Part shown: piece after piece, positions 1 to 56,614 of the stretch
Position numbering within the stretch: the first letter of the stretch is position 1
Layout: every line of letters begins with the position of its first letter
From: a virus
DNA length: 56,614 nucleotides
Virus record (IMG/VR): IMGVR_UViG_3300005537_000031
Coordinates: 1 to 56,614 of that record
Direction: 5' to 3' (one strand)
Translations under genes and position numbers: made by a program
The notes under the pieces: generated by a model
Database searches by the model: none
The model's input: the letters and a program-made list of their open reading frames with translations, nothing else
Told to the model about the DNA's origin: nothing

Positions 1-1635
1 TGCCGCTTGACGCTTCAGGGATTCCGTGTGCGCCTTGGCCTCGGCTACGCGATCCTTCACGCGGGCAGCGGTGTTTACATCACGCTCGGGAGCCACGGCT
101 GGAGGCTCACCGGAAGCTCCACGACGCAGGGACTCGATATCAGGCTCAGTCTCAGGAGCGCGTTTCGTCTTCGCCAACGGCCCAAGCTGCCGTCGAGGAA
201 TGCGATGCCCAATGTCTTCGTTGAACGCTTTCCTCACCGCACTGTTGGCCTGAGTCTCCGGCCCACGGCGCAGAACCTTCGGTAGCTTGATGTAGCCGCG
301 AATGCCGTGCTGAGACGCTACCCCGTGAATGTCCTCGCCACCGGGACCGCCTTTGAACTTGGCCTGCGCGGCTTCTAGTTTCTCCGCCTGGCCCTTCTCC
401 ACCTTGCCTGTGGACTTGTTATACTCGCCCAGCGTGTCGCGGAGGTTCAGTATCTGCTCCTGACGCATGCGCATGTCGCGGAGTCCCGAGCCTGGATGCT
501 TGGACTCCAGGTAATCCATGTAGGTATCGCGGAGCGACTTCCGCAGGATGTCGTTGATGGCCACGCTCGCGCGGGTCTTGGCCGTGGACAGTTCGAGAGA
601 TGTCTTCCCGCCGTGTGACCCCCAGAGCTTGTTCTGCTGCCGCATCTCCTTGCCGATGTCGCGCAGGCTCCACGGCTTGCGATAGTTCGTGGCCTCGGCG
701 CGCATCTCAGCGGCTTCGGCGGCGGCTGAGGGGGGTAGCTCGCGGGCAGCGGCTTCGAGAGCGTCAGCGGCCTTCGAGGGGATAATTTGATCCCCGGCGA
801 ATGGTTGCTCAGCAAGTGCGGTCTGCGTGTTGAACCGTTCGTTGGTAGCCTCGACCGCTTTCGCTAGATCACTCACGGATTTCAGCGGGAGCTTGCGCGT
901 GCTGACCGTCTCCATGATATCCGGGATGGTCATGCGGAAGGCGTTCGGTGTTCCGGGAGTGCTGCCGCTGGCGTAGGTGGCCTTGGCGATGCGAGATTCC
1001 ATCTCGGACTTCGCGGTGCCGAGACGACCGGATTTACCGAGGGCCACGGAGCCAGCCACGCCGGAGAGCGACGATAGAATGCGCTCCAGTCTGTCAGCGT
1101 CGCTCTCCCCCGGTTGCGGGATGAACAATTCCTTCCCCGATTTCATCGCGCCGTAGGCCCCGATGATTGGCCTCGCCTGTGGGATCAGTGACGCGGCACC
1201 GAGGGCTGCGGACTTCCCCCCGAGTGCTCCGCGTGTGTACTTCGCCACGTCGGCCATCACTAGCGGAGCATACTGCCGAGTCGTGCGGAAGAACGGTGAC
1301 CGCGATGGGCTGGCTGAGTCCTCAGACTGGCGGGTCGCTGCGGTCTTTCGCATCGAGTTCTCAAGGTCTTCCAGCAGCGTGGTCTTATTCTGATACTGCG
1401 GCCCACGTCCGAGGATGAAGTTACCCACCTTGGAGATTCCCTCGAAGCGGGTGCCACGGGCGGGGTCGGGCGGGGTTGCTGGCTTAGCCTGTGCAGATGG
1501 AGCCGTGATCCCCAGCCGCTCACGCACCTGGCGTTGCAGCTCCGCTGGCGCGGATTGGAACTCCGGCGATGCGAGGATTTTAACTATATCCTGGTTACCG
1601 TATTGTGGAGATTCCTGATTACCTTGGAGAGGCAT
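1..1635 (-). CDS. Large internal virion-like protein, N-terminal 545 codons (runs off left edge)
   Basis: The frame opens with ATG at 1635, 17 bases inside the end of the upstream gene (stop at 1619), and stays open for exactly 545 codons to base 1. It has no stop in the window. The N-terminus is Pro/Gln-rich. A Gly/Ala segment around residues 120-200 could touch membrane, and the rest is charged and helix-rich with many Lys/Arg/Glu/Ala. No enzyme motif was found. Its place after the tail genes fits an internal or DNA-ejection protein of a short-tailed phage, which is an inference from position. The frame at the right edge (56149-56614) ends the window in the same style, so the two are probably one protein of about 700 residues. 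Confidence 0.75.
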   Translation of the reverse strand, partial: MPLQGNQESPQYGNQDIVKILASPEFQSAPAELQRQVRERLGITAPSAQAKPATPPDPARGTRFEGISKVGNFILGRGPQYQNKTTLLEDLENSMRKTAATRQSEDSASPSRSPFFRTTRQYAPLVMADVAKYTRGALGGKSAALGAASLIPQARPIIGAYGAMKSGKELFIPQPGESDADRLERILSSLSGVAGSVALGKSGRLGTAKSEMESRIAKATYASGSTPGTPNAFRMTIPDIMETVSTRKLPLKSVSDLAKAVEATNERFNTQTALAEQPFAGDQIIPSKAADALEAAARELPPSAAAEAAEMRAEATNYRKPWSLRDIGKEMRQQNKLWGSHGGKTSLELSTAKTRASVAINDILRKSLRDTYMDYLESKHPGSGLRDMRMRQEQILNLRDTLGEYNKSTGKVEKGQAEKLEAAQAKFKGGPGGEDIHGVASQHGIRGYIKLPKVLRRGPETQANSAVRKAFNEDIGHRIPRRQLGPLAKTKRAPETEPDIESLRRGASGEPPAVAPERDVNTAARVKDRVAEAKAHTESLKRQAA

Positions 1636-2968
1636 TGGCACCGCCTCCCTTGAGGATTCGGTCGATAAGCGACTGCGCAGGATCAGCGTCGCCAGCGTTG
1701 CCTGAGTCGGTGAACGTCCCCTTCTTCATGGCGAGGTTGATCTCGTCCATCAGGCGTTGCAACCGCTCGTGAGCGTCCTTGGAATCCCGCGTGTTCGTGG
1801 GATTCGGCAGCTCGGCCTTCAGTCTCTCGATGGTTGCTTCCGTAGCGCGCCCCGAGCGCACGAGCTGCGCCATGCCGGAGATGGTCCCGACCAGTTGGTT
1901 ATACGTCTGGAGGAACTTCTTCTGCGAGTCGCTCATGCCGGACGCGGCTCCCAGTGTCATGATGCGAGGCAGGAAGCCCTCTTTGTCTGGACTCTGTGCT
2001 ATCTGCTGAAGTCGCAGACGCGACATCCCTCCCTCGTCCAAGGCTTTCATGGAATCGTCATTCATCGCCCGCTGAATGAAGGTCGAGGTCTCGCGCAGCA
2101 TGACCTGCTCACGGGGAGTGAACTTCCCCTGCTCCCAGCCGTAGCGGCGGGCGAGTTGCGACGCCACGGGGATGAGCTTTGAGTACTTCACCTTGTCCAT
2201 GTCCTTGCCGTCGAGGAGTTCGTTGGCGGTCTCACGGACGTAGGGGTTCACGGCGGCAGAGGGTGGGATGTGACCGTCTGCGTCGAGGGGGAGCGCACCG
2301 GTGGCAGGTTTAATGTCTGAGCGTTTCGCCAACGGCCCGGCACTGCGACGCTTTCCCGCTAGCTGAGGCTGAGATGCTGCCCCAGTAGGTGCAGCGGTCA
2401 ACGCGGCCAGCGGGCCTGCGGGAGAGGCCGTGGCAGCGGCGGGCGGGGTTGCTGGCTTGGACTTGCCATTGCTACCACCGCTGAGACCTCCGATGAGCGG
2501 CTTCCGGCGTGTCACCGTAGTCAATCCCGTCAGCGGATCAGTAGTATCGGTCTCACTCTCGATCAGCCCCCTCTGTGGCGGCGCGTCCAGCTGCCGCGAG
2601 TACTCCTGTCCAGACAGCGGATCATAACTGACATAGCTCCATCCGGTCTTGGAGTTCTTGTCCTGCTCCAGTTTGGTGACGACTTTTCCTGCGATTTCCT
2701 TTGGTGCGACGTTGAAGTACCGCTGCTTCTCCAGATCCGTTAGCTTCCTGCCGATAGCCGCTTCCACGTCCGCAATCTGCTTGGCCTGAGGATTGCCCTC
2801 GGCCAGTCGCATGATCTGACGGAGGTGATCCCGCTGGAGGGCTGCGGATTCAAGCTGCGAGTACACCTGCTTGTTCCTGATGTCCTCTTCCGACAACTCC
2901 TCCTTCGCCTTGGCGTAGGAAGTCCCCACACCACCCAGCGTCTGGAGCAGGGATGCGAGGGTGGCCAT
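1619..2968 (-). CDS. Putative internal virion / ejection protein
   Basis: A 449-residue protein without a recognised domain. The N-terminal 100 residues are helical and charged (MATLASLLQTLGGVGTSYAK start). A low-complexity linker of Ala, Pro, Thr and Gly spans roughly residues 165-225, and a second helical, charged half follows. It lies between two other Ala/Gln-rich proteins in the leftward operon, downstream of the tail stopper gene. Its end overlaps the start of the next gene by 17 bases. Composition and position resemble the internal head proteins of podoviruses, but sequence alone does not prove this. Confidence 0.75.
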   Translation of the reverse strand: MATLASLLQTLGGVGTSYAKAKEELSEEDIRNKQVYSQLESAALQRDHLRQIMRLAEGNPQAKQIADVEAAIGRKLTDLEKQRYFNVAPKEIAGKVVTKLEQDKNSKTGWSYVSYDPLSGQEYSRQLDAPPQRGLIESETDTTDPLTGLTTVTRRKPLIGGLSGGSNGKSKPATPPAAATASPAGPLAALTAAPTGAASQPQLAGKRRSAGPLAKRSDIKPATGALPLDADGHIPPSAAVNPYVRETANELLDGKDMDKVKYSKLIPVASQLARRYGWEQGKFTPREQVMLRETSTFIQRAMNDDSMKALDEGGMSRLRLQQIAQSPDKEGFLPRIMTLGAASGMSDSQKKFLQTYNQLVGTISGMAQLVRSGRATEATIERLKAELPNPTNTRDSKDAHERLQRLMDEINLAMKKGTFTDSGNAGDADPAQSLIDRILKGGGANASPR

Positions 2969-2971
2969 CGC

Positions 2972-3601
2972 TTAGGCCCCCGCGAACTGCGACATGAGGG
3001 AATCGAGGTCGAATCCACCGCCGACTCCGCCAGTGCCGGGAAGGTCAAGCGGCGGCACCGGGGCCAGTGGAGAATCATCTGGCTTGGGAATAATGCTCCC
3101 GCCGGGATCGTTGAATGGCACCACCTGCGGAGCGGGTTTGCCACCGCCGAGGAGCTGCTTAATCAGAGCAGTTATATCAAACGGCTGTTCACCACCCAGA
3201 TTGGGATTAGCCACGGGCAGTCCCAACGAGGTCATCGCCTCATTAATCGCCATCTGCTGCTGGTTCTGCTGCAATGGGCCGAGTGCCTGCGCTTCGATCT
3301 GCTGCATGATTTGCGGGGAAGTGGACAGCCCGCGCTCGGCACCGAACGCCTGCACTTGGTTGTTCACTCCCGAGACCAGTCCCTGATCCAGTGGCTTCTC
3401 AAATCCCTGTACATAGGCTGACATCTTCGCCGGATCGGTGGACAGTGACCGGAGGTACTTCTGATAATTAATCTGGTCCTGAAGGTATTTATTCTTCGTG
3501 CGATTGGTGAGGAAGTTGGATAGTGTACTGATTCCCGTGCCAATGGCTCCAAATGGACTCTTGCTGAATGCGCTGCCGATTTGAGAAAACACCTGAGACA
3601 T
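2972..3601 (-). CDS. Putative internal virion protein, Gln/Pro/Gly-rich
   Basis: A 209-residue protein. A short hydrophobic and Gly-rich N-terminus is followed by a Gln-rich helical region (residues about 85-120) and a long Pro/Gly/Asp-rich tail ending in a Gly run. The start ATG at 3601 touches the stop of the upstream gene, so the two are translationally coupled. No family was recognised. It belongs to the block of small, low-complexity proteins that follows the tail genes, as ejection proteins do in short-tailed phages. Confidence 0.7.
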   Translation of the reverse strand: MSQVFSQIGSAFSKSPFGAIGTGISTLSNFLTNRTKNKYLQDQINYQKYLRSLSTDPAKMSAYVQGFEKPLDQGLVSGVNNQVQAFGAERGLSTSPQIMQQIEAQALGPLQQNQQQMAINEAMTSLGLPVANPNLGGEQPFDITALIKQLLGGGKPAPQVVPFNDPGGSIIPKPDDSPLAPVPPLDLPGTGGVGGGFDLDSLMSQFAGA

Positions 3602-3984
3602 TAACTGCCTCCTGACATGGATAGTCCCGGCTGCTGCGTCTGTGACGATGCGGGATCATTGTCCATCCCCAGCGCGCGCAGGGCTTCCTGAATATTCCCG
3701 GGCGTTCCGGCGATGGAAGACGTGAGCGACGCGAAAGGGGAATCGGTGAGCGATCCTCCGGTCTGGGCTTGTGCATTCGGAGCTGCGAGTCGCAATGCCT
3801 GTGCCCTCTGCGCAGCGTCTGCTTCTTGTTGCTTCTTCGCGTCAGCAGCAGCTTGCGCCTGTTGCGCCTGCTCTGATTTTTTAATAGCGTCGTTTGGATC
3901 GGGAGCTGTGAGTGCTTTCTCTATGCCCACACCACCGCTGGCTGCAGTGATCGCGAGTGTAATCCATGGTATGGCGGCAGGCAT
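3601..3984 (-). CDS. Small Ala/Gln-rich virion-associated protein
   Basis: A 127-residue protein with one hydrophobic N-terminal stretch (residues 3-22) that could be a membrane anchor. An Ala/Gln/Lys-rich probable coiled coil covers about residues 33-70, and the tail is Ser/Thr/Gly-rich. This layout is common in small head-internal proteins of podoviruses. It directly precedes, and is coupled to, the next gene in the operon. The function is inferred only from composition and place. Confidence 0.65.
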   Translation of the reverse strand: MPAAIPWITLAITAASGGVGIEKALTAPDPNDAIKKSEQAQQAQAAADAKKQQEADAAQRAQALRLAAPNAQAQTGGSLTDSPFASLTSSIAGTPGNIQEALRALGMDNDPASSQTQQPGLSMSGGS

Positions 3985-3996
3985 AAATTACTGTCC

Positions 3997-4389
3997 TTAG
4001 AACTTCCCATATGCCCACGCCCCGGACACTGGCAGGAGGTCGCCCCGGCTGCGCTGCACGATCCTCATCAGCTTGGTCTCAGCAGCGGCTGAGTCCGAGA
4101 GGAAGGTAAGGTAGCCGAGCAGACCGCGACGCCTCGCGTCCGAGAAGGCACGGCGCAAGAGTAGCATGGAGGTCAGGGGCGGGGCCTTGGGAACGACAGA
4201 GATGCGGATTAGCAGGAGCATGGATTGCATCTCGCCTGCGATGAGCACTCCGATGATCTGGGCGTCGCGGATGGCTACCCAGGTGTGCGATGGATCAGGA
4301 GGGAGTTGCTCCGGCCAGAAGGAGGATTCGCCGTCGCGGAGGGATTCGTAGGGGATTACATCCGTATCGCGGAGGAGACGTACCTGCAT
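3997..4389 (-). CDS. GNAT-like acetyltransferase-related protein
   Basis: The chosen start at 4389 gives 130 residues; a longer reading from 4440 would run into the tRNA-like element. The strand pattern fits a small GNAT fold: an N-terminal beta-alpha unit (MQVRLLRDTDV), a central hydrophobic pair (WVAIRDAQIIGVLIAGE), then a strand and helix resembling the acetyl-CoA-binding region, although the R/Q-x-x-G-x-G/A loop is not clear. GNAT-like proteins near tail genes are frequent in podoviruses. Assignment rests on general pattern, so it is tentative. Confidence 0.5.
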   Translation of the reverse strand: MQVRLLRDTDVIPYESLRDGESSFWPEQLPPDPSHTWVAIRDAQIIGVLIAGEMQSMLLLIRISVVPKAPPLTSMLLLRRAFSDARRRGLLGYLTFLSDSAAAETKLMRIVQRSRGDLLPVSGAWAYGKF

Positions 4390-4410
4390 GAGTGGCAGGA
4401 TAACACAGGG

Positions 4411-4514
4411 GCCGCATGCAAGAGTCGAACTTGCGGACATTGGAGGTCGTGAGTGTAGCGCCTCACTCCAATGTCTACGTCTACCTTAGGTATAAACCAC
4501 TCGCCCAATGCGGC
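4411..4514 (-). tRNA. tRNA-like element with an enlarged central region
   Basis: On the minus strand a 7-bp acceptor helix (GCCGCAT at 4514-4508 with ATGCGGC at 4417-4411; three more G-C pairs extend it outward) stacks directly on a perfect T-arm (GCAAG, loop TTCGACT, CTTGC; 4434-4418). A D-loop-like GGTAGACG follows, as in tRNA-Leu. The centre is not canonical. A 9-bp helix GACATTGGA/TCCAATGTC encloses a second hairpin (GTGAG/CTCAC), so neither a normal anticodon arm nor an anticodon can be assigned. CCA is not encoded. It may be a degenerate or heavily modified type II tRNA, or a tRNA mimic. Confidence 0.4.
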
Positions 4515-4519
4515 CCCAC

Positions 4520-4541
4520 GATTGTGGAGTATAACACAATC
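4520..4541 (-). other. Stem-loop between tail gene and tRNA-like element
   Basis: GATTGTG (4520-4526) and CACAATC (4535-4541) form a 7-bp stem with an 8-nt loop. It starts directly after the stop codon of the neighbouring gene (4542) and just before the tRNA-like fold. No U-run follows, so processing or insulation is more likely than termination. Confidence 0.5.
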
Positions 4542-5075
4542 TTAGCTGATAGTCGTGGCCGGATTCGCCGCCGACACCATGGTCGTGGCTCCAACCACCG
4601 CCCCGGCAATCGTGCAGGCCAGAGTCACGTCGGGAATCTTGTCCCCGCCGGAGTCTCGCGTGCTGATGGTCAGGTTCGCGGTGCCGAGGGTGTAGGTCAC
4701 TGTGCACGAACTGCCGGAGGTTGAACCCACGGCCACCGCCGGACCGTCGGAGGACACGGTGTAGGTGCAGCGGGAGGTGATGTCCACAGGCGGCGTGGAG
4801 CTGTCAAACGTCTGGAACGTCAGCGTATCGGTCCCAGGGATGGATTTCAGAGAGGTTTGTGCCATGTTGATTACTCCTGTGTCGGAAAAGATTCTGGTAC
4901 TGGCGCGCCCACGCGGATGCGATGTCAGGATGCGGAGGATTTGCTCCACACGCGATGCTATCCGTCGCAGCTCGTGCCGGATTTCTTCAATATCATTCGG
5001 CTTGGAATTTCTGTGTCTTGTCACGAGGGGATTGTAACGCAGGACACGCTGGATTAGATGTCTTATTTTAAACAT
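4542..5075 (-). CDS. Ig-like virion protein with N-terminal coil; possible internal start
   Basis: The full frame has 177 codons. Residues 1-70 are basic and helical (a short coiled coil around residues 28-50). Residues 71-177 are Thr/Ser/Val-rich beta structure typical of an Ig-like decoration domain. An ATG at 4865 has a strong Shine-Dalgarno site (AGGAG, 8-nt spacing), while the first ATG at 5075 has none and would depend on coupling to the gene ending at 5088. The Ig domain may therefore also be made alone, as a 107-residue product. The full frame is kept because a 220-base gap would be odd in this compact operon. Confidence 0.6.
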   Translation of the reverse strand: MFKIRHLIQRVLRYNPLVTRHRNSKPNDIEEIRHELRRIASRVEQILRILTSHPRGRASTRIFSDTGVINMAQTSLKSIPGTDTLTFQTFDSSTPPVDITSRCTYTVSSDGPAVAVGSTSGSSCTVTYTLGTANLTISTRDSGGDKIPDVTLACTIAGAVVGATTMVSAANPATTIS

Positions 5076-5087
5076 GACGATTATGCA

Positions 5088-7667
5088 TCAGGCGAACTGC
5101 GGAGGCACCGACTCCGGCAGCGGCTCAGTCTCCCAGTCCAGCGCGTCGATGTCCACCTGTCCGGTTCCAGCCACGGTGGCGTGGGATGTCAATGCGGTGG
5201 TGAACAGATCCACCCACGCGAGGAATCGCGACTGTCCGAAGGTGTAGGTTACAGGCGATTGCGCTGGATCGTCCACGTAGTCATAACTCGGAGTGACGGT
5301 CATGGTGGCGAGGTTCGCGGGAGTGGCAATCCCCTTGATGGCCACGCGCTCGTAGAACACGCGAGAAGTCCCGCCGCCTGCGAGCAGTTCCGCCGGGCGC
5401 ACGCTCCACTGGATGGGAGTGCCATCCCAGGTGAGGTCTCCAGCCTGCAACCGCCGCATCGTGCCGTCGTTGAAACTTCCGGCGATAGTGATGGGCTGCG
5501 TCCCTGGCGCGCGAACCTGCCGCAGCACTGAGATGGAGAACGGAAGGTCAATCACCGTCCAGCATTTCTGCACGAGGTCATAGCAGAGGATACGGGTGAG
5601 GCCGCCGATTCCAGCGTTCAGCGTTCCCACGGTGGTGAATGCGGACGGGCCGTGGAATATCACCCCAGCGAGTAGCTGCGCGGGAGTTATTTCCACGTAG
5701 GCCGAATACGCCAGCGACGCGAAGCCGAAGTACACACGATACTTGGTCGCCAGCGGATTCGGCGTTCCCTGTATCTGCGCGGAACTAACCAGGAACTGAG
5801 GCAACAACGTGAACTGCGCGGAGATATTGGTCTCCTGCTGTACTCCATTCACCAGCGTGAACGCCGTCACCTTGAAGAACGCGGTGCCGCTCCCGATGAA
5901 CCAGCTGGAGGTTCCATCCGCCACGAGGGTCATATTGACCTCCGGGGCCGGGCCGAGCGCGATTGGCACCGCAAGCATGTACATCGGTGGGTCGGCGCAC
6001 TGCGCTCCCTTCGAGAAGTAAATGAAGTTCCAGTCCACGGGCTGGATGTCTGGAAGCGTGGCGTCGCCGAACAGCCACGGGCGGATGTCCTCGGAGATGA
6101 GTCGGTCCCGCGTGCCGTCGAAGATAGCCACTCCGAGGTGGGTCAGCCTGCCCACGCCGAACCCGGGGAGGAACTGCGTGCTTCGCGGGGCGATGCATCC
6201 CATGTCGGTCTGCGCGCGCTGGATGGAGAAGTCGCTGCTGCCGAAGACTCCGTTGATCTGGAACGTGCTGAAATTCTTGAACGCGATGAGTGAGCCGGTA
6301 GGAGGGATTCCCGCCTCGGCGATGGTGTACGGCTGGAGCGCAGTGCCATAGTCGCTGTCATCACGATCGAGGAATGCTATGTTCAGCGGGTTCCACGAGT
6401 TCGGATTGTTAATATCGGACATCTTCAGGCAGCTCGGGCCGTCGAGTTCGTCGGTGGTTGTCGTGGGCTGGGTGTTCAGCAGCCAGAGGGAGCCAGCGTA
6501 GACGCAGACGTGCGCCGCTCCGCGAGGGGCGATGTTAGCGTTGGTGACTCCGGTGTTGACCCAGATGATGTTGTTGTCCGCTACGATCTGGTTCTTCACC
6601 TGTGGCCAAGTGGGAGCGGCTGCCGCGCTGACCCCGCCTTGCGTGGCCCGGAACACGAAATGTCCAGCATTCGCTGCCGACGGGAGGATCACATCTCCCA
6701 CCTGATGCGTAGCCGAAGCCACGAAATCCGGATACGATGCTGTGAATGTGTTCTGGAGTATCGCCATCGTGGGTGGCGCGCCATCGGTAATGGCCTGCGG
6801 AGGGAAGGCATTTCCCGGAGCGATAATGATGCGGTTGTTGAACTGCACCATCTGCGGGAGCGGGGAGATGTTGCCAATCACGCCGCCAGATGCGTTCGGC
6901 GGGCCTCCGGAACCAGCTCCGGTGCCACCTGTGCCACCACCGCCTGAGCCGATGTGACCGGGAGTGCCGTCCTGCGGAGCGATGGCATCGGCAGGTAGCG
7001 TGGCGATAATCTGCGCGGCCCCATAGCTGGGAGCGGTGATCTGATACAGCGGGCACTGCTGGGTGTTGTTTCCCGCGGGGAGTGGCTGCGTGCCGAGAGA
7101 AAGGCCGTTGTCTTGGAAGGTAGTGGCCCCGGCAGCCGCGGAGCCTATCTTCAGCCATCCGGAAGCGGTGTTCACCGGAGCACGGTAGATGTTGTATCCC
7201 CCGGCGGCGTTGACAGCGGCCGTCCAAGTGAGATTGATAAGGTGATTGGCCACGATGGTAAGGTTGTTCGACCCCACAGCGGGAGAGGATTCACCTCCCG
7301 CGCCGTCGAGGGAGGTAATAGCGTAGTTGTACGTCCCGGCGCCGAGAGTGCCACCCGCGCCTCCGTCGGCGGCGGTGAGATTCGTGGCCGAGGCTATGTG
7401 CGAGGTGTAATCCTTCTTGATGCCTACGTAATAGCGATTCGCATTGGTGGGTTGAAACAGCGCTATTTCCGTCCACGGTCCGGTGCCAGGCTGGAGCGCG
7501 GAGTTCAACTCGGAGATAATGAGCGAGCCATCGCAGGTGACGAGGGAACCACGCTTGGAGTAGACCAGGTTGGAGATACGGGAGACAGAGCCGGGAGGCT
7601 GGGACTGGTCGCCGGTCGTGCCGACGAGGCCTTTCTTGAAGTTCTTCTGTGAGATGGTCTTGCTCAC
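5088..7667 (-). CDS. Tail stopper / hub-like structural protein
   Basis: An 859-residue protein, probably the plug or stopper of a short tail, with the role of P22 gp10-type proteins. It opens with a short basic N-terminus and a sequence like that of tail plugs (residues about 1-50). Two Gly/Ala/Thr-rich fibronectin- or Ig-like repeats follow (about 95-190), then a Gly/Pro linker (about 235-265) and a long beta-rich body. The start ATG at 7667 overlaps the stop of the upstream adaptor-like gene at 7664. Position directly after that gene supports the assignment; no diagnostic motif does. Confidence 0.7.
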   Translation of the reverse strand: MSKTISQKNFKKGLVGTTGDQSQPPGSVSRISNLVYSKRGSLVTCDGSLIISELNSALQPGTGPWTEIALFQPTNANRYYVGIKKDYTSHIASATNLTAADGGAGGTLGAGTYNYAITSLDGAGGESSPAVGSNNLTIVANHLINLTWTAAVNAAGGYNIYRAPVNTASGWLKIGSAAAGATTFQDNGLSLGTQPLPAGNNTQQCPLYQITAPSYGAAQIIATLPADAIAPQDGTPGHIGSGGGGTGGTGAGSGGPPNASGGVIGNISPLPQMVQFNNRIIIAPGNAFPPQAITDGAPPTMAILQNTFTASYPDFVASATHQVGDVILPSAANAGHFVFRATQGGVSAAAAPTWPQVKNQIVADNNIIWVNTGVTNANIAPRGAAHVCVYAGSLWLLNTQPTTTTDELDGPSCLKMSDINNPNSWNPLNIAFLDRDDSDYGTALQPYTIAEAGIPPTGSLIAFKNFSTFQINGVFGSSDFSIQRAQTDMGCIAPRSTQFLPGFGVGRLTHLGVAIFDGTRDRLISEDIRPWLFGDATLPDIQPVDWNFIYFSKGAQCADPPMYMLAVPIALGPAPEVNMTLVADGTSSWFIGSGTAFFKVTAFTLVNGVQQETNISAQFTLLPQFLVSSAQIQGTPNPLATKYRVYFGFASLAYSAYVEITPAQLLAGVIFHGPSAFTTVGTLNAGIGGLTRILCYDLVQKCWTVIDLPFSISVLRQVRAPGTQPITIAGSFNDGTMRRLQAGDLTWDGTPIQWSVRPAELLAGGGTSRVFYERVAIKGIATPANLATMTVTPSYDYVDDPAQSPVTYTFGQSRFLAWVDLFTTALTSHATVAGTGQVDIDALDWETEPLPESVPPQFA

Positions 7668-8932
7668 GGCACGATAACCCCGCCGAAGAAACTTCCGAGG
7701 CCGGGGTAGGTTTCAATTCCCCTCGCACCGCCGATTTGAATCTGCCTCGGTCCTCCCACTGGCTTGTTCAGCGGAGACGACTGGATGATGGTCTCGAACA
7801 GCTTGTACTGCTCAGATGCACCTTTGTAATCACGCTCCGCTGTCTTGAACCTGTGCAGGAGATAATGATCCAGCGCGGACTTCCATCCCGGCGGGACGTT
7901 GAGGATCGCCGTGGCCTGGCCGATCTTATAGCGCGGCGGGATACGCAGCCCGTGGAAGAAGATGTTAAGCTCGGTCACGGGAGTGTTCGCTGCCCACGCG
8001 CGCGCAATGGTTCCACCCATTCCACGTATTGCTAAGGTTATAGACGATCCGCCAACGACGAAGGAATAATATGCGATCTCTATGTTCCCTGCCGAGTCCG
8101 GCCCAAGTAGTACCAGTCCCATCGGCAGCACGAAGGACGTGGCCCCGGCAGCGCATGCGATGGTCCCGGTCTGCGCGGCGGTGATAGCGGGGGTGAGGGT
8201 CATCACTCCCGACGTACGCGATGGCTGCGGCCACGCTTCTATGATTACGCGCTCGGAGACCGATGACACGACGAAGGACATGGCGTAGTTCCCAGTGACC
8301 TTGTTCTTGCGGAAGATGGTGTCGGTTCCCGAGATGGACATCGGGTAGCCGTCGTACCACGCCTTGTCTGCCTTCCACCAGTTGCCGGTCAGAGTGTAGA
8401 TTCCCTGCCCCGCGACCGACGCAACACCAGACATATCCGGCAGTCCGCCGCCACACTTCGCCGCTCCGTCCTCCAGGCCGTCGTTGATCCAGCGGTACAC
8501 CGCGAACGCGGAGATCGCCTTGCCGTCGGAGTCCGGCATGAAGGCATTGTTGCGCACGTTCGGAATGTCGGAGTAGCCTCCGGTCGTAGAGGTGATGACC
8601 AACGGGAGGGTAGTGGAACTGAAGCAGAAGTTCTCCTGCCCGGCGGCGACTCCGACGTAGGCTGCGATCTCGGTCACTCCCAGAGGGAGGGTTCCGGTGA
8701 CCTGGATTCCGTGGCTTGCATCCACCGCGAGGGGACCAGTTTCAGCACCGGGAAGTGTTTCCCCCCACGACGTACGGTAGGCCAGCTTGACGAAGTAGTT
8801 TCCCGTGGGGAGGGTGTTGGCTGTGGCGATGAGAGATACGATTACTTCCGCGCCGGGAGAACTGAGCGTGCCTGTGGCTGCGTCAACAGCGGCTTCACGC
8901 AAACCGAGAATTAAGTCTCCAACGGTTGGCAT
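7664..8932 (-). CDS. Head-tail adaptor-like structural protein
   Basis: A 422-residue protein. Residues 1-20 are helical (MPTVGDLILGLREAAVDAA), as in adaptor proteins. An Ig/fibronectin-like beta domain follows (about 25-125), then a mixed region with conserved-looking Trp and Arg, and a C-terminal helical section (about 345-385) ending in a Gly-rich tail. It overlaps the stopper gene by four bases. The combination of terminal helices, beta inserts and place between capsid and stopper genes suggests a neck component. The function is inferred from gene order. Confidence 0.65.
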   Translation of the reverse strand: MPTVGDLILGLREAAVDAATGTLSSPGAEVIVSLIATANTLPTGNYFVKLAYRTSWGETLPGAETGPLAVDASHGIQVTGTLPLGVTEIAAYVGVAAGQENFCFSSTTLPLVITSTTGGYSDIPNVRNNAFMPDSDGKAISAFAVYRWINDGLEDGAAKCGGGLPDMSGVASVAGQGIYTLTGNWWKADKAWYDGYPMSISGTDTIFRKNKVTGNYAMSFVVSSVSERVIIEAWPQPSRTSGVMTLTPAITAAQTGTIACAAGATSFVLPMGLVLLGPDSAGNIEIAYYSFVVGGSSITLAIRGMGGTIARAWAANTPVTELNIFFHGLRIPPRYKIGQATAILNVPPGWKSALDHYLLHRFKTAERDYKGASEQYKLFETIIQSSPLNKPVGGPRQIQIGGARGIETYPGLGSFFGGVIVP

Positions 8933-9006
8933 CGAGTGTCCCTCCTGTTAAAACGGCCACGCGATGAGAGGTGCCGCGTGGCCTGAGTGTAACATCGTTG
9001 TCCCTC

Positions 9007-9264
9007 TTAGGCGGTGCCTAATAGATCCACTACCGAGGTTGCGGCCTCAATCGCGGTGATGTCCGCCGGATCATAGGCCACGTAGACGGTCACCGTGTCA
9101 CCCACGTTCCACTGTGCGATACAGGCCGGGGCGATGGCCAGCACGACTTGGGGATTGGCCGCGCTGCGGGCGGACTTGGAGGTAATCGTGACGGAGGTGT
9201 AGCCGCTCCTGCCAGGGGCCTTGCCGAGTATTTGTCCGGTGATTCTGCCTACGATTCCTGCCAT
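9007..9264 (-). CDS. Small beta-rich virion protein
   Basis: An 85-residue protein, rich in Val, Ala and Thr. A basic N-terminus (MAGIVGRITGQILGKAPGRS) is followed by alternating hydrophobic strands. It sits between the adaptor and another small beta protein in the structural operon. The 74 bases on its downstream side hold only the ribosome-binding site of the next gene and no clear signal. It could be a decoration or neck-associated protein. No family was recognised. Confidence 0.65.
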   Translation of the reverse strand: MAGIVGRITGQILGKAPGRSGYTSVTITSKSARSAANPQVVLAIAPACIAQWNVGDTVTVYVAYDPADITAIEAATSVVDLLGTA

Positions 9265-9280
9265 GAGGTTTCTATTGCTC

Positions 9281-9712
9281 CTAGGTCAGGGCTACTTCAA
9301 CGTCCGCCGTGGCCTGTGTCGTAGTGCCTGACTGTGCGAAGGTGAAGGACACGCTGGTGATTCCCAGATCGGTGTTGAACTCTCCGCTGTAGTCGATGCC
9401 AGCTCCAGCCGTGGTTGGCCCCATGATGTCCACGGTGAGGGTCGTGGTGCCGTCAGTGACGGTCACGGTCACGGTGTCTATGGTGGCTGCGTTGACCGCA
9501 GACGTACGAATGCGGAACTTTCCGCGCGTAGGAGCGGGGCCGCCACCTGTATTGAAGGCAGTACCTCCAGCGGGGGTTGTGGCACCAGTGGCGGGAATGA
9601 CGATGGCCGCAGGTGCCCCGCCCGTGAGGCTGGTTCCGATTACAAAGCCGTAGTTGGACGCGGCACCGTAGCCGGTGAAAGACTCTTTTATTGTCCTAAC
9701 AAATGCAGGCAT
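9281..9712 (-). CDS. Putative capsid decoration / Ig-like protein
   Basis: A 143-residue, Thr/Ala/Gly/Val-rich protein with a repeated beta-strand pattern and very few charged residues (MPAFVRTIKESFTGYG start). This composition is typical of small decoration or head-fibre proteins. It lies one gene downstream of the major capsid gene, separated from it only by the homing-endonuclease-like gene. It probably belonged next to the capsid gene before that insertion. Assignment is by composition and place. Confidence 0.65.
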   Translation of the reverse strand: MPAFVRTIKESFTGYGAASNYGFVIGTSLTGGAPAAIVIPATGATTPAGGTAFNTGGGPAPTRGKFRIRTSAVNAATIDTVTVTVTDGTTTLTVDIMGPTTAGAGIDYSGEFNTDLGITSVSFTFAQSGTTTQATADVEVALT

Positions 9713-9836
9713 CTCATGCCTCCTTCAATCTTGCAATCTTATGTAACCACCCCTGCGGTTGTTGCACCGGAGGGTGATGCAGTGGCACCCCCCGGCTTTC
9801 CCTCCAGAGGTGTTGCCACCGCTGGCCCGGAAGTTA

Positions 9837-10334
9837 TTAGTGAACCGTGTCCGTCACGGGAGCCGGTTCAGCTACTTCTTGAATCGGCCGCTCCCACGGA
9901 CATTTTTCAAACCGCAACTCTTTGCGAATGATCTCTCGCTGAAGTATTGTCTCTACAGTCAGGGGAGTACGACCCTTGCCTAGAGTGCGGCGGTATTCCA
10001 AAATCAACTGTGCCTGGCGTCCCTTGACGAGGAAGAACGGCATACAGCGCGCAAGGATTTCGTCGATGTCCGCACCATTGACGTGCCAGTACCACATCTG
10101 CGAATTGGTTCCACCGCCGCCCTTGTGATAGTTCCCACCAAACGTGTCCTTCAACCAACGCATAGGAGCTTCGCAGGACTGCACCACGTTTATACGTGCG
10201 GCATGGTACGTGTTCTTCCTAGCCTTGCCGCTAGGGATTATGAGCAGACACCCTTCGGTGTCAATCCAAGTGGCAAGACGTGCGAAGTCTATGTCAGGCA
10301 CCTGATCGTAATTTCTCGGTTTCGTTTTGCTCAT
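9837..10334 (-). CDS. LAGLIDADG-type homing endonuclease-like protein
   Basis: A 165-residue protein with one LAGLIDADG-like motif near residue 20 (LATWIDTEGCLLI). The acidic catalytic residue (Asp/Glu in the DTEG core) is retained, and a typical basic beta-sheet region follows. A single motif suggests it would act as a homodimer. It stands free, 25 bases after the capsid stop codon and before the decoration gene, so it is neither inside an intron nor an intein. The 120 bases after its end hold no convincing gene. The family generates double-strand breaks that promote its own spread. Confidence 0.75.
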   Translation of the reverse strand: MSKTKPRNYDQVPDIDFARLATWIDTEGCLLIIPSGKARKNTYHAARINVVQSCEAPMRWLKDTFGGNYHKGGGGTNSQMWYWHVNGADIDEILARCMPFFLVKGRQAQLILEYRRTLGKGRTPLTVETILQREIIRKELRFEKCPWERPIQEVAEPAPVTDTVH

Positions 10335-10359
10335 ATAAACTTAGCGATTGTTAGTCAAA

Positions 10360-11346
10360 TCAGGCGATTCCTGTTATTTTTATCCCCATCCTGGGCGATA
10401 TGTTTGACAATTGCCAGGTTAAATAAAGTGTGGAGACCAAAACTCGCTGATTTGTAGGTTTCATGAACGGATCGACGTTAAAATAATCCGCTTCATGAAA
10501 CACCGGGAACATGTACTTCGAGTTCAACAGATACGCCACGTTCGCGGGGCAGAAGAAATCCGGAATCGTGATGGCGTTGTTGAACAGGAAGTGGTTGCGG
10601 AACCCCACCTGCAAGGCTTCGTCGTCCTGCATGCCCTGGCCGAAGCGGATCAGCCCGGTGAATGCGTTCTTGAAGTTGGCGTACCGCGTGCGGTCCATCG
10701 GGAACATGTCCGGCTCGTCGTAGCCCCAGGTCACGGTCTGGTAGGCGACTTCGGCCACGGAGGCTTGGAGGTTGCCGCCGCCGTTGGCCTGGTTCGCTGG
10801 CGGCTGGAAGAAAGCGTTCGCAGCCTGGGAGCGGTCGATGCCCGCGATCACGTTGGCCGTCTGGCCGACCCAGCTGTCGATGTCGTCGATGTCGTTGGTC
10901 GTGTTCTGCGGGGCGGTGTGCCAGAGCGCGCGGGAGAGTTTTTGCAGGAAGCTCGCGGATGCCGTCTGATACTTCGCCCGGATGATGTCGAGGTTCCCGG
11001 CCCCGCCGCGGTTCAGGATGATATCGGTGATCGGAATCACGATCGGCTGCCGGATCGGACGCCACTGCTGGTTGGCTGGCTGGATCGAGTCCACCACGGA
11101 GGTGTCCAGGAGCTGATCGCCGAAGTAGGATCCACCGGGGGTTTCTTCCTGGTTGATCTCGGGGAAGATCAGCTCGCCCGCGCCGAACTTCTTGCCCTCG
11201 CGGGTGAAGCCCCAGAACACGGGGGAGGGGCGGAACACGTTGTCACCGAGCACCGGGACGATGTACTTCTGCGAGATGGCGTTGACGGTGTTCGAGAGTT
11301 GGACCGGCGGGGAAGCTAGTCCGAGTCCTACGACGCTGGGTGCCAT
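10360..11346 (-). CDS. Major capsid protein (HK97-like fold expected)
   Basis: A 328-residue protein encoded directly after the scaffold-like gene, in the position of the major capsid protein. It has an N-terminal arm (residues 1-60), a Pro/Gln/Trp-rich stretch (WRPIRQPIVIP near residue 95), a long helix with Leu/Ala/Ser (about 120-140), and an Asp/Met/Phe-rich beta region. It ends in hydrophobic strands. Length and gene order (portal, small genes, scaffold, capsid) fit podovirus and HK97-type heads. No cleavage site or protease gene was seen, in agreement with a separate scaffold. Confidence 0.85.
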   Translation of the reverse strand: MAPSVVGLGLASPPVQLSNTVNAISQKYIVPVLGDNVFRPSPVFWGFTREGKKFGAGELIFPEINQEETPGGSYFGDQLLDTSVVDSIQPANQQWRPIRQPIVIPITDIILNRGGAGNLDIIRAKYQTASASFLQKLSRALWHTAPQNTTNDIDDIDSWVGQTANVIAGIDRSQAANAFFQPPANQANGGGNLQASVAEVAYQTVTWGYDEPDMFPMDRTRYANFKNAFTGLIRFGQGMQDDEALQVGFRNHFLFNNAITIPDFFCPANVAYLLNSKYMFPVFHEADYFNVDPFMKPTNQRVLVSTLYLTWQLSNISPRMGIKITGIA

Positions 11347-11423
11347 GTTGTTGCTCCTTCGCTTGCGCTGAGTAAATTCTTTGCTGCGTTATTGTGTTAC
11401 TGCGTTATTGCACTATTACGTTA
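11347..11423 (-). repeat. Short AT-rich direct repeats between scaffold and capsid genes
   Basis: The gap contains repeated CTGCGTTATTG units and variants (GCGTTATTGTGTTACTGCGT is one stretch), with a further ACGTTATTACTGC copy near the scaffold end. On the coding strand the unit reads CAATAACGCAG. The capsid ribosome-binding site follows. The repeats may separate expression of scaffold and capsid, but no hairpin or promoter was recognised. Confidence 0.45.
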
Positions 11424-12281
11424 TTACTGCACGCCGCCTGCGGGAACGCCCGCCAGCATGCGCTGGATGTCTGAATCGTTCAGTGCCTCGTGAAGCTGGT
11501 GCTCAATAGTATGGGTGCGTCCCTTGCCATCGACTGGAGGCTTCATGTGCGAGTGGCCGGGAGCGCCCGCTCCGGGGCGAACACTGTCAGCGAGGGCTTG
11601 CTGCCTCGCACGCTCAGCTCCACGGGCCTCGGCGGCTTCGATCTCCTTCTTATGCCGGGCCTCATAGGTCAGGTCTTGGACTGCCTTGTTGATGTTGTAC
11701 CTGCCGGTCTTATCGCGGAGGTTGTTCTCGTCCGCGTACTTCAGCGCGGTCTGGAGATCGAGCTTCACGCCTTCGGGGATGTCCTTGGAGAGATCACGGA
11801 ACGACCGCTCGTAGTGATCGTCCATGTTCACCTTCAGCGCGATGCCGAGGGCCTTGCGGGTGTCGGCCAGCTCCTTGGACATCTTGTCAGCTGCGGCCTT
11901 GACCTCAGCGACGCCGAATTTCTTTTCCAGAGCGGTGATCACTGCCGGGTCGATATCGGCGAGTGGATCGTCGGAGGGTTTATTGTCACCTCCGCCAGCC
12001 GCACCGCGAGGCTTGATGTCGTCCAGCTGCCCCTCGATCAGCTTATCAATGGGGATGCCCATCTTGTCGGCCACGGTCTGTAGCGTATTCGCCAGCGCGG
12101 ACTGCGCGCGAACCAGATTCGCCTCGCGGGCTTCGAGTTCGGCGGTCGAGCCGCCTTCCGATTCCGCGTCCATCGAGCGGAGTTCGCCCACGGTGAAGGA
12201 CTCGTCCCCGACGGCGATCACGAGATCGTCCTTCAGGGATTTGTTTTCGATGATTTTCTGCAATTTTCCGGGCTTCTTCAT
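11424..12281 (-). CDS. Scaffolding protein
   Basis: A 285-residue, highly charged, helix-rich protein with an acidic centre (a Pro/Asp-rich stretch around residues 100-115). Long coiled-coil-forming segments rich in Glu, Lys, Ala and Arg cover about 120-235. The C-terminus contains a basic and His-rich segment, as seen in scaffolds that bind capsid protein. It lies directly upstream of the capsid gene. This composition and order are the standard signature of phage scaffolds, which guide procapsid assembly and then leave. Confidence 0.8.
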   Translation of the reverse strand: MKKPGKLQKIIENKSLKDDLVIAVGDESFTVGELRSMDAESEGGSTAELEAREANLVRAQSALANTLQTVADKMGIPIDKLIEGQLDDIKPRGAAGGGDNKPSDDPLADIDPAVITALEKKFGVAEVKAAADKMSKELADTRKALGIALKVNMDDHYERSFRDLSKDIPEGVKLDLQTALKYADENNLRDKTGRYNINKAVQDLTYEARHKKEIEAAEARGAERARQQALADSVRPGAGAPGHSHMKPPVDGKGRTHTIEHQLHEALNDSDIQRMLAGVPAGGVQ

Positions 12282-12302
12282 TGTCGTCTCCTAAAACTTG
12301 TG

Positions 12303-12731
12303 TTACATTCCGCCGCCGCCCATGTCATCCCCGCCACCACCACCCGCCTGTTGCATCATCCCCGGAGGGAGATTCGCCGAGTTGGCGATCTGCGGTCGCA
12401 CCGCGTTGAGCGTGGCTGCCGCCTTCTGGATGGGTTCCTTGGCCTTGGAGATGGCTTTCTGGGCGTCGGCGATCTTCTGCGCCGCGTCGGGGACCTGGGT
12501 AATCATCTGGATGTAGAGCGATGACAGCGCCTGGTTGATCTTGTCCAGGATTTTGATTGCGGCCTGAGGGTCTGCGCCCTGCATGCCTTGGTACTGGGAC
12601 TGGAGCTGGTCACCCGCCACGTCCGGTGAGGCTACGCCAGCCGCTCCGCCACCGGGGGATCCACGCTGGGCGAGCCGCTCCATGATCTTCTGCGTTAACA
12701 GAGCGGACATCGGACTGGTGCCAGCGGCCAC
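12303..12731 (-). CDS. Helical Gln/Ala-rich head-associated protein
   Basis: A 142-residue protein starting with GTG at 12731, preceded by GAGGGGATAAC. An Ala/Gln/Lys helix (about residues 55-115) is followed by a Met/Gly/Asp-rich end of glycine runs. It is located between portal and scaffold genes. The composition resembles small head assembly proteins. No family was recognised. Confidence 0.65.
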   Translation of the reverse strand: MAAGTSPMSALLTQKIMERLAQRGSPGGGAAGVASPDVAGDQLQSQYQGMQGADPQAAIKILDKINQALSSLYIQMITQVPDAAQKIADAQKAISKAKEPIQKAAATLNAVRPQIANSANLPPGMMQQAGGGGGDDMGGGGM

Positions 12732-12734
12732 CGG

Positions 12735-12851
12735 TTATCCCCTCTTACCCTTGCGCATGGCGCGCTTGGAGTTGTGGGACTTGTGGCGGATAGTGCCGCG
12801 CATGCCATACTGGCCACGGCCCATCAGTGATTTTCCCTTGCGGTGAGACAT
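12735..12851 (-). CDS. Tiny Arg/Lys/His-rich protein (38 aa)
   Basis: ATG at 12851 follows a GGAGG-type site with suitable spacing. The product begins MSHRKGKSLMGRGQYGMRGT and continues with RHKSHNSKR, so roughly two fifths of the residues are basic and there is no acidic residue. Such composition suggests binding to DNA or to acidic protein surfaces in the head. It is one of several tiny basic proteins in this interval. It is too short for a family assignment. Confidence 0.6.
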   Translation of the reverse strand: MSHRKGKSLMGRGQYGMRGTIRHKSHNSKRAMRKGKRG

Positions 12852-12861
12852 CGCGGGCCTC

Positions 12862-13023
12862 CTATTTCTTACCCTTCTTGCCGGGGATGAAGCCGAGCGG
12901 GTCGCCAGGCTTCAGGACTGGCGAGTTGTTGACTCCCGGACCTTTTTCGCCCTTGGGAGCTCCCACGGTCAGCGGGGACTTCAGGATTTCCTTATCGAAT
13001 GTGTTTCCGAACCGTTCCGGCAT
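12862..13023 (-). CDS. Small Lys/Pro/Gly-rich protein (53 aa)
   Basis: ATG at 13023 is preceded by a strong AGGAGG site. The product is Lys-, Pro- and Gly-rich, with a basic end (PGKKGKK). It is the middle member of a run of short basic genes between the portal and scaffold genes. No domain was recognised. Its preserved ribosome-binding site and tight spacing to the next gene support that it is real. Confidence 0.6.
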   Translation of the reverse strand: MPERFGNTFDKEILKSPLTVGAPKGEKGPGVNNSPVLKPGDPLGFIPGKKGKK

Positions 13024-13061
13024 GATGTACCTCCTCACGCAATCGGTTGATGAATCCCGCC

Positions 13062-13084
13062 CCGGCAGGTGCGTGGCCTGCCGG
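13062..13084. other. Perfect 8-bp hairpin in the small-gene cluster
   Basis: CCGGCAGG (13062-13069) pairs with CCTGCCGG (13077-13084) across a 7-nt loop. It lies in a 111-base gap between two tiny genes. No U-run follows on either strand, so it may be an RNA-processing or stability element. Confidence 0.5.
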
Positions 13085-13134
13085 ACACGAGATAACTAAG
13101 CTGTGTTTCCCCTTGTTAATTCTCGCTTCCGGAA

Positions 13135-13188
13135 TTACTTCCGTCCGCGATGCTTACGATGACCGCCACGTTTGTGCTTTCTCGCCAT
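13135..13188 (-). CDS. 17-residue basic micropeptide
   Basis: The complete product is MARKHKRGGHRKHRGRK: 12 of 17 residues are Lys, Arg or His and none is acidic. ATG at 13188 lies 8 nt after a near-perfect AAGGAGGA ribosome-binding site, the best evidence that so short a frame is translated. It resembles a protamine-like DNA-binding tail. It stands next to the other tiny basic genes between portal and scaffold. Confidence 0.55.
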   Translation of the reverse strand: MARKHKRGGHRKHRGRK

Positions 13189-13293
13189 GGTAGTGATCCT
13201 CCTTCGCTGGTATTAGCCTGCGTACTGTGCTTGCTGCATACCGCCCGAGGCGCGAAGGCCAGCGCTAACGGGAGGTTCCGGGGAACTTGGATT

Positions 13294-13575
13294 CTATGTG
13301 GCCATCGCCATCTCCATCTCGGGAGTCACCGCCGGATTCGGATATCTCGCGTCGCCGTAGAGATCGATCATCGTCTGCGCGGAGCGCAGGAGATATGCCT
13401 CGAACTCATCGTCGCGAGGATATTGCTCCCGGCACGATGCGTGGATTTCCATCGAGGGTGAGAGTACTCCGTCGATGGCAACCTGCACGTCGAAGTACTC
13501 GCCCTCCTTGCGGAAGCGGATGATCTCGAACTGCGGAGGCCGTGCTGCTGTGGTCACGGGGAGAGCATACAGCAA
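13294..13575 (-). CDS. Hypothetical protein (93 aa) with in-frame extension after TAG
   Basis: A mixed alpha/beta protein with an acidic, Met-rich end (TPEMEMAMAT). It ends in TAG at 13294-13296. The same frame then continues for 26 protein-like Pro/Ser/Gly/Ala-rich codons to a TAA at 13213. No gene start explains that stretch. It could be a readthrough extension or a decayed end. No family was recognised. The gene lies in the leftward operon between portal-proximal genes and the tiny basic genes. Confidence 0.6.
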   Translation of the reverse strand: MLYALPVTTAARPPQFEIIRFRKEGEYFDVQVAIDGVLSPSMEIHASCREQYPRDDEFEAYLLRSAQTMIDLYGDARYPNPAVTPEMEMAMAT

Positions 13576-13626
13576 GGGTGGAAGGATTATGTATTGGTTA
13601 TGACAGTGATGCGGAACGCGGGAGGC

Positions 13627-13842
13627 TCAGATGATGTTCTGTATCCACAAGCGTCCCCGTCGATCTCTCATGTGCGGGATGGAGAACGCGGAGAGGCGAC
13701 CGGTGCGGTGCCACATGTAGACCGTGTTCAGCGGGCGGTGGACAGCACGGGCGTATTCAGCTGGAGTAAGCCAGTGGTTACGCCACTCCATGCGGAGGAG
13801 GGTAGAGCAGTCGGCGATGACGGGGAGGATGGATTCGCTCAT
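13627..13842 (-). CDS. Small helix-turn-helix DNA-binding protein
   Basis: A 71-residue protein. Its central part (WLTPAEYARAVHRPLNTVYM, then WHRTGRL) reads as a MerR/excisionase-type winged helix-turn-helix: a W/L-T-x-x-E-Y-A start, a turn with R/V/H, then a recognition helix ending in W-x-x-x-G-R-L. Such domains bind DNA in phage regulators and excisionases. No integrase is present, so a regulatory role is more plausible than excision. It overlaps the next upstream gene by four bases inside the virion operon. Confidence 0.65.
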   Translation of the reverse strand: MSESILPVIADCSTLLRMEWRNHWLTPAEYARAVHRPLNTVYMWHRTGRLSAFSIPHMRDRRGRLWIQNII

Positions 13843-14030
13843 GTTAACTTGTCACCATTAAGCCAATCTGTCATTGGCTTCAAGCCACTCACGTTGTCGA
13901 ACATTTCATATTCAAAATCTTCTGCAAGACAATTATTTGCCTGCTCACGTTCAAAGTCATCCACGGCTTCGCGTAATTTATTTATTACTTCTTTTTTGGT
14001 CTTACCGGATGCAGTAACCACGGCCATCAT
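13839..14030 (-). CDS. Small acidic hypothetical protein (63 aa)
   Basis: The start ATG at 14030 overlaps the portal stop codon (ATGATGA) and has a good AAAGGAG site. The product has a Lys-rich N-terminal helix (TKKEVINKLREAVDDFE), then an acidic part with Tyr/Phe. The shape suits a small helical protein. It is coupled to the portal gene. The function is unknown. Confidence 0.6.
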   Translation of the reverse strand: MMAVVTASGKTKKEVINKLREAVDDFEREQANNCLAEDFEYEMFDNVSGLKPMTDWLNGDKLT

Positions 14031-15772
14031 CGTCTCACTCCTTTGGCTCTTGATAACGCCTCCAGCGCCATTTCCTGCTCGTGCTCCCGCGCTATCTCCT
14101 CCGCATGCGGGAAGTTCAGCATGTTCAACCCACGGCGCACGGAAAGTATCTTGTTCTTCATCAGCTCCGGGGCCATCTTGCGGAGCACCGTCTGTGATAG
14201 TGGCTGGATGGAGGCCTCGTCCACCTCCACGTCGAAGATGTCCGGGCGACCCTGCATGAGGTAGTCCAGCGGCTTCCACTCGACCGGCTTGCGGCCTTCG
14301 TCGGAGGGCACGAGGTTGGTGCGGCGAAGGTGATAGAACCTGGCCATAGAGTAGAACCACAGTTCAGAGAACAGTTGGAACGATACTGCGCCGAGGCGAC
14401 CCCGTAACTGTGTCAACCCCTGCGCACGGAGCACGGACTCGTCATACAACTCTGGACTGAGGTTCCCTGCCCCGGGATTGCCCGAACGCGCGGGCGTAAA
14501 TCCCTGCAACGCCTTCTGCCGGTCGAGTAGACTCGCTGGTATCTGAGTGAAATGCGCTGGCATCTGCGACGGAAACACGCACTGCGGCACCTGCGACTGG
14601 GGATTGATGACGCAGACCTCGCCGGGAATGCCACCGAACGCCTCCACGTCGATGCCGGTGTTCGAATGGATGAACCAGATGCCGTTGTTCAGACGCACGG
14701 CGTTCTCAAACACTCCAGTCATCAGGCGTTCGGCCACGTTCTGGAGGGTCACGGAGTAGCGAATCGCAGGGACTCCCCAGATGCCGAACAGTGGAGGCAT
14801 GGACCAGAACGGCACCGTGGGGAACATGCCCAGCGGCCAGGGGTTGTCGCCGTCGGAGAGGATGCGCCCTTCGCACTCGATGATAAGGCGGCCATTCGGG
14901 TATTTCCATTCCAGGTCGGGGGAGGTGCCGTTGCCGCGGTTCTTGTCCGGGTCGGTGATCTCTCCGCCAGGGAGTTGTTTCTTTTCCACGCGACTGGCGA
15001 TGCGGGTGTAATCCTGGCAGTAGGTGTAGCGAACACGCAGGCGGGGGTCGAACGGCGCGGCTTTGTTCGAGGGCAGACCTCCGACGGATGACATCGGGCC
15101 ATCGGGCATCGTGAGTCCGGTTCCCGCTGGGCCGAGGAGAGAGTGTCGCGGTGTAGTGGTGGGCCGGGATTTCAATCCGACTGAAGTCAAGGGCCAGCGG
15201 CGACGGATTTCATCGACGTGGATGTAGTCTTCGAGAATTTCAAACGAGCGGTCGAGGTCATAGTCCGTCACCGGATCGGGATAGTAGCTGGCGGGATTCC
15301 TCGCCTTGGCCCAGAGCATGCCCTTGCCACCACGGGCTTCGGGGTTGAGTCCAATCTGTAGAACTCCCAGCCCGCCGAACAGCGACCACAGCATCGCGAA
15401 CATCGCGTGGTAATTCACCCTCGCCTTGCGCCACTCGGCTTGGAAGGTCTTCTCGCGGTCTTCCTCCTGCGCGCCGGACTGCTGATTCGTTATATAAACA
15501 CGCGGGCTGCTCTCGCTGAGGTCGTTGGCCTCGTAGAGCATCAGCGTTTGCAACTCAGGGATTTTTATGGACGGGCGGAACGTGGGGACAGGGCTGCCGG
15601 ATGCTCCGCTGTCGGAAAGGGTGTAGAACTCCTGAATGTCTTGGAGATAATTCTGGCCGAGTACCTTGTCACGCTGCTCCGCTGATAATCTTTGCCACTC
15701 GTCCAGGTGGCGAGAAAGTGGAGAGATATCGGCGGAGTCGCCGGACTTCTTCGTGGTGAATGCGGTTGCCAT
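14027..15772 (-). CDS. Portal protein
   Basis: A 581-residue protein in the position of the portal, between terminase-proximal genes and the head genes. Typical portal elements are visible: an N-terminal helical region, a LxLYEANDL segment near residue 80, a conserved W/L-G-G-L-G-V-x-Q-I-G pattern near 150, Pro/Tyr-rich clip-like sequences (NPASYYPDPVTDYDLDRSFE), and a long helical C-terminal third ending in Arg. The protein would form the dodecameric DNA channel at the head vertex. Its ATG overlaps the TAA of the upstream small gene. Length and gene order match podovirus portals. Confidence 0.8.
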   Translation of the reverse strand: MATAFTTKKSGDSADISPLSRHLDEWQRLSAEQRDKVLGQNYLQDIQEFYTLSDSGASGSPVPTFRPSIKIPELQTLMLYEANDLSESSPRVYITNQQSGAQEEDREKTFQAEWRKARVNYHAMFAMLWSLFGGLGVLQIGLNPEARGGKGMLWAKARNPASYYPDPVTDYDLDRSFEILEDYIHVDEIRRRWPLTSVGLKSRPTTTPRHSLLGPAGTGLTMPDGPMSSVGGLPSNKAAPFDPRLRVRYTYCQDYTRIASRVEKKQLPGGEITDPDKNRGNGTSPDLEWKYPNGRLIIECEGRILSDGDNPWPLGMFPTVPFWSMPPLFGIWGVPAIRYSVTLQNVAERLMTGVFENAVRLNNGIWFIHSNTGIDVEAFGGIPGEVCVINPQSQVPQCVFPSQMPAHFTQIPASLLDRQKALQGFTPARSGNPGAGNLSPELYDESVLRAQGLTQLRGRLGAVSFQLFSELWFYSMARFYHLRRTNLVPSDEGRKPVEWKPLDYLMQGRPDIFDVEVDEASIQPLSQTVLRKMAPELMKNKILSVRRGLNMLNFPHAEEIAREHEQEMALEALSRAKGVRR

Positions 15773-15903
15773 TAGTCTAACAAGAAGTAGTAACGCCTCT
15801 CTGGCAGGTAAACTGAGAACCCCACCGCTTCCTCGGGAAGATAACAGTTAAACTTCCTCAAGGCCTCGCGCCGCGTTATCGCTCTGCCAATGGTTCTACA
15901 CAT
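15772..15903 (-). CDS. Small basic hypothetical protein (43 aa)
   Basis: ATG at 15903, TAA at 15774-15772, sharing the A of TAATG with the portal start. The product is Arg/Leu/Tyr-rich (MCRTIGRAITRREALRKFN start). The overlap with the portal start suggests translational coupling. No family was recognised. Confidence 0.5.
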   Translation of the reverse strand: MCRTIGRAITRREALRKFNCYLPEEAVGFSVYLPERRYYFLLD

Positions 15904-15905
15904 GA

Positions 15906-16043
15906 TTATTTCCGCTTCCCCGGTCGCGGCGGAGTCATACGGTTCGGTGACTTCGTGCCGTGACGCAGCCGTGGCCCACGCTGGGCCTCTTCGTTCGTGC
16001 CTCCGTAGTTGTTGTCCGCGATGACAATCGGCCCCTTGGCCAT
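15906..16043 (-). CDS. Small basic Pro/Arg/Lys-rich protein (45 aa)
   Basis: ATG at 16043, TAA at 15908-15906, with tight spacing to both neighbours. The N-terminus is neutral (MAKGPIVIADNNYGGTNEEA) and the rest strongly basic, with Arg/Pro/Lys and a KRK end. It resembles the other basic mini-proteins near the head genes. The function is unknown. Confidence 0.55.
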   Translation of the reverse strand: MAKGPIVIADNNYGGTNEEAQRGPRLRHGTKSPNRMTPPRPGKRK

Positions 16044-16045
16044 GG

Positions 16046-16627
16046 CTACTTCACCTCTGCGGGGATAGTATCACGCTTCCCCGATTCAGCAACATCGAAT
16101 TCGTCAGTCGCTGCTTCCTCGCCGCGCAGCCACGCTCCCACCAGCGCCGCCGCGTCCTTGCCAGAGTCCTCATCGCCGGACGATCCCATGTACTCCTCCA
16201 GTTTTTGCATCGTGTCGATCATCTGCGGGAGGGTGATCTGGCCGGACATGATAAGGACTTCGGCGTTCGAGGAGAGATCGCGCTGGAGCTGGCGCCACGC
16301 GGCTCCCTTGCGGGCGTCACGTTCACTGGAGAAGGCGGCGAATATCTTGGATAGAACCGCCCGCGCCGATGTGATCTTCTCTGGCTCTATTGCTTCCGGT
16401 TCTGCCACGGGTACTCGCGGTTTGAGTTTTCCCTCTCCTGCGCCTGTCGCCTGGCGTTGGCCGTTCTTTTTACTGTTTTGTCCTGCTCCAGCAGGTAGAG
16501 ATCGAGGTCGCTCTTTGTGGTCGGAGCGCGGTTGTTCAGTGTGTTCACTGCCAGAACCTCCGGTGAGGTCATGGTAGGCTTGGTCTGCCCAGTCGGCTGT
16601 GGTGGCGGGTTCGTTGGCGTCGGGCAT
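16046..16627 (-). CDS. Hypothetical head-assembly protein (193 aa), overlaps upstream gene
   Basis: A charged, Glu/Lys/Ala-rich protein. Residues 1-75 are low-complexity (Glu, Arg, Ser, Gly, Gln). Residues about 85-160 form helices, with a D-E-D acid patch. The first 241 bases also code for the end of the upstream gene in another frame. The low-complexity N-terminus may therefore reflect the overlap, and a later start is possible. No domain was recognised. Position between portal and terminase suits an assembly factor. Confidence 0.6.
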   Translation of the reverse strand: MPDANEPATTADWADQAYHDLTGGSGSEHTEQPRSDHKERPRSLPAGAGQNSKKNGQRQATGAGEGKLKPRVPVAEPEAIEPEKITSARAVLSKIFAAFSSERDARKGAAWRQLQRDLSSNAEVLIMSGQITLPQMIDTMQKLEEYMGSSGDEDSGKDAAALVGAWLRGEEAATDEFDVAESGKRDTIPAEVK

Positions 16628-16821
16628 TCGATGGCCTCCTTCGATGGTACGTAGTAGATTCTGGCTCCAAGGCGCAGCGTCAGCGTCGCGGCGTTGTCGG
16701 AGCTGATGTTCTGGAGCGATAGCTCAAGGCCAAGCTGCTGGAGTTCGGACAGCGGACAGGTGAATGTGCCGCCGTACTGGGCCAACAACTGTATGAGAGC
16801 TTTAAGGAACTCTGAATTCAC
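16387..16821 (-). CDS. Hypothetical protein (144 aa) following TerL
   Basis: The first 65 residues look folded, with alternating strands and helices (MNSEFLKALIQLLAQYGG start, then LTLRLGARIYYVPS). The rest is Pro/Thr/Gln/Arg-rich and lies in the region that overlaps the next gene. The ATG at 16821 overlaps the TerL stop (16818), so it is coupled to terminase translation. No family was recognised. Confidence 0.6.
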   Translation of the reverse strand: MNSEFLKALIQLLAQYGGTFTCPLSELQQLGLELSLQNISSDNAATLTLRLGARIYYVPSKEAIECPTPTNPPPQPTGQTKPTMTSPEVLAVNTLNNRAPTTKSDLDLYLLEQDKTVKRTANARRQAQERENSNREYPWQNRKQ

Positions 16822-18584
16822 ACGCCCTCCAGATTAGCGCCAGCAGTCTTTTTCTTCCCCTTGTTGATCGCGTCCAGCGCCTTCAGATGCCGGTTCCCGT
16901 GATCAAGCAACATTCCCATGTCGGTGGTGAACGGATCAAGCGCCCAGCTCACACCGGGGATTTGGTTGCCATCACCGGATGGCTTGTCCAAGGTCTCCGC
17001 CCTCCCCTTGCCGATCCTCGCCGTGTGATATTGCTCGACGGCGATCCACCCGAGCAGTCCCGCCATGAAAATGTCATCGTGTCCCTTGATGACCTGCCAG
17101 TTCCATGCCATCTCCATCTGCGCGCGGGACATCTGGGCGAGGAATTGCTGGTCGGTAACGTGGGCCTCACCTCTTCTCAATGCCAATCTAAACCTGTCGA
17201 ACAGCATGCGCCGCGAGCGTTGCGTGGTTTCCCATCCGAGAGCAGTGGAGGCTTTCGCATGGACTTTATCATCACGGGACCCACGCCAGAGATATTGCTG
17301 TGGGTAGTAGTAGCGATCGCGGAGTTCCTGCGCCGCCGTGGCCCCCCAACCGCCGGTGAACTCGATGTTTATCATTGCGGAATTGTAATAACGTCCCAAT
17401 CCGTTGAGGAAATACGCGAGAGTCTCAGGAGGGATGCGTTCGGCGAATCGGAACGCCATTCTACCAGTATCACCGTTCCATCCGACAATAGCCGCGAAGT
17501 CACCAGTTCCCACTCCCTTCGCAGCGTCAGCTCCAATGTAGTATTGTCCTTTTTCTGTTGGCAGTTCCCAGACACGGATTTCTCCTTCCGGACGTTCCTC
17601 GAAGATTGGAATCCCGCCCTCGGTGGTAATGATGGTACCACGCAGGATCGGCTTCTGGTTGTCGCGCTTGGCCGCGGATAGTTCAATCGAGTCGAACGCC
17701 GGACGACCACTGGAGATGAATCCCTCTTCAGGAGTAGATGGGTAATCCTGCTTCATGAGATCGTGGTTACCCGCGCAGGCTTTGGCCATGGTCCAGCGAT
17801 ACCATGCGATCTGGTTCTTGGTGCAGTTGAATTCCCGCGCCAGCCATTTCTCATACTCTCCCTTGGGAGCGTCCTTGGCGAGAATCCGCGTTTCCTCATC
17901 CGAGAGCGAGAACCCCGGATCCTCATGCCACGGCATGAATATCGGGATGAATCCGTTGGCCCCGTCCACTGCGTCATGCCAGTAGTTGTAGAACGCCTGG
18001 CCCGGGCCTTCGATGCCGTTCGGTGTGGTCTCGATGATGATAATGTTGTCCGGGTCCTTGGAGACGGTGTTCACCATGGAGACGAAGGACTCCTCTCCGG
18101 GGTAGTAGCTCGCCTCAGATAATAGAACCGCGCTGGCAGTGAGCCCGCGGCCACCGATCACGGTCTTCGCGGTCGCGCGAGTCAGCTTGGAGTAATGCCC
18201 ACCCTGAAAGTTATAGGTGATCTGCGTCTTATCGGATTTGATGTCCACACCACGACGTTGCATCGCCTCCGCGAACGGCTGCGCACGCTCCTCGTAGAGT
18301 TCCTTGGCGGTTTTATCCAGCTGCGCGACGATGACGGACTTGCCCCCGCGCTTGGCCATGTTGTGCGCAGTCAGGAGCGCGACGGCCCAAGTGGATCCTC
18401 CCGTGCGACGGGACTTGTAGAGGATGACCTGGAGAGGCATGTTCGGACGGTAGTGCTCGCGGATCTCGCGCATGATGCGTTGTTGCGAGGGAGCAAAGTG
18501 GAACGGCACCGTGCGTCCGGTGTCGCGGTCGCGTATGGGGAGGCGGCTGCAAAAACTCTCGAATCTGGATAGATCAAGTGGCAA
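16818..18584 (-). CDS. terL: Terminase large subunit (DNA packaging ATPase-nuclease)
   Basis: A 588-residue motor that cuts and pumps phage DNA into the procapsid. The ATPase half has a deviant Walker A loop (YKSRRTGGST, residues 56-65), a Walker B strand (SAVLLSEAS, 151-159) and a coupling motif ETTPNG (185-190). The nuclease half has the RNase H-like first strand with Asp (YYIGADAAKG, Asp353) and further acids at GDF (362) and GHDD near the C-terminus. Start is TTG at 18584 with a GGTAGGA site, overlapping the end of the small upstream frame. The first ten residues (MPLDLSRFES) are repeated almost exactly at the start of that small frame. Confidence 0.93.
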   Translation of the reverse strand: MPLDLSRFESFCSRLPIRDRDTGRTVPFHFAPSQQRIMREIREHYRPNMPLQVILYKSRRTGGSTWAVALLTAHNMAKRGGKSVIVAQLDKTAKELYEERAQPFAEAMQRRGVDIKSDKTQITYNFQGGHYSKLTRATAKTVIGGRGLTASAVLLSEASYYPGEESFVSMVNTVSKDPDNIIIIETTPNGIEGPGQAFYNYWHDAVDGANGFIPIFMPWHEDPGFSLSDEETRILAKDAPKGEYEKWLAREFNCTKNQIAWYRWTMAKACAGNHDLMKQDYPSTPEEGFISSGRPAFDSIELSAAKRDNQKPILRGTIITTEGGIPIFEERPEGEIRVWELPTEKGQYYIGADAAKGVGTGDFAAIVGWNGDTGRMAFRFAERIPPETLAYFLNGLGRYYNSAMINIEFTGGWGATAAQELRDRYYYPQQYLWRGSRDDKVHAKASTALGWETTQRSRRMLFDRFRLALRRGEAHVTDQQFLAQMSRAQMEMAWNWQVIKGHDDIFMAGLLGWIAVEQYHTARIGKGRAETLDKPSGDGNQIPGVSWALDPFTTDMGMLLDHGNRHLKALDAINKGKKKTAGANLEGV

Positions 18585-18783
18585 TGGGGTTTCCTACCTT
18601 TCTATCCCATGCCCGCAACATCATTTTACGTACCGTTATTAAAATGTGGGGAAGTTCTCTGAGATCGCAGTTGTCGTATTTACATATACGGTTCCAATGT
18701 TCTACCAGAAAGTCGTATCCTCCCAAGTACCACTCATAGGTACCGTCATCACAGGACTCGAAGCGGGCGAGGTCGAGGGGCAA
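18574..18783 (-). CDS. Small ORF opening with a copy of the TerL N-terminus
   Basis: A 69-codon frame with TTG start at 18783 and a GTAGGAG site. It begins MPLDLARFES, nine of ten residues identical to the TerL start, then continues with an unrelated Tyr/Trp/Cys-rich sequence. It ends 11 bases inside terL. The upstream bases around the ribosome-binding site are also similar. It looks like an inserted or duplicated element that regenerated a terL start. No family was recognised for the unique part. Confidence 0.6.
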   Translation of the reverse strand: MPLDLARFESCDDGTYEWYLGGYDFLVEHWNRICKYDNCDLRELPHILITVRKMMLRAWDRKVGNPIAT

Positions 18784-18791
18784 GGCAGCTC

Positions 18792-19424
18792 CTACTTTTT
18801 ATTCTTTCCCGCTCCGGTACCAGCGGCGAACTCTGCATCCTTCCGGATGTGCTCCTGGTAAATCTGCTGCTTGGACTTCTGGGTGGACGGCGCGTCTCCA
18901 GGCAACATCCCACGATCCTGCATCGCCGCGATGCCATGCTTGCGACGGTTCTCCTCCACGATACAGGCGTCGGAGCAGAAGTACTCGGTGATGAAGGCTC
19001 CGGTGGCGGAGTCTTTGCGTGGGCGCACCATGCGCCAGTTGCGATTGCCGAGCTGGCGTTTCGTGGTGCCGCACATGAGGCAGGCAGTGTCGAGGGTTTC
19101 CTGCGTGCGGCGGATCTCAATGGTACGAGCGGCCAGTTCACAACGAGCGCGCATCTTGGCCAGGAGGACGAAGCCTTCCTCGATGTCGATGGTCGAGAAG
19201 AAGTCTCGGACCTCCGTGTCGTACTCCGCCTCCGTGGCCCAGCGCGCATAGGCGAGTATCGACGCAGCTGCGGATGCCTTGGCCTTGTCGCCGTTGTGCG
19301 AGGCGTGGTTCAGCTCGGTCGCGGCCTCGGAGGGAGTGAGATCGAGGTCGTTGGCACTGAGGTCTCCGGGAGGGAGGACGGGTTCCGGGACTGCGGGGAC
19401 GGAGACTGCATGTTGTTTGGCCAT
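18792..19424 (-). CDS. Putative small terminase-like / zinc-binding protein
   Basis: The start chosen is ATG at 19424 (GTG at 19436 is an alternative), giving 210 residues. It lies upstream of terL, the usual place for the DNA-recognition subunit. An acidic Thr/Ser/Glu-rich N-terminus and helical middle are followed by a Cys cluster (CLMCG and CSDAC, about residues 115-155) that probably binds zinc, then a Gln/Lys/Arg tail. The zinc site is not typical of small terminases, so the assignment is only positional. Confidence 0.5.
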   Translation of the reverse strand: MAKQHAVSVPAVPEPVLPPGDLSANDLDLTPSEAATELNHASHNGDKAKASAAASILAYARWATEAEYDTEVRDFFSTIDIEEGFVLLAKMRARCELAARTIEIRRTQETLDTACLMCGTTKRQLGNRNWRMVRPRKDSATGAFITEYFCSDACIVEENRRKHGIAAMQDRGMLPGDAPSTQKSKQQIYQEHIRKDAEFAAGTGAGKNKK

Positions 19425-19455
19425 TACGTGTGTCACCTTTCGTTATCTGAAATAC

Positions 19456-19533
19456 TTAATCTGTAACTATCAATCTATCCTCGGAAACCGAAACCCTTGA
19501 CTCCAGCCTCAATGCTGGTTTGTTATGATCCAT
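19456..19533 (-). CDS. Possible 25-codon ORF
   Basis: ATG at 19533 and TAA at 19458-19456 frame a Ser/Arg/Val/Leu peptide (MDHNKPALRLESRVS start). No convincing ribosome-binding site precedes it. A 5-bp hairpin (CCAGC/GCTGG) overlaps its start. It may be part of a leader for the next gene instead. Confidence 0.2.
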   Translation of the reverse strand: MDHNKPALRLESRVSVSEDRLIVTD

Positions 19534-19566
19534 TAATATGCTAGACGTTAACCTCTCCAACTCTTG

Positions 19567-19680
19567 TTATGAATCCTGCCAGCGTTTGTAGTACGTGTTG
19601 CGGACGGCTATTTGGTCAGTTAAATCCGACCTCTCCTGTTTCGATAAACAAATTATCGTAGGCTCACTACATAAGAACAT
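19567..19680 (-). CDS. Small polar protein (37 aa)
   Basis: ATG at 19680 has an excellent AAGGAGTG site. The product has a short Cys/Ile/Leu N-terminus and a charged helix (LSKQERSDLTDQIAVRN) that resembles half of a helix-turn-helix. It lies upstream of the small-terminase-like gene in the same direction. The function is unknown. Confidence 0.5.
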   Translation of the reverse strand: MFLCSEPTIICLSKQERSDLTDQIAVRNTYYKRWQDS

Positions 19681-19692
19681 AGATCACACTCC

Positions 19693-19965
19693 TTATCTAA
19701 AATATTTAATCCTACCCAGCTTGTCTTTCTCCACCGAGCGTGCCCGCTTGTACTGCTGCATCGAAGGATGCTCGGCCACGAACCGCTTGAACTCCAGCGC
19801 GGTGCGCACCTGCACGGAGATGATCTTGCGGATGTCCCGGCAGGCGGTGCAACCGAAGCAATAATGAGTCACGTATCCGCGCTCGCGGTGCTCCTCTACG
19901 AGGATCATGGAATCGCGCGGGGCTTCTGGCGGGTGATCGGGTGATTTACAAAGTGGAGTGTTCAT
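19693..19965 (-). CDS. Small zinc-ribbon-like protein (90 aa)
   Basis: A Cys-rich centre (CFGCTAC, near residues 36-42) and a His/Cys pair near the N-terminus suggest a zinc site. The C-terminus is basic (KRARSVEKDKLGRIKYFR). It is coupled to the upstream gene through an ATGA-type overlap. No family was recognised. Confidence 0.6.
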   Translation of the reverse strand: MNTPLCKSPDHPPEAPRDSMILVEEHRERGYVTHYCFGCTACRDIRKIISVQVRTALEFKRFVAEHPSMQQYKRARSVEKDKLGRIKYFR

Positions 19966-20102
19966 TCATTCACCCACTGACGAAACCAGTACACGGCAGA
20001 CATCCACGTAGGAAAGTATGTGTTACTTCCCTCCGGACGCGACAGCCTCCAAGGCTTCCCCTGAAATAATGGGCTTGGCATGTAAAACAGTTTCCATTTC
20101 AT
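19962..20102 (-). CDS. Small aromatic-rich protein (46 aa)
   Basis: ATG at 20102 begins just after the stop of the upstream gene, and its TGA overlaps the next ATG, so both junctions are typical of operon genes. The product is rich in Trp, Phe, Tyr, Arg and Pro (MKWKLFYMPSPLF start). No family was recognised. Confidence 0.55.
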   Translation of the reverse strand: MKWKLFYMPSPLFQGKPWRLSRPEGSNTYFPTWMSAVYWFRQWVNE

Positions 20103-20103
20103 G

Positions 20104-20829
20104 TCAGTGCCTCGCTCCGAAGCGACGAATCACTCCGCTGCCACGGCACACCGGACATGGAGCCTGAGACACGCCACCGTCGGGGAGTGCTACCTGCATG
20201 GTCCCGCTGCCACCGCACCTGCCGCAGGGATCGCTCGCCTGTCCTGCCTCGGCCCTGCGGAGATTGTTCATCGCCTTGCGTCGCGCGGCGGGAGTGTCGG
20301 CCATGTTCACCTGTACGGAGGCTTCCTCTACGAGGTCAGTGGAGTGCGCGTCTAACTCTGCTTCGGCTTCCGCTGCGATGCGAGTGGCTTCCGCTTGCGG
20401 GTCTTCACCCGCTTCAGCTTCCATCTCTTCCGTGGCCGAGGACTGAATCCTATCAGGTCTATGAGTTGTAACGTTGGCATGTTGCCCTCCTCCCGCAGCG
20501 TTCACCGCAAACATCTTCGTGTCTGTCGGTGTCACCAGCATCAGCGACTCCACATCGGCGGGGAGAGACTGCACCACGGCGGACACCACGCCCGAGAATG
20601 CCAGGTCGTGGATGCGCAGCACCGCGATGGCTCCGTGGCGAAAGAGAGACAGTACGGGTGGAGCAGCTTCGAGGGAGCGCGGGCCAGCGGTCGCGGATGC
20701 CGCTGGCTGAGAGGTTACGCTCCCACTGCGCGGGATAAAATGTCCCCACGAGTTACGTTGTCGTGGCGTCGTCGGCGGCGGTGCTGTGTTGGTCGGTGTC
20801 TGCATGGTTGTCTTCTTCCGGGTTGGCAT
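20104..20829 (-). CDS. Hypothetical protein with C-terminal DnaJ-type zinc fingers
   Basis: A 241-residue protein. The N-terminal half is Thr/Pro/Ser-rich, then about residues 60-120 form a compact-looking domain. A Glu/Ala-rich helix covers about 130-190. Residues 200-235 hold two CxxCxGxG units (CGRCGGSG and CPVCRGSG), the signature of DnaJ-like zinc modules that bind unfolded or nucleic-acid partners. It overlaps its upstream neighbour by 77 bases. A second start at 20805 is possible. Confidence 0.65.
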   Translation of the reverse strand: MPTRKKTTMQTPTNTAPPPTTPRQRNSWGHFIPRSGSVTSQPAASATAGPRSLEAAPPVLSLFRHGAIAVLRIHDLAFSGVVSAVVQSLPADVESLMLVTPTDTKMFAVNAAGGGQHANVTTHRPDRIQSSATEEMEAEAGEDPQAEATRIAAEAEAELDAHSTDLVEEASVQVNMADTPAARRKAMNNLRRAEAGQASDPCGRCGGSGTMQVALPDGGVSQAPCPVCRGSGVIRRFGARH

Positions 20830-21196
20830 TGGGATACTTTACTCCTTCGTGCAACTGCATGGTGTTGACATCGCGCAGGAGGTCGTCCAGTTCGCGGTCG
20901 AGGCCCGCGCCTTCGACGATCTTGAATTCCTCCGTGAACTCTGGCACCGCGTTCCCCGCCGTCATGAAATCCTTCATCGTGCGCCAGTCATGTCCCGCTG
21001 GGGCGTCGGTCATCAGCCCGGTCTCTAGCCGTCCGGCTACGGTGCCGTCTTTGTGATAGCGGACGAGGGAATCCTTACGCAAGGTTTGATGAATCCGCTG
21101 GCGATTGGCCTCGCGGTACGACTCGCGGAGTTCTTCAAAACTGCGCTGTCCATCGGCGGGAAGGACTATGCCATCGCGCTGGAGGGAGTCGCTCAC
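20753..21196 (-). CDS. Hypothetical acidic protein (147 aa)
   Basis: A helical, charged protein rich in Glu, Asp and Arg, with a tail of Asp, Thr, Ala and His. The start overlaps the preceding gene by four bases. The last 77 bases overlap the next gene in another frame. It could be a packaging or assembly factor, given its place upstream of the terminase, but no domain supports this. Confidence 0.6.
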   Translation of the reverse strand: MSDSLQRDGIVLPADGQRSFEELRESYREANRQRIHQTLRKDSLVRYHKDGTVAGRLETGLMTDAPAGHDWRTMKDFMTAGNAVPEFTEEFKIVEGAGLDRELDDLLRDVNTMQLHEGVKYPNANPEEDNHADTDQHSTAADDATTT

Positions 21197-21534
21197 GGCT
21201 GCGCTGCCTCGGACATCTCGGGGATAGCGGCTCCGGTATCGGCAGCGACTGGTTCCACCACCGCAGGTTCATCCATCTGTGCCGTGACCACCGGAGCAAT
21301 CGTCACCGTGATCTCATCGCCGATCTCCAGCGTCCCGCGCTGGAGTGATTCCATGCCCACCACGAAGATCGAGGCTGGCGCGCCGGGTGGATAGATCGTC
21401 ACCGCCAGGCGCACGTCCTGATCGAACTCGTGATCCACCGGATTTCCCAGCACGTCCACCGGGCCGTTGCGATGCGCGCGCCCGGTGATCCAGCCGCGCA
21501 TGGTGATGGATCCATCTTTGTTGACAGGATTCAT
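21193..21534 (-). CDS. Hypothetical protein (113 aa)
   Basis: Beta-rich residues 1-75 (charged strands with Val/Ile, MNPVNKDGSITMRGWITG start) are followed by a Glu/Pro/Ala/Val-rich flexible tail. It resembles small structural proteins that attach to capsids. It is separated by only four bases from the gene upstream. The function is unknown. Confidence 0.6.
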   Translation of the reverse strand: MNPVNKDGSITMRGWITGRAHRNGPVDVLGNPVDHEFDQDVRLAVTIYPPGAPASIFVVGMESLQRGTLEIGDEITVTIAPVVTAQMDEPAVVEPVAADTGAAIPEMSEAAQP

Positions 21535-21538
21535 GAGA

Positions 21539-22111
21539 TCAGTAGCCTCCGAAGATCATGATTGAGCTACCAGCGAGGAAGCTGTTGGCCCCGAGGCACT
21601 GCACGCTTAGGGAGATGATCTGCGCGGTGGTGTTGACCCACTCAATGCTATCGTGCAGGAATCCCAGCGCGGCAGTACCAGCGGCCCCGGTTGCCTGAGT
21701 CACACGCCCAGTGAAAGTCTTGGACTTGGCCAAGGCATTGATGCCGGTATACACCGCCGATATGGGAAGCGTGTTCGACGCTGCCGGGCCTCCGATGCGA
21801 CCGGCGGTGATTGAGGTGTTACCCGCCGCATCCACGACCACAACGCCTCCAGCTACTGCGGTCAGGTGCCTATCCGCGTAGTTGGCCCCGGTGTCGCCGT
21901 TGAATCGGATGGTGGCCTGGTCGGCTCCGGTGAAGCCAAGGAGGTTGAGTCTTATCTCCAGCGACGGATAGGCTCCGAAGGGAAGCGTGGGGAACGCGGC
22001 GGCATTGGCCGTGAGTGTAGCCCCGGTGATGTAGAACGGCGGGATCACGCTGTCAAAGCCGTAGGACTGGCCGAGGGCGGCGGTGAATTGTCCGGGGTTG
22101 ATGGTTGCCAT
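21539..22111 (-). CDS. Virion decoration-like protein (190 aa)
   Basis: An Ala/Gly/Thr/Ile-rich beta protein with very few charges (MATINPGQFTAALGQSYG start), typical of surface or head-fibre proteins. No domain was recognised. It is the first clearly structural gene at the head of the leftward operon. The 67 bases upstream of it contain only the ribosome-binding site. Confidence 0.65.
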   Translation of the reverse strand: MATINPGQFTAALGQSYGFDSVIPPFYITGATLTANAAAFPTLPFGAYPSLEIRLNLLGFTGADQATIRFNGDTGANYADRHLTAVAGGVVVVDAAGNTSITAGRIGGPAASNTLPISAVYTGINALAKSKTFTGRVTQATGAAGTAALGFLHDSIEWVNTTAQIISLSVQCLGANSFLAGSSIMIFGGY

Positions 22112-22178
22112 GGCGGGGGCTCCTAGTGTTGATTCGATTGCTGCATCGCGATGAGCGTACTACTATTGTGGGGCGGGG

Positions 22179-22376
22179 TCAATGGGAATCCTCCTGCCGC
22201 CGTGATTCTCTTGCCTCGACCGCCGCGTACAGCAGCGTCTCACACAGGTTGTTCAGCGTTCGGTTCGTGGCCTTGGCGTAGTCCCGCAGCCGGGTTATGA
22301 GAGATTTATCGAGGCGGATGTGAACCGACTCGGAGACGCGGATGCGGCGGGGCGTGGATGTTGGAGCGTGGGTCAT
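22179..22376 (-). CDS. Ribbon-helix-helix regulator
   Basis: ATG at 22376 has a GGAGATTAAT site; a longer reading to 22433 would overlap the membrane-protein gene. The product (65 residues) has the Arc/CopG layout: a short basic strand (RRIRVSESVHIRLDK, about residues 10-24), then two helices (SLITRLRDYAKATNRT and LNNLCETLLYAAVEAR). RHH proteins act as dimers and bind palindromic operators. It sits near the divergent promoters, where a short GGGA-N3-TCCC operator-like element is found. A link between them is inference. Confidence 0.7.
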   Translation of the reverse strand: MTHAPTSTPRRIRVSESVHIRLDKSLITRLRDYAKATNRTLNNLCETLLYAAVEARESRRQEDSH

Positions 22377-22576
22377 ATTAATCTCCACATAATTAAAACC
22401 AACAACAGGATCATACCACAGCCGACCACCCATGGAATATTTATTTTATATTGAGATGACCTTGCGCCGCTCTCACCTGCCGTAGCCCTCGCGTGCGACC
22501 CCCGGGCTCGGGATCGCGGGCAAGGGTGGTCATTGCAGTCGCAGGCGAATGAATAGTACCGCGTCAAGTCACACAC
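22373..22576 (-). CDS. Small membrane protein with cytoplasmic Cys/Arg domain
   Basis: A 67-residue protein with a C-terminal hydrophobic segment (PWVVGCGMILLLVLIMW) ending in Arg-Leu-Ile, which makes it a single-span, probably C-tail-anchored protein. The N-terminal half is Cys/Arg/Ser-rich. It overlaps the RHH gene by four bases, so the two are co-translated. The function is unknown; early membrane proteins of phages often inhibit host functions. Confidence 0.55.
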   Translation of the reverse strand: MCDLTRYYSFACDCNDHPCPRSRARGSHARATAGESGARSSQYKINIPWVVGCGMILLLVLIMWRLI

Positions 22577-22618
22577 GTAGCGAGATGACTACAACAACAA
22601 CTCACTCAGATCTGGTGA

Positions 22619-22825
22619 CTACTCCAGCGGCAACGTGGTTGGAGTCTTAGCCCTAGCCTTAGCAGCTGCCTCCGCCCGTCGCTGTTCCCGTGTGAGCGGC
22701 ACCGGCGGCGGTGGTTGTCTAATCCCCTTGCGACGCATGGCCGCGCGTGATCGCCGCTGCATCATCCAGCGTCCCCAGGCAGAGGAGTGCTTATCTTTCG
22801 GCATGTCGGACGGTCGCCAGCCCAT
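22619..22825 (-). CDS. Small basic protein, first gene of the leftward unit
   Basis: A 68-residue Arg/Ala/Pro-rich protein (MGWRPSDMPKDKHSSAWG start, then QRRSRAAMRRKG). Start ATG at 22825 lies about 17 bases after the expected start of transcription from the leftward promoter; 22804 is an alternative start. A high basic charge suggests nucleic-acid binding. No family was recognised. Confidence 0.55.
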   Translation of the reverse strand: MGWRPSDMPKDKHSSAWGRWMMQRRSRAAMRRKGIRQPPPPVPLTREQRRAEAAAKARAKTPTTLPLE

Positions 22826-22848
22826 CGCTTAACAAGCTACCACGGATT

Positions 22849-22878
22849 CTTATACCGATAACCATATTCTTGTGACAA
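22849..22878 (-). promoter_or_regulatory. Leftward promoter candidate (virion unit)
   Basis: On the minus strand TTGTCA (22878-22873) is followed after 18 bases by TATAAG (22854-22849), a sigma-70-like pair. The first gene starts about 17 bases after the expected transcription start. Confidence 0.55.
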
Positions 22879-22922
22879 AAAGTGCTACTTCCCGCGTGTT
22901 TTCCACAGACTGCCATTATTTG

Positions 22923-22969
22923 TCTAAGGTGATTTTGTTATTGACATGGGATACTCCCGGCGCAATAAT
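22923..22969 (+). promoter_or_regulatory. Rightward early promoter with upstream motif and operator
   Basis: TTGACA (22941-22946) and AATAAT (22964-22969) with a 17-base spacer form a near-consensus sigma-70 promoter. The upstream element TCTAAGGTGATTTTGTT (22923-22939) abuts it. In the spacer lies GGGATACTCCC (22948-22958), an imperfect palindrome suited to repressor binding. The same upstream element recurs at 28656, with the operator in reverse complement. Confidence 0.75.
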
Positions 22970-23160
22970 AGCGCTTGTATGGGATTCAATATCGCAAGCT
23001 GCTGACCATTGATCGCAGGGCAGCTGCTAGCTATTAGGAATTCATCCAGTATTCCTTCCCTTGCAGTCAGCAGAGTTTCAGGTCTATTGAGCACATCGCT
23101 GAATCATTCAAGCGGTAATGAGAACCAGTCGGACAGACTTTAAACGGAGGATTTTTCACC
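22970..23160 (+). promoter_or_regulatory. Untranslated leader of the early unit
   Basis: About 185 bases lie between the expected transcription start and the first early gene. They contain no long frame, only an eight-codon MGFNIASC reading near 22979, and several short repeats (GCAGCTGC). The end holds a strong ribosome-binding site (ACGGAGGA) for the first gene. The other side of the divergent region (22826-22922) holds the leftward promoter and one DnaA-box-like TTTTCCACA at 22899. Confidence 0.4.
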
Positions 23161-23361
23161 ATGTCAGATTTCACGGTCAACATGCCAGTGCGGTACACAG
23201 CGGCGTACCGGGCCAAGTTCGCCAGTATCAAAGACGACACGCGGACGTTTTATGTTGCGGCCATTAAGGACAGGGGAAATTATGTTCCTGTGCTCACGCT
23301 GGCGGACGCGGGAGGGAAGGTTGTTTCCAGCATACTCGCTGAGAATGTGGAAGCGGCTTAG
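23161..23361 (+). CDS. First early gene, small protein (66 aa)
   Basis: ATG at 23161 with the strong ACGGAGGA site. The product is a mixed alpha/beta protein with Lys/Arg/Asp-rich surface (MSDFTVNMPVRYTAAYRAKF start). As the first gene of the early unit it may serve early takeover. No family was recognised. Confidence 0.65.
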   Translation: MSDFTVNMPVRYTAAYRAKFASIKDDTRTFYVAAIKDRGNYVPVLTLADAGGKVVSSILAENVEAA

Positions 23362-23371
23362 CCGTCGCTAG

Positions 23372-23401
23372 GACGCAGCCGGCCAGCACGCGGGCTGCGT
23401 C
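23372..23401 (+). other. 9-bp hairpin after the first early gene
   Basis: GACGCAGCC (23372-23380) pairs with GGCTGCGTC (23393-23401) across a 12-nt loop. No U-run follows, so it may slow polymerase or protect the 3' end of a processed RNA and adjust expression of downstream genes. Confidence 0.55.
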
Positions 23402-23421
23402 TTGTGGGAGGGCTAATCATC

Positions 23422-23631
23422 ATGGTGTGGATCAATGAGAACGAACGTACCGGGCAACGGAAGATACAAGAGGTAAGGGACGGTAAACGAGTAGCCGCTT
23501 TCCTTCACTTGAATGATCCGTTTCAGGATGCGGTCCCGTGCTGGCATCCGGACAAGATACATCCACGCGAACCGCATCCGTTGGAAACGCTGGCCTCCCG
23601 CATGGGCAATAACAACGCATTCAGGAAGTAG
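23422..23631 (+). CDS. Small early protein (69 aa)
   Basis: ATG at 23422 follows GGGAGGG at proper spacing; a GTG at 23404 is less likely. The product is hydrophilic (MVWINENERTGQRKIQEVRD start). No domain was recognised. It is one of a series of tiny early genes. Confidence 0.5.
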   Translation: MVWINENERTGQRKIQEVRDGKRVAAFLHLNDPFQDAVPCWHPDKIHPREPHPLETLASRMGNNNAFRK

Positions 23632-23677
23632 AGACGGCGCAATTCCGCGCAACGACACGGAGGGAGGAGCACGCACA

Positions 23678-23821
23678 ATGAAGGAATATAGAGTCACGTT
23701 CTTAGTAGAAGCTGACAACGAACAGGCGGCAGTTGATGCGGTTTACGACCGTCTTGGCGATGGCGGCGAGGCTGACGAGGTAGAAATGAACTTTTCATCC
23801 GGGCCGATCGAGACGAATTAA
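23678..23821 (+). CDS. Small acidic early protein (47 aa)
   Basis: ATG at 23678 has a GGAGGGAGGAGC site; upstream in-frame codons look non-coding. The product (MKEYRVTFLVEADNEQAAVD start) reads as a beta-alpha unit with an acidic tail, similar to small phage proteins of the ferredoxin-like type. The function is unknown. Confidence 0.6.
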   Translation: MKEYRVTFLVEADNEQAAVDAVYDRLGDGGEADEVEMNFSSGPIETN

Positions 23822-23858
23822 CACGGGGGACACCCATTTAAAACGGAGGATTGGGAAA

Positions 23859-24047
23859 ATGACGGACACGCCTAAAGTAAACGATCAGTTCAAAGACGAT
23901 AATGGCAAGCTGCACCGCATTGAAGAGGTGACAGGCAACGCTTTCCGCATCACCTTTGCAGGCACACCCGCATGGTTCATGTTCTCAGCCTGTGAGATTT
24001 ATTCGCACGGCGCGGGTACGATCAACTACTGGCAGGTGAAGCCATGA
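23859..24047 (+). CDS. Small early protein (62 aa)
   Basis: ATG at 23859 with ACGGAGGA upstream, the same site as the first early gene. The product looks like a small beta barrel (KVNDQFKDDNGKLHRIEEVT start region). The stop overlaps the next gene's ATG. The function is unknown. Confidence 0.6.
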   Translation: MTDTPKVNDQFKDDNGKLHRIEEVTGNAFRITFAGTPAWFMFSACEIYSHGAGTINYWQVKP

Positions 24048-24250
24048 CCACGACGAAACTCGCCCACGAACCAGAGACGCAAGTAGTTATATACGAATGT
24101 GGTATCTGCTCCTGCTATCACCCTTGGGACTGGGATGGAGATTGCCGGGATGATGACAACCGGATTACCGATCTTGAACCATTGGAAGCTGCATTCGGCG
24201 TTAACAACGTGATTGTGCGCAGCTGGGAAGAGAGATGCGCCAATGACTAA
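24044..24250 (+). CDS. Small Cys/Asp-rich early protein (68 aa)
   Basis: Overlaps both neighbours by 4-8 bases. Two Cys close together (YECGICSCYHPWDWDGDC) suggest a metal site with Asp and His near residues 22-36. The rest is hydrophilic. No family was recognised. Confidence 0.6.
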   Translation: MTTTKLAHEPETQVVIYECGICSCYHPWDWDGDCRDDDNRITDLEPLEAAFGVNNVIVRSWEERCAND

Positions 24251-24650
24251 CACTAAAGCCAAGTTGGAATTCGTGTGGGCGATGGCCCGCTACACCTCCG
24301 CGACTGTGCGGCAGTGCGAGGAGTTGATGCGGTACGCGGGAACACTATGGAGGTTGGAACGATATCATAGTCTGGCGTCTATCGCCAAGCGGGAGCGACT
24401 CCGGGGGAGGGTGACGGAGCTTTGCTGGGAGATTACCGAACCTCGCGCACATCAGGTTTGTACCAATGCGTTGGCATGGTGGCACAGTGACGCGAGGCGA
24501 ATGCTGGCGAAGGAACCTGCATGGGTGGAAGTCGCCAGAGAAATTCACGGCAAGAAACCTACCACATACAAAGAAACGTGCATTCCTAGATTCAGTGAAC
24601 GCTTGATAATCTGCGTCCCTGGCGGCGAGGGAATCGTGGTGCCGGCATGA
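24243..24650 (+). CDS. Helical early protein (135 aa)
   Basis: ATG at 24243 lies 8 bases before the upstream stop. The product is helical and basic in the first two thirds (with Cys and Trp) and may bind nucleic acid or protein. No domain was recognised. It ends in ATGA, coupling to the next small frame. Confidence 0.6.
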   Translation: MTNTKAKLEFVWAMARYTSATVRQCEELMRYAGTLWRLERYHSLASIAKRERLRGRVTELCWEITEPRAHQVCTNALAWWHSDARRMLAKEPAWVEVAREIHGKKPTTYKETCIPRFSERLIICVPGGEGIVVPA

Positions 24651-24760
24651 CCGCCTTTGACCGCTTTATGGCCCAATGGCGGGAACAGAACTACCGGCTG
24701 TTGGAACAGGAACACAATTCAACAAAGGAGAATGAGGAACATGAACAGGATCACGATTGA
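24647..24760 (+). CDS. Tiny polar protein (37 aa)
   Basis: ATG at 24647 overlaps the preceding stop. The product is Glu/Gln/His-rich with a single aromatic helix start (MTAFDRFMAQWREQNYRLLE). It overlaps the next gene by 20 bases. Translation is plausible by coupling only. Confidence 0.45.
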   Translation: MTAFDRFMAQWREQNYRLLEQEHNSTKENEEHEQDHD

Positions 24761-24872
24761 CATAGCGCTGTGGCTGGGGTTCGCGGCGGCGCTGGCGCAC
24801 GGTCACATAAGGCTACACCTGCGGCCACCGAGCCAGGAACCACCGCCGGTGGTCTGCCAGTTCTGCAAGTGA
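24741..24872 (+). CDS. Small membrane or exported protein (43 aa)
   Basis: ATG at 24741 with an AAAGGAGAATGAGG leader. An N-terminal hydrophobic helix (ITIDIALWLGFAAALAHGHI) is followed by a Pro-rich tail with CQFC. It may be a membrane-anchored peptide. The function is unknown. Confidence 0.5.
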   Translation: MNRITIDIALWLGFAAALAHGHIRLHLRPPSQEPPPVVCQFCK

Positions 24873-24878
24873 GAAATC

Positions 24879-25067
24879 ATGGCCAGGCGAGCGACCAATC
24901 CGGAGATCATCGCGGCCATGAACGTGATGTGCCAGCGCGAGGCGGAGGTCACGGCGGAGGAGCTGGAGAGGATCACGCGGGAGTGTCAGCGCAGTCGTAG
25001 GGATGATTATACGGAGTTTGACTGGAGGGAATATGCAGTGGAGTGGATATCAGACGGCGATTTATGA
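24879..25067 (+). CDS. Small helical protein (62 aa)
   Basis: A Glu/Arg/Ala-rich helix (MARRATNPEIIAAMNVMCQR start) with an acidic C-terminus. It overlaps the start of the helicase gene by 35 bases in another frame. The function is unknown. Confidence 0.5.
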   Translation: MARRATNPEIIAAMNVMCQREAEVTAEELERITRECQRSRRDDYTEFDWREYAVEWISDGDL

Positions 25068-26736
25068 CGCATTTGAGCATGGCGGGGAATCGCTGCTCAT
25101 CGAGGCGGTCGCTGGCAGCGGGAAGACTACTGTGCTGGTGGAACTGTCGCGCATCATGCAGCGAGCGTTCCCCCAGCAGCGAGGCGTGTTCCTGGCGTTC
25201 AACAAGTCCATCGCGATGGAGCTGCAATCCCGCATCGACGCGAGGAACGTCCAGGCGATGACCCTGCATAGCGCAGGATGGGCCGCGTGGCGCAGGGCCG
25301 GGGGACTGGACTGGACACCGCAGCTGGACAGTCTCAAGACCTCGAAGATCATGCGGGAGGTGTTGAGCTATGAGGAGAATAAGCGATGGGGTGAGACGAC
25401 GCGGAGGCTGGTGGGGTATGCGAAGGGGATTGGGCTGGTTCCTCAGCTGGCCACGGTTAATTACATCGAGAATTACGCCTCTGGCGTGAGTGGCGGCATT
25501 CCCTGCCGTGGGCTGGTGGAAGACACTCCCGAGGCGTGGGAAGGTCTGATGGATCACTATTCGCTCGATGCGGATGAATGCAACATTGACTGCGTGCGGA
25601 GGGTGCTGGCTAGGTCGATTGAGGTTCTGCGCGATGTCTGTGATTTTGATGATATGTTATTCGCCCCAGTGATAGCTGGCGTTCCTTTCGACAAGTACGA
25701 TGTGGTGCTGGTGGACGAGGCGCAGGATGTCAGCGGGATTCAGATGGAGATGATTGGGAGGATGGTTGGCGGTGAGCATCCAAGGTGTGATTGTCCCCCC
25801 TACTACGCCAAGGAGGATGCTCCGCTGGCTGATTTCTGTCCTGTGCATGGGCTGGAGGAGTATCGCAAGGCAGCAGGAGGCAGAGTCATAGCCGTCGGTG
25901 ACCGCGCGCAGGCCATCTACGGCTTCCGTGGTGCTGGGACTACCAGCATGGATGAGTTGCAGCGGCGGTTCGGGATGAAGGAGCTGCCGCTGTCGGTGAG
26001 CTATCGCTGTCCGCAGGATGTGGTGAGCTGGGCTCAACAGTGGGTGCCGCAGATTGAATGGGCAGACACGGCAGACTTTGGCTTCGTAGGGAAGGAAGGC
26101 ACGGATTGGAAGGGACAAGCAGAGATCGCGCTGGAGGGAATATCCAAGTGGAAAGGGATTGGGGATTTCCAGCCAGGCGACGCCATCCTCTGCCGGCTGA
26201 CTCGGCCGCTGGTCGCCGCGGCGTTCATGCTGATCAGGAATCGTATCGCCTGCCGGGTGCTGGGGAGGGATATAGGAAAGGGACTGGTTGACCTCATGAA
26301 GAAGGCCAAATCGCTACAGAATGCCCAGCTTGAGGCGTTTGACCGCTGGCTGGAGGATTACGAACACCGAGAGGTTCAGCGCCTCAGGAACAAGAACAAG
26401 CACGCACAGGCTGGGCTGCTGGTGGATCGCATAGATACTATTCGCGTGTTTATGGACCAACTGGGGGATGCTACGGTGCCGGAGCTGATAGCGGAGATCG
26501 AACGCCTGTTCGTGGACAATGGCGGAGCCTCGGGGATGGTGACATTGGCGACCTGCCATAAGGCGAAGGGTCTCCAATGGCCTAGAGTATTCATTTTGGA
26601 TGCTTCAAAATATATGCCTTGTCCCTGGGCCCGTGGAAGTGGCTGGGAACAAAATCAGGAGAAAAACCTCCAATATGTAGCCGCGACACGCACTATGCGC
26701 GAGCTTCGTTATATAACATCGGAAGATTTGAGATAA
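25033..26736 (+). CDS. UvrD/Rep-like superfamily 1A DNA helicase
   Basis: The start ATG at 25033 follows TGGAGGGA and gives 567 residues. All main SF1A motifs are visible: Q-type entry (WSGYQTAI), Walker A (AVAGSGKTT, residues 25-33), DEAQD Walker B (LVDEAQDVSG), motif III (GDRAQAIYGFRGAG), motif V (TCHKAKGLQWP) and motif VI (YVAATRTMREL). Such enzymes move 3'-5' along single strands using ATP. Between motifs II and III lies a Cys/His segment (CDCPPYYAKEDAPLADFC) that may bind zinc. It is likely part of the replication and recombination set of this early unit. Confidence 0.9.
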   Translation: MQWSGYQTAIYDAFEHGGESLLIEAVAGSGKTTVLVELSRIMQRAFPQQRGVFLAFNKSIAMELQSRIDARNVQAMTLHSAGWAAWRRAGGLDWTPQLDSLKTSKIMREVLSYEENKRWGETTRRLVGYAKGIGLVPQLATVNYIENYASGVSGGIPCRGLVEDTPEAWEGLMDHYSLDADECNIDCVRRVLARSIEVLRDVCDFDDMLFAPVIAGVPFDKYDVVLVDEAQDVSGIQMEMIGRMVGGEHPRCDCPPYYAKEDAPLADFCPVHGLEEYRKAAGGRVIAVGDRAQAIYGFRGAGTTSMDELQRRFGMKELPLSVSYRCPQDVVSWAQQWVPQIEWADTADFGFVGKEGTDWKGQAEIALEGISKWKGIGDFQPGDAILCRLTRPLVAAAFMLIRNRIACRVLGRDIGKGLVDLMKKAKSLQNAQLEAFDRWLEDYEHREVQRLRNKNKHAQAGLLVDRIDTIRVFMDQLGDATVPELIAEIERLFVDNGGASGMVTLATCHKAKGLQWPRVFILDASKYMPCPWARGSGWEQNQEKNLQYVAATRTMRELRYITSEDLR

Positions 26737-26744
26737 TGCTTGCA

Positions 26745-26780
26745 ATGGTGACTCTCTCATATTAAAAAGAGAGTCACCAT
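26745..26780 (+). promoter_or_regulatory. Perfect 13-bp hairpin covering a start codon
   Basis: ATGGTGACTCTCT (26745-26757) pairs fully with AGAGAGTCACCAT (26768-26780) across a 10-nt loop. The right arm includes the AGAGAG ribosome-binding site and the first two bases of the ATG at 26779. In an mRNA read through from the helicase gene it would hide this start. T4 homing-endonuclease genes use the same device. Confidence 0.7.
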
Positions 26781-27303
26781 GAACGAAAAACGTTGCAATA
26801 AATGTGGAGAAACTAAGTCAGCATCAGAATTCGGGCTCAGAGTTAGAAACGGTAAATCGTATTTGATGCCCAGATGTAAGCCTTGTAGGTATGTCGAGGC
26901 TCGCAAATGGCGAGCGGCTAATCCCGATAAGGTGAGAGAGCATGGAAAACGCTGGAGAACCTCCAATCCCGATGCCGTGAAGCGACTAAAGAAGCTATAT
27001 CGGCTTCACCATCCTGATCGGGTAAAAGCGCAGATAAAAGCCTCTTTAGCGAAACGCTGGGAAGATAAGTATAAGCCAGAGCGTTGGCGAAAATGGCTAC
27101 GAACTAAATATGGGATTACTGAGGAACATTTCGATGATCTGGTCAAGAAGCAGCACAATAAATGCGCTATCTGCAAGAACGGACAGAGCCAGGGGCCGCG
27201 CCGGCGGGAAGAAGCAACGGGAACTGGAGACAGGAGATTGTTCCAAGGCAATAGAACAGGTATTGAACGGGTGGCTAGAGATGGAAGTGATGAATGTGGT
27301 TAG
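26779..27303 (+). pseudogene. Truncated endonuclease VII / HNH-type homing endonuclease
   Basis: Residues 1-60 have a CNKCGETK...CKPC zinc pair and repeats of the R-x-x-NPDxVxx type, as seen in free-standing phage HNH proteins. Near residue 112 stands KYGITEEHFDDLVKKQHNKC followed by AIC, the start of the endonuclease VII core. The catalytic Asp-His and Asn half is missing: after about 27183 the frame reads as a shadow of another coding frame. The enzyme is therefore probably inactive and fused to the remnant of an older gene. Its start is within a strong hairpin. Confidence 0.65.
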
Positions 27304-27316
27304 GAGTGTACAGTGA
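27194..27316 (+). pseudogene. 3' remnant of a gene cut by the endonuclease insertion
   Basis: In a frame different from the endonuclease, about 40 codons read as natural protein (GRAGGKKQRELETGDCSK, then an amphipathic helix) and end in a TGA that overlaps the next GTG. No start lies near. It fits the tail of a host gene whose 5' part was replaced by the endonuclease. Confidence 0.45.
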
Positions 27317-27393
27317 GCGGCCACCTTCACATCCGCGCCGGATGGCTGATCGCGGGCGCAGCTCTCCTGTGGGTATTACTGCGAGGGTGCTAG
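27313..27393 (+). CDS. 26-residue membrane peptide
   Basis: GTG at 27313 overlaps the preceding TGA. The product is mostly one hydrophobic helix (AGWLIAGAALLWVLLRGC). It would be co-translated with the remnant gene. The function is unknown. Confidence 0.4.
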   Translation: MSGHLHIRAGWLIAGAALLWVLLRGC

Positions 27394-27416
27394 ATGTGGG
27401 CGGGAGCGGTGAATAT

Positions 27417-28469
27417 TCACGCCGACGGTGGAGCATTATTCATGATTATCCATTTCAACTGCTTCAATTCAGCGGCGGGAGCATACCGGCTTACCCAGTC
27501 GGACACCTCAGTCATCTCGTTTCCACACTTCTTACAACATTTACGAGGTGTGATTGGCTTCTGTGAGGCGTTGGTTACAGTATCAACCTCCTCTGTAACT
27601 GACGCCTCGGCAGCCGCCACTCCATCTTCAACTTGCAACGTGTCCTCATCCAGCAGGAGGTCTTTCTTGAGCATCTGGCCGTGGGAGCGGATGAGCCGGA
27701 GGTTGTTGGCTACTAGTTCGATCTGTGCGCAGGTCTCAGGCGACTTAGGAGGGCGGTGGGACATTACCTCCTTCACTCCCTCGCGGATGTATCCTCCCGG
27801 CTGGACGGAATGTGTGTTGCATCCAGGCGCCACGCCACGGGCGAGGGCTGAGAAATACAGCTCCCCCCACCAGAGGACGCGAGCGGCAAGGCGGAAGCGT
27901 CCGGGATCGAGGCCGTGGTCGGAAGTCTCAATGGTGACGTGGGATATTGCGCCGGTGCCGGGGCGGGGATCTCTGAATTTCTTTATCCACTGTGAAATGG
28001 ACTGGTTGAAGGCTTGGATTTCCTCGCGGGAGGGGACGGTATCTTGGCTGGGAAGGTGCATGTATATGCAGTGGTACTGCTTCAGCGTTCGCATATACGG
28101 CTGGTTGTCCCAGAACTTTGTGATACGTTCCTCAGAGAGCCGAGGCGCGCAATCATGGCAGGTCTTCAGCCTGCAAGTGCGATGCTGCTCCTCTGTCTGG
28201 TCGGGATGGTCCTTGCAGCGGAAGAACCGCTTGGAGCCGCATTCGTCGGCGCGTCGGGATTTGGACTCCAGACCGAGGGCGAATAGGGCTTTGGCGAAGG
28301 GGGACTTGGGCTGCCATATGGATTGCGTCTCGGATTCCAGGGCGAGCATGATCTCCTCGTGCGAGGGTTCAGGCGCGCGGCAGGGCTGCACGGAGTCGAG
28401 GGAGGGGTCGTTGATTAAGGGGAGGGCGGGTGTAATCGACGTGCGAGGGGTGTTGCATGCGGTTTGCAT
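27417..28469 (-). CDS. Counter-oriented zinc-binding protein, Rep-like layout
   Basis: A 350-residue protein read against the surrounding early genes, with ATG at 28469 and an AAGGA site. A Cys/His cluster (RCKDH, then CRLKTCHDC, about residues 83-107) precedes a strand and helix, then residues about 170-215 (SHVTIETSDHG, RFRLAARVLWWGE). A second zinc pair (CCKKCGN) lies near 316. The order zinc motif, strand, helix, strand recalls rolling-circle Rep_1 proteins, but the HUH histidines are absent, so this is a weak likeness. It stands behind a large palindrome. The opposite-strand frame is Ser/Arg-rich and looks like a shadow. Confidence 0.6.
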   Translation of the reverse strand: MQTACNTPRTSITPALPLINDPSLDSVQPCRAPEPSHEEIMLALESETQSIWQPKSPFAKALFALGLESKSRRADECGSKRFFRCKDHPDQTEEQHRTCRLKTCHDCAPRLSEERITKFWDNQPYMRTLKQYHCIYMHLPSQDTVPSREEIQAFNQSISQWIKKFRDPRPGTGAISHVTIETSDHGLDPGRFRLAARVLWWGELYFSALARGVAPGCNTHSVQPGGYIREGVKEVMSHRPPKSPETCAQIELVANNLRLIRSHGQMLKKDLLLDEDTLQVEDGVAAAEASVTEEVDTVTNASQKPITPRKCCKKCGNEMTEVSDWVSRYAPAAELKQLKWIIMNNAPPSA

Positions 28470-28590
28470 ACACTTTAGTCCTTTCTGATTGTAAGAACCC
28501 GTTTTTGGGAGCTTGCACTAATCCTCTCAGAAAACGGGTGGGGAAGCAGGTTACCCCACTTCCCCGGTTCTTATCGAAAGGACGTGTATG
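28467..28590. repeat. 124-bp imperfect palindrome with inner hairpins
   Basis: Arms pair as CATACAC (28467-28473) with GTGTATG (28584-28590), GTCCTTTC (28478-28485) with GAAAGGAC (28576-28583), and TAAGAACC (28492-28499) with GGTTCTTA (28566-28573). Inside are ACCCGTTTT/AAAACGGGT (28497/28531) and GGGGAAG/CTTCCCC (28540/28559). The left arm holds the start and ribosome-binding site of the counter-oriented gene. The right arm mirrors them and ends in a four-codon MFPL frame. It may be a cruciform origin, or a leader that hides the start of its gene. Confidence 0.75.
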
Positions 28591-28634
28591 TTCCCGTTGT
28601 GAGATTAAGCAGGAGAGGGAGAGGTTGTCAAGCC

Positions 28635-28703
28635 TCTAAGGTAATTTTTATTTGATCTAAGGTGATTTTGTTGTTGCGGGGGAGTATCCCGTTGTGGTAG
28701 GTT
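28635..28703 (+). promoter_or_regulatory. Promoter with two upstream motif copies
   Basis: TCTAAGGTGATTTTGTT at 28656 matches the element at the main early promoter, and a shorter copy (TCTAAGGTAATTTTT) stands 21 bases earlier at 28635. The -35-like TTGCGG (28674) is at the same distance. GGGAGTATCCC (28680-28690) is the exact reverse complement of the operator-like element at 22948. The -10 box is weak (TAGGTT at 28698). A start near 28710 would give an almost leaderless mRNA. Confidence 0.6.
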
Positions 28704-28711
28704 ACCAACTT

Positions 28712-29614
28712 ATGCCGAAGATTAAATACCAAGATATAAACTTCAAATCGGGGTCGCTGGCCCTGATTGCCAAGGCCAATGAGATCATCGCCAGCTATCA
28801 GTCCCAAGGGTATGACCTGACACTCCGGCAGCTATACTACCAGTTTGTGTCCCGCGATATTATCCCCAATACCCAAGCCAGTTACAAGAATCTCGGCAGC
28901 GTGGTCAATGATGCGCGCTTGGCCGGGATGATCGACTGGAACGCGATTGTGGATCGCACACGAGAGTTGCGGAGCCTGCCTCACTGGAGTAATCCGGGCG
29001 ACATCGTGGATAGCTGCTCGAAGCAGTTCAATATCGACAAGTGGAAGGATCAGAAGTACCGCCCGGAGGTATGGATCGAGAAAGATGCCCTAGCAGGAGT
29101 ATTTGAGCGCGTATGCAATGAGTTGGATGTCCCATTGTTCTCCTGCCGGGGATATACCAGCCAGAGTGAAATGTGGGTCGGCGCACAGCGGATGCTTCGG
29201 TATCGCAAGCAGAAGCAGATTCCAATGATCCTGCATTTTGGCGACCACGATCCTAGCGGCAAGGACATGTCGCGGGACATTCAAGATAGGCTGTGCCTGT
29301 TCACTGGCCGGGAGATTGAATTTGAGCGGCTGGCCCTGAATATGAATCAGGTTGAGGAATATGATCCGCCGCCGAATCCAGCGAAAGTTACTGATTCGCG
29401 TGCTAAGGGTTATATCGCTGAATTCGGTGATGAGAGCTGGGAACTGGACGCGCTGGAGCCAAGTGTACTGGAGGAGTTGGTTCGCGGAGCTATTGCTAAG
29501 GTGGTAGACGCTGACGTGATGGATGCTGCCGATGAAGAACAGGATCGTCATCGTGAGACGCTACGCCTGATATCCGAGAGATTTGACGATTGTGAAGAGT
29601 TGGTGAGGGAATGA
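28712..29614 (+). CDS. Spo11/Top6A-like protein with TOPRIM domain (Mini-A-like)
   Basis: Start ATG 28712 gives 300 residues; a GTG at 28694 is possible. Residues 36-48 read DLTLRQLYYQFVS: the Arg-x-x-Tyr-Tyr pattern of the winged-helix domain carrying the cleavage tyrosine in Spo11 and topoisomerase VI subunit A (Tyr42/Tyr43). A TOPRIM domain follows, with Glu124 (WIEKDALAG) and the Asp-x-Asp pair D179/D181 (GDHDPSG). No B subunit or GHKL ATPase is encoded nearby. Stand-alone A-subunit homologues of mobile elements have been called Mini-A. The protein may nick or cut DNA for replication, recombination or relaxation. Confidence 0.75.
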   Translation: MPKIKYQDINFKSGSLALIAKANEIIASYQSQGYDLTLRQLYYQFVSRDIIPNTQASYKNLGSVVNDARLAGMIDWNAIVDRTRELRSLPHWSNPGDIVDSCSKQFNIDKWKDQKYRPEVWIEKDALAGVFERVCNELDVPLFSCRGYTSQSEMWVGAQRMLRYRKQKQIPMILHFGDHDPSGKDMSRDIQDRLCLFTGREIEFERLALNMNQVEEYDPPPNPAKVTDSRAKGYIAEFGDESWELDALEPSVLEELVRGAIAKVVDADVMDAADEEQDRHRETLRLISERFDDCEELVRE

Positions 29615-29949
29615 CCAAGCCATCCCAGAAAATCCTCCCCCCGGCGGAACTCTCCGCCAGGGTGGTGCCTCTGTCCGACGAGCAGGTGGCGATCGAAGAC
29701 TCGCGCCGCTCCTCCATCCAGGCGGCGGTGATCCGCTGGCGTGACCTGGTGCTGGCAACGTGGCAGCTCGCGGATGATAAGAAGTATCGCGGGAGGCTTC
29801 CGGAGGGCATGAGCAGTCAGCAGTTCTGGGCGAAGGTCACGCGCGCGGCAGGGAGGCTGGGTGGGAAGGTCGGGGTTGCGGTGCGAGGGAGGGAGTGGTG
29901 GGTGTGGTCGGTGCGGAGGCCGGGGGCTAAGGATTCGGAAGCTGAGTGA
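29611..29949 (+). CDS. Hypothetical early protein (112 aa)
   Basis: ATG at 29611 overlaps the stop of the Spo11-like gene, so it is co-translated. The protein has helical Gln/Arg/Trp-rich parts (VIRWRDLVLATWQLAD) and a basic end region with Val-Arg-Trp repeats. It may be a partner of its neighbour, but no family was recognised. Confidence 0.6.
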   Translation: MTKPSQKILPPAELSARVVPLSDEQVAIEDSRRSSIQAAVIRWRDLVLATWQLADDKKYRGRLPEGMSSQQFWAKVTRAAGRLGGKVGVAVRGREWWVWSVRRPGAKDSEAE

Positions 29950-29988
29950 TCGGGGGCTCGTCCCCCAGAACAGAAGAAGAAGGAATTT

Positions 29989-30336
29989 ATGGCAACTGAA
30001 AATAAAACTGGTCGCACGTTGGGGCCATTACAAGTTGGCATGGTGGTAGCCTTTGCGGAGCATGACAACCATGGAGCGCACGGGAAAAAGACTGCGATAG
30101 AACTTGATGACCGCACAGGAGAAACCGTTGCTTATATCATCAAGCCGGAGCATGTCGCTTTATTCTCTGCCGCGCCTGACATGCTTGCCGCGCTGAAGGT
30201 ATTGTCAGCAAATGCAAAAGAGGCGATTGCCTTCATTCCGACTGAGCCGCAAGACAATCCTTCGCGGAACGTATGGCACGATTTGGACATTGCGATAAAA
30301 GCCTCTGACCGCGCCATCGCCAAGGCAGAAAAGTAA
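29989..30336 (+). CDS. Hypothetical early protein (115 aa)
   Basis: ATG at 29989 with AAGAAGAAGGAAT upstream. A beta-rich N-terminal half (MATENKTGRTLGPLQVGMVV start) is followed by a helical C-terminus similar to the short end domains of small phage proteins (SAAPDMLAALKVLSANAKEA). The latter motif is widespread in phage early proteins. The function is unknown. Confidence 0.6.
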   Translation: MATENKTGRTLGPLQVGMVVAFAEHDNHGAHGKKTAIELDDRTGETVAYIIKPEHVALFSAAPDMLAALKVLSANAKEAIAFIPTEPQDNPSRNVWHDLDIAIKASDRAIAKAEK

Positions 30337-30380
30337 CCTTTGCGGGCCCCGTGCCCCCAGATAAGAGAGAAGAACAAACA

Positions 30381-30590
30381 ATGCTGATCCGGCCAGTACA
30401 ATCACGACCATCGCCGCCACCGCTGGAATCGAAAGCCATCGCCTCCGGCTGGCAACTCTACCGCTGCCAGTGCTGCGGTCCCGCGTGCCGTCGCTTGCGG
30501 AACCGTGGAGAGGTCGTGGAACCAAGATATTCGTCGACCGTTCGCGCATTATCGAGCGCGAGCAAGGAGGACAGTGATGGCAGAGAATAA
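30381..30590 (+). CDS. Small Cys/Arg-rich protein (69 aa)
   Basis: ATG at 30381 with AGAGAGAAG upstream. The centre holds CQCCGPAC, perhaps a metal site. The second half is Arg/Ser-rich and overlaps a frame that encodes a nuclease-like N-terminus, so it may be a chance extension. Moderate support only. Confidence 0.4.
   Translation: MLIRPVQSRPSPPPLESKAIASGWQLYRCQCCGPACRRLRNRGEVVEPRYSSTVRALSSASKEDSDGRE
30521..30577 (+). pseudogene. Fragment copying the N-terminus of the downstream nuclease
   Basis: This frame reads TKIFVDRSRIIERE before ending in TGA, closely matching TKIFIDRSRIITRE at the start of the gene at 30927. The DNA is also similar (about three quarters of the bases). It is a leftover of an earlier gene start or a partial duplication. 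Confidence 0.6.
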
Positions 30591-30930
30591 AAGCATGCCG
30601 TTCGTGTTGCCGCTGAAGATTTCCGGCTGGAGTGGTGAGCATGATGAAACCGGAGCGTGGATCGTAGATGCTACCGGAAAGCAAGTGTGCTCCACGCAAG
30701 AGGTAGAGGAGAACACACTTGAAGCGTGGTATGCCTACCAGAAAATTCCAGCAGATATTGTGGTTGCAGTCAACAATTATCAGCAGCTGATAGATGCACT
30801 AACGCGGCTGACTGGTCTGGTGCGTGATTGCCATAACGTGTTCCAAAACCACTCTGCCAGCTGGATTATGAAGCAGCCATCGTTCCTGAATGCGGAGGCT
30901 GTATTGAAAGCAGCGAAGGAGACATCATGA
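30577..30930 (+). CDS. Hypothetical protein (117 aa) between two copies of a gene start
   Basis: ATG at 30577 with a strong AAGGAGG site. The N-terminal part is beta-rich (KISGWSGEHDETGAWIVDAT), and the C-terminal part is helical, ending in the small-phage-protein motif (LNAEAVLKAAKE) shared with the gene at 29989. Its stop overlaps the nuclease ATG. It is bracketed by the nuclease start and a copy of it, as if inserted. Confidence 0.6.
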   Translation: MAENKSMPFVLPLKISGWSGEHDETGAWIVDATGKQVCSTQEVEENTLEAWYAYQKIPADIVVAVNNYQQLIDALTRLTGLVRDCHNVFQNHSASWIMKQPSFLNAEAVLKAAKETS

Positions 30931-32627
30931 CAACCAAGATTTTTATAGATAGGTCGCGCATCATAACCCGCGAGCGTTGTGATCGCCGTCGTTGGCTTGA
31001 GTATCACGAATCCGGAACCGGCATCGTGCCGAAGCGGACGCCGCTGGCCTTGGGAGTGGGGAGCGCGGTTCACGCTGGTCTTGCTCAAATGTTGCTGGAT
31101 GCTCAGCAATGGTTGTGGGATCATCCACAACTAGGGCTAGCCTATTTCTTCTCCAATTTTGATATGACCTATGAGGAATCTTGGGTGGCAGCAGCCCTAG
31201 CCGACTTCTCCGCGCATGCCTCTGGGCTGGAGCTGGACGCCAATGAATCCGCAGCGCTGGGGGCCATGACCACCGACGCGAAGCAACTGGCCGAACAGAT
31301 GATCGCTCAGGCCAGGGAGCTAGGGATGTCCGAGCAGGACATCGCGGGGATCGCGCAGGGGATGGATCCAGCGATCGCGCGGTCGGAGTTCGAGCGGTAT
31401 CTATTCGCTGAGCAGTCGGCGCTGGTCGAGGCGTTGGTCCGAGCGTATGCGCGGCGGAGGTTGCAGCCGTTGCTCTCGGAGTTCGAGGTGCTGGAGGTGG
31501 AGCGGGAGGGGGAGTGGAAGCTATCGTCGTGGAAGCCAGGATGGCCAATGGCCCCGGAGGATGAGCACGACTATGAACTCTGGTTCATGTCCCGCCCGGA
31601 TGCACTGCTGCGCCATCGCCAGTCGAATGAACTTTACTTACTGAGCTATAAGACTACTGGACAGTGGGACGTGCGGAAGGCGAGGGACATTGAGCATGAC
31701 ATGCAGGGGCTCAGTGAAGGGGTAGAGGTTGAGCGGAGACTCGCCAAGTGGTATGAGGAAATACAGGAATACTCTCCTGACCTGAAGTCATGGGCTGAGG
31801 CCACAGGTACAAGTGTAGCTATGGCCAAGTATCTGGCCACTGTCGGTGCTGCACCGCGAATCCACGCCATCCGCTATGAATTCCTGCTGAAGGGGGAGCG
31901 GTGGAAGGACAAGGAGCTGTCGGCGCGGCTGGGGATCGAGTGTCGGTCGCAGCAGTCGCATCTTATCCGGCAGTACGTGGCCACGTCCACACCCAAGAAG
32001 GGGGATGGTGGGTACAGCGTGGGGGACGTGTGCTGGAGCTGGGATTTTTACCGCCCGGAGGATGATAAGGACTCGAAGCTGGCGTGGCAGAACTGGAAGT
32101 CACGGGCGGTTTTCTTTGAGTCGGAGTGGGAGAGTGGTGCCATTAAGAAATGGATCGACAAGCTAGACCAATCGGAGATCCTGATGTCCGGCGAGGACTC
32201 CACGGTGGGCCTGGTGCCACGGCAACTCGGGTGGAAATCCGCCGCCCAGGCGATGGGAGTGACGAAGGAGCATCCGCTGGACAAGGTGTTCGTGCCGGCG
32301 GTGACGATCTATCGCAATGATGACCAGCTCCGCGACTGGGTGGAGCAGGTGGAGCATGCGGAGCGGGAGGTAGCACAGCACGTAGCTGAGGTGAACGCCA
32401 CGAGTGATCCCGGCGAGAAGCGATCGCTGCTGAATCGCTATTTTCCACAGGTAAGACAATCCTGTGAATATCCGGGTACGTGTCCCTACGCGAGAGACCG
32501 AGTCAGCGTATGCTGGGGCAGCGCGGAGATGCAGGCTGATCCCTTGACTGTAGGTGGCGGGGAATATGTGAGACGTGTTCCTAATCATCCGGTTGAAGAT
32601 CAATCGCTGGTACAGATCAACAAGTAA
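30927..32627 (+). CDS. PD-(D/E)XK nuclease with iron-sulfur-type Cys set (Cas4/RecB-like)
   Basis: A 566-residue protein. Cys18 near the N-terminus (RERCDRRR) and three Cys near the end (SCEYPGTCPYARDRVSVC) form the set that holds a 4Fe-4S cluster in Cas4 and AddB. Between are the RecB-family marks: GSAVHAGL (His49), SRPDALL (Asp225) and LYLLSYKTTG (Lys242). The usual acid two residues before the lysine is a serine, so the active site is altered or uses another acid. Homologues resect DNA ends. It precedes a recombination-type ATPase, which suits an annealing-repair module. Confidence 0.8.
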   Translation: MTTKIFIDRSRIITRERCDRRRWLEYHESGTGIVPKRTPLALGVGSAVHAGLAQMLLDAQQWLWDHPQLGLAYFFSNFDMTYEESWVAAALADFSAHASGLELDANESAALGAMTTDAKQLAEQMIAQARELGMSEQDIAGIAQGMDPAIARSEFERYLFAEQSALVEALVRAYARRRLQPLLSEFEVLEVEREGEWKLSSWKPGWPMAPEDEHDYELWFMSRPDALLRHRQSNELYLLSYKTTGQWDVRKARDIEHDMQGLSEGVEVERRLAKWYEEIQEYSPDLKSWAEATGTSVAMAKYLATVGAAPRIHAIRYEFLLKGERWKDKELSARLGIECRSQQSHLIRQYVATSTPKKGDGGYSVGDVCWSWDFYRPEDDKDSKLAWQNWKSRAVFFESEWESGAIKKWIDKLDQSEILMSGEDSTVGLVPRQLGWKSAAQAMGVTKEHPLDKVFVPAVTIYRNDDQLRDWVEQVEHAEREVAQHVAEVNATSDPGEKRSLLNRYFPQVRQSCEYPGTCPYARDRVSVCWGSAEMQADPLTVGGGEYVRRVPNHPVEDQSLVQINK

Positions 32628-32667
32628 CCTACAACCTGTAGCGTTGAAAAAATAATTGAAATAACCC

Positions 32668-32697
32668 TTGACAAGATTATCGTAATAGGACTAGTCT
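32668..32697 (+). promoter_or_regulatory. Possible internal promoter
   Basis: TTGACA (32668-32673) is perfect. After 18 bases stands TAGTCT (32692-32697), a moderate -10 match. It lies in the only gap between the nuclease and the following operon of small genes plus ATPase. Confidence 0.45.
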
Positions 32698-32726
32698 TAG
32701 GCTCTCGAACATGGATGTATACATCA

Positions 32727-32900
32727 ATGGCAACAGGTAATCATAACAACAACGGCAACCTGACTCCAGCTTACAGGCTGCGCACGAACCGCATTCACTC
32801 GAAGCTGAAGACGTTGTGTCACAAGTGGATGCGGGACAATCGTCCGGAAGTAGTGGAGCGGCTGCGGAAGCAAGCAAAAAGGGAGACGGCAAATGGCTAA
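32727..32900 (+). CDS. Small basic protein (57 aa)
   Basis: ATG at 32727 (an in-frame ATG at 32715 is possible). The product is Asn/Arg/Lys-rich and helical at its end (MATGNHNNNGNLTPAYRLRT start). It overlaps the next gene by 8 bases. The function is unknown. Confidence 0.5.
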   Translation: MATGNHNNNGNLTPAYRLRTNRIHSKLKTLCHKWMRDNRPEVVERLRKQAKRETANG

Positions 32901-33192
32901 GAGAATCACAGAAACCATCACGTTGGAAGTCACGGGCGTAGACCAGCGCACCTATTATCCCAATGGTTATGCAAAACCTACGGAAGTCATCACACAGATC
33001 ACGCTTAGCGCTAAGGAATCTCCTCTGCGTTCGGCGAGTGTGACCATTCCGGGAAATCTGCCGCTAGGCACGCGGTTCAAGCTCACGATTGAGCAGGTAG
33101 ATGATGTGACCCCGGCCACAATCCATCGCGGCGCGTTGCCGATCATCGAAGACCACAAGCTGATCGAGGGTAGCGACGGCGGGGTGAACTAG
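32893..33192 (+). CDS. Small beta-rich protein (99 aa)
   Basis: Alternating strands with Thr/Val/Ile (MAKRITETITLEVTGVDQRT start, TVTIPGNLPLGTR-like core) suggest a small barrel that could bind single-stranded DNA. This is only a pattern, not a proven family. It is followed by a similar mini-gene. Confidence 0.55.
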   Translation: MAKRITETITLEVTGVDQRTYYPNGYAKPTEVITQITLSAKESPLRSASVTIPGNLPLGTRFKLTIEQVDDVTPATIHRGALPIIEDHKLIEGSDGGVN

Positions 33193-33194
33193 CT

Positions 33195-33362
33195 GTGGCT
33201 AAGATTCGCATAACGCGCACACTTGTATTCGAGGGTGAAGAGGCGTGGGTTCGTGTCAGTGTTTCTCCGGAGAAGGCGCTTGTAGGACCAGATAAGCCAT
33301 TCCACGCTGGTAGTGGAACCATAATTGAGACTTCACGAGTAGAGGAGAAAGTCGATGGCTAA
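33195..33362 (+). CDS. Small beta-rich protein with GTG start (55 aa)
   Basis: GTG at 33195 opens a frame (MAKIRITRTLVFEGEEAWVR start) that ends 8 bases inside the ATPase gene. It shares the MAK-(R/I)-I-T start and strand pattern of its upstream neighbour and may be a shortened relative. The tight overlaps support translation. Confidence 0.55.
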   Translation: MAKIRITRTLVFEGEEAWVRVSVSPEKALVGPDKPFHAGSGTIIETSRVEEKVDG

Positions 33363-34401
33363 ATCCATCTGCCTCTATGCCGCGACCGGATGCTGGAAGT
33401 CCACGCAGATCAAGTTCTTCGCAAGGAGAATAGCTGAAGTCACCGGCAAGGCCACGCTCCTGCTCTCGACCGACGGCGGCGGCTGGGCACCGTGTGAGCC
33501 GGAGATCATCGCGGGGATGATTATTCCTTGGCGCTGTGAGACGGCGAATACTCCGCTGTCGCTGCTGCGGAAGGTATCGCAGGGCTACTGGCCGAAGAAC
33601 GTGGACGCGATCAACGAGGCGATTGCGGGGCTGTTCTCGGGATCACAGGATTTCGACAGCGCCAGCATGATCCCGATCAACTGGAACGAGATCGGCGGGA
33701 TTGCGGTGGAAGGCCTGACCTCGATTGGCCAGGTGATCATGAGATATCTCCCGGATAAGGGGCAGGCGGTGGGCGGGGAGAATCGCAACGGCGCGAACAT
33801 GAGTTTTCAGCAGGGAGTGGTAGTGAATGGCACTCCGACTATTGAGACCTTTGGGTCAAATACTCGGGGCGATTTTGGTTTTTCGCAAAACACCCTCTAT
33901 GGCCTGGTGAATAACTTCAACTCCCTCCCCTGTCATGCGGTGATGTACACGGCGCTGGAATCGAAGACCGAGGACGACGACCGCTCCACGATCTATGGTC
34001 CTGCGCTCCCAGGGAAGAAGGCCACCGCGCAATGTGGCAGCTGGTTCGGCGATCTCATCCACGGGCAGGACTATGCAGTCCCCCGGGTGATTCAGGTGAC
34101 TGATCCGGCGGACGCCACGAAGCAGGTCCCGCAGACGGTGATCGATGTGCAAGTGCGGATGTTCTATCGCAAGCATCCCGATCCCAGCACTGGGATTATG
34201 TTCCCGGCTAAGCCACGCTGCGCGCCTGAGAAGATTGCGGAACTGGAGGCGGAGTTTCCCGGTGGCTTTTTTGCTCCGACCACCGAACACGGCTTAGACC
34301 TCTACATGGCTGCGGTGGACAGGCTGGCGGCGGACGCAAGCAAGGGGGAGTCGCTCTTAAATTGGAGAGATCGTGCCGATAAATTATTGGGCCGGAAGTA
34401 G
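33355..34401 (+). CDS. RecA/Sak4-like recombination ATPase
   Basis: A 348-residue ATPase with N-terminal Walker A variant (YAATGCWKSTQIK, residues 8-20), a Walker B-like strand (GGIAVEGLTSIG) and the compact core seen in phage AAA_24/Sak4 proteins. The family anneals or coats single strands and often works with a single-strand-binding protein and an exonuclease. All three types of neighbour are found here (nuclease upstream, a candidate binding protein two genes downstream). The P-loop lacks the first glycine but keeps Gly-x-x-Lys-Ser. Confidence 0.7.
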   Translation: MAKSICLYAATGCWKSTQIKFFARRIAEVTGKATLLLSTDGGGWAPCEPEIIAGMIIPWRCETANTPLSLLRKVSQGYWPKNVDAINEAIAGLFSGSQDFDSASMIPINWNEIGGIAVEGLTSIGQVIMRYLPDKGQAVGGENRNGANMSFQQGVVVNGTPTIETFGSNTRGDFGFSQNTLYGLVNNFNSLPCHAVMYTALESKTEDDDRSTIYGPALPGKKATAQCGSWFGDLIHGQDYAVPRVIQVTDPADATKQVPQTVIDVQVRMFYRKHPDPSTGIMFPAKPRCAPEKIAELEAEFPGGFFAPTTEHGLDLYMAAVDRLAADASKGESLLNWRDRADKLLGRK

Positions 34402-34415
34402 AAAGGATAAATGCA

Positions 34416-34805
34416 GTGAAGGTAAAGTTTAGCCGCAACAAGCTCATCGCCGCTCTGCGTAAGTCCAAGGAGACTGCCTTGGCGCAGTATCGCAAGGACG
34501 TACAGGCGTATCATTCCAACAACGAGAAGGCCAAGGAGCGTCTGATCCAAAACACGGAGAAGTATCTGTCGGAAGTTCGCCGCACTAAGCCAAACGACAT
34601 AGAAACCAGTAATCATACTGTTGGCAATCGTTTGTTTAAGGGAGCTGATTTTACTAATCATCCCAGAGAGCCAAGGATGGAGTTTGTTGAGAACCTCATC
34701 CAGCAGTTGGAATTGAGCGTGGATGACGTGATCGTGTGCGACACCAAGGAGGAGTACGTTCGCCTCACGAGTGCATGCCAGATACTGGGAACCTGCAAGA
34801 TTTAA
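34416..34805 (+). CDS. Hypothetical early protein (129 aa)
   Basis: GTG at 34416, with AAAGGATAA upstream. A Lys-rich N-terminal helix is followed by a segment of mixed structure ending in Val/Asp-rich strands (SVDDVIVCDTKEEYVRL). It sits between the ATPase and the candidate DNA-binding protein. The function is unknown. Confidence 0.6.
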   Translation: MKVKFSRNKLIAALRKSKETALAQYRKDVQAYHSNNEKAKERLIQNTEKYLSEVRRTKPNDIETSNHTVGNRLFKGADFTNHPREPRMEFVENLIQQLELSVDDVIVCDTKEEYVRLTSACQILGTCKI

Positions 34806-34865
34806 CACAGCCCGCCCCTGCGCGGGAGAGTCACACGCAGCGGAATCTTAAATTGAGGAGACATC

Positions 34866-35744
34866 ATGTCAGCAAGCAATCCATTCGCAACCGGGGGCGC
34901 AGCACCTGTTACTGGAGCGTCACCCTTCGGAACCACATCCAACCAGCCAGCCACGGCCGCCAACGGCCTAGCCGCTGCACCGCTCGACAATCAAACCCAG
35001 CACGTCCCTGAACCCCTGCCATCGCTCGACGATCCGGGGCTCACGTCTGAATCTCTCACTGCGAAGGAGGGAGACGCCTTCGCAGCGCCACCGCCGGCAC
35101 CGGATGGAATCTATCGCGTGAAACTAAAACTGCGCGGGGTCAAAGCCGAGGACGTGGGCGGAGCTGACATCTCGCAGTACACCAACGGCGCGGAGGTCGC
35201 ACCGTGGGTGACTGGCGTGGCCAAGGACCGCCAGGGGAATGTCACCGGCACCTTCGCCAAGACGATCATGGACGTGCAGATCATTGATCCACGGTTCCCG
35301 GAACTCGACGGCACGTTCCTGCAAGTGCCATTCAAATGGATGGACACGCGGAGCAGCCAGAAGGGACTGTCCAAGATCATGACGATCCTGACGCTGGCGG
35401 GGAAACGTCCGTCGGGCGAGCCGTGGGTCATCGTGGGGCAGAATTACTCCCACCGCACGCTGATGGAGACGTTCGTGAAGTTCCTCGCGGGCGAGCCGGA
35501 GCTGTTGGCACGGTCGGAGTGGTCGGCGCAGTGTGATGTATGCGGTCAGCTGGCCAAGGCGAGCAATGGAGCAGTGGCCTATCCTAAGTCCACGGATGGC
35601 ATGAACCGATTCCCACCGCTCAGCGGGAAGCCAGGGCAGTTCTCACCGGATCTGCCGTGCCTGGTCAACCGCGCGCACGGGACGACCAAGGCGCGGGCGA
35701 TGGTGGTGCAGTATTACGCGCTGGATCATCAGCATAAGAAGTAG
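34866..35744 (+). CDS. Candidate single-strand-binding partner of the ATPase
   Basis: A 292-residue protein. The first 75 residues are Ala/Pro/Thr-rich and disordered. About residues 75-200 form a beta-rich domain (DGIYRVKLKLRGVKAED, then a TIMDVQIIDPRFPELDGTFL strand-turn pair), as in OB-like proteins. A helix and a Cys pair (CDVCGQ) follow. Proteins of this kind stand after Sak4-type ATPases in many phages and bind single-stranded DNA. The assignment is contextual. Confidence 0.5.
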   Translation: MSASNPFATGGAAPVTGASPFGTTSNQPATAANGLAAAPLDNQTQHVPEPLPSLDDPGLTSESLTAKEGDAFAAPPPAPDGIYRVKLKLRGVKAEDVGGADISQYTNGAEVAPWVTGVAKDRQGNVTGTFAKTIMDVQIIDPRFPELDGTFLQVPFKWMDTRSSQKGLSKIMTILTLAGKRPSGEPWVIVGQNYSHRTLMETFVKFLAGEPELLARSEWSAQCDVCGQLAKASNGAVAYPKSTDGMNRFPPLSGKPGQFSPDLPCLVNRAHGTTKARAMVVQYYALDHQHKK

Positions 35745-35748
35745 CTTC

Positions 35749-35812
35749 GATGGGTTGTAGGGTAGGTAGGGCTGGAACCCCGCACCGGGCCGTGCAACTC
35801 GGCCAACCCATC
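35749..35812 (+). ncRNA. Short tRNA-like fold without a D-arm
   Basis: GATGGGTT (35749-35756) pairs with AACCCATC (35805-35812), stacked without a gap on a 5-bp arm GGCCG/CGGCC with a 7-nt TGCAACT loop (35788-35804), as in an acceptor plus T-arm. Inside, GGG-CTGGAAC-CCC resembles a short anticodon arm (GGA). There is no room for a D-arm. It may be a tRNA mimic or part of a longer structured RNA. Confidence 0.35.
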
Positions 35813-35854
35813 ACAGGTTTCCAGCAGGGGAGCCGACTCTCCTTTTCTCCCGTA

Positions 35855-36017
35855 ATCTCATATGTGAGATCAGGACGGCGATGATCCTGTTGGATTGATG
35901 ATTCCAGCAGCCACCGTGCGACTGCCTGCTCTGGCGATTCCGGTGGCTGCTGGACGTGGGGACAGGAAACACCGCCTGCGGCATCCGCACCCCCGGGTGG
36001 TGCTCCTTCCTCGGTTT
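35855..36017 (+). ncRNA. Highly structured intergenic region
   Basis: Successive hairpins: ATCTCA/TGAGAT (35855-35870), CAGGA/TCCTG near 35871-35889, a perfect 13-bp stem CCAGCAGCCACCG/CGGTGGCTGCTGG (35904-35916 and 35941-35953), and GCACC/GGTGC near the end, before a T-run. With the tRNA-like fold upstream, almost the whole 319-base gap between genes is base-paired. It holds no open frame. A phage non-coding RNA or a complex leader is likely. Confidence 0.5.
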
Positions 36018-36063
36018 TTATTAGTAATTATTTAACTATCTATTTCTATTAAGGAGATTCACC

Positions 36064-36450
36064 ATGGACATCGCAACACTGCTGGAGTCCCATCGCAAAC
36101 ACCTCTTGGATATCGTATCCGAGCAGGATTACGATTCGGAACAAGATCTGGCCAATTCCCGTTTCGCCATAGCACATTCGCACGACCGCGCAACCACCAA
36201 GACACTGCTCGATCTGTATCGCAGCGGACAGACGAATGGTCAGCAACCAGTCGGTCAGGCCAGCTCTACGACCAACACAGTCGCAGCTGCCTCGCGCAAG
36301 GTGAAAGCCGGGAGCAAAGCGGCACGCGCCCGCGCGATCAAGGCGGGGGAGACGCGGCGGAAGAATCTGGAGGCCAAGCGTCGTGAGGAGACGGAGAAGG
36401 ATTCTGGCGCGCAGGATAGTCCGACTGCAGTGGGAGGGGGTGCGGCATGA
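36064..36450 (+). CDS. Hypothetical basic protein (128 aa)
   Basis: ATG at 36064 with an AAGGAG site. The N-terminal 65 residues are acidic and helical, ending in a Gln/Ser/Thr linker. The C-terminal part is an Arg/Lys/Ala-rich helix (KAGSKAARARAIKAGETRRK), suggesting nucleic-acid binding. The function is unknown. Confidence 0.6.
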   Translation: MDIATLLESHRKHLLDIVSEQDYDSEQDLANSRFAIAHSHDRATTKTLLDLYRSGQTNGQQPVGQASSTTNTVAAASRKVKAGSKAARARAIKAGETRRKNLEAKRREETEKDSGAQDSPTAVGGGAA

Positions 36451-36650
36451 GCACCCGTGTAACTCCTGATGAATACTCATCACTCCTGCCGGTGCCTTAC
36501 CAGAACTACCGCGGAGTCATGTTCAACAACCTCGGCCCATGTGATCTCTCCCCCGCGCATGGCCGAGGCAACATCATGCTCCAGACGGAGGATCACCGGG
36601 CCATCGTCCTGTGTGGGGATTGTTACCAGAAGATACTGAGGGAGGCATGA
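36447..36650 (+). CDS. Small protein with Cys pair (67 aa)
   Basis: Overlaps both neighbours by four bases. The C-terminal CGDC and the mid-chain Cys could form a zinc site (CDLSPAHGRG, then LCGDC). It is the first of several small Cys-rich proteins in the following 7 kb. No family was recognised. Confidence 0.55.
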   Translation: MSTRVTPDEYSSLLPVPYQNYRGVMFNNLGPCDLSPAHGRGNIMLQTEDHRAIVLCGDCYQKILREA

Positions 36651-36868
36651 TGCCACCGCGCTCAGACCTCCATCCCCGAGGCAGCGGCTACCACTCTGCC
36701 AAGGAGCTGGAGAGTATTCGCCTCATGGCTAGGCGCGACCAAGACTCGCGGATCACGGTCTGTCCGGACTGCGGGCGGGAGCGGACGAATATCAAGAGGC
36801 ATAGAGGGAGCAAGCAGTGTCAGCGTCCGAGAGCAATGTTACTTGTGGAAAGCCAGCCGCTTCGCTAG
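36647..36868 (+). CDS. Small zinc-finger protein (73 aa)
   Basis: ATG at 36647 overlaps the preceding stop. A C2HC-type finger is visible: CPDCGRERTNIKRHRGSKQC near residues 39-58. The basic spacing is like that of DNA-binding fingers. It overlaps the next gene by 52 bases. Confidence 0.55.
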   Translation: MMPPRSDLHPRGSGYHSAKELESIRLMARRDQDSRITVCPDCGRERTNIKRHRGSKQCQRPRAMLLVESQPLR

Positions 36869-37038
36869 TACCCCGATGGGATTGGTGGTTCGCTTGTGTA
36901 CTGCCATCCGGACATGAGGGTGACTGCTGTCCCGGTGGTGAGTGCGTGGCTCATGGGAAATATGTAGGATCACCGGGTGTACCGCCACAATGCCCACGAT
37001 GGCCAGATTGTATTGTCGATATATTACCGAGGATATAA
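36817..37038 (+). CDS. Small Cys-rich protein (73 aa)
   Basis: GTG at 36817. Cys residues at CGKPA, CVLPSGHEGDCCPGGEC and CPRWPDC resemble a small metal-binding module seen in other phage early proteins. The stop is directly followed by the helicase ATG. The function is unknown. Confidence 0.5.
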   Translation: MSASESNVTCGKPAASLVPRWDWWFACVLPSGHEGDCCPGGECVAHGKYVGSPGVPPQCPRWPDCIVDILPRI

Positions 37039-38400
37039 ATGAACGACTATGACATCGACGAAGGCCTCTCCGAGGAGCAGGTCGCGAGGGCTGAGACTCC
37101 ACCTCCGTGCAAGTTCACCACTGGCTGCGCAGGCACAGGCAAGACCTACAACGCAGTCAAGTCCGTGCAGGCCGATCCCAGCAGCGGAATCCTGAGTTCT
37201 ACTACCGGAATTAGTGCAGTGAATCTCGGCGCAATAACCATTAATAGTTTGCTCAAATACTCAGATGTCCGCGTAATGCGCGACCACTTCCTCACCGGAG
37301 CACTCTCCCGCGTGCTGCATCCCCTGGCGAAGGCCCACCGCTGGCTGACCATAGATGAGATCTCCATGTACGGCGGTGATGCCTTGGACATTCTCTACCG
37401 CGCAGTGGAGGAGGCGAACCGCTATGTGGATGTGCCGGTGCCGATGGGGATTCACATCATCGGGGACCTGGCGCAGCTCCCGCCGGTGAAAGCACCGTGG
37501 GTGTTCACCGCCGCGTGCTGGGAGCGATTCCGCGAGAACACGGAGACGCTGACGAAGGTCTGGCGCCAGGGCGACGCTCGGTTCCTCTCGGCGTTGAACC
37601 TGGTGCGCCGGGGTGAGGGAGCCGCCGCTGCCGAAATCCTGATCTCGCTCGGAGCCGTGTTTCACTCGGCACTGGACACCGAGTTCGACGGGACCACGAT
37701 CCTTCCCCGCAATGATCAGGTGTCGCGGTACAACGCGCTGGCGCTGGATCGTGTTCCCGGCGGGAAGTTCAAGGTCACCTCCCGCCGCTGGGGACAGCAG
37801 CGCAGCGAGTGGGGGCAGAACATTCGTACCAAGGAGTGGGGGATCCCGCCGGAGGTGGAGCTGAAGGTCGGGGCGTATGTGATGCTCTTGGCGAACGCTC
37901 CGGATTTTGAGTATGTGAACGGCGATTGCGGGACAGTAGTTAGTTATGAACCCTCTACTGTTGAGGATGACCATGCCTGCATAATCGTTAAGCTGCTACG
38001 AACGGGAACACATATTGCCATATTCCCACTCGTCCGAGGAGTCGAGTCCTCCGACCGTCCCGCCAGCTGGAGTTCCACCGCGCAGAAGGTCCCGGCATCG
38101 CAGGATGACGGCGGATGGTTGCCCCGTCCGCACTATCGCACTCGCGTGAAGCGGTATGTGACTGGGCAGATCGAGTATTTTCCTCTGCGCTTGGCTTATG
38201 CAACTTCGGTGCATAAGTCGCAGAGTCTAACCTTGGATCGTGTCCAATGCGATTTCAGGAATCACTTCTTTGCTCAACCTGCCATGTTATACGTGGCCCT
38301 AAGCCGCTGCCGATCGCTCCAGGGACTGCGGCTCGTGGGACAGCGTGAGACGTTCGCCAAGCATTGTAATTTCGATGAAATAATTCGTGAGTGGCTGTGA
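37039..38400 (+). CDS. PIF1/RecD-like superfamily 1B helicase
   Basis: A 453-residue helicase with Walker A (TTGCAGTGKTYNAVK, residues 27-41), Walker B (WLTIDEISMYGGD), motif III (HIIGDLAQLPPVK), motif V (YATSVHKSQSLTLDRV) and motif VI (LYVALSRCRSLQGLRL). PIF1/Dda-type enzymes move 5'-3' and remodel forks. It is opposite in polarity to the UvrD-like enzyme 12 kb earlier. The HKSQ motif is perfectly kept, so it should be active. It may serve as a replicative helicase, since no DnaB was recognised. Confidence 0.9.
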   Translation: MNDYDIDEGLSEEQVARAETPPPCKFTTGCAGTGKTYNAVKSVQADPSSGILSSTTGISAVNLGAITINSLLKYSDVRVMRDHFLTGALSRVLHPLAKAHRWLTIDEISMYGGDALDILYRAVEEANRYVDVPVPMGIHIIGDLAQLPPVKAPWVFTAACWERFRENTETLTKVWRQGDARFLSALNLVRRGEGAAAAEILISLGAVFHSALDTEFDGTTILPRNDQVSRYNALALDRVPGGKFKVTSRRWGQQRSEWGQNIRTKEWGIPPEVELKVGAYVMLLANAPDFEYVNGDCGTVVSYEPSTVEDDHACIIVKLLRTGTHIAIFPLVRGVESSDRPASWSSTAQKVPASQDDGGWLPRPHYRTRVKRYVTGQIEYFPLRLAYATSVHKSQSLTLDRVQCDFRNHFFAQPAMLYVALSRCRSLQGLRLVGQRETFAKHCNFDEIIREWL

Positions 38401-38541
38401 ATCCGCTTCGTTCCAGAAAAAGTCCCTTGCGGCAATAAAGGGATGTGGCCATTGGGTCTGCAATGAAGGGCTGGCGGATTATCTGGGAGGAGTTCAGTGA
38501 GCGTGGCGGAGCGGGGAAAGATGGAGCGGAGGTATCCAGAA

Positions 38542-38904
38542 ATGTCAGATTCCATTCCAGTGAAATGCGAGACTTGCCGATTTTGGACTGAGCATGTTGG
38601 CAATCAGAAGCCTTGGGGTTCGTGTGGGCTCATTGGTTCGGGCAGTAGAGAACAATGCTCCGCTTACTTGACTGGAGAATTTGCTAGCGAAACGCTCCAT
38701 ACGCTTCCCCATTTCTACTGCTCTCTATGGGCAGAGAAATTAGCCGATACCGTCTGTCGATGCGGAGAGCAAATAACCTTCGTTGCGCATATCGCTAAAT
38801 GGAGGCACATCAAAACGGGATTATGCGTGTGTGCGGGAGCCAAATTAAATAACGGGGAATACGACAAATGGGCAGAGCCAGCGAGAGGGGCGGTGACCCG
38901 ATGA
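38542..38904 (+). CDS. Cys-rich hypothetical protein (120 aa)
   Basis: ATG at 38542 has GGAGGTATCC upstream; a GTG at 38497 with its own site would add 15 residues. A zinc-type cluster (CETCRFWTEHV, then CGLIG and QCSAY) occupies the first third, and CRCGEQ and CVCAG follow later. Base composition is lower in GC than the core genes. No family was recognised. Confidence 0.55.
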   Translation: MSDSIPVKCETCRFWTEHVGNQKPWGSCGLIGSGSREQCSAYLTGEFASETLHTLPHFYCSLWAEKLADTVCRCGEQITFVAHIAKWRHIKTGLCVCAGAKLNNGEYDKWAEPARGAVTR

Positions 38905-38931
38905 CTGACTCAGGGCGGAAGGGCAAATAAG

Positions 38932-39498
38932 TTGAATAGCGTTGTCGAAATCTCGTCAGCCGAAGCCGTGGAAGGGCTGTTGTCTCTGGTTAATGCCCAG
39001 GACGCAGTTCTTGACGCGACTTATGGCAGCGGCGATTTCTGGCGAGGTTCGACGCGTAAGGTCATCGGTTGCGACATTGACCCATTACGGGCTAAAGATC
39101 ATGTGGCCGATTTCAGGCAGCTTCCGTTTGCAGCTGGGGAATTTCCGACCGTGATATATGACCCGCCATTTCATCCATATGTGGGCAGCGCGGAAGAAAA
39201 ACAGTTCAAAGGAATGGGCCGCAACGACAAGGAATTACGCTGTCAGTTCGACGCAGGGTTGCGCGAGTGCTGGCGTGTCACATCACGGCATCTGCTGGTG
39301 AAGTGCCAGGGATTCATTCACAACCATGCGCCTCAGTGGATGCCCTTATGGTGCGTGGCTATTTGCGGAGAGCCGTTCGAGTGGCTGATCGTGGCGCGAG
39401 ATCACAAGCGAATCAGCGGACGTTGGAAAAATACGCTGTCACTTCGTAGGAACCATGCGGACTATCTGTTGTTCGACAAGAAAGGCAACAAACGATGA
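38932..39498 (+). CDS. DNA methyltransferase (N4/N6, DPPF type)
   Basis: TTG at 38932 begins a 188-residue frame. DATYGSGDFWRG (residues 28-39) is the S-adenosylmethionine loop and VIYDPPFHPY (about 73-82) the catalytic motif of amino-methyltransferases. CDIDPLRAKDHVADFRQLPF marks the second strand. No restriction enzyme is encoded next to it. It may protect phage DNA from host restriction. Only the conserved core is present, without an obvious target-recognition domain. Confidence 0.7.
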   Translation: MNSVVEISSAEAVEGLLSLVNAQDAVLDATYGSGDFWRGSTRKVIGCDIDPLRAKDHVADFRQLPFAAGEFPTVIYDPPFHPYVGSAEEKQFKGMGRNDKELRCQFDAGLRECWRVTSRHLLVKCQGFIHNHAPQWMPLWCVAICGEPFEWLIVARDHKRISGRWKNTLSLRRNHADYLLFDKKGNKR

Positions 39499-40022
39499 CC
39501 AAACCAGCGGACGAGCGGACAGCGAAGGCGCGGGAGCCAGGATTACAAGCGAGAGCGGAGAAGCGGATGCGTGAGCTTTTATTTCACGCCCAATCTTCCA
39601 ACGGCACAATACCGCGAACTTTTTCGGAGAACCAATTAACTGATGTGCTGTACAACTTTGCCGAAGAAACATTGGCCGATGCCCAGCACAAAGTAGTGTG
39701 CTCGTTCTGCGGAACCATCACGGAATACGATCACACGCAACAACACGCTCAAGCCGATGCGATTCTGGCACACATCGAAACATGTGAGAAATCGCCAGTC
39801 AGGCAACTCTTGGGCGCGCTGGCTGAAATTGACAGGTTAAACGCCAAACGTTCCTCAGCCATAAAGGAAGCAAGAGAGATGCCCAGCCATGAGGAAATTA
39901 AAAAGGTTCTTGGAAATGGTTGGAAGGGATTCAAATTGACCGACGAAGATGACCTTGATTTCGTCATCGGCCAAATACGGCTGGCAATTATGAAGTGTGA
40001 TTTGATTCGCGGCGAACGGTAA
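39495..40022 (+). CDS. Hypothetical protein with zinc-finger-like centre (175 aa)
   Basis: Overlaps the methyltransferase by four bases. A charged N-terminal helix is followed by CSFCGTITEYDHTQQHAQAD and ETCEK, a C2HC-type finger near residues 68-98, then a helical C-terminus with acid clusters. It may be an accessory DNA-binding protein. No family was recognised. Confidence 0.6.
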   Translation: MTKPADERTAKAREPGLQARAEKRMRELLFHAQSSNGTIPRTFSENQLTDVLYNFAEETLADAQHKVVCSFCGTITEYDHTQQHAQADAILAHIETCEKSPVRQLLGALAEIDRLNAKRSSAIKEAREMPSHEEIKKVLGNGWKGFKLTDEDDLDFVIGQIRLAIMKCDLIRGER

Positions 40023-40043
40023 AGGGGAGGAGAGAGGGAAACA

Positions 40044-40469
40044 ATGCGGACTAAGAGAGTAAATCGTTACTACTGTGATTTTTGCCGCAAGGCTGGCATG
40101 TCAAAGTTTTGGATTGCGAAGCATGAAAAGGGATGCACGGCGAATCCTGCCCGCGTTTGTGGTCTCTGCGCTCACACGGAACAAGAGCAGAAGCCTATCG
40201 CTGAATTGATGGCCTGCCTCTCTGGCAGCAAGGAAGATTGCGGGATGGCAGACCTGCGGGCGATGTGCCAGAACTGCCCAGCCTGCATACTCGCCGCGAT
40301 CCGTCAATCGGGCCTGCAAAAAGTTGAGATAGACGAAGACGGAGTAAACAGCGGACTGGAATTTAATTTCGACTTCAAAAAGGAAATGGGCGACTTCTGG
40401 AGAACACGCGGATCTCTGACGCTGGGGGAATGGGGTAATGGAAAAGAAGATGACGGAACTCACAGATGA
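40044..40469 (+). CDS. Multi-zinc protein (141 aa)
   Basis: ATG at 40044 after GGGGAGGAG. Three Cys groups: YYCDFCRKAG with HEKGC (residues 9-31), CGLCAHT (39-45), and CQNCPAC (75-81). The overall plan resembles tandem ribbons. The last 32 bases overlap the next gene. The function is unknown. Confidence 0.55.
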   Translation: MRTKRVNRYYCDFCRKAGMSKFWIAKHEKGCTANPARVCGLCAHTEQEQKPIAELMACLSGSKEDCGMADLRAMCQNCPACILAAIRQSGLQKVEIDEDGVNSGLEFNFDFKKEMGDFWRTRGSLTLGEWGNGKEDDGTHR

Positions 40470-42483
40470 AGCAATGCGCGAAATGGATCGAAAGATAGGG
40501 AACGCTGTAAACCCTGAATTAGAGGCAATCAAACTTTTGAGCGACCTGGGGGCCGCAGTCTCAGCTTCTCCCCAGCCGCGTTGTCCGAAGTGTGGCGGCG
40601 CTGATTTTGACGATGCAGGATTATACGAGAACGCAGATGGTGACAGTTCTGGCGAAGTAGTGTGCAAATCGTGCAACTCAAGATATACGCCAGAAGAATT
40701 GATAAATGCCTCCCCCTACGCGGCCCCGCAATGTTTTTATGTTATCGAACGTTTTGAAAATGGCAAGAGTCTGGGATATTGGAACGGCAATAGTTCGCGG
40801 GACTTCGATACGAACATTGAGCAGGCAATCCAATTCCGTCGCAAGGAAGATGCCCAACATATAAGGCGTGGTTGGCACTGGAAAGACACACAGGTAACTG
40901 AGCATTTGTATATTCCAGGAGCTTTCTTTGCCCCAGCCCCAGTTCAGGAGCCGCCGAAGGGAACGTGTCCGTGCTCAAAAGATCATGGGCCACACGAAGG
41001 TAAACTTATTAATATTTCGCGGCATGGCCTTAATCTTACAGTGTGCGAAAAACATGAGCCGCTGTACCGGCCACTTCCACCCATTGATGCCATGGCCGAA
41101 TATCGCGCCGCGCAGCCCGTGGAGAATAGCAGCAGGTGCGGGAAGATAATGGCGCACAAGTTAGGCAATCAGAAGTGCGGCGGAAACAGGGACCATGAGT
41201 TGCACACGGACAAATCATCCATTTTCTACCACGAATTTGAAGCCGAGCCCATCTCAGGCGGAGCATCCACAGGGGAGCAGCCGCCGCACGTTCCAATTAT
41301 GACTATGCGCGAAATCATTGAGGCAGAGGGACCATCCGCGCCCAAGGTTGAGCCGCTCGACTTCGATATGGAATTTGCCCGCAAGGTAAAAGTAATTGGC
41401 GAGCGGTTTAACTGGGACATACAAGCATTCTTTGAGCACGTTCAAGCTGAGCAAACGCAGCCCACCCAAGCAACGGAGGCGGCCTCCGCGCCACAGACTG
41501 AGTGGCACTGTCAAGAATGCCGTGAGCCTATAAAGTTTAATGGCAGGCAGTGGCTTCATGCCGATGGAACTCCTACCTATCCACGCTGTACTCGACCAAA
41601 ACCCGCCGCTCCCTCCGTGGCAGGAACGCAGCCCGAGCCAATTAGATGCTCACAATGTAAGTCTCCGCTATGTGAATGCATTGCAACCAAACTTTTGGCC
41701 CAAGGGATGCCACAGGTGGAAGAGATCAGCCGTGCTATTCAATGGGAATGGACGAATGGCGACAGCGTAACTGTGGAAGATGCTGCAAAGAAAGTTTTAG
41801 CGAAGCACTTACCAGGCGCACCTGCTCAGCTGGGGCCGGACTTTCTCACGCGACTGCGTTGCATCGGAGGCAAACTGAGAATGAACCTAAAAGACGCGGC
41901 CACATTAAATCCAGAACATTTTAACCAGAACGGCATAAATCAGCTCATCGCCGAATGGGACGAAGTTGTAAGCGATGTTGTGAAAGAAATGTGCGTGCCC
42001 TCTCCAGCGCAAGGAACGCCGGAGCCGCCAAACGTGTACCAACTTTTTAAGCACAAAGCAGGATGCTTATGGAATTCCGCGTTGCCAACTGGCGAAGGAA
42101 CGTTTGGATGCACATGCGGCCTAGATAAATTGCTATTGGACTTGGAAGATTTTGAAATTGATCCAAAAGTTGCGCTGGCCGGGCCGCAGAACGGGCAAGG
42201 GTGGGTCGCCACAAAAGATTCATTGCCTGATGACGACTCAGAAGTTTATGCGGCAATCGCATGGACACACTCACCGGGAGTGAGAAAGTACGTCATTCAC
42301 GATTGCAGCTACTACGAAGGCGGAACTGGCTCAGGGCAGAAGATATTCGTCGATTGCGAAGGCGAAGAGTTTGAAGCCCATGAAGTTGACTACTGGATTT
42401 ACAAGCACAGGCTGGCAGAGCAATTACCCGAACCGCTCCCCGCTCCACCTACCGGGGACGCGCCACATAAGGAGAAGCCGTGA
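40438..42483 (+). CDS. 681-aa mosaic protein: Lar-like zinc ribbon, Cys modules, DUF551-like end
   Basis: The chain is a patchwork divided by Ala/Pro/Gln linkers. Residues 49-81 form a zinc ribbon (CPKCGG, CKSCNSRY) like Lar-type restriction-alleviation proteins. Short Cys/His units follow at about 175-225, 231-245 and 355-385 (CQECREP and others). The C-terminal part (GWVATKDSLPDDDSEVYAAI, ending VDYWIYKH) matches the pattern of DUF551. Each part occurs alone as a small phage protein. The whole may be a fused cassette. Its end encodes TGDAP. Confidence 0.6.
   Translation: MEKKMTELTDEAMREMDRKIGNAVNPELEAIKLLSDLGAAVSASPQPRCPKCGGADFDDAGLYENADGDSSGEVVCKSCNSRYTPEELINASPYAAPQCFYVIERFENGKSLGYWNGNSSRDFDTNIEQAIQFRRKEDAQHIRRGWHWKDTQVTEHLYIPGAFFAPAPVQEPPKGTCPCSKDHGPHEGKLINISRHGLNLTVCEKHEPLYRPLPPIDAMAEYRAAQPVENSSRCGKIMAHKLGNQKCGGNRDHELHTDKSSIFYHEFEAEPISGGASTGEQPPHVPIMTMREIIEAEGPSAPKVEPLDFDMEFARKVKVIGERFNWDIQAFFEHVQAEQTQPTQATEAASAPQTEWHCQECREPIKFNGRQWLHADGTPTYPRCTRPKPAAPSVAGTQPEPIRCSQCKSPLCECIATKLLAQGMPQVEEISRAIQWEWTNGDSVTVEDAAKKVLAKHLPGAPAQLGPDFLTRLRCIGGKLRMNLKDAATLNPEHFNQNGINQLIAEWDEVVSDVVKEMCVPSPAQGTPEPPNVYQLFKHKAGCLWNSALPTGEGTFGCTCGLDKLLLDLEDFEIDPKVALAGPQNGQGWVATKDSLPDDDSEVYAAIAWTHSPGVRKYVIHDCSYYEGGTGSGQKIFVDCEGEEFEAHEVDYWIYKHRLAEQLPEPLPAPPTGDAPHKEKP
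42451..42465 (+). repeat. Gene-end repeat, copy 1
   Basis: ACCGGGGACGCGCCA, coding for TGDAP near the end of the 681-aa gene. The same 15 bases recur at 42711 and the inner 12 at 43482, each near a stop codon. Confidence 0.7.
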
Positions 42484-42743
42484 ACTGGCCTGAAATAGTT
42501 GAAAAAGTACGCACTGATCACAATGGCGTAATGTCGGTCGAATTGTTCTTCGGGCATGACGGGCATAACGTCTGCCGATTCAAAAGCTACGATGAATTGC
42601 TGGGCGAAGGTGATTCTGGCCGATCCATACAGGAAGCAGTAGAACGCTGCTATGAAGACTGGCAACTGGAAAGTGGCGCACGTTGGTTCGCAAAGAATCC
42701 AGAAGTTGCGACCGGGGACGCGCCAACGGAGAAGAAGCTGTGA
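42480..42743 (+). CDS. Small hypothetical protein (87 aa)
   Basis: GTG at 42480 overlaps the preceding TGA. The fold is mixed (MNWPEIVEKVRTDHNGVMSV start) and the end carries ATGDAPTEKKL, a near copy of the end of the upstream gene. It may be a cassette in a shuffled array. The function is unknown. Confidence 0.6.
   Translation: MNWPEIVEKVRTDHNGVMSVELFFGHDGHNVCRFKSYDELLGEGDSGRSIQEAVERCYEDWQLESGARWFAKNPEVATGDAPTEKKL
42711..42725 (+). repeat. Gene-end repeat, copy 2
   Basis: ACCGGGGACGCGCCA, identical to copy 1 and in the same frame (TGDAP), 18 bases before the stop codon. Confidence 0.7.
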
Positions 42744-43513
42744 AGCGAGTGGTGGTTTGGTTTTCGTGTGGGGCTGCCTCTGCTTGCGCTGCTAAGTTGG
42801 CTATTGAGCGTTTCGGGGGTCACTTCCCGGTGAAGGTGGTTTACTGCGATACGTCAATCAATGAGCACCCGGACAATAAGCGGTTTGCCCAGGATGTCGA
42901 GAAATGGCTTGGCACTGAAATTGAGCGCATATCCTCAAAGATGTATTCCAGTGTGGATGAGGTCATTGCCAAGAATAGCTACTTCGCGGGAGTCAGGGGA
43001 GCGAGATGCACCACGGAATTAAAGAAAAAGCCTCGCCATGAATATCAGGAGCCGGGAGATTTACACATCTGGGGCTACACGGTTGAAGAGCCAGAGCGGA
43101 TTATCCGTTTCAAAGAAAACAATCCGGAAACGAAATCATATTTCATCCTTGCGGGAAATGGGCTGACTAAGGATGACTGCAAAAACATGCTGCTAAATGC
43201 AGGAATAGCCCTCCCTGTCATGTATGGGTTGGGATTCAACAATAACAACTGCATAGGCTGTGGAAAGGCTGAATCGGTCGAATACTGGCAGCACATCAGA
43301 AAATACTTTCCTGAGATTTTTGCAAAGCGTTGCCAGCAAAGCCGGGATATTGGATGGCGACCACTGCGCCTGGGCAGAAAGAGAACCCGCTCATATTTGG
43401 ATGAACTGCCAATAGAAGAAACGGGTGAACCTATCACGGAAGACATTAGCTGTGGGCCGCATTGCGGAGTAGAAGGTTTGGCCGGGGACGCGCAGGGGGA
43501 GGGGCGGAAATGA
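42740..43513 (+). CDS. PAPS-reductase-like adenine nucleotide hydrolase
   Basis: GTG at 42740 after GGAGAAGAAGCT gives 257 residues. The PP-loop SCGAASA (residues 9-15) follows the first strand (VVVWF) and the second strand ends VYCDTSINEHPD. GARCTTELKKKP (about 87-98) and CIGCGKAES are further marks of phage PAPS-reductase family proteins. The family activates substrates by adenylation; DndC of phosphorothioate systems is related. Here the target is unknown; a role in nucleotide or tRNA modification or sulfur use is possible. The end encodes AGDAQ. Confidence 0.75.
   Translation: MKRVVVWFSCGAASACAAKLAIERFGGHFPVKVVYCDTSINEHPDNKRFAQDVEKWLGTEIERISSKMYSSVDEVIAKNSYFAGVRGARCTTELKKKPRHEYQEPGDLHIWGYTVEEPERIIRFKENNPETKSYFILAGNGLTKDDCKNMLLNAGIALPVMYGLGFNNNNCIGCGKAESVEYWQHIRKYFPEIFAKRCQQSRDIGWRPLRLGRKRTRSYLDELPIEETGEPITEDISCGPHCGVEGLAGDAQGEGRK
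43482..43493 (+). repeat. Gene-end repeat, copy 3
   Basis: CCGGGGACGCGC, the inner 12 bases of copies 1 and 2, coding for GDA near the end of the PAPS-reductase-like gene. Confidence 0.65.
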
Positions 43514-43577
43514 GCGTACTGCTAGATTTTAAAAACTGTCGGGTATCGCACTCCTGTTAGGCAGGAGAGGAAATTTT

Positions 43578-43790
43578 ATGTCGCAGATGAGAAAACGCGA
43601 AACGTGGCGCAAGAGGCAAGCCTACCTGACAGGAGTAGCGGCTCAGCGGCAATGTCCAGCATGTAAACGGAAGTCTGCCATGTCTGCGCTGCAAGTCGAT
43701 GCGGAGATGTTCATCGGCAAAAGAACCTGCCGATATTGCGGACATGTAGTTGAAGTTAAAGAGGGCGTAGCAGAAAGGACTGAGCCGTGA
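43578..43790 (+). CDS. Zinc-ribbon protein (70 aa)
   Basis: ATG at 43578 after GGAGAGGAAAT. A basic N-terminal helix precedes CPACKRKSAM and CRYCGHVV (residues 26-58), a classic four-Cys ribbon. Its stop overlaps the next ATG/GTG. It may bind DNA or RNA. No closer family was recognised. Confidence 0.6.
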   Translation: MSQMRKRETWRKRQAYLTGVAAQRQCPACKRKSAMSALQVDAEMFIGKRTCRYCGHVVEVKEGVAERTEP

Positions 43791-44314
43791 GCATCTTCAA
43801 CAATCTCAAGAATGATATCGCCCCGGCAGTGGGAGAAGTGGAGAACCTGGTCCACCATCCCATTTATCGCACGCCGTGGTACGTGTCCGTGGTCGTCGAT
43901 GGGAAACTCTGGCGCGGCTCATGGCCGGATGCGGTCCCCCTGAAGATGCTGAAGTCGGGAGGCGTGGTAGCGTCGCTGAACTTCTGCTCCGAGCGTCAGC
44001 AGGATGACCTGATCCGCAGCTTTGGGATAGTGCCATATAACATTCCGGTGGAGGATAACACCGCGCCGACGGATGCGGATCTGGAGAAGGCAGTGGATAT
44101 ATTTGATTGGGTTACCGTTCCGGCCAATCCCATGATGCCCGGCGGCATCCTCTTCGCCCACTGCGAGCAGGGCATTGGCCGCACCGGCTGTTTCATCGCT
44201 GGCATCCGGGTGAAACGCTGCGGCTGGACTCCGCAACAGGCGCTGGATGAGGCGATGCATTATGGGCTGTCGCTGGAGAGTCAGAAGGCGTTCATCATGG
44301 GGCTTAAGGCATGA
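43787..44314 (+). CDS. Dual-specificity/tyrosine phosphatase-like protein
   Basis: A 175-residue protein with the phosphatase loop AHCEQGIGRTGCF (His125-Cys126...Arg132), matching HCX5R(S/T)G. The strand before it (GGILF) and the helix after it fit the dual-specificity fold, with an upstream LNFCSER-type strand (residues 64-70). The family removes phosphate from proteins or small molecules through a cysteinyl-phosphate. It is rare in phage early regions. The general acid is not evident; an Asp near residue 90 is a candidate. Confidence 0.75.
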   Translation: MSIFNNLKNDIAPAVGEVENLVHHPIYRTPWYVSVVVDGKLWRGSWPDAVPLKMLKSGGVVASLNFCSERQQDDLIRSFGIVPYNIPVEDNTAPTDADLEKAVDIFDWVTVPANPMMPGGILFAHCEQGIGRTGCFIAGIRVKRCGWTPQQALDEAMHYGLSLESQKAFIMGLKA

Positions 44315-44356
44315 GCCATCGCTGTCGTCCCATAAAATAAATGTGGCTCAAGCTGG

Positions 44357-44381
44357 TGGTGTTCTGGTATAGTGGACACCA
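44357..44381 (+). promoter_or_regulatory. Hairpin ending on the start codon of the LAGLIDADG gene
   Basis: TGGTGTTC (44357-44364) pairs with GGACACCA (44374-44381), eight pairs with one G-T, across a 9-nt loop. The last base is the A of the ATG at 44381. Read-through transcripts would have a hidden start. A TATAGT in the loop could serve as a -10 box for an independent transcript that lacks the left arm. Confidence 0.55.
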
Positions 44382-44935
44382 TGAAAGAACGAAGCATTTA
44401 TCAGAAGGTTCTGCTGGCGACGCAACGCGATAGTCGCGGCATGGGAAGGCAAGATTTAGATGCCTACTTCGCAGGGTTTTTCGATGGAGAAGGCCACATC
44501 ACAGTCAGTCGAGATGTCAGGCGACCTTGGAGTTGTTATGTGGAAATCGGGGCCACGCAGAATGTCCTGACTCCGCTGCATATGCTACAGAAGTGTTACG
44601 GAGGTAAGGTTCATCTCAAGCACAGAGGAAAGCTTGATGTTAGCAAATGTAGTGTGTGGAGATGCAGCGGGAAGGATGCCATGTACGCGCTATATCGCAT
44701 GCTTCCGTGGTTGGTAGTTAAGCAGGAGAAGGCGCGTGTGGCCCTGATCGTGTTGCAGAATAGGCCCCTAAAGGAATCTGGGGGGCAGATATCTCCGCAT
44801 CAAAAGATGGCCATATCAAAGGCTCTAGCTAAGATAAAAGTAGTGGAGAGGGGAAAGAAGTGCCAGTTAGATGTAAACCAAGCTCCTGTGTTGGATGCCA
44901 ACTCCATTCCCACGGCACAGATTTCTCCGCTATAG
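44381..44935 (+). CDS. LAGLIDADG homing endonuclease upstream of the polymerase
   Basis: A protein of 184 residues (GTG at 44372 is an alternative). The motif YFAGFFDGEGHI near residue 30 is a clear LAGLIDADG helix with its acid, followed by basic strands. The C-terminal 25 codons overlap the start of the polymerase gene in another frame, so the element extends into it. It is free-standing and has its own hairpin leader. Such genes spread by cutting an allele lacking them; the likely target is the polymerase 5' region. Confidence 0.8.
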   Translation: MKERSIYQKVLLATQRDSRGMGRQDLDAYFAGFFDGEGHITVSRDVRRPWSCYVEIGATQNVLTPLHMLQKCYGGKVHLKHRGKLDVSKCSVWRCSGKDAMYALYRMLPWLVVKQEKARVALIVLQNRPLKESGGQISPHQKMAISKALAKIKVVERGKKCQLDVNQAPVLDANSIPTAQISPL

Positions 44936-47904
44936 AGGGAACAGGTGCTAACGGAGTTCTTCTTGTTGGGGAAGCCTCTGGGGAACATGAACAGAGGGAT
45001 CAACTCCCCTTTAGAAATTATGCTCCTGCTGGCGCTGTGCTCGAGCGTTGCCTGCGCCGTATGGGTCTCGACAGAAAACAATTCGCTATTACAAACTGCA
45101 TCCGTTGTCGCCCACGCAAGAACTGGCTGGAAGGCGCGCCGTGGGAATACTCCGCACTCCGCCAGTGCAGGCCGAACCTCGACGCCGCAATAGCCATGTA
45201 TAAGCCTCGGTGTATTATCGCGCTTGGTGGCGTGGCGCTGCGAGAGCTGACAGGGGAGGCGGGAGAGGCTAGGGGAGTCACGCATCTTGCGGGCTATGTT
45301 CTGCCTCTCGCCAGCGGAACCAGGCATAACTACATCTGTGGGATGTGTGAAGGTAAGAATAAACAATGCGACAACTGCATGGGAACAGGATGGGTATCTA
45401 GGTCAGCTACGACAGGGCAGATTCCCGTGCTGGCCGATTTCCATCCCTCCTATCTCCGCCGGGGCAAGGCCTCGCACCAGGGAGTGTTCAGCCGAATCAT
45501 CCAGCGGTCGCTGGCCATCGCTAGTGGTCGTGATCGTAACTTCATGTGGGGAGTTGATCCAGATGATTCGGCCACGTGGAACACCCCTGACGGTGGGCGA
45601 CTACAATACTGGACGCATCCCACGACCGATCAGGCGAGATCCGTGTTGCGATACCTCGAAGACAATCCCAATCTCCCGGTGGCGAAGGATATAGAAACCA
45701 GCGAATCGTCATCGCTGGACGAGGACGCGCGGGAGGGATTCAGCGACACGGAAGTGAGACTCTTCCAGCTGAGCTATCAGCCCGGGACCGGGATCGCGAT
45801 TCCCTACACGGGGGAGTTCAAAGACATCGTGAGACGAATGCTGCATCTCAGGAACCCGTTCTACGGTCATAACTGGGACAATTTCGATCATAAGGTGTTG
45901 CGCGCAGCTGCAGCGCGGGAGGGATGGGTTTATGCACCGTCGGTTAGAGTCTTTGACACACTTGATATGTTTCATCACTGGCAGCCTGATCTCCCAGCGC
46001 ATCTGCAATTTGCTTCCAGCTTCGTCAATTTTCCATTTCCGTGGAAGCACCTCTCAGGTACTAATATTGAGTTCTACGGTATATGTGATGTGGATGCTGG
46101 TCTTCGGCTCGGACAGTTCCTCGAAGCCACGCTGAAGAAGGACAATCTTTGGGGTTCGGGAAATGAATATTCCCTGACCACTGGCTACACCGGACAGGAG
46201 CGTGAGGTGAGGCCGGTGCTCGCAGCGATGGAAGATCGCGGGGTGCCGATTGACGACGCTGCGAGGATCAAGCTGGGAGCGGAGTTCGAGGCTGCGCAGC
46301 GGGAGCTAGGCGAGGAGTTGGCCAAGCGTGCTCCGGTGGAGTGTCAGAGGGTGCATCCGAAGGAGGGGTATAAGACTATTCCTCCCGAAGTCAGGCAATG
46401 GCAAAAGACTCAAGTGGAAATTATCATAGATAACGAGCTGCCTCTACATCGCTACATGGAAGCTGGGGAAGATGGAGAGTCATATACATACGCCATAAGG
46501 GAGTTTTATGTTGCTGGGTTGGATGAGTCTGGAAATCCCACTATAAATAAAGTCCGTCGCATTTGCCGCGTGTATGATTTTAACCCGAACTCGGCGCCGC
46601 AGCTGATAGCCTACATGAAGTCGAAGGGACACAAAGTCCCCAAGTCCAAGATCGAGGACGAGGAAGGCAACCAGAAAGACACCACCGCAGCCAAGGAACT
46701 CCAACGCCTGGCAGTGAAGACCGGCGATGACTTCTACCTGAAGGTGATCGAGTACCGCGGGCTTACGAAACTTCGCGGAACCTACGTGGATGGCTTCCGT
46801 CCCGGGAGTGATGGCCGGGTGCATACGACGTTCACGTTTCAGACGGCGATTGCGCAGCTCAGTGCGCGCAACCCAAACACGACGAACTTCCCGAAGCTCA
46901 AGCCCACGCCCAAGTTAGCCAAGGCTCTCCGTAGCATCGTGTGCGCGGATCCGGGTCATGTTCTCGCCGAGGTGGATTTTAAGTCCTGTCACGTCATCAC
47001 ACTGGGCCTGCTCGCGGGAGACGCTAACTACACTCGTCTCGGCAGACTGGACATTCACTCAGCAGTTGCTGGCCACTTCCTAGGACTATGGAACGTCAAG
47101 GAAATACTGAAGGAATCGGACGCAGAGTTGATGGCACGGTTTAAATGGTTGAAGTCCGATCCCGAGCGCAAGCGTGTTCGCGATGATCAGGCCAAGCACG
47201 GCATTCTCGGGATAGGTAACGGACTTCGCTCCAAGGGACTATTCGAGCGGTATATGGAGAACTTTCCAGCGCGCCAGTGTCCTCAGTGTGGAGGTAGTGG
47301 CAAGGTTTCTGGCCTGCGCGGGCTGAAACACTGTCCTGAGTGTAAAGCGACTGGCAGACAACCGGGGCAGCGCGTTGCAGACTTGGTATTGGAAACCTGT
47401 GAGGACATATTCGATAAGATATTTATATATCAGGAACTCCAACGCAAAGAGGCACATGAGACACAACGCCTGCGCACACCCTTCGGCCATCAGCGGAGGT
47501 TCTACGAGGTATATCGCTGGGACGGCAGGAAGGGAATCTGGAGTCACGGAGACCAAGCTGAGGAAGCCGTGGCCTATCGCCTCGCGAACACGGCCCATGC
47601 GCACATGCGTGAGGTAATGAAGGAACTATCGAGACTCGGGCTGGATGAGAAGTACGGACTTTTCAATATGGTTCATGATTCACTAATGTGGTCCTTCCCA
47701 GAACCGTTGCTGAAATCCTTCGCCAGAGAAGTATATCCCGTGATGACCGCCGAGTCCAAGGTGATGCCGGGGCTATGGCTGGGCGTAGAGGGATCATGGG
47801 GCAGACGTTGGTCGGAGATGAAGGATCTAGAGGTGCCTGTGGAGTTGACACCGCGGACTACAATAGCGGCAGCTACTCAGAACATGGAGGCATCCGCTGT
47901 ATGA
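44860..47904 (+). CDS. polA: Fused uracil-DNA glycosylase, 3'-5' exonuclease and A-family DNA polymerase
   Basis: A 1014-residue fusion starting with GTG. Residues 1-215 form a family-4 glycosylase: CVGC (10/13), GEASG (37-41), NCIRCRP (79-85), QCRP (102-105) and HPSYLRR (195-201). Cys10, 13, 83 and 103 match the iron-sulfur ligands. An extra finger, CGMC and CDNCMGTG, fills 160-177. The exonuclease has DIE (277-279), GHNWDNFD (336-343) and ICDVD. The polymerase has motif A EVDFKSCH (about 702), motif B KHGILGIGNG (about 778) and motif C VHDS (about 937; Ser replaces the usual Glu). A second finger, CPQCGGSGK and CPECKATG, lies near 807-830. The layout resembles SPO1-type polymerases. Confidence 0.88.
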   Translation: MPVRCKPSSCVGCQLHSHGTDFSAIEGTGANGVLLVGEASGEHEQRDQLPFRNYAPAGAVLERCLRRMGLDRKQFAITNCIRCRPRKNWLEGAPWEYSALRQCRPNLDAAIAMYKPRCIIALGGVALRELTGEAGEARGVTHLAGYVLPLASGTRHNYICGMCEGKNKQCDNCMGTGWVSRSATTGQIPVLADFHPSYLRRGKASHQGVFSRIIQRSLAIASGRDRNFMWGVDPDDSATWNTPDGGRLQYWTHPTTDQARSVLRYLEDNPNLPVAKDIETSESSSLDEDAREGFSDTEVRLFQLSYQPGTGIAIPYTGEFKDIVRRMLHLRNPFYGHNWDNFDHKVLRAAAAREGWVYAPSVRVFDTLDMFHHWQPDLPAHLQFASSFVNFPFPWKHLSGTNIEFYGICDVDAGLRLGQFLEATLKKDNLWGSGNEYSLTTGYTGQEREVRPVLAAMEDRGVPIDDAARIKLGAEFEAAQRELGEELAKRAPVECQRVHPKEGYKTIPPEVRQWQKTQVEIIIDNELPLHRYMEAGEDGESYTYAIREFYVAGLDESGNPTINKVRRICRVYDFNPNSAPQLIAYMKSKGHKVPKSKIEDEEGNQKDTTAAKELQRLAVKTGDDFYLKVIEYRGLTKLRGTYVDGFRPGSDGRVHTTFTFQTAIAQLSARNPNTTNFPKLKPTPKLAKALRSIVCADPGHVLAEVDFKSCHVITLGLLAGDANYTRLGRLDIHSAVAGHFLGLWNVKEILKESDAELMARFKWLKSDPERKRVRDDQAKHGILGIGNGLRSKGLFERYMENFPARQCPQCGGSGKVSGLRGLKHCPECKATGRQPGQRVADLVLETCEDIFDKIFIYQELQRKEAHETQRLRTPFGHQRRFYEVYRWDGRKGIWSHGDQAEEAVAYRLANTAHAHMREVMKELSRLGLDEKYGLFNMVHDSLMWSFPEPLLKSFAREVYPVMTAESKVMPGLWLGVEGSWGRRWSEMKDLEVPVELTPRTTIAAATQNMEASAV

Positions 47905-48056
47905 CTAAGTACGAGTCTCAGCAGGTGCAATACGTGGTGGCTGATCTTGAGGCGTTGCGGGAGTTCAATCCTCCCCTCGACCTGCACAAGCCGAAGCTGG
48001 ATCGTGCGATAGACAGGTTGGCACGGATGTTGAAAGCGAAGGAGAAAACTGCATGA
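47901..48056 (+). CDS. Small helical protein (51 aa)
   Basis: ATG at 47901 overlaps the polymerase stop and its TGA overlaps the next ATG. The product (MTKYESQQVQYVVADLEALR start) is an amphipathic helix followed by a Lys-rich helix. It may be a small accessory to either neighbour. No family was recognised. Confidence 0.6.
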   Translation: MTKYESQQVQYVVADLEALREFNPPLDLHKPKLDRAIDRLARMLKAKEKTA

Positions 48057-48508
48057 TAGACACCAAGGTATTTCTAACCAAGTGTAAACAGGCCGCGATG
48101 AACCTGGGACTGAGCTGGCCGGGGTACGTCGCTGCCGAGGCCGCGCTGGAGTCGCGCTATGGGCAGTCCGGGCTGGCTCTCCAAGCCAACAATCTCTTCG
48201 GCATGAAGGCGCATCATTCCACGCCGCCGGATCAGACGCTGGCACTGCCCACGAAGGAGTTTGTCAACGGGCAGTGGATCGCGACCACCGCTAGCTGGAT
48301 GAAGTATCCGGATTGGGAAGCATGCCTGCGCGATCGTCAGGCAACTCTGGTGCGACTGGGTTACGAGTATCCAGCTTATCAGGCCGCTCTCGCAGCCAGC
48401 GATGGCGAGACATTCATCCGCGAAGTGTCACAAACTTGGAGCACCGACCCCCACCGTGCAGATAAGGTTCTGGAGATTTACAACGACAATCAGGACGTGC
48501 TGGCATGA
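48053..48508 (+). CDS. Endolysin (FlgJ-type glucosaminidase)
   Basis: A 151-residue enzyme with the glucosaminidase core: AAEAALESRYGQSGLALQAN (about residues 28-47) contains the catalytic Glu (ALESRYG), followed by NNLFGMKA, the usual second motif. The domain cuts glycan chains of peptidoglycan. There is no signal peptide, so passage depends on the holin-like product encoded directly downstream. It fits lysis of a Gram-negative or thin-walled host. Confidence 0.8.
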   Translation: MIDTKVFLTKCKQAAMNLGLSWPGYVAAEAALESRYGQSGLALQANNLFGMKAHHSTPPDQTLALPTKEFVNGQWIATTASWMKYPDWEACLRDRQATLVRLGYEYPAYQAALAASDGETFIREVSQTWSTDPHRADKVLEIYNDNQDVLA

Positions 48509-48873
48509 ACAACTTCATAGATCAACAACTCCCCATCGGCCTCGTGCTCGTGTTCGTCCAGAATTGGTTAAAAGGCCAGTCCTGGTTCCCCTGGCTGAAC
48601 TACCAATCCACCAAGGCCAACCACGCCTTCGCCATCATCACCACCGGCCTCGCCACCTTCGGCATTCACATCTCCCACACCGGGACCTTCGTCAGCGGAG
48701 GCTCCGTCCTGCTGACCTTCCCCGCCGGGACAGTGATCCTCGCGGGACTATGGCATTGGATACAGCAATACGCCGTGACCAAGGGAGTGTACACGGGATT
48801 GCAATCGCAGTTGAATCCACCCACGGCGCAACAACCGGCGGCGGTGGTTGAGACTAAGGATTTGAAAAAATGA
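48505..48873 (+). CDS. Holin-like membrane protein
   Basis: A 122-residue protein with three hydrophobic segments (about residues 9-22, 41-57 and 63-85) and a Pro/Gln/Lys tail. It overlaps the endolysin stop by four bases and is followed by the methyltransferase. Size and topology suit a class I holin, which would form lesions that release the endolysin. No family motif was found. Confidence 0.7.
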   Translation: MNNFIDQQLPIGLVLVFVQNWLKGQSWFPWLNYQSTKANHAFAIITTGLATFGIHISHTGTFVSGGSVLLTFPAGTVILAGLWHWIQQYAVTKGVYTGLQSQLNPPTAQQPAAVVETKDLKK

Positions 48874-49328
48874 AAATCTGGTCAACTCCGCAGGATGTGT
48901 TCGACAAGTTGGACGATGAGTTCCACTTCGACATCGACGTGTGTGCGGACGACAACAATGCCAAGTGCCAGATGTATTACTCTCGCCAGCGAGGCCTCAT
49001 CGAAGACTGGGGCGGCGTGTGCTTCCTGAATCCGCCATACGGCAAAGAAATATCGCAATGGCTGAAGAAGGCCCTTGAAGTCGCGGCGAATCGAGATGCT
49101 ACTGTAGTCTGCCTACTACCTGTTCGATCTAATCCTCCGTGGTGGCATAACTATGTAATGAAGGCCACGGAGATCCGCTTCGTGCGAAAGAAATTATCCT
49201 TCACTGGCGGTATGGGAGTCCCGTTCTGGGGGAATGCCATTGTAGTTTTCAGAAAAGGCTCAGTCGGTCAATCCCCAGCGGTATCCAGCTGGGATCAGCC
49301 AAGACACATAAAGGAGAACAACGCATGA
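48870..49328 (+). CDS. Phage N6-adenine DNA methyltransferase (Dam family)
   Basis: A 152-residue protein of the phage Dam type (DNA N-6-adenine-methyltransferase). It starts with WSTPQDVFDKLDDEFHFDID, the typical family opening, and has the catalytic NPPYG (about residues 51-55) and a later VPFWGNAIVVF strand. No restriction partner is present. Methylation may protect phage DNA or mark it for packaging. Its placement inside the lysis cassette is common in phages. Confidence 0.85.
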   Translation: MKIWSTPQDVFDKLDDEFHFDIDVCADDNNAKCQMYYSRQRGLIEDWGGVCFLNPPYGKEISQWLKKALEVAANRDATVVCLLPVRSNPPWWHNYVMKATEIRFVRKKLSFTGGMGVPFWGNAIVVFRKGSVGQSPAVSSWDQPRHIKENNA

Positions 49329-49903
49329 TTCAACGCAAGCACATACTCACCCTGATGCTGCTGCTGACCGGACTCGCCGGAGTCATTAGCAGCGACGGAT
49401 GCAAGACCGCCAAGCCTAACCAGCCACCGCTGGTCGATCAGGTCATCACCGGGCTGAACATCGCCCAGGACGTGGCCAACCAGCTAGGGCCAATCGTCCA
49501 GCCGCTGAATCCGGAGGTAGCTACCACCATCGGCAAGGTGTCCACCGATCTCGGAGTGATCGTGAAGACTTACACGATTTACGATTCCGCCGCAGGGCAG
49601 ACGACGACGAACATTGATCTGCTACGCGCCACGGCGGGATCGATACAAACCAATCTCTCCGATATCCTCGCGGCGATTGGGGTGAAGAACCCGACGCTGG
49701 TCACCACCGTCCGCGTGGCCGTGCTGGTGGTGAACACAGCGATCACGGCGGTGATTGATCGATTGCCTCCGCCGACTACTCCAGCGGCGCAAGCGGCCCA
49801 TATCTCGCAGCTGGGAGTGCTACCGAGTGCAGGCGCTGCGGATTTGAAGAAAGCATGGAACGATGAAGTCAGTGGGAAGTATCCGAAGGCAGTAGTGAAG
49901 TAG
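49325..49903 (+). CDS. Exported protein, possible lipoprotein
   Basis: A 192-residue protein with a signal-like N-terminus (ILTLMLLLTGLAGVISS) and Cys26, which could be a lipid site although the lipobox is imperfect (SDGC). The mature part is Thr/Val/Ile/Ala-rich with repeated helices and a Pro-rich linker. It is the last gene of the early unit. It might be a spanin-like or exclusion protein; no direct evidence exists. Confidence 0.65.
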   Translation: MIQRKHILTLMLLLTGLAGVISSDGCKTAKPNQPPLVDQVITGLNIAQDVANQLGPIVQPLNPEVATTIGKVSTDLGVIVKTYTIYDSAAGQTTTNIDLLRATAGSIQTNLSDILAAIGVKNPTLVTTVRVAVLVVNTAITAVIDRLPPPTTPAAQAAHISQLGVLPSAGAADLKKAWNDEVSGKYPKAVVK

Positions 49904-49929
49904 GCAGGGAAGGCGGGTAAAATAAATCA

Positions 49930-49952
49930 GGGGCCAGTGGATGGCCCCTTTT
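49930..49952. terminator. Rho-independent terminator between convergent units
   Basis: GGGGCCA (49930-49936), a GTGGA loop, TGGCCCC (49942-49948) and then TTTT. It lies between the end of the rightward unit (49903) and the end of the leftward unit (49960). A partly T-rich context on both sides could make it act in both directions. Confidence 0.85.
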
Positions 49953-49959
49953 CAAATGT

Positions 49960-50088
49960 TTATTTCTTCTCCGGCGCCTTCCCAGGCTCAGTCGGCGGGG
50001 GGTTAGGCGTGGTGGGCGTTGTTGGTGTGCCGTGAGGCGGTTCCGGATCACCCGGTTTCCAGCCCGGCGGCTTGCTTCCATTTGACAT
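49960..50088 (-). CDS. Pro-rich small protein, last gene of the leftward unit (42 aa)
   Basis: ATG at 50088, TAA at 49962-49960. The product is Pro/Thr/Gly/Lys-rich (MSNGSKPPGWKPGDPEPPHG start) and predicted to be disordered. It ends 8 bases before the terminator. No family was recognised. Confidence 0.5.
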   Translation of the reverse strand: MSNGSKPPGWKPGDPEPPHGTPTTPTTPNPPPTEPGKAPEKK

Positions 50089-50092
50089 GGTT

Positions 50093-50608
50093 CTATCCTC
50101 CTGTGTAAACGATTCCCAATGGTTTGGGTGCTACATTCCAGCAGTCCACCGGATAATGTTCCACCGTGGCCGCTATGAACTCCACATGATATCCGTCGTG
50201 CAGGTCGGGTACGTATTTATCGCAAAATGTCTTGGGGAATGTCTGTCCTACTGGCCCGGACGCGCGCTGGAAATAGAACGTATTAGCAGCCACGATCTTG
50301 GGACGGCCGTTCTCGACCACCGTGTCACCTGGCTCCGCGACCACGTTCAGGTCCCACACCACGAACGTGTGATGATACTGCCAGAGATCAATCGTCGCCA
50401 TCCCCAGCACCAGCCCCAGAGCTACTTTTGCCATGTTCGTCAGCGTGGTGCGCGCAGCTTGCTTGAACCGGACGCTGGACGTGACGGTGGGAATGATGCT
50501 GCCGTTCTCTCTCTGCCTTCTCCAGACGACGCTTACGAGCCAGCCACAGCCCCACAGCCCAAGGCAGAGCATTGATAAGCGCAACCAGAAGTGTAGTGAA
50601 ATCAACAT
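50093..50608 (-). CDS. Membrane protein, probably frameshifted near its N-terminus
   Basis: The frame gives 171 residues with a hydrophobic segment (about residues 60-80: MAKVALGLVLGMATIDLW) and a periplasmic-looking C-terminus. The first 38 residues are Leu/Trp/Arg-rich and less natural. In the neighbouring frame, ATG 50615 has a strong AAGGAAAGGCG site and a better N-terminus (MTHVDFTTLLVALINALPWA), which degenerates exactly where this frame becomes natural. A (TC)n run at 50506-50514 lies at the switch. The real protein is probably the joined product. Confidence 0.6.
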   Translation of the reverse strand: MLISLHFWLRLSMLCLGLWGCGWLVSVVWRRQRENGSIIPTVTSSVRFKQAARTTLTNMAKVALGLVLGMATIDLWQYHHTFVVWDLNVVAEPGDTVVENGRPKIVAANTFYFQRASGPVGQTFPKTFCDKYVPDLHDGYHVEFIAATVEHYPVDCWNVAPKPLGIVYTGG

Positions 50609-50677
50609 GAGTCATCGCCTTTCCTTCCCGCTACCTGAGTTCCTTCTCCCGAGTTACCCACTGCGCGGGTCACTTTG

Positions 50678-51067
50678 CTACTTCCTAAGAAATGTGAATA
50701 TACTTATGAGCACTAATATAAATCCCGCCGCTGCCACCAGGATTCCCCAGCCCTGCTTGAGTCCCTGTCCGGTTCCTTCATTCTTGGTAACTCGGTTTTC
50801 CAGTGTTCCTATACGGTCGATGAGGGCTTGGTGCGCCGATGTGTACTCCGTGCGCGGCAGGAACTTAACCTCCCGGTCGTCCATCGCCTGTCGCCACTCG
50901 TTGGCACTGTCCCTCCACTTCTCGGAGTTGTACTCTGCCTTGTTGACCGCCGTTTCTGCGGATTCTAAGGCTGTGGATACCGCTTCCTTCTGCCCATTTA
51001 TCAAGGCTGTGAAGTGGATGTACAGTGTCTCCAGAGTCCACCCGGTAGTGCTCTTGGGCTCCGGCAT
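50678..51067 (-). CDS. Coiled-coil protein with C-terminal membrane anchor (129 aa)
   Basis: A charged Glu/Ala/Lys helix (about residues 30-95) and a C-terminal span (ILVAAAGFILVLISIFTFL) ending in Arg-Lys, a tail-anchored topology. Proteins of this type stand near lysis or tail genes in many phages and may be spanin-like or DNA-injection-related. It belongs to the late leftward unit. Confidence 0.65.
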   Translation of the reverse strand: MPEPKSTTGWTLETLYIHFTALINGQKEAVSTALESAETAVNKAEYNSEKWRDSANEWRQAMDDREVKFLPRTEYTSAHQALIDRIGTLENRVTKNEGTGQGLKQGWGILVAAAGFILVLISIFTFLRK

Positions 51068-51070
51068 TCG

Positions 51071-51955
51071 CTATCCGAACGTAACCGTCAGATTGTCAAT
51101 CGTCGCCTTGTACGGCTTCGCATCCGGTGTAGCGTCCAGCTGATACGCCGCGTTGCAGTACGGCGAGTTCGTCTGGCTCTGACTCACGGGATGGCTGAAC
51201 GTCACAGGAGTCGCTACGCCATCCACGATTACCTCGGTGAACCGCACCGTCTTGTCATCGCAGGTCGCGTCCACCTCCAGGTGGATCGACTTCCCGGCGG
51301 TGACCTTCGCCGTCACTCCGAGGGGCACCCACACCTTCTTCACGTAATCGAACCCCCGGATGATCCATCCCCCCGCGACCGGCAGGAGTTGCGGACCGAC
51401 GTTGATGACCACTCCGGAGGATTTGCGAATCTGATAATCCAGCTCCACCGCCTGCACGGACGTGAGCGGATCCATCGCGTAGTCGCAGGAAATGGAAAAC
51501 TTGCTGGCGGTTTCCATGATCGATTTCTGATCTGCGGTCAGCGTGGGATACAGCCTCCGCAGGTTATAGCAGTTGTCAGACTCGCCGCCAGCGAGCTTCG
51601 CTGGCTTGAAGTCAGCGGTGGCTGGTGATCCCGGCACGATGGCCACCGTCCCATGCGGGCCTGTCTTCGGCGCGCCAGGGGAGCGAGCCTCGTACCAGAG
51701 TGTTTCCGGCGCGACCGATTGAATGCTGGATAGCGTGACCGACTTCGGCGCGGTGAGGTCGGCGAGCTCCTGCTTGAGCTGCGCGATCAGCTGGTCTTGC
51801 GCGTCGGAAATCGTGGACGCCGCCGTCGCGTCGTCAATGATCTTCTGATATTCCGGTTTCATAAAATTCTCCTTCTGCCTGCGACCGTAGGGGACTTCCC
51901 CATAGCCATGACACAGCGGACACTTCCGCATCTTTTGAACATTCGACCTGGGCAT
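51071..51955 (-). CDS. Lectin-like virion protein with N-terminal Cys motif
   Basis: The full frame has 294 codons. An internal ATG at 51862 with an AAGGAGAA site gives 263 residues and is the likely main start. The N-terminal extension contains a DnaJ-type CPLCHGYG. The protein has a helical segment (about 35-70), then a beta-rich concanavalin-like region with Cys pairs (about 120-294). It follows the tail-spike gene by several small genes and may be a host-binding accessory. The function is inferred from place and strand pattern. Confidence 0.6.
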   Translation of the reverse strand: MPRSNVQKMRKCPLCHGYGEVPYGRRQKENFMKPEYQKIIDDATAASTISDAQDQLIAQLKQELADLTAPKSVTLSSIQSVAPETLWYEARSPGAPKTGPHGTVAIVPGSPATADFKPAKLAGGESDNCYNLRRLYPTLTADQKSIMETASKFSISCDYAMDPLTSVQAVELDYQIRKSSGVVINVGPQLLPVAGGWIIRGFDYVKKVWVPLGVTAKVTAGKSIHLEVDATCDDKTVRFTEVIVDGVATPVTFSHPVSQSQTNSPYCNAAYQLDATPDAKPYKATIDNLTVTFG

Positions 51956-51980
51956 GAGAGTTGCTGCATTATCTCACTCT

Positions 51981-52151
51981 TCACCCTTTGATGACGAATC
52001 CAAAGACGTGCCAGCCGAGGAGGAATATCAGTATCCCCAGCAGCAGGTGGCCGCCGAACGGACGCCAGTTGCCCGGAGCGGGTTGGTACATCCAGCCTCC
52101 AAAGAGAACCCACACGATGAAGAGAAACCAGAACAACATGCTTATTGGCAT
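51981..52151 (-). CDS. Two-span membrane protein (56 aa)
   Basis: ATG at 52151 has an AAGGAGG site at correct spacing. Two hydrophobic segments (MPISMLFWFLFIVWVLFGGW and HLLLGILIFLLGWHVFGF) are separated by a Pro/Arg-rich turn. It may be a second holin or an antiholin. The function is unknown. Confidence 0.6.
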   Translation of the reverse strand: MPISMLFWFLFIVWVLFGGWMYQPAPGNWRPFGGHLLLGILIFLLGWHVFGFVIKG

Positions 52152-52185
52152 AAAGCCTCCTTAGTTTTCGTCAATCGCTGCAGCA

Positions 52186-52431
52186 TCATGGGATGCACCG
52201 AATCTGCCAGCTGAGCGTGGCCGGTGTCAAGGCGATGATGGCGGTGATGCGGAGGGTCACGGTGTTGGCTGCGGATATCCATGCGATGTAGAGTGCCCCC
52301 GCTCCGAGGTCGCCATTCGGAGTGGCCACGCAGGCCATGCCTGGCTGTGCGCTAGTGACGGTGACTGCCTGAGTGGTGGAGGTTCCGAGGAGCATGGCCC
52401 CGGGGGACCACGATGGAAGAGTAGCATTCAT
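52186..52431 (-). CDS. Small beta-rich tail-associated protein (81 aa)
   Basis: Ala/Thr/Val-rich, with Cys near the centre and end (MNATLPSWSPGAMLLGTSTT start). It lies directly after the spike gene with a three-base gap. It resembles small chaperone-like or fibre-tip proteins in composition only. Confidence 0.6.
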   Translation of the reverse strand: MNATLPSWSPGAMLLGTSTTQAVTVTSAQPGMACVATPNGDLGAGALYIAWISAANTVTLRITAIIALTPATLSWQIRCIP

Positions 52432-52434
52432 AGA

Positions 52435-55161
52435 TTAATTCCCCATGCACATCACAACGTACTTATATACGTTGGCGGCTGTCGGCGTTCCGTTTACGGT
52501 TACGACCAGCTGGGTCGCAGAGGTTGTCCAAGTGTGCGGTGGAGTGTTGAACGGAGTGGTAATGTCATTCCGCGAAATGATGCACTGCGGAGCCGCTGTC
52601 CACGTACCATCCTTGAATGTCACGGTGATGGTGGGATTTGCTCCCGGCGTGGTTCCAGCTGTCACGGAGAAGCTGAACGCCTGATCGAATCCGGTTGCGG
52701 CTGAGACCGCTGGCCCGGTTCCCCATCCGGCAGAGAGGACAATCGCTGCGTCCGCTCCGGAGAATGCCGTGCCTTGATTGGCCTTGTAACGACGCTCGGA
52801 CACATCGCTAGTGGCAGAGTTGCCAACCGCGCTCAGAACGCTATTGCCGAATGTTCCGTTGTTATAGGAACACTTCAGCGTGTGTGCCGTGGAATCCCCA
52901 TAACAAACTTCCTTCCCCGCCGCGCCGGACGGAGCAGTGGTCTCCGTAACCAGCATGTCGGTTGTGATGGCACAGGTGTCGCAGTTCTGGACTTTTAGAT
53001 TCGGCACGGCGGTGGTGCTGGCGACGATGAACGGCGCGGTTCCGGTCGTGACTGTGCTTTGAATCTGACCGCCGAATTGTGATGTCTCCGTGCCTATGGT
53101 CTTGATAGCGAATTTAGTTCCCGCTGTTGGGCCTGCTTCAATTCTTATACCATCCCATTCAGTGATGGTTGATCCTGCTCCCACGGTTGGAGTGTTGACA
53201 TGAAGCCCAGTATTCAATGCTTGGGTGAATGCCGCTGCTGCTGTGTCCGCTCGGGCGTAGATACCGGAACCTTCGGATGTGCTTGTAGATGATGTTACGG
53301 GCGCGGATTGGATGCCGATTTGAAATGCTCCGGTAAGATTTGAGTTGTTCTCTAAGATACCCGTTCCAGCCACGGCCCCCGCTCCAACTCCAAGGTTGGT
53401 CACGCGATAATTCCCTACTGTACTCATCCCTGTCGCGTCATAGACAGCATAATTAGAGGCTGCTGCAAACGTGTTGACCGCCGTGTCTGTCAGGCCTGGA
53501 GCGTAGATCGTGGAACCTGTAAGTGTAAGGTTGTTTGCTCCGGTGCCGCTGCCTGAATTCTTACCCTCATATAAAATACTTCCGCGAATCGTTGCTGTGC
53601 CACTTAGAACATTGAATAACGGCTGAAGTGTCCCATTGATCTGCGGCATGTTGAAGTAAGAATCCGATACCGTGATTCCATTGCCCACAACTATCAGTCC
53701 GGCAGCAGTAGGAGCCACAGCAGTCATGCGTGCATCCATGGCCTCGACCGTGGTATTGAGAGTGAGCGGGAAATCGAAGCCTTCATCCTGCCCCTGAAGG
53801 GTGATGTTGGTGGGAACGTTCGAGCCTGAGTTGATGACCACAGCCGAGCTGTGATTCGTGCCGATAACTCCGTTTAATATCTCAGTGTCCTTTTCAGATT
53901 CAAAATCAATGATCCCACGCAAATCCATTGCCTGTTTTGTCCATGCCTGTAGCACCACGCCATGCCCAATTTTTACCTCCGACATTGAAGTGGGACATCC
54001 CGTGAGAAGCGTTTGATACGGGCTGGCAAGCGATAAATCATTAGTGGCTGAAATGAACAGTGGTAGATCACCAATATATCCGCCGCCTATAATCTGAAAT
54101 TGTTCAGCTCCTACGTTGTAAACCGGAACAGTTCCGACCGCCGTTGCCGCTGGCCGCGTGTCCATGTAAACCCAGACATTTTCTAACTTATTTTCTTCTG
54201 AAAAACAGAATGTTCCGACTCCAGTTGATGAACCATTGCTAACTGCGTTGTCTCTTCCAAAGAGAAACCCAATTTCGCTTGGAGTTGGGAGTCCAGAGGG
54301 AACGCGAATACTAAAGTTCTTCAGACGGGAACGGCCTGATCCTGTAGCATCCCAGACCGGCGTAGAACCTGTATTGCCTAGCAACTGCGTTCCGGTTAAG
54401 CCGAAGTCCTGCCCTGCGAGAGTAGTGGAAAATTCTTCATTTGAGTTCGACCCGTACACGTCAAGATTGGTCTTGTTTGTATCATTGATCGTCGTATTGA
54501 CGCGACATTTTCCTGAAGGTAATTGCACTCCGCCTTGTCCCGCTGCATAGGCATTTACTAGGCAAGCTGTGATTGCTGCTGAATCATCCGTTCCTGTGAG
54601 CGTCGTTCCGTTCCACGTCGCATTACAGACTACCCCGTCTGTCCGGCAGTCACGAATTACCTTGCTCACGTTCAGGCCACCATTGGCCGATACTACTCCC
54701 GCGAATGTTCCCACACCTGTGAGGCTGACGCTCGTCCCGGTTGCTGCCCCGATATTTGGCGTTACGAGAGTTGGAGTGTTTGCGAATACGAGAGCACCAG
54801 TCCCGGTTTCGTCGCTGATTACGCCTAAGAGCTGCGCCGATGTCGTGGACGCGAATGCTCCAAGGTTGTTGGAGTAGCTGGCCGCTGAGAACACTTCCGA
54901 CGTGCTGACCGTGGTTCCATTGTCTGTCACGCTGGAATTCCCCAGCACTCCCGACGCGCCGTTCGTGTACTTCGGCAGCGTGTTGGTGGTTCCTGTGCCA
55001 GTGTTGATTGTCCCGGCGGGGAGGTTGGCTGCGGTGACGTTGCCATTGGCATTGATGTTGCCGTCCGCCTGGAGATTGTTGACATGCGTAGTCTGGGCGG
55101 AGGCCACCGCCATGGTGAGTAGCATGAACGCGAGCGCGATACTGCATGGTCTTCTTGTCAT
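52435..55161 (-). CDS. Tail spike/fibre with beta-helix domain and signal-like N-terminus
   Basis: ATG at 55161 overlaps the preceding stop and gives 908 residues. Residues 1-23 (MTRRPCSIALAFMLLTMAVA, then SAQ) read as a Sec signal peptide, which is odd for a virion protein. Repeats of the type FANTPTLVTPNIGAATGTSV lie near 120-140, as in many tail fibres. From about 190 the sequence has the entry of a right-handed beta-helix (DDSAAITACLVNAYAAGQGG, then VQLPSGKCRV), as in pectate-lyase-like tailspikes. The C-terminal part is beta-rich. The protein probably binds or degrades a surface polysaccharide. Confidence 0.75.
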   Translation of the reverse strand: MTRRPCSIALAFMLLTMAVASAQTTHVNNLQADGNINANGNVTAANLPAGTINTGTGTTNTLPKYTNGASGVLGNSSVTDNGTTVSTSEVFSAASYSNNLGAFASTTSAQLLGVISDETGTGALVFANTPTLVTPNIGAATGTSVSLTGVGTFAGVVSANGGLNVSKVIRDCRTDGVVCNATWNGTTLTGTDDSAAITACLVNAYAAGQGGVQLPSGKCRVNTTINDTNKTNLDVYGSNSNEEFSTTLAGQDFGLTGTQLLGNTGSTPVWDATGSGRSRLKNFSIRVPSGLPTPSEIGFLFGRDNAVSNGSSTGVGTFCFSEENKLENVWVYMDTRPAATAVGTVPVYNVGAEQFQIIGGGYIGDLPLFISATNDLSLASPYQTLLTGCPTSMSEVKIGHGVVLQAWTKQAMDLRGIIDFESEKDTEILNGVIGTNHSSAVVINSGSNVPTNITLQGQDEGFDFPLTLNTTVEAMDARMTAVAPTAAGLIVVGNGITVSDSYFNMPQINGTLQPLFNVLSGTATIRGSILYEGKNSGSGTGANNLTLTGSTIYAPGLTDTAVNTFAAASNYAVYDATGMSTVGNYRVTNLGVGAGAVAGTGILENNSNLTGAFQIGIQSAPVTSSTSTSEGSGIYARADTAAAAFTQALNTGLHVNTPTVGAGSTITEWDGIRIEAGPTAGTKFAIKTIGTETSQFGGQIQSTVTTGTAPFIVASTTAVPNLKVQNCDTCAITTDMLVTETTAPSGAAGKEVCYGDSTAHTLKCSYNNGTFGNSVLSAVGNSATSDVSERRYKANQGTAFSGADAAIVLSAGWGTGPAVSAATGFDQAFSFSVTAGTTPGANPTITVTFKDGTWTAAPQCIISRNDITTPFNTPPHTWTTSATQLVVTVNGTPTAANVYKYVVMCMGN

Positions 55162-55838
55162 AATGCCTGCTGCGAGCTGAAGGCGACGAGGTTGGTTCCA
55201 TCGAACACTCCGGCCTGCGAATTTATAGTATTGGCTGTGGTAATCAGGGACAGGAACCCCTTGATGTTCGAGGGATAGGCGAACGTGCGACCCCCCACGG
55301 CGTCCTCGATCAGCTTCAACACCACAATCGCACCAGCGGGGATGCCGCTCAACACCGGAGCGGTGACATTCCCCGTGAGTGTCATCTGGAAGGTAATCAT
55401 CGGGACCTTGCTGTTTACTCCAGGGCCTGCGAGAGCTGGAGTGGCAGAGAATGGGACGACGGTGAGCACAGGCCCGCCTCCGGAGGTCACGAGGGACGCC
55501 GCTGCCGCTTGCAGAGCCGCGCTGATGTCCTGCGAGTTCCCGGTGATGGTGATGAGCGTGTTGAACGACACTGGCGGGGTCGTACTGCTGACCACGTTGA
55601 ATCGCCATTGCGACGGCGTGGGGGTGATGGTGTCATTCCCCGCGAGAGGCATCGACATCACTCCGAAGGAATCGGTGAACCCAGGGACCACAACCTCGAA
55701 CTGTCCCTGTGGCACGCCGCCGCTGGTGTACGGCCCCGCGCCGGGAGTGGTGTTCTGACCCACGAACGAGGCGATTACCTGCGAGTTGACGTAAGGATTA
55801 CCCGCTGGATCCCGTACTGTGGCCGTCACCAGTGTCAT
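55158..55838 (-). CDS. Tail-fibre-like protein with carboxypeptidase-regulatory-like domain (226 aa)
   Basis: ATG at 55838 overlaps the preceding stop. The N-terminal region (TLVTATVRDPAGNPYVNSQV) is typical of the Ig-like 'regulatory-like' beta-sandwich used in adhesive fibres. A Val/Thr/Ile-rich region follows, and the C-terminus is more mixed (about residues 190-226). It is directly upstream of the spike gene and coupled to it, so it probably forms the spike's base or a connector. Confidence 0.65.
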   Translation of the reverse strand: MTLVTATVRDPAGNPYVNSQVIASFVGQNTTPGAGPYTSGGVPQGQFEVVVPGFTDSFGVMSMPLAGNDTITPTPSQWRFNVVSSTTPPVSFNTLITITGNSQDISAALQAAAASLVTSGGGPVLTVVPFSATPALAGPGVNSKVPMITFQMTLTGNVTAPVLSGIPAGAIVVLKLIEDAVGGRTFAYPSNIKGFLSLITTANTINSQAGVFDGTNLVAFSSQQAL

Positions 55839-56143
55839 CAGTAGACGCTCGCAGTGTAGGCCCCGCCCCCGGCGGCTGCCTGCTGGAATATGCCGTTCGA
55901 CGCAGGCATGTCGAAGGTGATGACGGTGTTTGCCGCTGTAGCCGCAGGGATGATGCCGATGATCGTTCCGCTGGCTGCGGAGGCGTTGTCGAAGAACACG
56001 ATGGCGTTGGCCCCAATCACCGTAGTGACCAGTACCTTGCACAGCCGCGATTGCGCGGCACGAATGGCGATCCCCGCGACGGCCTGCGCGTTGGTTACCG
56101 CCACGGTGAGGTCGCCGCCTCCGGAATATTGATGGACTGGCAT
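55838..56143 (-). CDS. Small beta-rich virion protein (101 aa)
   Basis: An Ala/Val/Ile/Thr-rich beta protein (MPVHQYSGGGDLTVAVTNAQ start) with one Cys and no long charged stretch. Its stop overlaps the start of the next gene. It could be a tail-associated or capsid-surface protein. Confidence 0.6.
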   Translation of the reverse strand: MPVHQYSGGGDLTVAVTNAQAVAGIAIRAAQSRLCKVLVTTVIGANAIVFFDNASAASGTIIGIIPAATAANTVITFDMPASNGIFQQAAAGGGAYTASVY

Positions 56144-56148
56144 GGGTT

Positions 56149-56614
56149 CTAGTCTCCTGTCTTGGCTGGAGTATCTCCTTCCAGCTCATCCCAATAAACT
56201 GTCTTTGTACTTCCATTCGGCATGCGGACTGTAACCTTACCCGCTGGGAACGCCACGACGGTAACATCCTCGCCGTTCAATCTCACCAGCTTGCCATAGG
56301 AACTTACGATGTCCTTCTGTGACATCTTGCGTAGGCGGGACACGTCGCGGGAGGACTCTGCCGTCGCTGGTGATTCATCTGCGGGAGGTTTCTTCGTGCT
56401 CCCGAATTTCAATTCCAGCGATCGCTGCACGGCTTGGGACTGCTCGGCGGGAGTCAGTTCGTTGAACTTCTTTCCGGGGAACAGCTCTTCGGTCGCACGG
56501 GCGAGGTGGCTAGTATCTCCCTTTGGCTTGGCCAGTTCCTTAAGCCTCGCAGCCTCGGGGTCACCGCCGGACTTCGCCGCGGCGTCCGCTTTCGCCTCGG
56601 CGGCGCGGATTCGC
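56149..56614 (-). CDS. C-terminal part of the internal virion-like protein (runs off right edge)
   Basis: The frame is open from base 56613 to a stop at 56149, giving 154 residues before the stop. It has no supported start in the window. The first part is Ala/Lys/Glu-rich (RIRAAEAKADAAAKSGGD), matching the style of the last residues at the left edge. A small beta domain of about 50 residues closes the protein (VVAFPAGKVTVRMPNGST). Joined to the frame at 1-1635 the product would have about 700 residues; a direct join needs two further bases to keep frame. Confidence 0.7.
   Translation of the reverse strand, partial: RIRAAEAKADAAAKSGGDPEAARLKELAKPKGDTSHLARATEELFPGKKFNELTPAEQSQAVQRSLELKFGSTKKPPADESPATAESSRDVSRLRKMSQKDIVSSYGKLVRLNGEDVTVVAFPAGKVTVRMPNGSTKTVYWDELEGDTPAKTGD

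Follow-up and report, generated by a model that had tools for sequence, protein, structure and literature searches.

A palindromic 5′ leader predicted to hide the translation start of a counter-oriented phage gene, and its fold in a relative with different sequence

An imperfect palindrome of 124 bp lies at positions 28467–28590 of the window, by which we mean the whole stretch of DNA analysed here, a virus record of 56.6 kb. We consider it probable that this palindrome is the 5′ leader RNA of the gene P0001, predicted to close its own ribosome-binding site (RBS), and that P0001 is translated only once this structure has been opened or processed. As judged from the two genomes compared, the structure is conserved in a relative through compensating changes. 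RNA structure is known to sequester the RBS of T4-type homing endonuclease genes and of T4 soc, e and others (PMC2988022), and T4 gp32 and gp43 have established autogenous operators (PMC3014915), so this kind of control is already known. No family recovered in our searches covers the predicted three-way junction, its conservation free of sequence, or the gene itself.

The terminase-like gene is located in the left part of the window on the minus strand, and replication genes lie mid-window, mainly on the plus strand; they encode helicases, a DNA polymerase, and proteins like endonuclease VII and topoisomerase. P0001 is a single minus-strand gene inside this plus-strand block. It points away from the topoisomerase-like gene (28694–29614), and the palindrome occupies part of the divergent gap between both genes, ending at the start codon of P0001. 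The features of this locus are as follows.

27417–28469, minus strand: gene P0001, 350 amino acids, N-terminal half Cys-rich and zinc-finger-like, core of beta-alpha-beta-beta-beta-alpha order, without family match
28467–28590, minus strand: structured leader, predicted three-way junction with closing stem P1 and hairpins P2 and P3, RNA fold z −6.5
28584–28590, minus strand: 5′ strand of P1a, CATACAC, 7 bp with GTGTATG at 28467–28473, which contains the start codon ATG (28467–28469)
28576–28583, minus strand: 5′ strand of P1b, GTCCTTTC, anti-Shine-Dalgarno-like, 8 bp with GAAAGGAC at 28478–28485
28566–28573, minus strand: 5′ strand of P1c, TAAGAACC, 8 bp with GGTTCTTA at 28492–28499, absent from the relative
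28479–28482, minus strand: Shine-Dalgarno sequence (SD) AGGA, within P1b, 9 nt ahead of the ATG
28540–28565, minus strand: hairpin P2, GGGGAAGTGGG-GTAA-CCTGCTTCCCC, 11 bp including two G·U, 4-nt loop GUAA
28500–28536, minus strand: hairpin P3, CGTTTT/AAAACG and a distal part with an internal loop
28603–28631, minus strand: promoter-like element, TTGACA (28631–28626), 17-nt spacer, poor −10 sequence TTAATC (28608–28603)

A sequence-only reading of this DNA had described the palindrome as three arm segments with two inner hairpins. Both are found in the predicted fold, and the outer coordinates are exactly those of the first and last paired bases. The closing stem comprises segments of 7, 8, 2 and 8 bp, the 2-bp step being located between P1b and P1c. 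In agreement with the same reading, the SD (AGGA, 28482–28479) and the ATG (28469–28467) lie in one arm of the palindrome. The other arm was said to carry a mirrored ATG followed by a four-codon frame, and this frame is indeed present (28588–28602, plus strand, ATG TTC CCG TTG TGA). It has no counterpart in the relative, however, and was rejected as an element of its own; it probably just results from the symmetry, which trivially produces it.

On the minus strand, the 146-nt segment around the leader folds with −60.6 kcal/mol, compared to −35.1 ± 3.9 kcal/mol for shuffled sequences (z = −6.5; none of 200 shuffles as good). A scan of both strands of the window in 130-nt windows with a step of 20 nt ranks the leader, on the strand of P0001, as the top GC-corrected fold (z −4.24, next −3.54). 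Among the riboswitch and leader families of Rfam, no curated threshold is exceeded by the leader, the best weak match being PK-repBA (E 0.48), and a scan for intrinsic terminators flags none at the palindrome.

According to the prediction, a stable RNA stem pairs the SD and the start codon. Making the AUG and the 18 nt before it single-stranded would cost 16.8 kcal/mol for the window and, for the relative, 13.4 kcal/mol. Most other starts tested in the window require 3–11 kcal/mol, with a few as high as that of the leader. These similar opening costs of other genes weigh against the leader reading, although 4440 and 7667 are located within densely packed coding DNA. Due to the high cost, very little translation of P0001 is to be expected as long as the stem stays closed.

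The relative is the IMG/VR contig IMGVR_UViG_3300020121_000067 (56,400 bp), which is collinear with the window at about 70–94% DNA identity over most genes. Its P0001 homolog displays 64–65% amino acid identity and adjoins the same topoisomerase-like gene (93%). Protein scans and a DNA-pattern scan for further carriers of P0001 returned this one viral contig only, with no hit among genomes, plasmids and deposited phages; relatives reached via the topoisomerase-like gene (L004–L010) have no P0001 homolog. The leader locus of the relative is contained in the piece L001.

Aligned to each other, the two leaders are at chance level, with 70 of 94 positions identical, 39 gap positions, and a mean of 70% for shuffled sequences. 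The loops differ completely. Nevertheless, positions 4882–4995 of L001 fold as one three-way junction at the same place (z −4.85), and none of 1000 shuffles is as stable. A single three-way junction spanning the segment is formed by 9–12% of shuffles, which makes the topology by itself weak evidence, although its strength is unmatched among them. P2 has 11 bp and a 4-nt loop in both phages, and all 11 pairs are kept: six are identical, inclusive of both wobbles (U·G and G·U), five show two-sided changes, and none is broken. In the lower stem of P3, kept in the relative, two further pairs have changed on both sides; in P1b one has, and the UCCU/AGGA pairing is retained there. P1a is nearly all different in sequence, yet paired. 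Loss of compensating changes in relatives, which the sequence-only reading had named as speaking against such a structure, is not what this one relative displays. In both phages the 3′ strand of the closing stem holds the SD (AUAGGAG in the relative); the stem stops at the AUG in the relative, whereas in the window the AUG is included. A covariance model for which only the window served as input, run with filters off, ranks the leader of L001 first in its region (12.2 bits, E 0.006); the same model with default filters finds nothing in the whole contig of the relative. As the predicted shape is shared by leaders that differ in nearly all of their letters, it is apparently the folding itself that matters.

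The adjoining coding sequence behaves differently from the leader. The first 120 nt of the P0001 gene are 91% identical between the two phages, and codons for identical residues are conserved in 26 of 30 cases among the first 40 positions, versus 114 of 185 in the remainder. The start of P0001 is unusually conserved in nucleotides, with CCGCATGCAACACCCCTCGCACG identical at 28440–28469 (minus strand) of the window and at 4992–5025 of L001. An alternative hairpin, GTATGC...GCATGC with the AUG inside, is possible in both phages. At the other end of the gene, a perfect palindrome, GTGAATATTCAC, is found at the stop codon (around 27409–27420), and the relative has it at the same place too. A plus-strand open reading frame antisense to P0001 (27394–28488, 364 amino acids) was considered as the real gene in place of P0001; its frame is interrupted in the relative, and it is therefore probably not a gene. 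Differences from the relative at codon positions 1, 2 and 3 of the P0001 frame number 82, 66 and 142, position 3 varying most.

Whether the palindrome acts as RNA or as DNA bears on a second proposal of the sequence-only reading, namely a replication origin (cruciform or hairpin) next to its initiator gene. Folded as DNA, the palindrome is also strong (z −6.4), which would suit an origin. However, the mRNA sense of the leader contains two G·U pairs in the window and four in the relative, those of P2 being conserved, and its fold is more stable than that of the antisense, by a small margin in the window and by a clear one in L001 (−53.6 vs −47.6). No change in GC skew is associated with the locus, and the loops, as stated above, are wholly different between the relatives. 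A motif of the promoter-like element, TTGACAACC, is conserved upstream of the structure, at a distance of 41 nt in the window and 40 nt in the relative. A consensus promoter scan gives nothing at threshold at this site; by its sequence, the promoter-like TTGACA would begin an RNA just 5′ of P1. In the same divergent promoter region, the sequence TCTAAGGTRATTTT occurs twice, 21 bp apart, at 28635–28669, and is operator-like. Transcription of the leader together with its gene is the hypothesis that fits best.

The origin proposal also depends on the nature of the P0001 product. Searches of P0001 against Pfam, PHROGs, NCBIfam and PADLOC yield nothing above cut-off (Zn_Tnp_IS91 is a weak match, E 0.68), and a sequence search of the PDB yields no match. 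The cysteines C77, C85, C99, C104, C107, C311, C312 and C315 are conserved between both homologs. The AlphaFold model is poor (mean pLDDT 48), the core at residues 131–237 being better, mostly 60–85; refolding of the core by itself gives no higher confidence. In this low-confidence model, the core elements follow the order beta-alpha-beta-beta-beta-alpha. Several of the structure matches in BFVD are replication initiators, and among PDB entries the core model matches 2x3g best (E 1.4e-3), the HUH endonuclease of SIRV1 (PMC11253617). Foldseek relates P0001 to Rep proteins at E values of about 1e-3 to 1e-2, with ribosomal protein S6-like folds scoring equally well, and in VIA-align S6-like folds match the core as well as or better than Rep-type folds.

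P0001 resembles the HUH Rep proteins (SIRV1 Rep, microvirus Rep, IS91 transposases) in that a Cys-rich N-terminal region precedes a core of beta-alpha-beta-beta-beta-alpha order, and in adjoining a palindrome. Unlike these, it lacks a significant family match, and its leader has no conserved loops. The HUH motif is not found in either homolog, as the strand that follows the conserved Glu contains no H-x-H (FRLAARVLWWG vs FRFRLGATIFWWG), and the catalytic tyrosine expected in the next helix is not conserved, Y227 of the window protein being different in the relative. As P0001 lacks both the HUH motif and a conserved tyrosine, and S6-like folds match equally, we do not call it a Rep protein. The weak Rep-like signal of the modelled fold leaves an origin as a small possibility; taken with the features of the DNA above, we regard it as unsupported and very improbable. 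A related and quite speculative idea, which we also consider improbable, is that P0001 is a phage-domesticated, catalytically dead zinc protein of Rep/HUH fold that recognizes the shape of its own leader and not the sequence, so that RNA and protein would evolve rapidly together and only the geometry would be held constant.

The other proposal of the sequence-only reading, in which the leader blocks the translation start it contains, is better supported: the structure is kept via two-sided changes, the SD is buried again in the relative, and TTGACA lies upstream in both phages. We hypothesize that the RNA starts a few bases to the right of the palindrome, probably at the TTGACA promoter, and that the leader folds into the predicted three-way junction conserved in the relative, whose closing stem would pair the SD, and in the window the AUG too, with its 5′ strand. 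Ribosomes would be kept from loading, and P0001 protein would consequently be made only once the stem is opened or removed. The stem might be opened by a bound protein, possibly the P0001 product, or by cleavage of the long helix by RNase III; alternatively, transcripts might begin within the structure. The leader would act like the T4-type RBS-hiding leaders that silence accessory nuclease genes.

Two more specific versions of this leader hypothesis can be distinguished. In the first, which we hold to be possible but not likely, control is autogenous: the leader would be a putative operator for the zinc-finger-like P0001 product, which either stabilizes the closed state or blocks the ribosome. 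A conserved, Cys-rich protein with a nucleic-acid-binding-like fold is consistent with this, as are the conserved U·G/G·U step in P2 and the precedent of gp32 and gp43 in T4 (PMC3014915). By predicted fold, P0001 shares with these two systems a structured leader near or overlapping the RBS of a gene for a nucleic-acid-binding protein. However, the operators of gp32 and gp43 consist of a pseudoknot or a small hairpin with a conserved loop, those of gp43 conserving much of the loop (PMC3014915). In contrast, the sequences of loops and helices in the P0001 leader are not conserved despite a protein that is 64% identical, and binding is putative.

In the second version, an unlikely one in our view, long transcripts from upstream fold into a silent state, and a promoter within the palindrome yields a short RNA with a free SD. 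This is the arrangement of T4 I-TevI, segB and mobE (PMC2988022), and a hexamer TACAAT is present in the 3′ arm of the window, just ahead of the SD. However, this internal-promoter candidate is found in the window only, the 3′ arm of L001 containing no matching hexamer; about 22 kb upstream of P0001 are without an obvious minus-strand gene to supply read-through; and conserved instead is the TTGACA just upstream of the structure.

Strong structure is found elsewhere in the same phages, in part around the neighboring gene on the other side of P0001.

26745–26780, plus strand: second start-hiding hairpin, perfect 13 bp with the ATG in its 3′ arm, z −4.87
26779–27303, plus strand: endonuclease VII-like gene (PHROGs, E 1e-14), adjoining P0001

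The start of this gene has the highest opening cost among the starts tested, and a device of this sort at a neighbor of P0001 speaks for the leader hypothesis. Its protein looks truncated, with a Pfam match at positions 2–36 of 82 that is below the curated cut-off, and the gene is unmatched in the relative, where another short gene is found at that site.

Further away, an intergenic region (window 35745–36063, plus strand; positions 615–790 of L013 in the relative) contains strong hairpins in both phages (z −8.24 in L013). No clear sequence conservation is seen there except for TGATGATTCC ahead of one hairpin, no match to Rfam is obtained, and the downstream gene seems to have an unpaired SD. 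This region is possibly a non-coding RNA or another structured element. Its existence means that strong structure in a gap is not unique to the leader of P0001 and, as it is structured and divergent with a free SD, that strong structure need not imply translational control. The leader of P0001 may, by analogy, have no regulatory role on its gene and be one of several divergent intergenic hairpins involved in RNA stability or transcription pausing, or serving as a nuclease or packaging signal. We regard this as distinctly unlikely, as the leader of P0001 is singled out by burial of its SD in both phages, with a closing stem that reaches up to the AUG.

The start-hiding leader proposed here has its closest precedent in the leaders by which T4-type homing endonuclease genes (I-TevI, segB, mobE) and T4 soc and e conceal their RBS. 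In both cases, here by prediction, a stem in a phage leader buries the SD of an accessory gene, and here an endonuclease-like neighbor has a hairpin as well. The T4 leaders, however, are single hairpins, whereas that of P0001 is a three-way junction of 124 nt. P0001 furthermore differs in being counter-oriented with a promoter-like site of its own upstream, in a structure that is kept while the sequence turns over, in a product that is not a recognized nuclease, and in having no mapped internal late promoter.

If this explanation is right, the three-way shape of an RNA element is kept between collinear phages while nearly all of its letters change, and sequence searches would miss such a shape-only element. 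Start-hiding leaders would then extend from the single hairpins of T4-type endonuclease genes to a larger junction in an unrelated group of 56-kb phages, and the leader of P0001 could readily serve as a reporter to learn how such a lock is released in the course of an infection.
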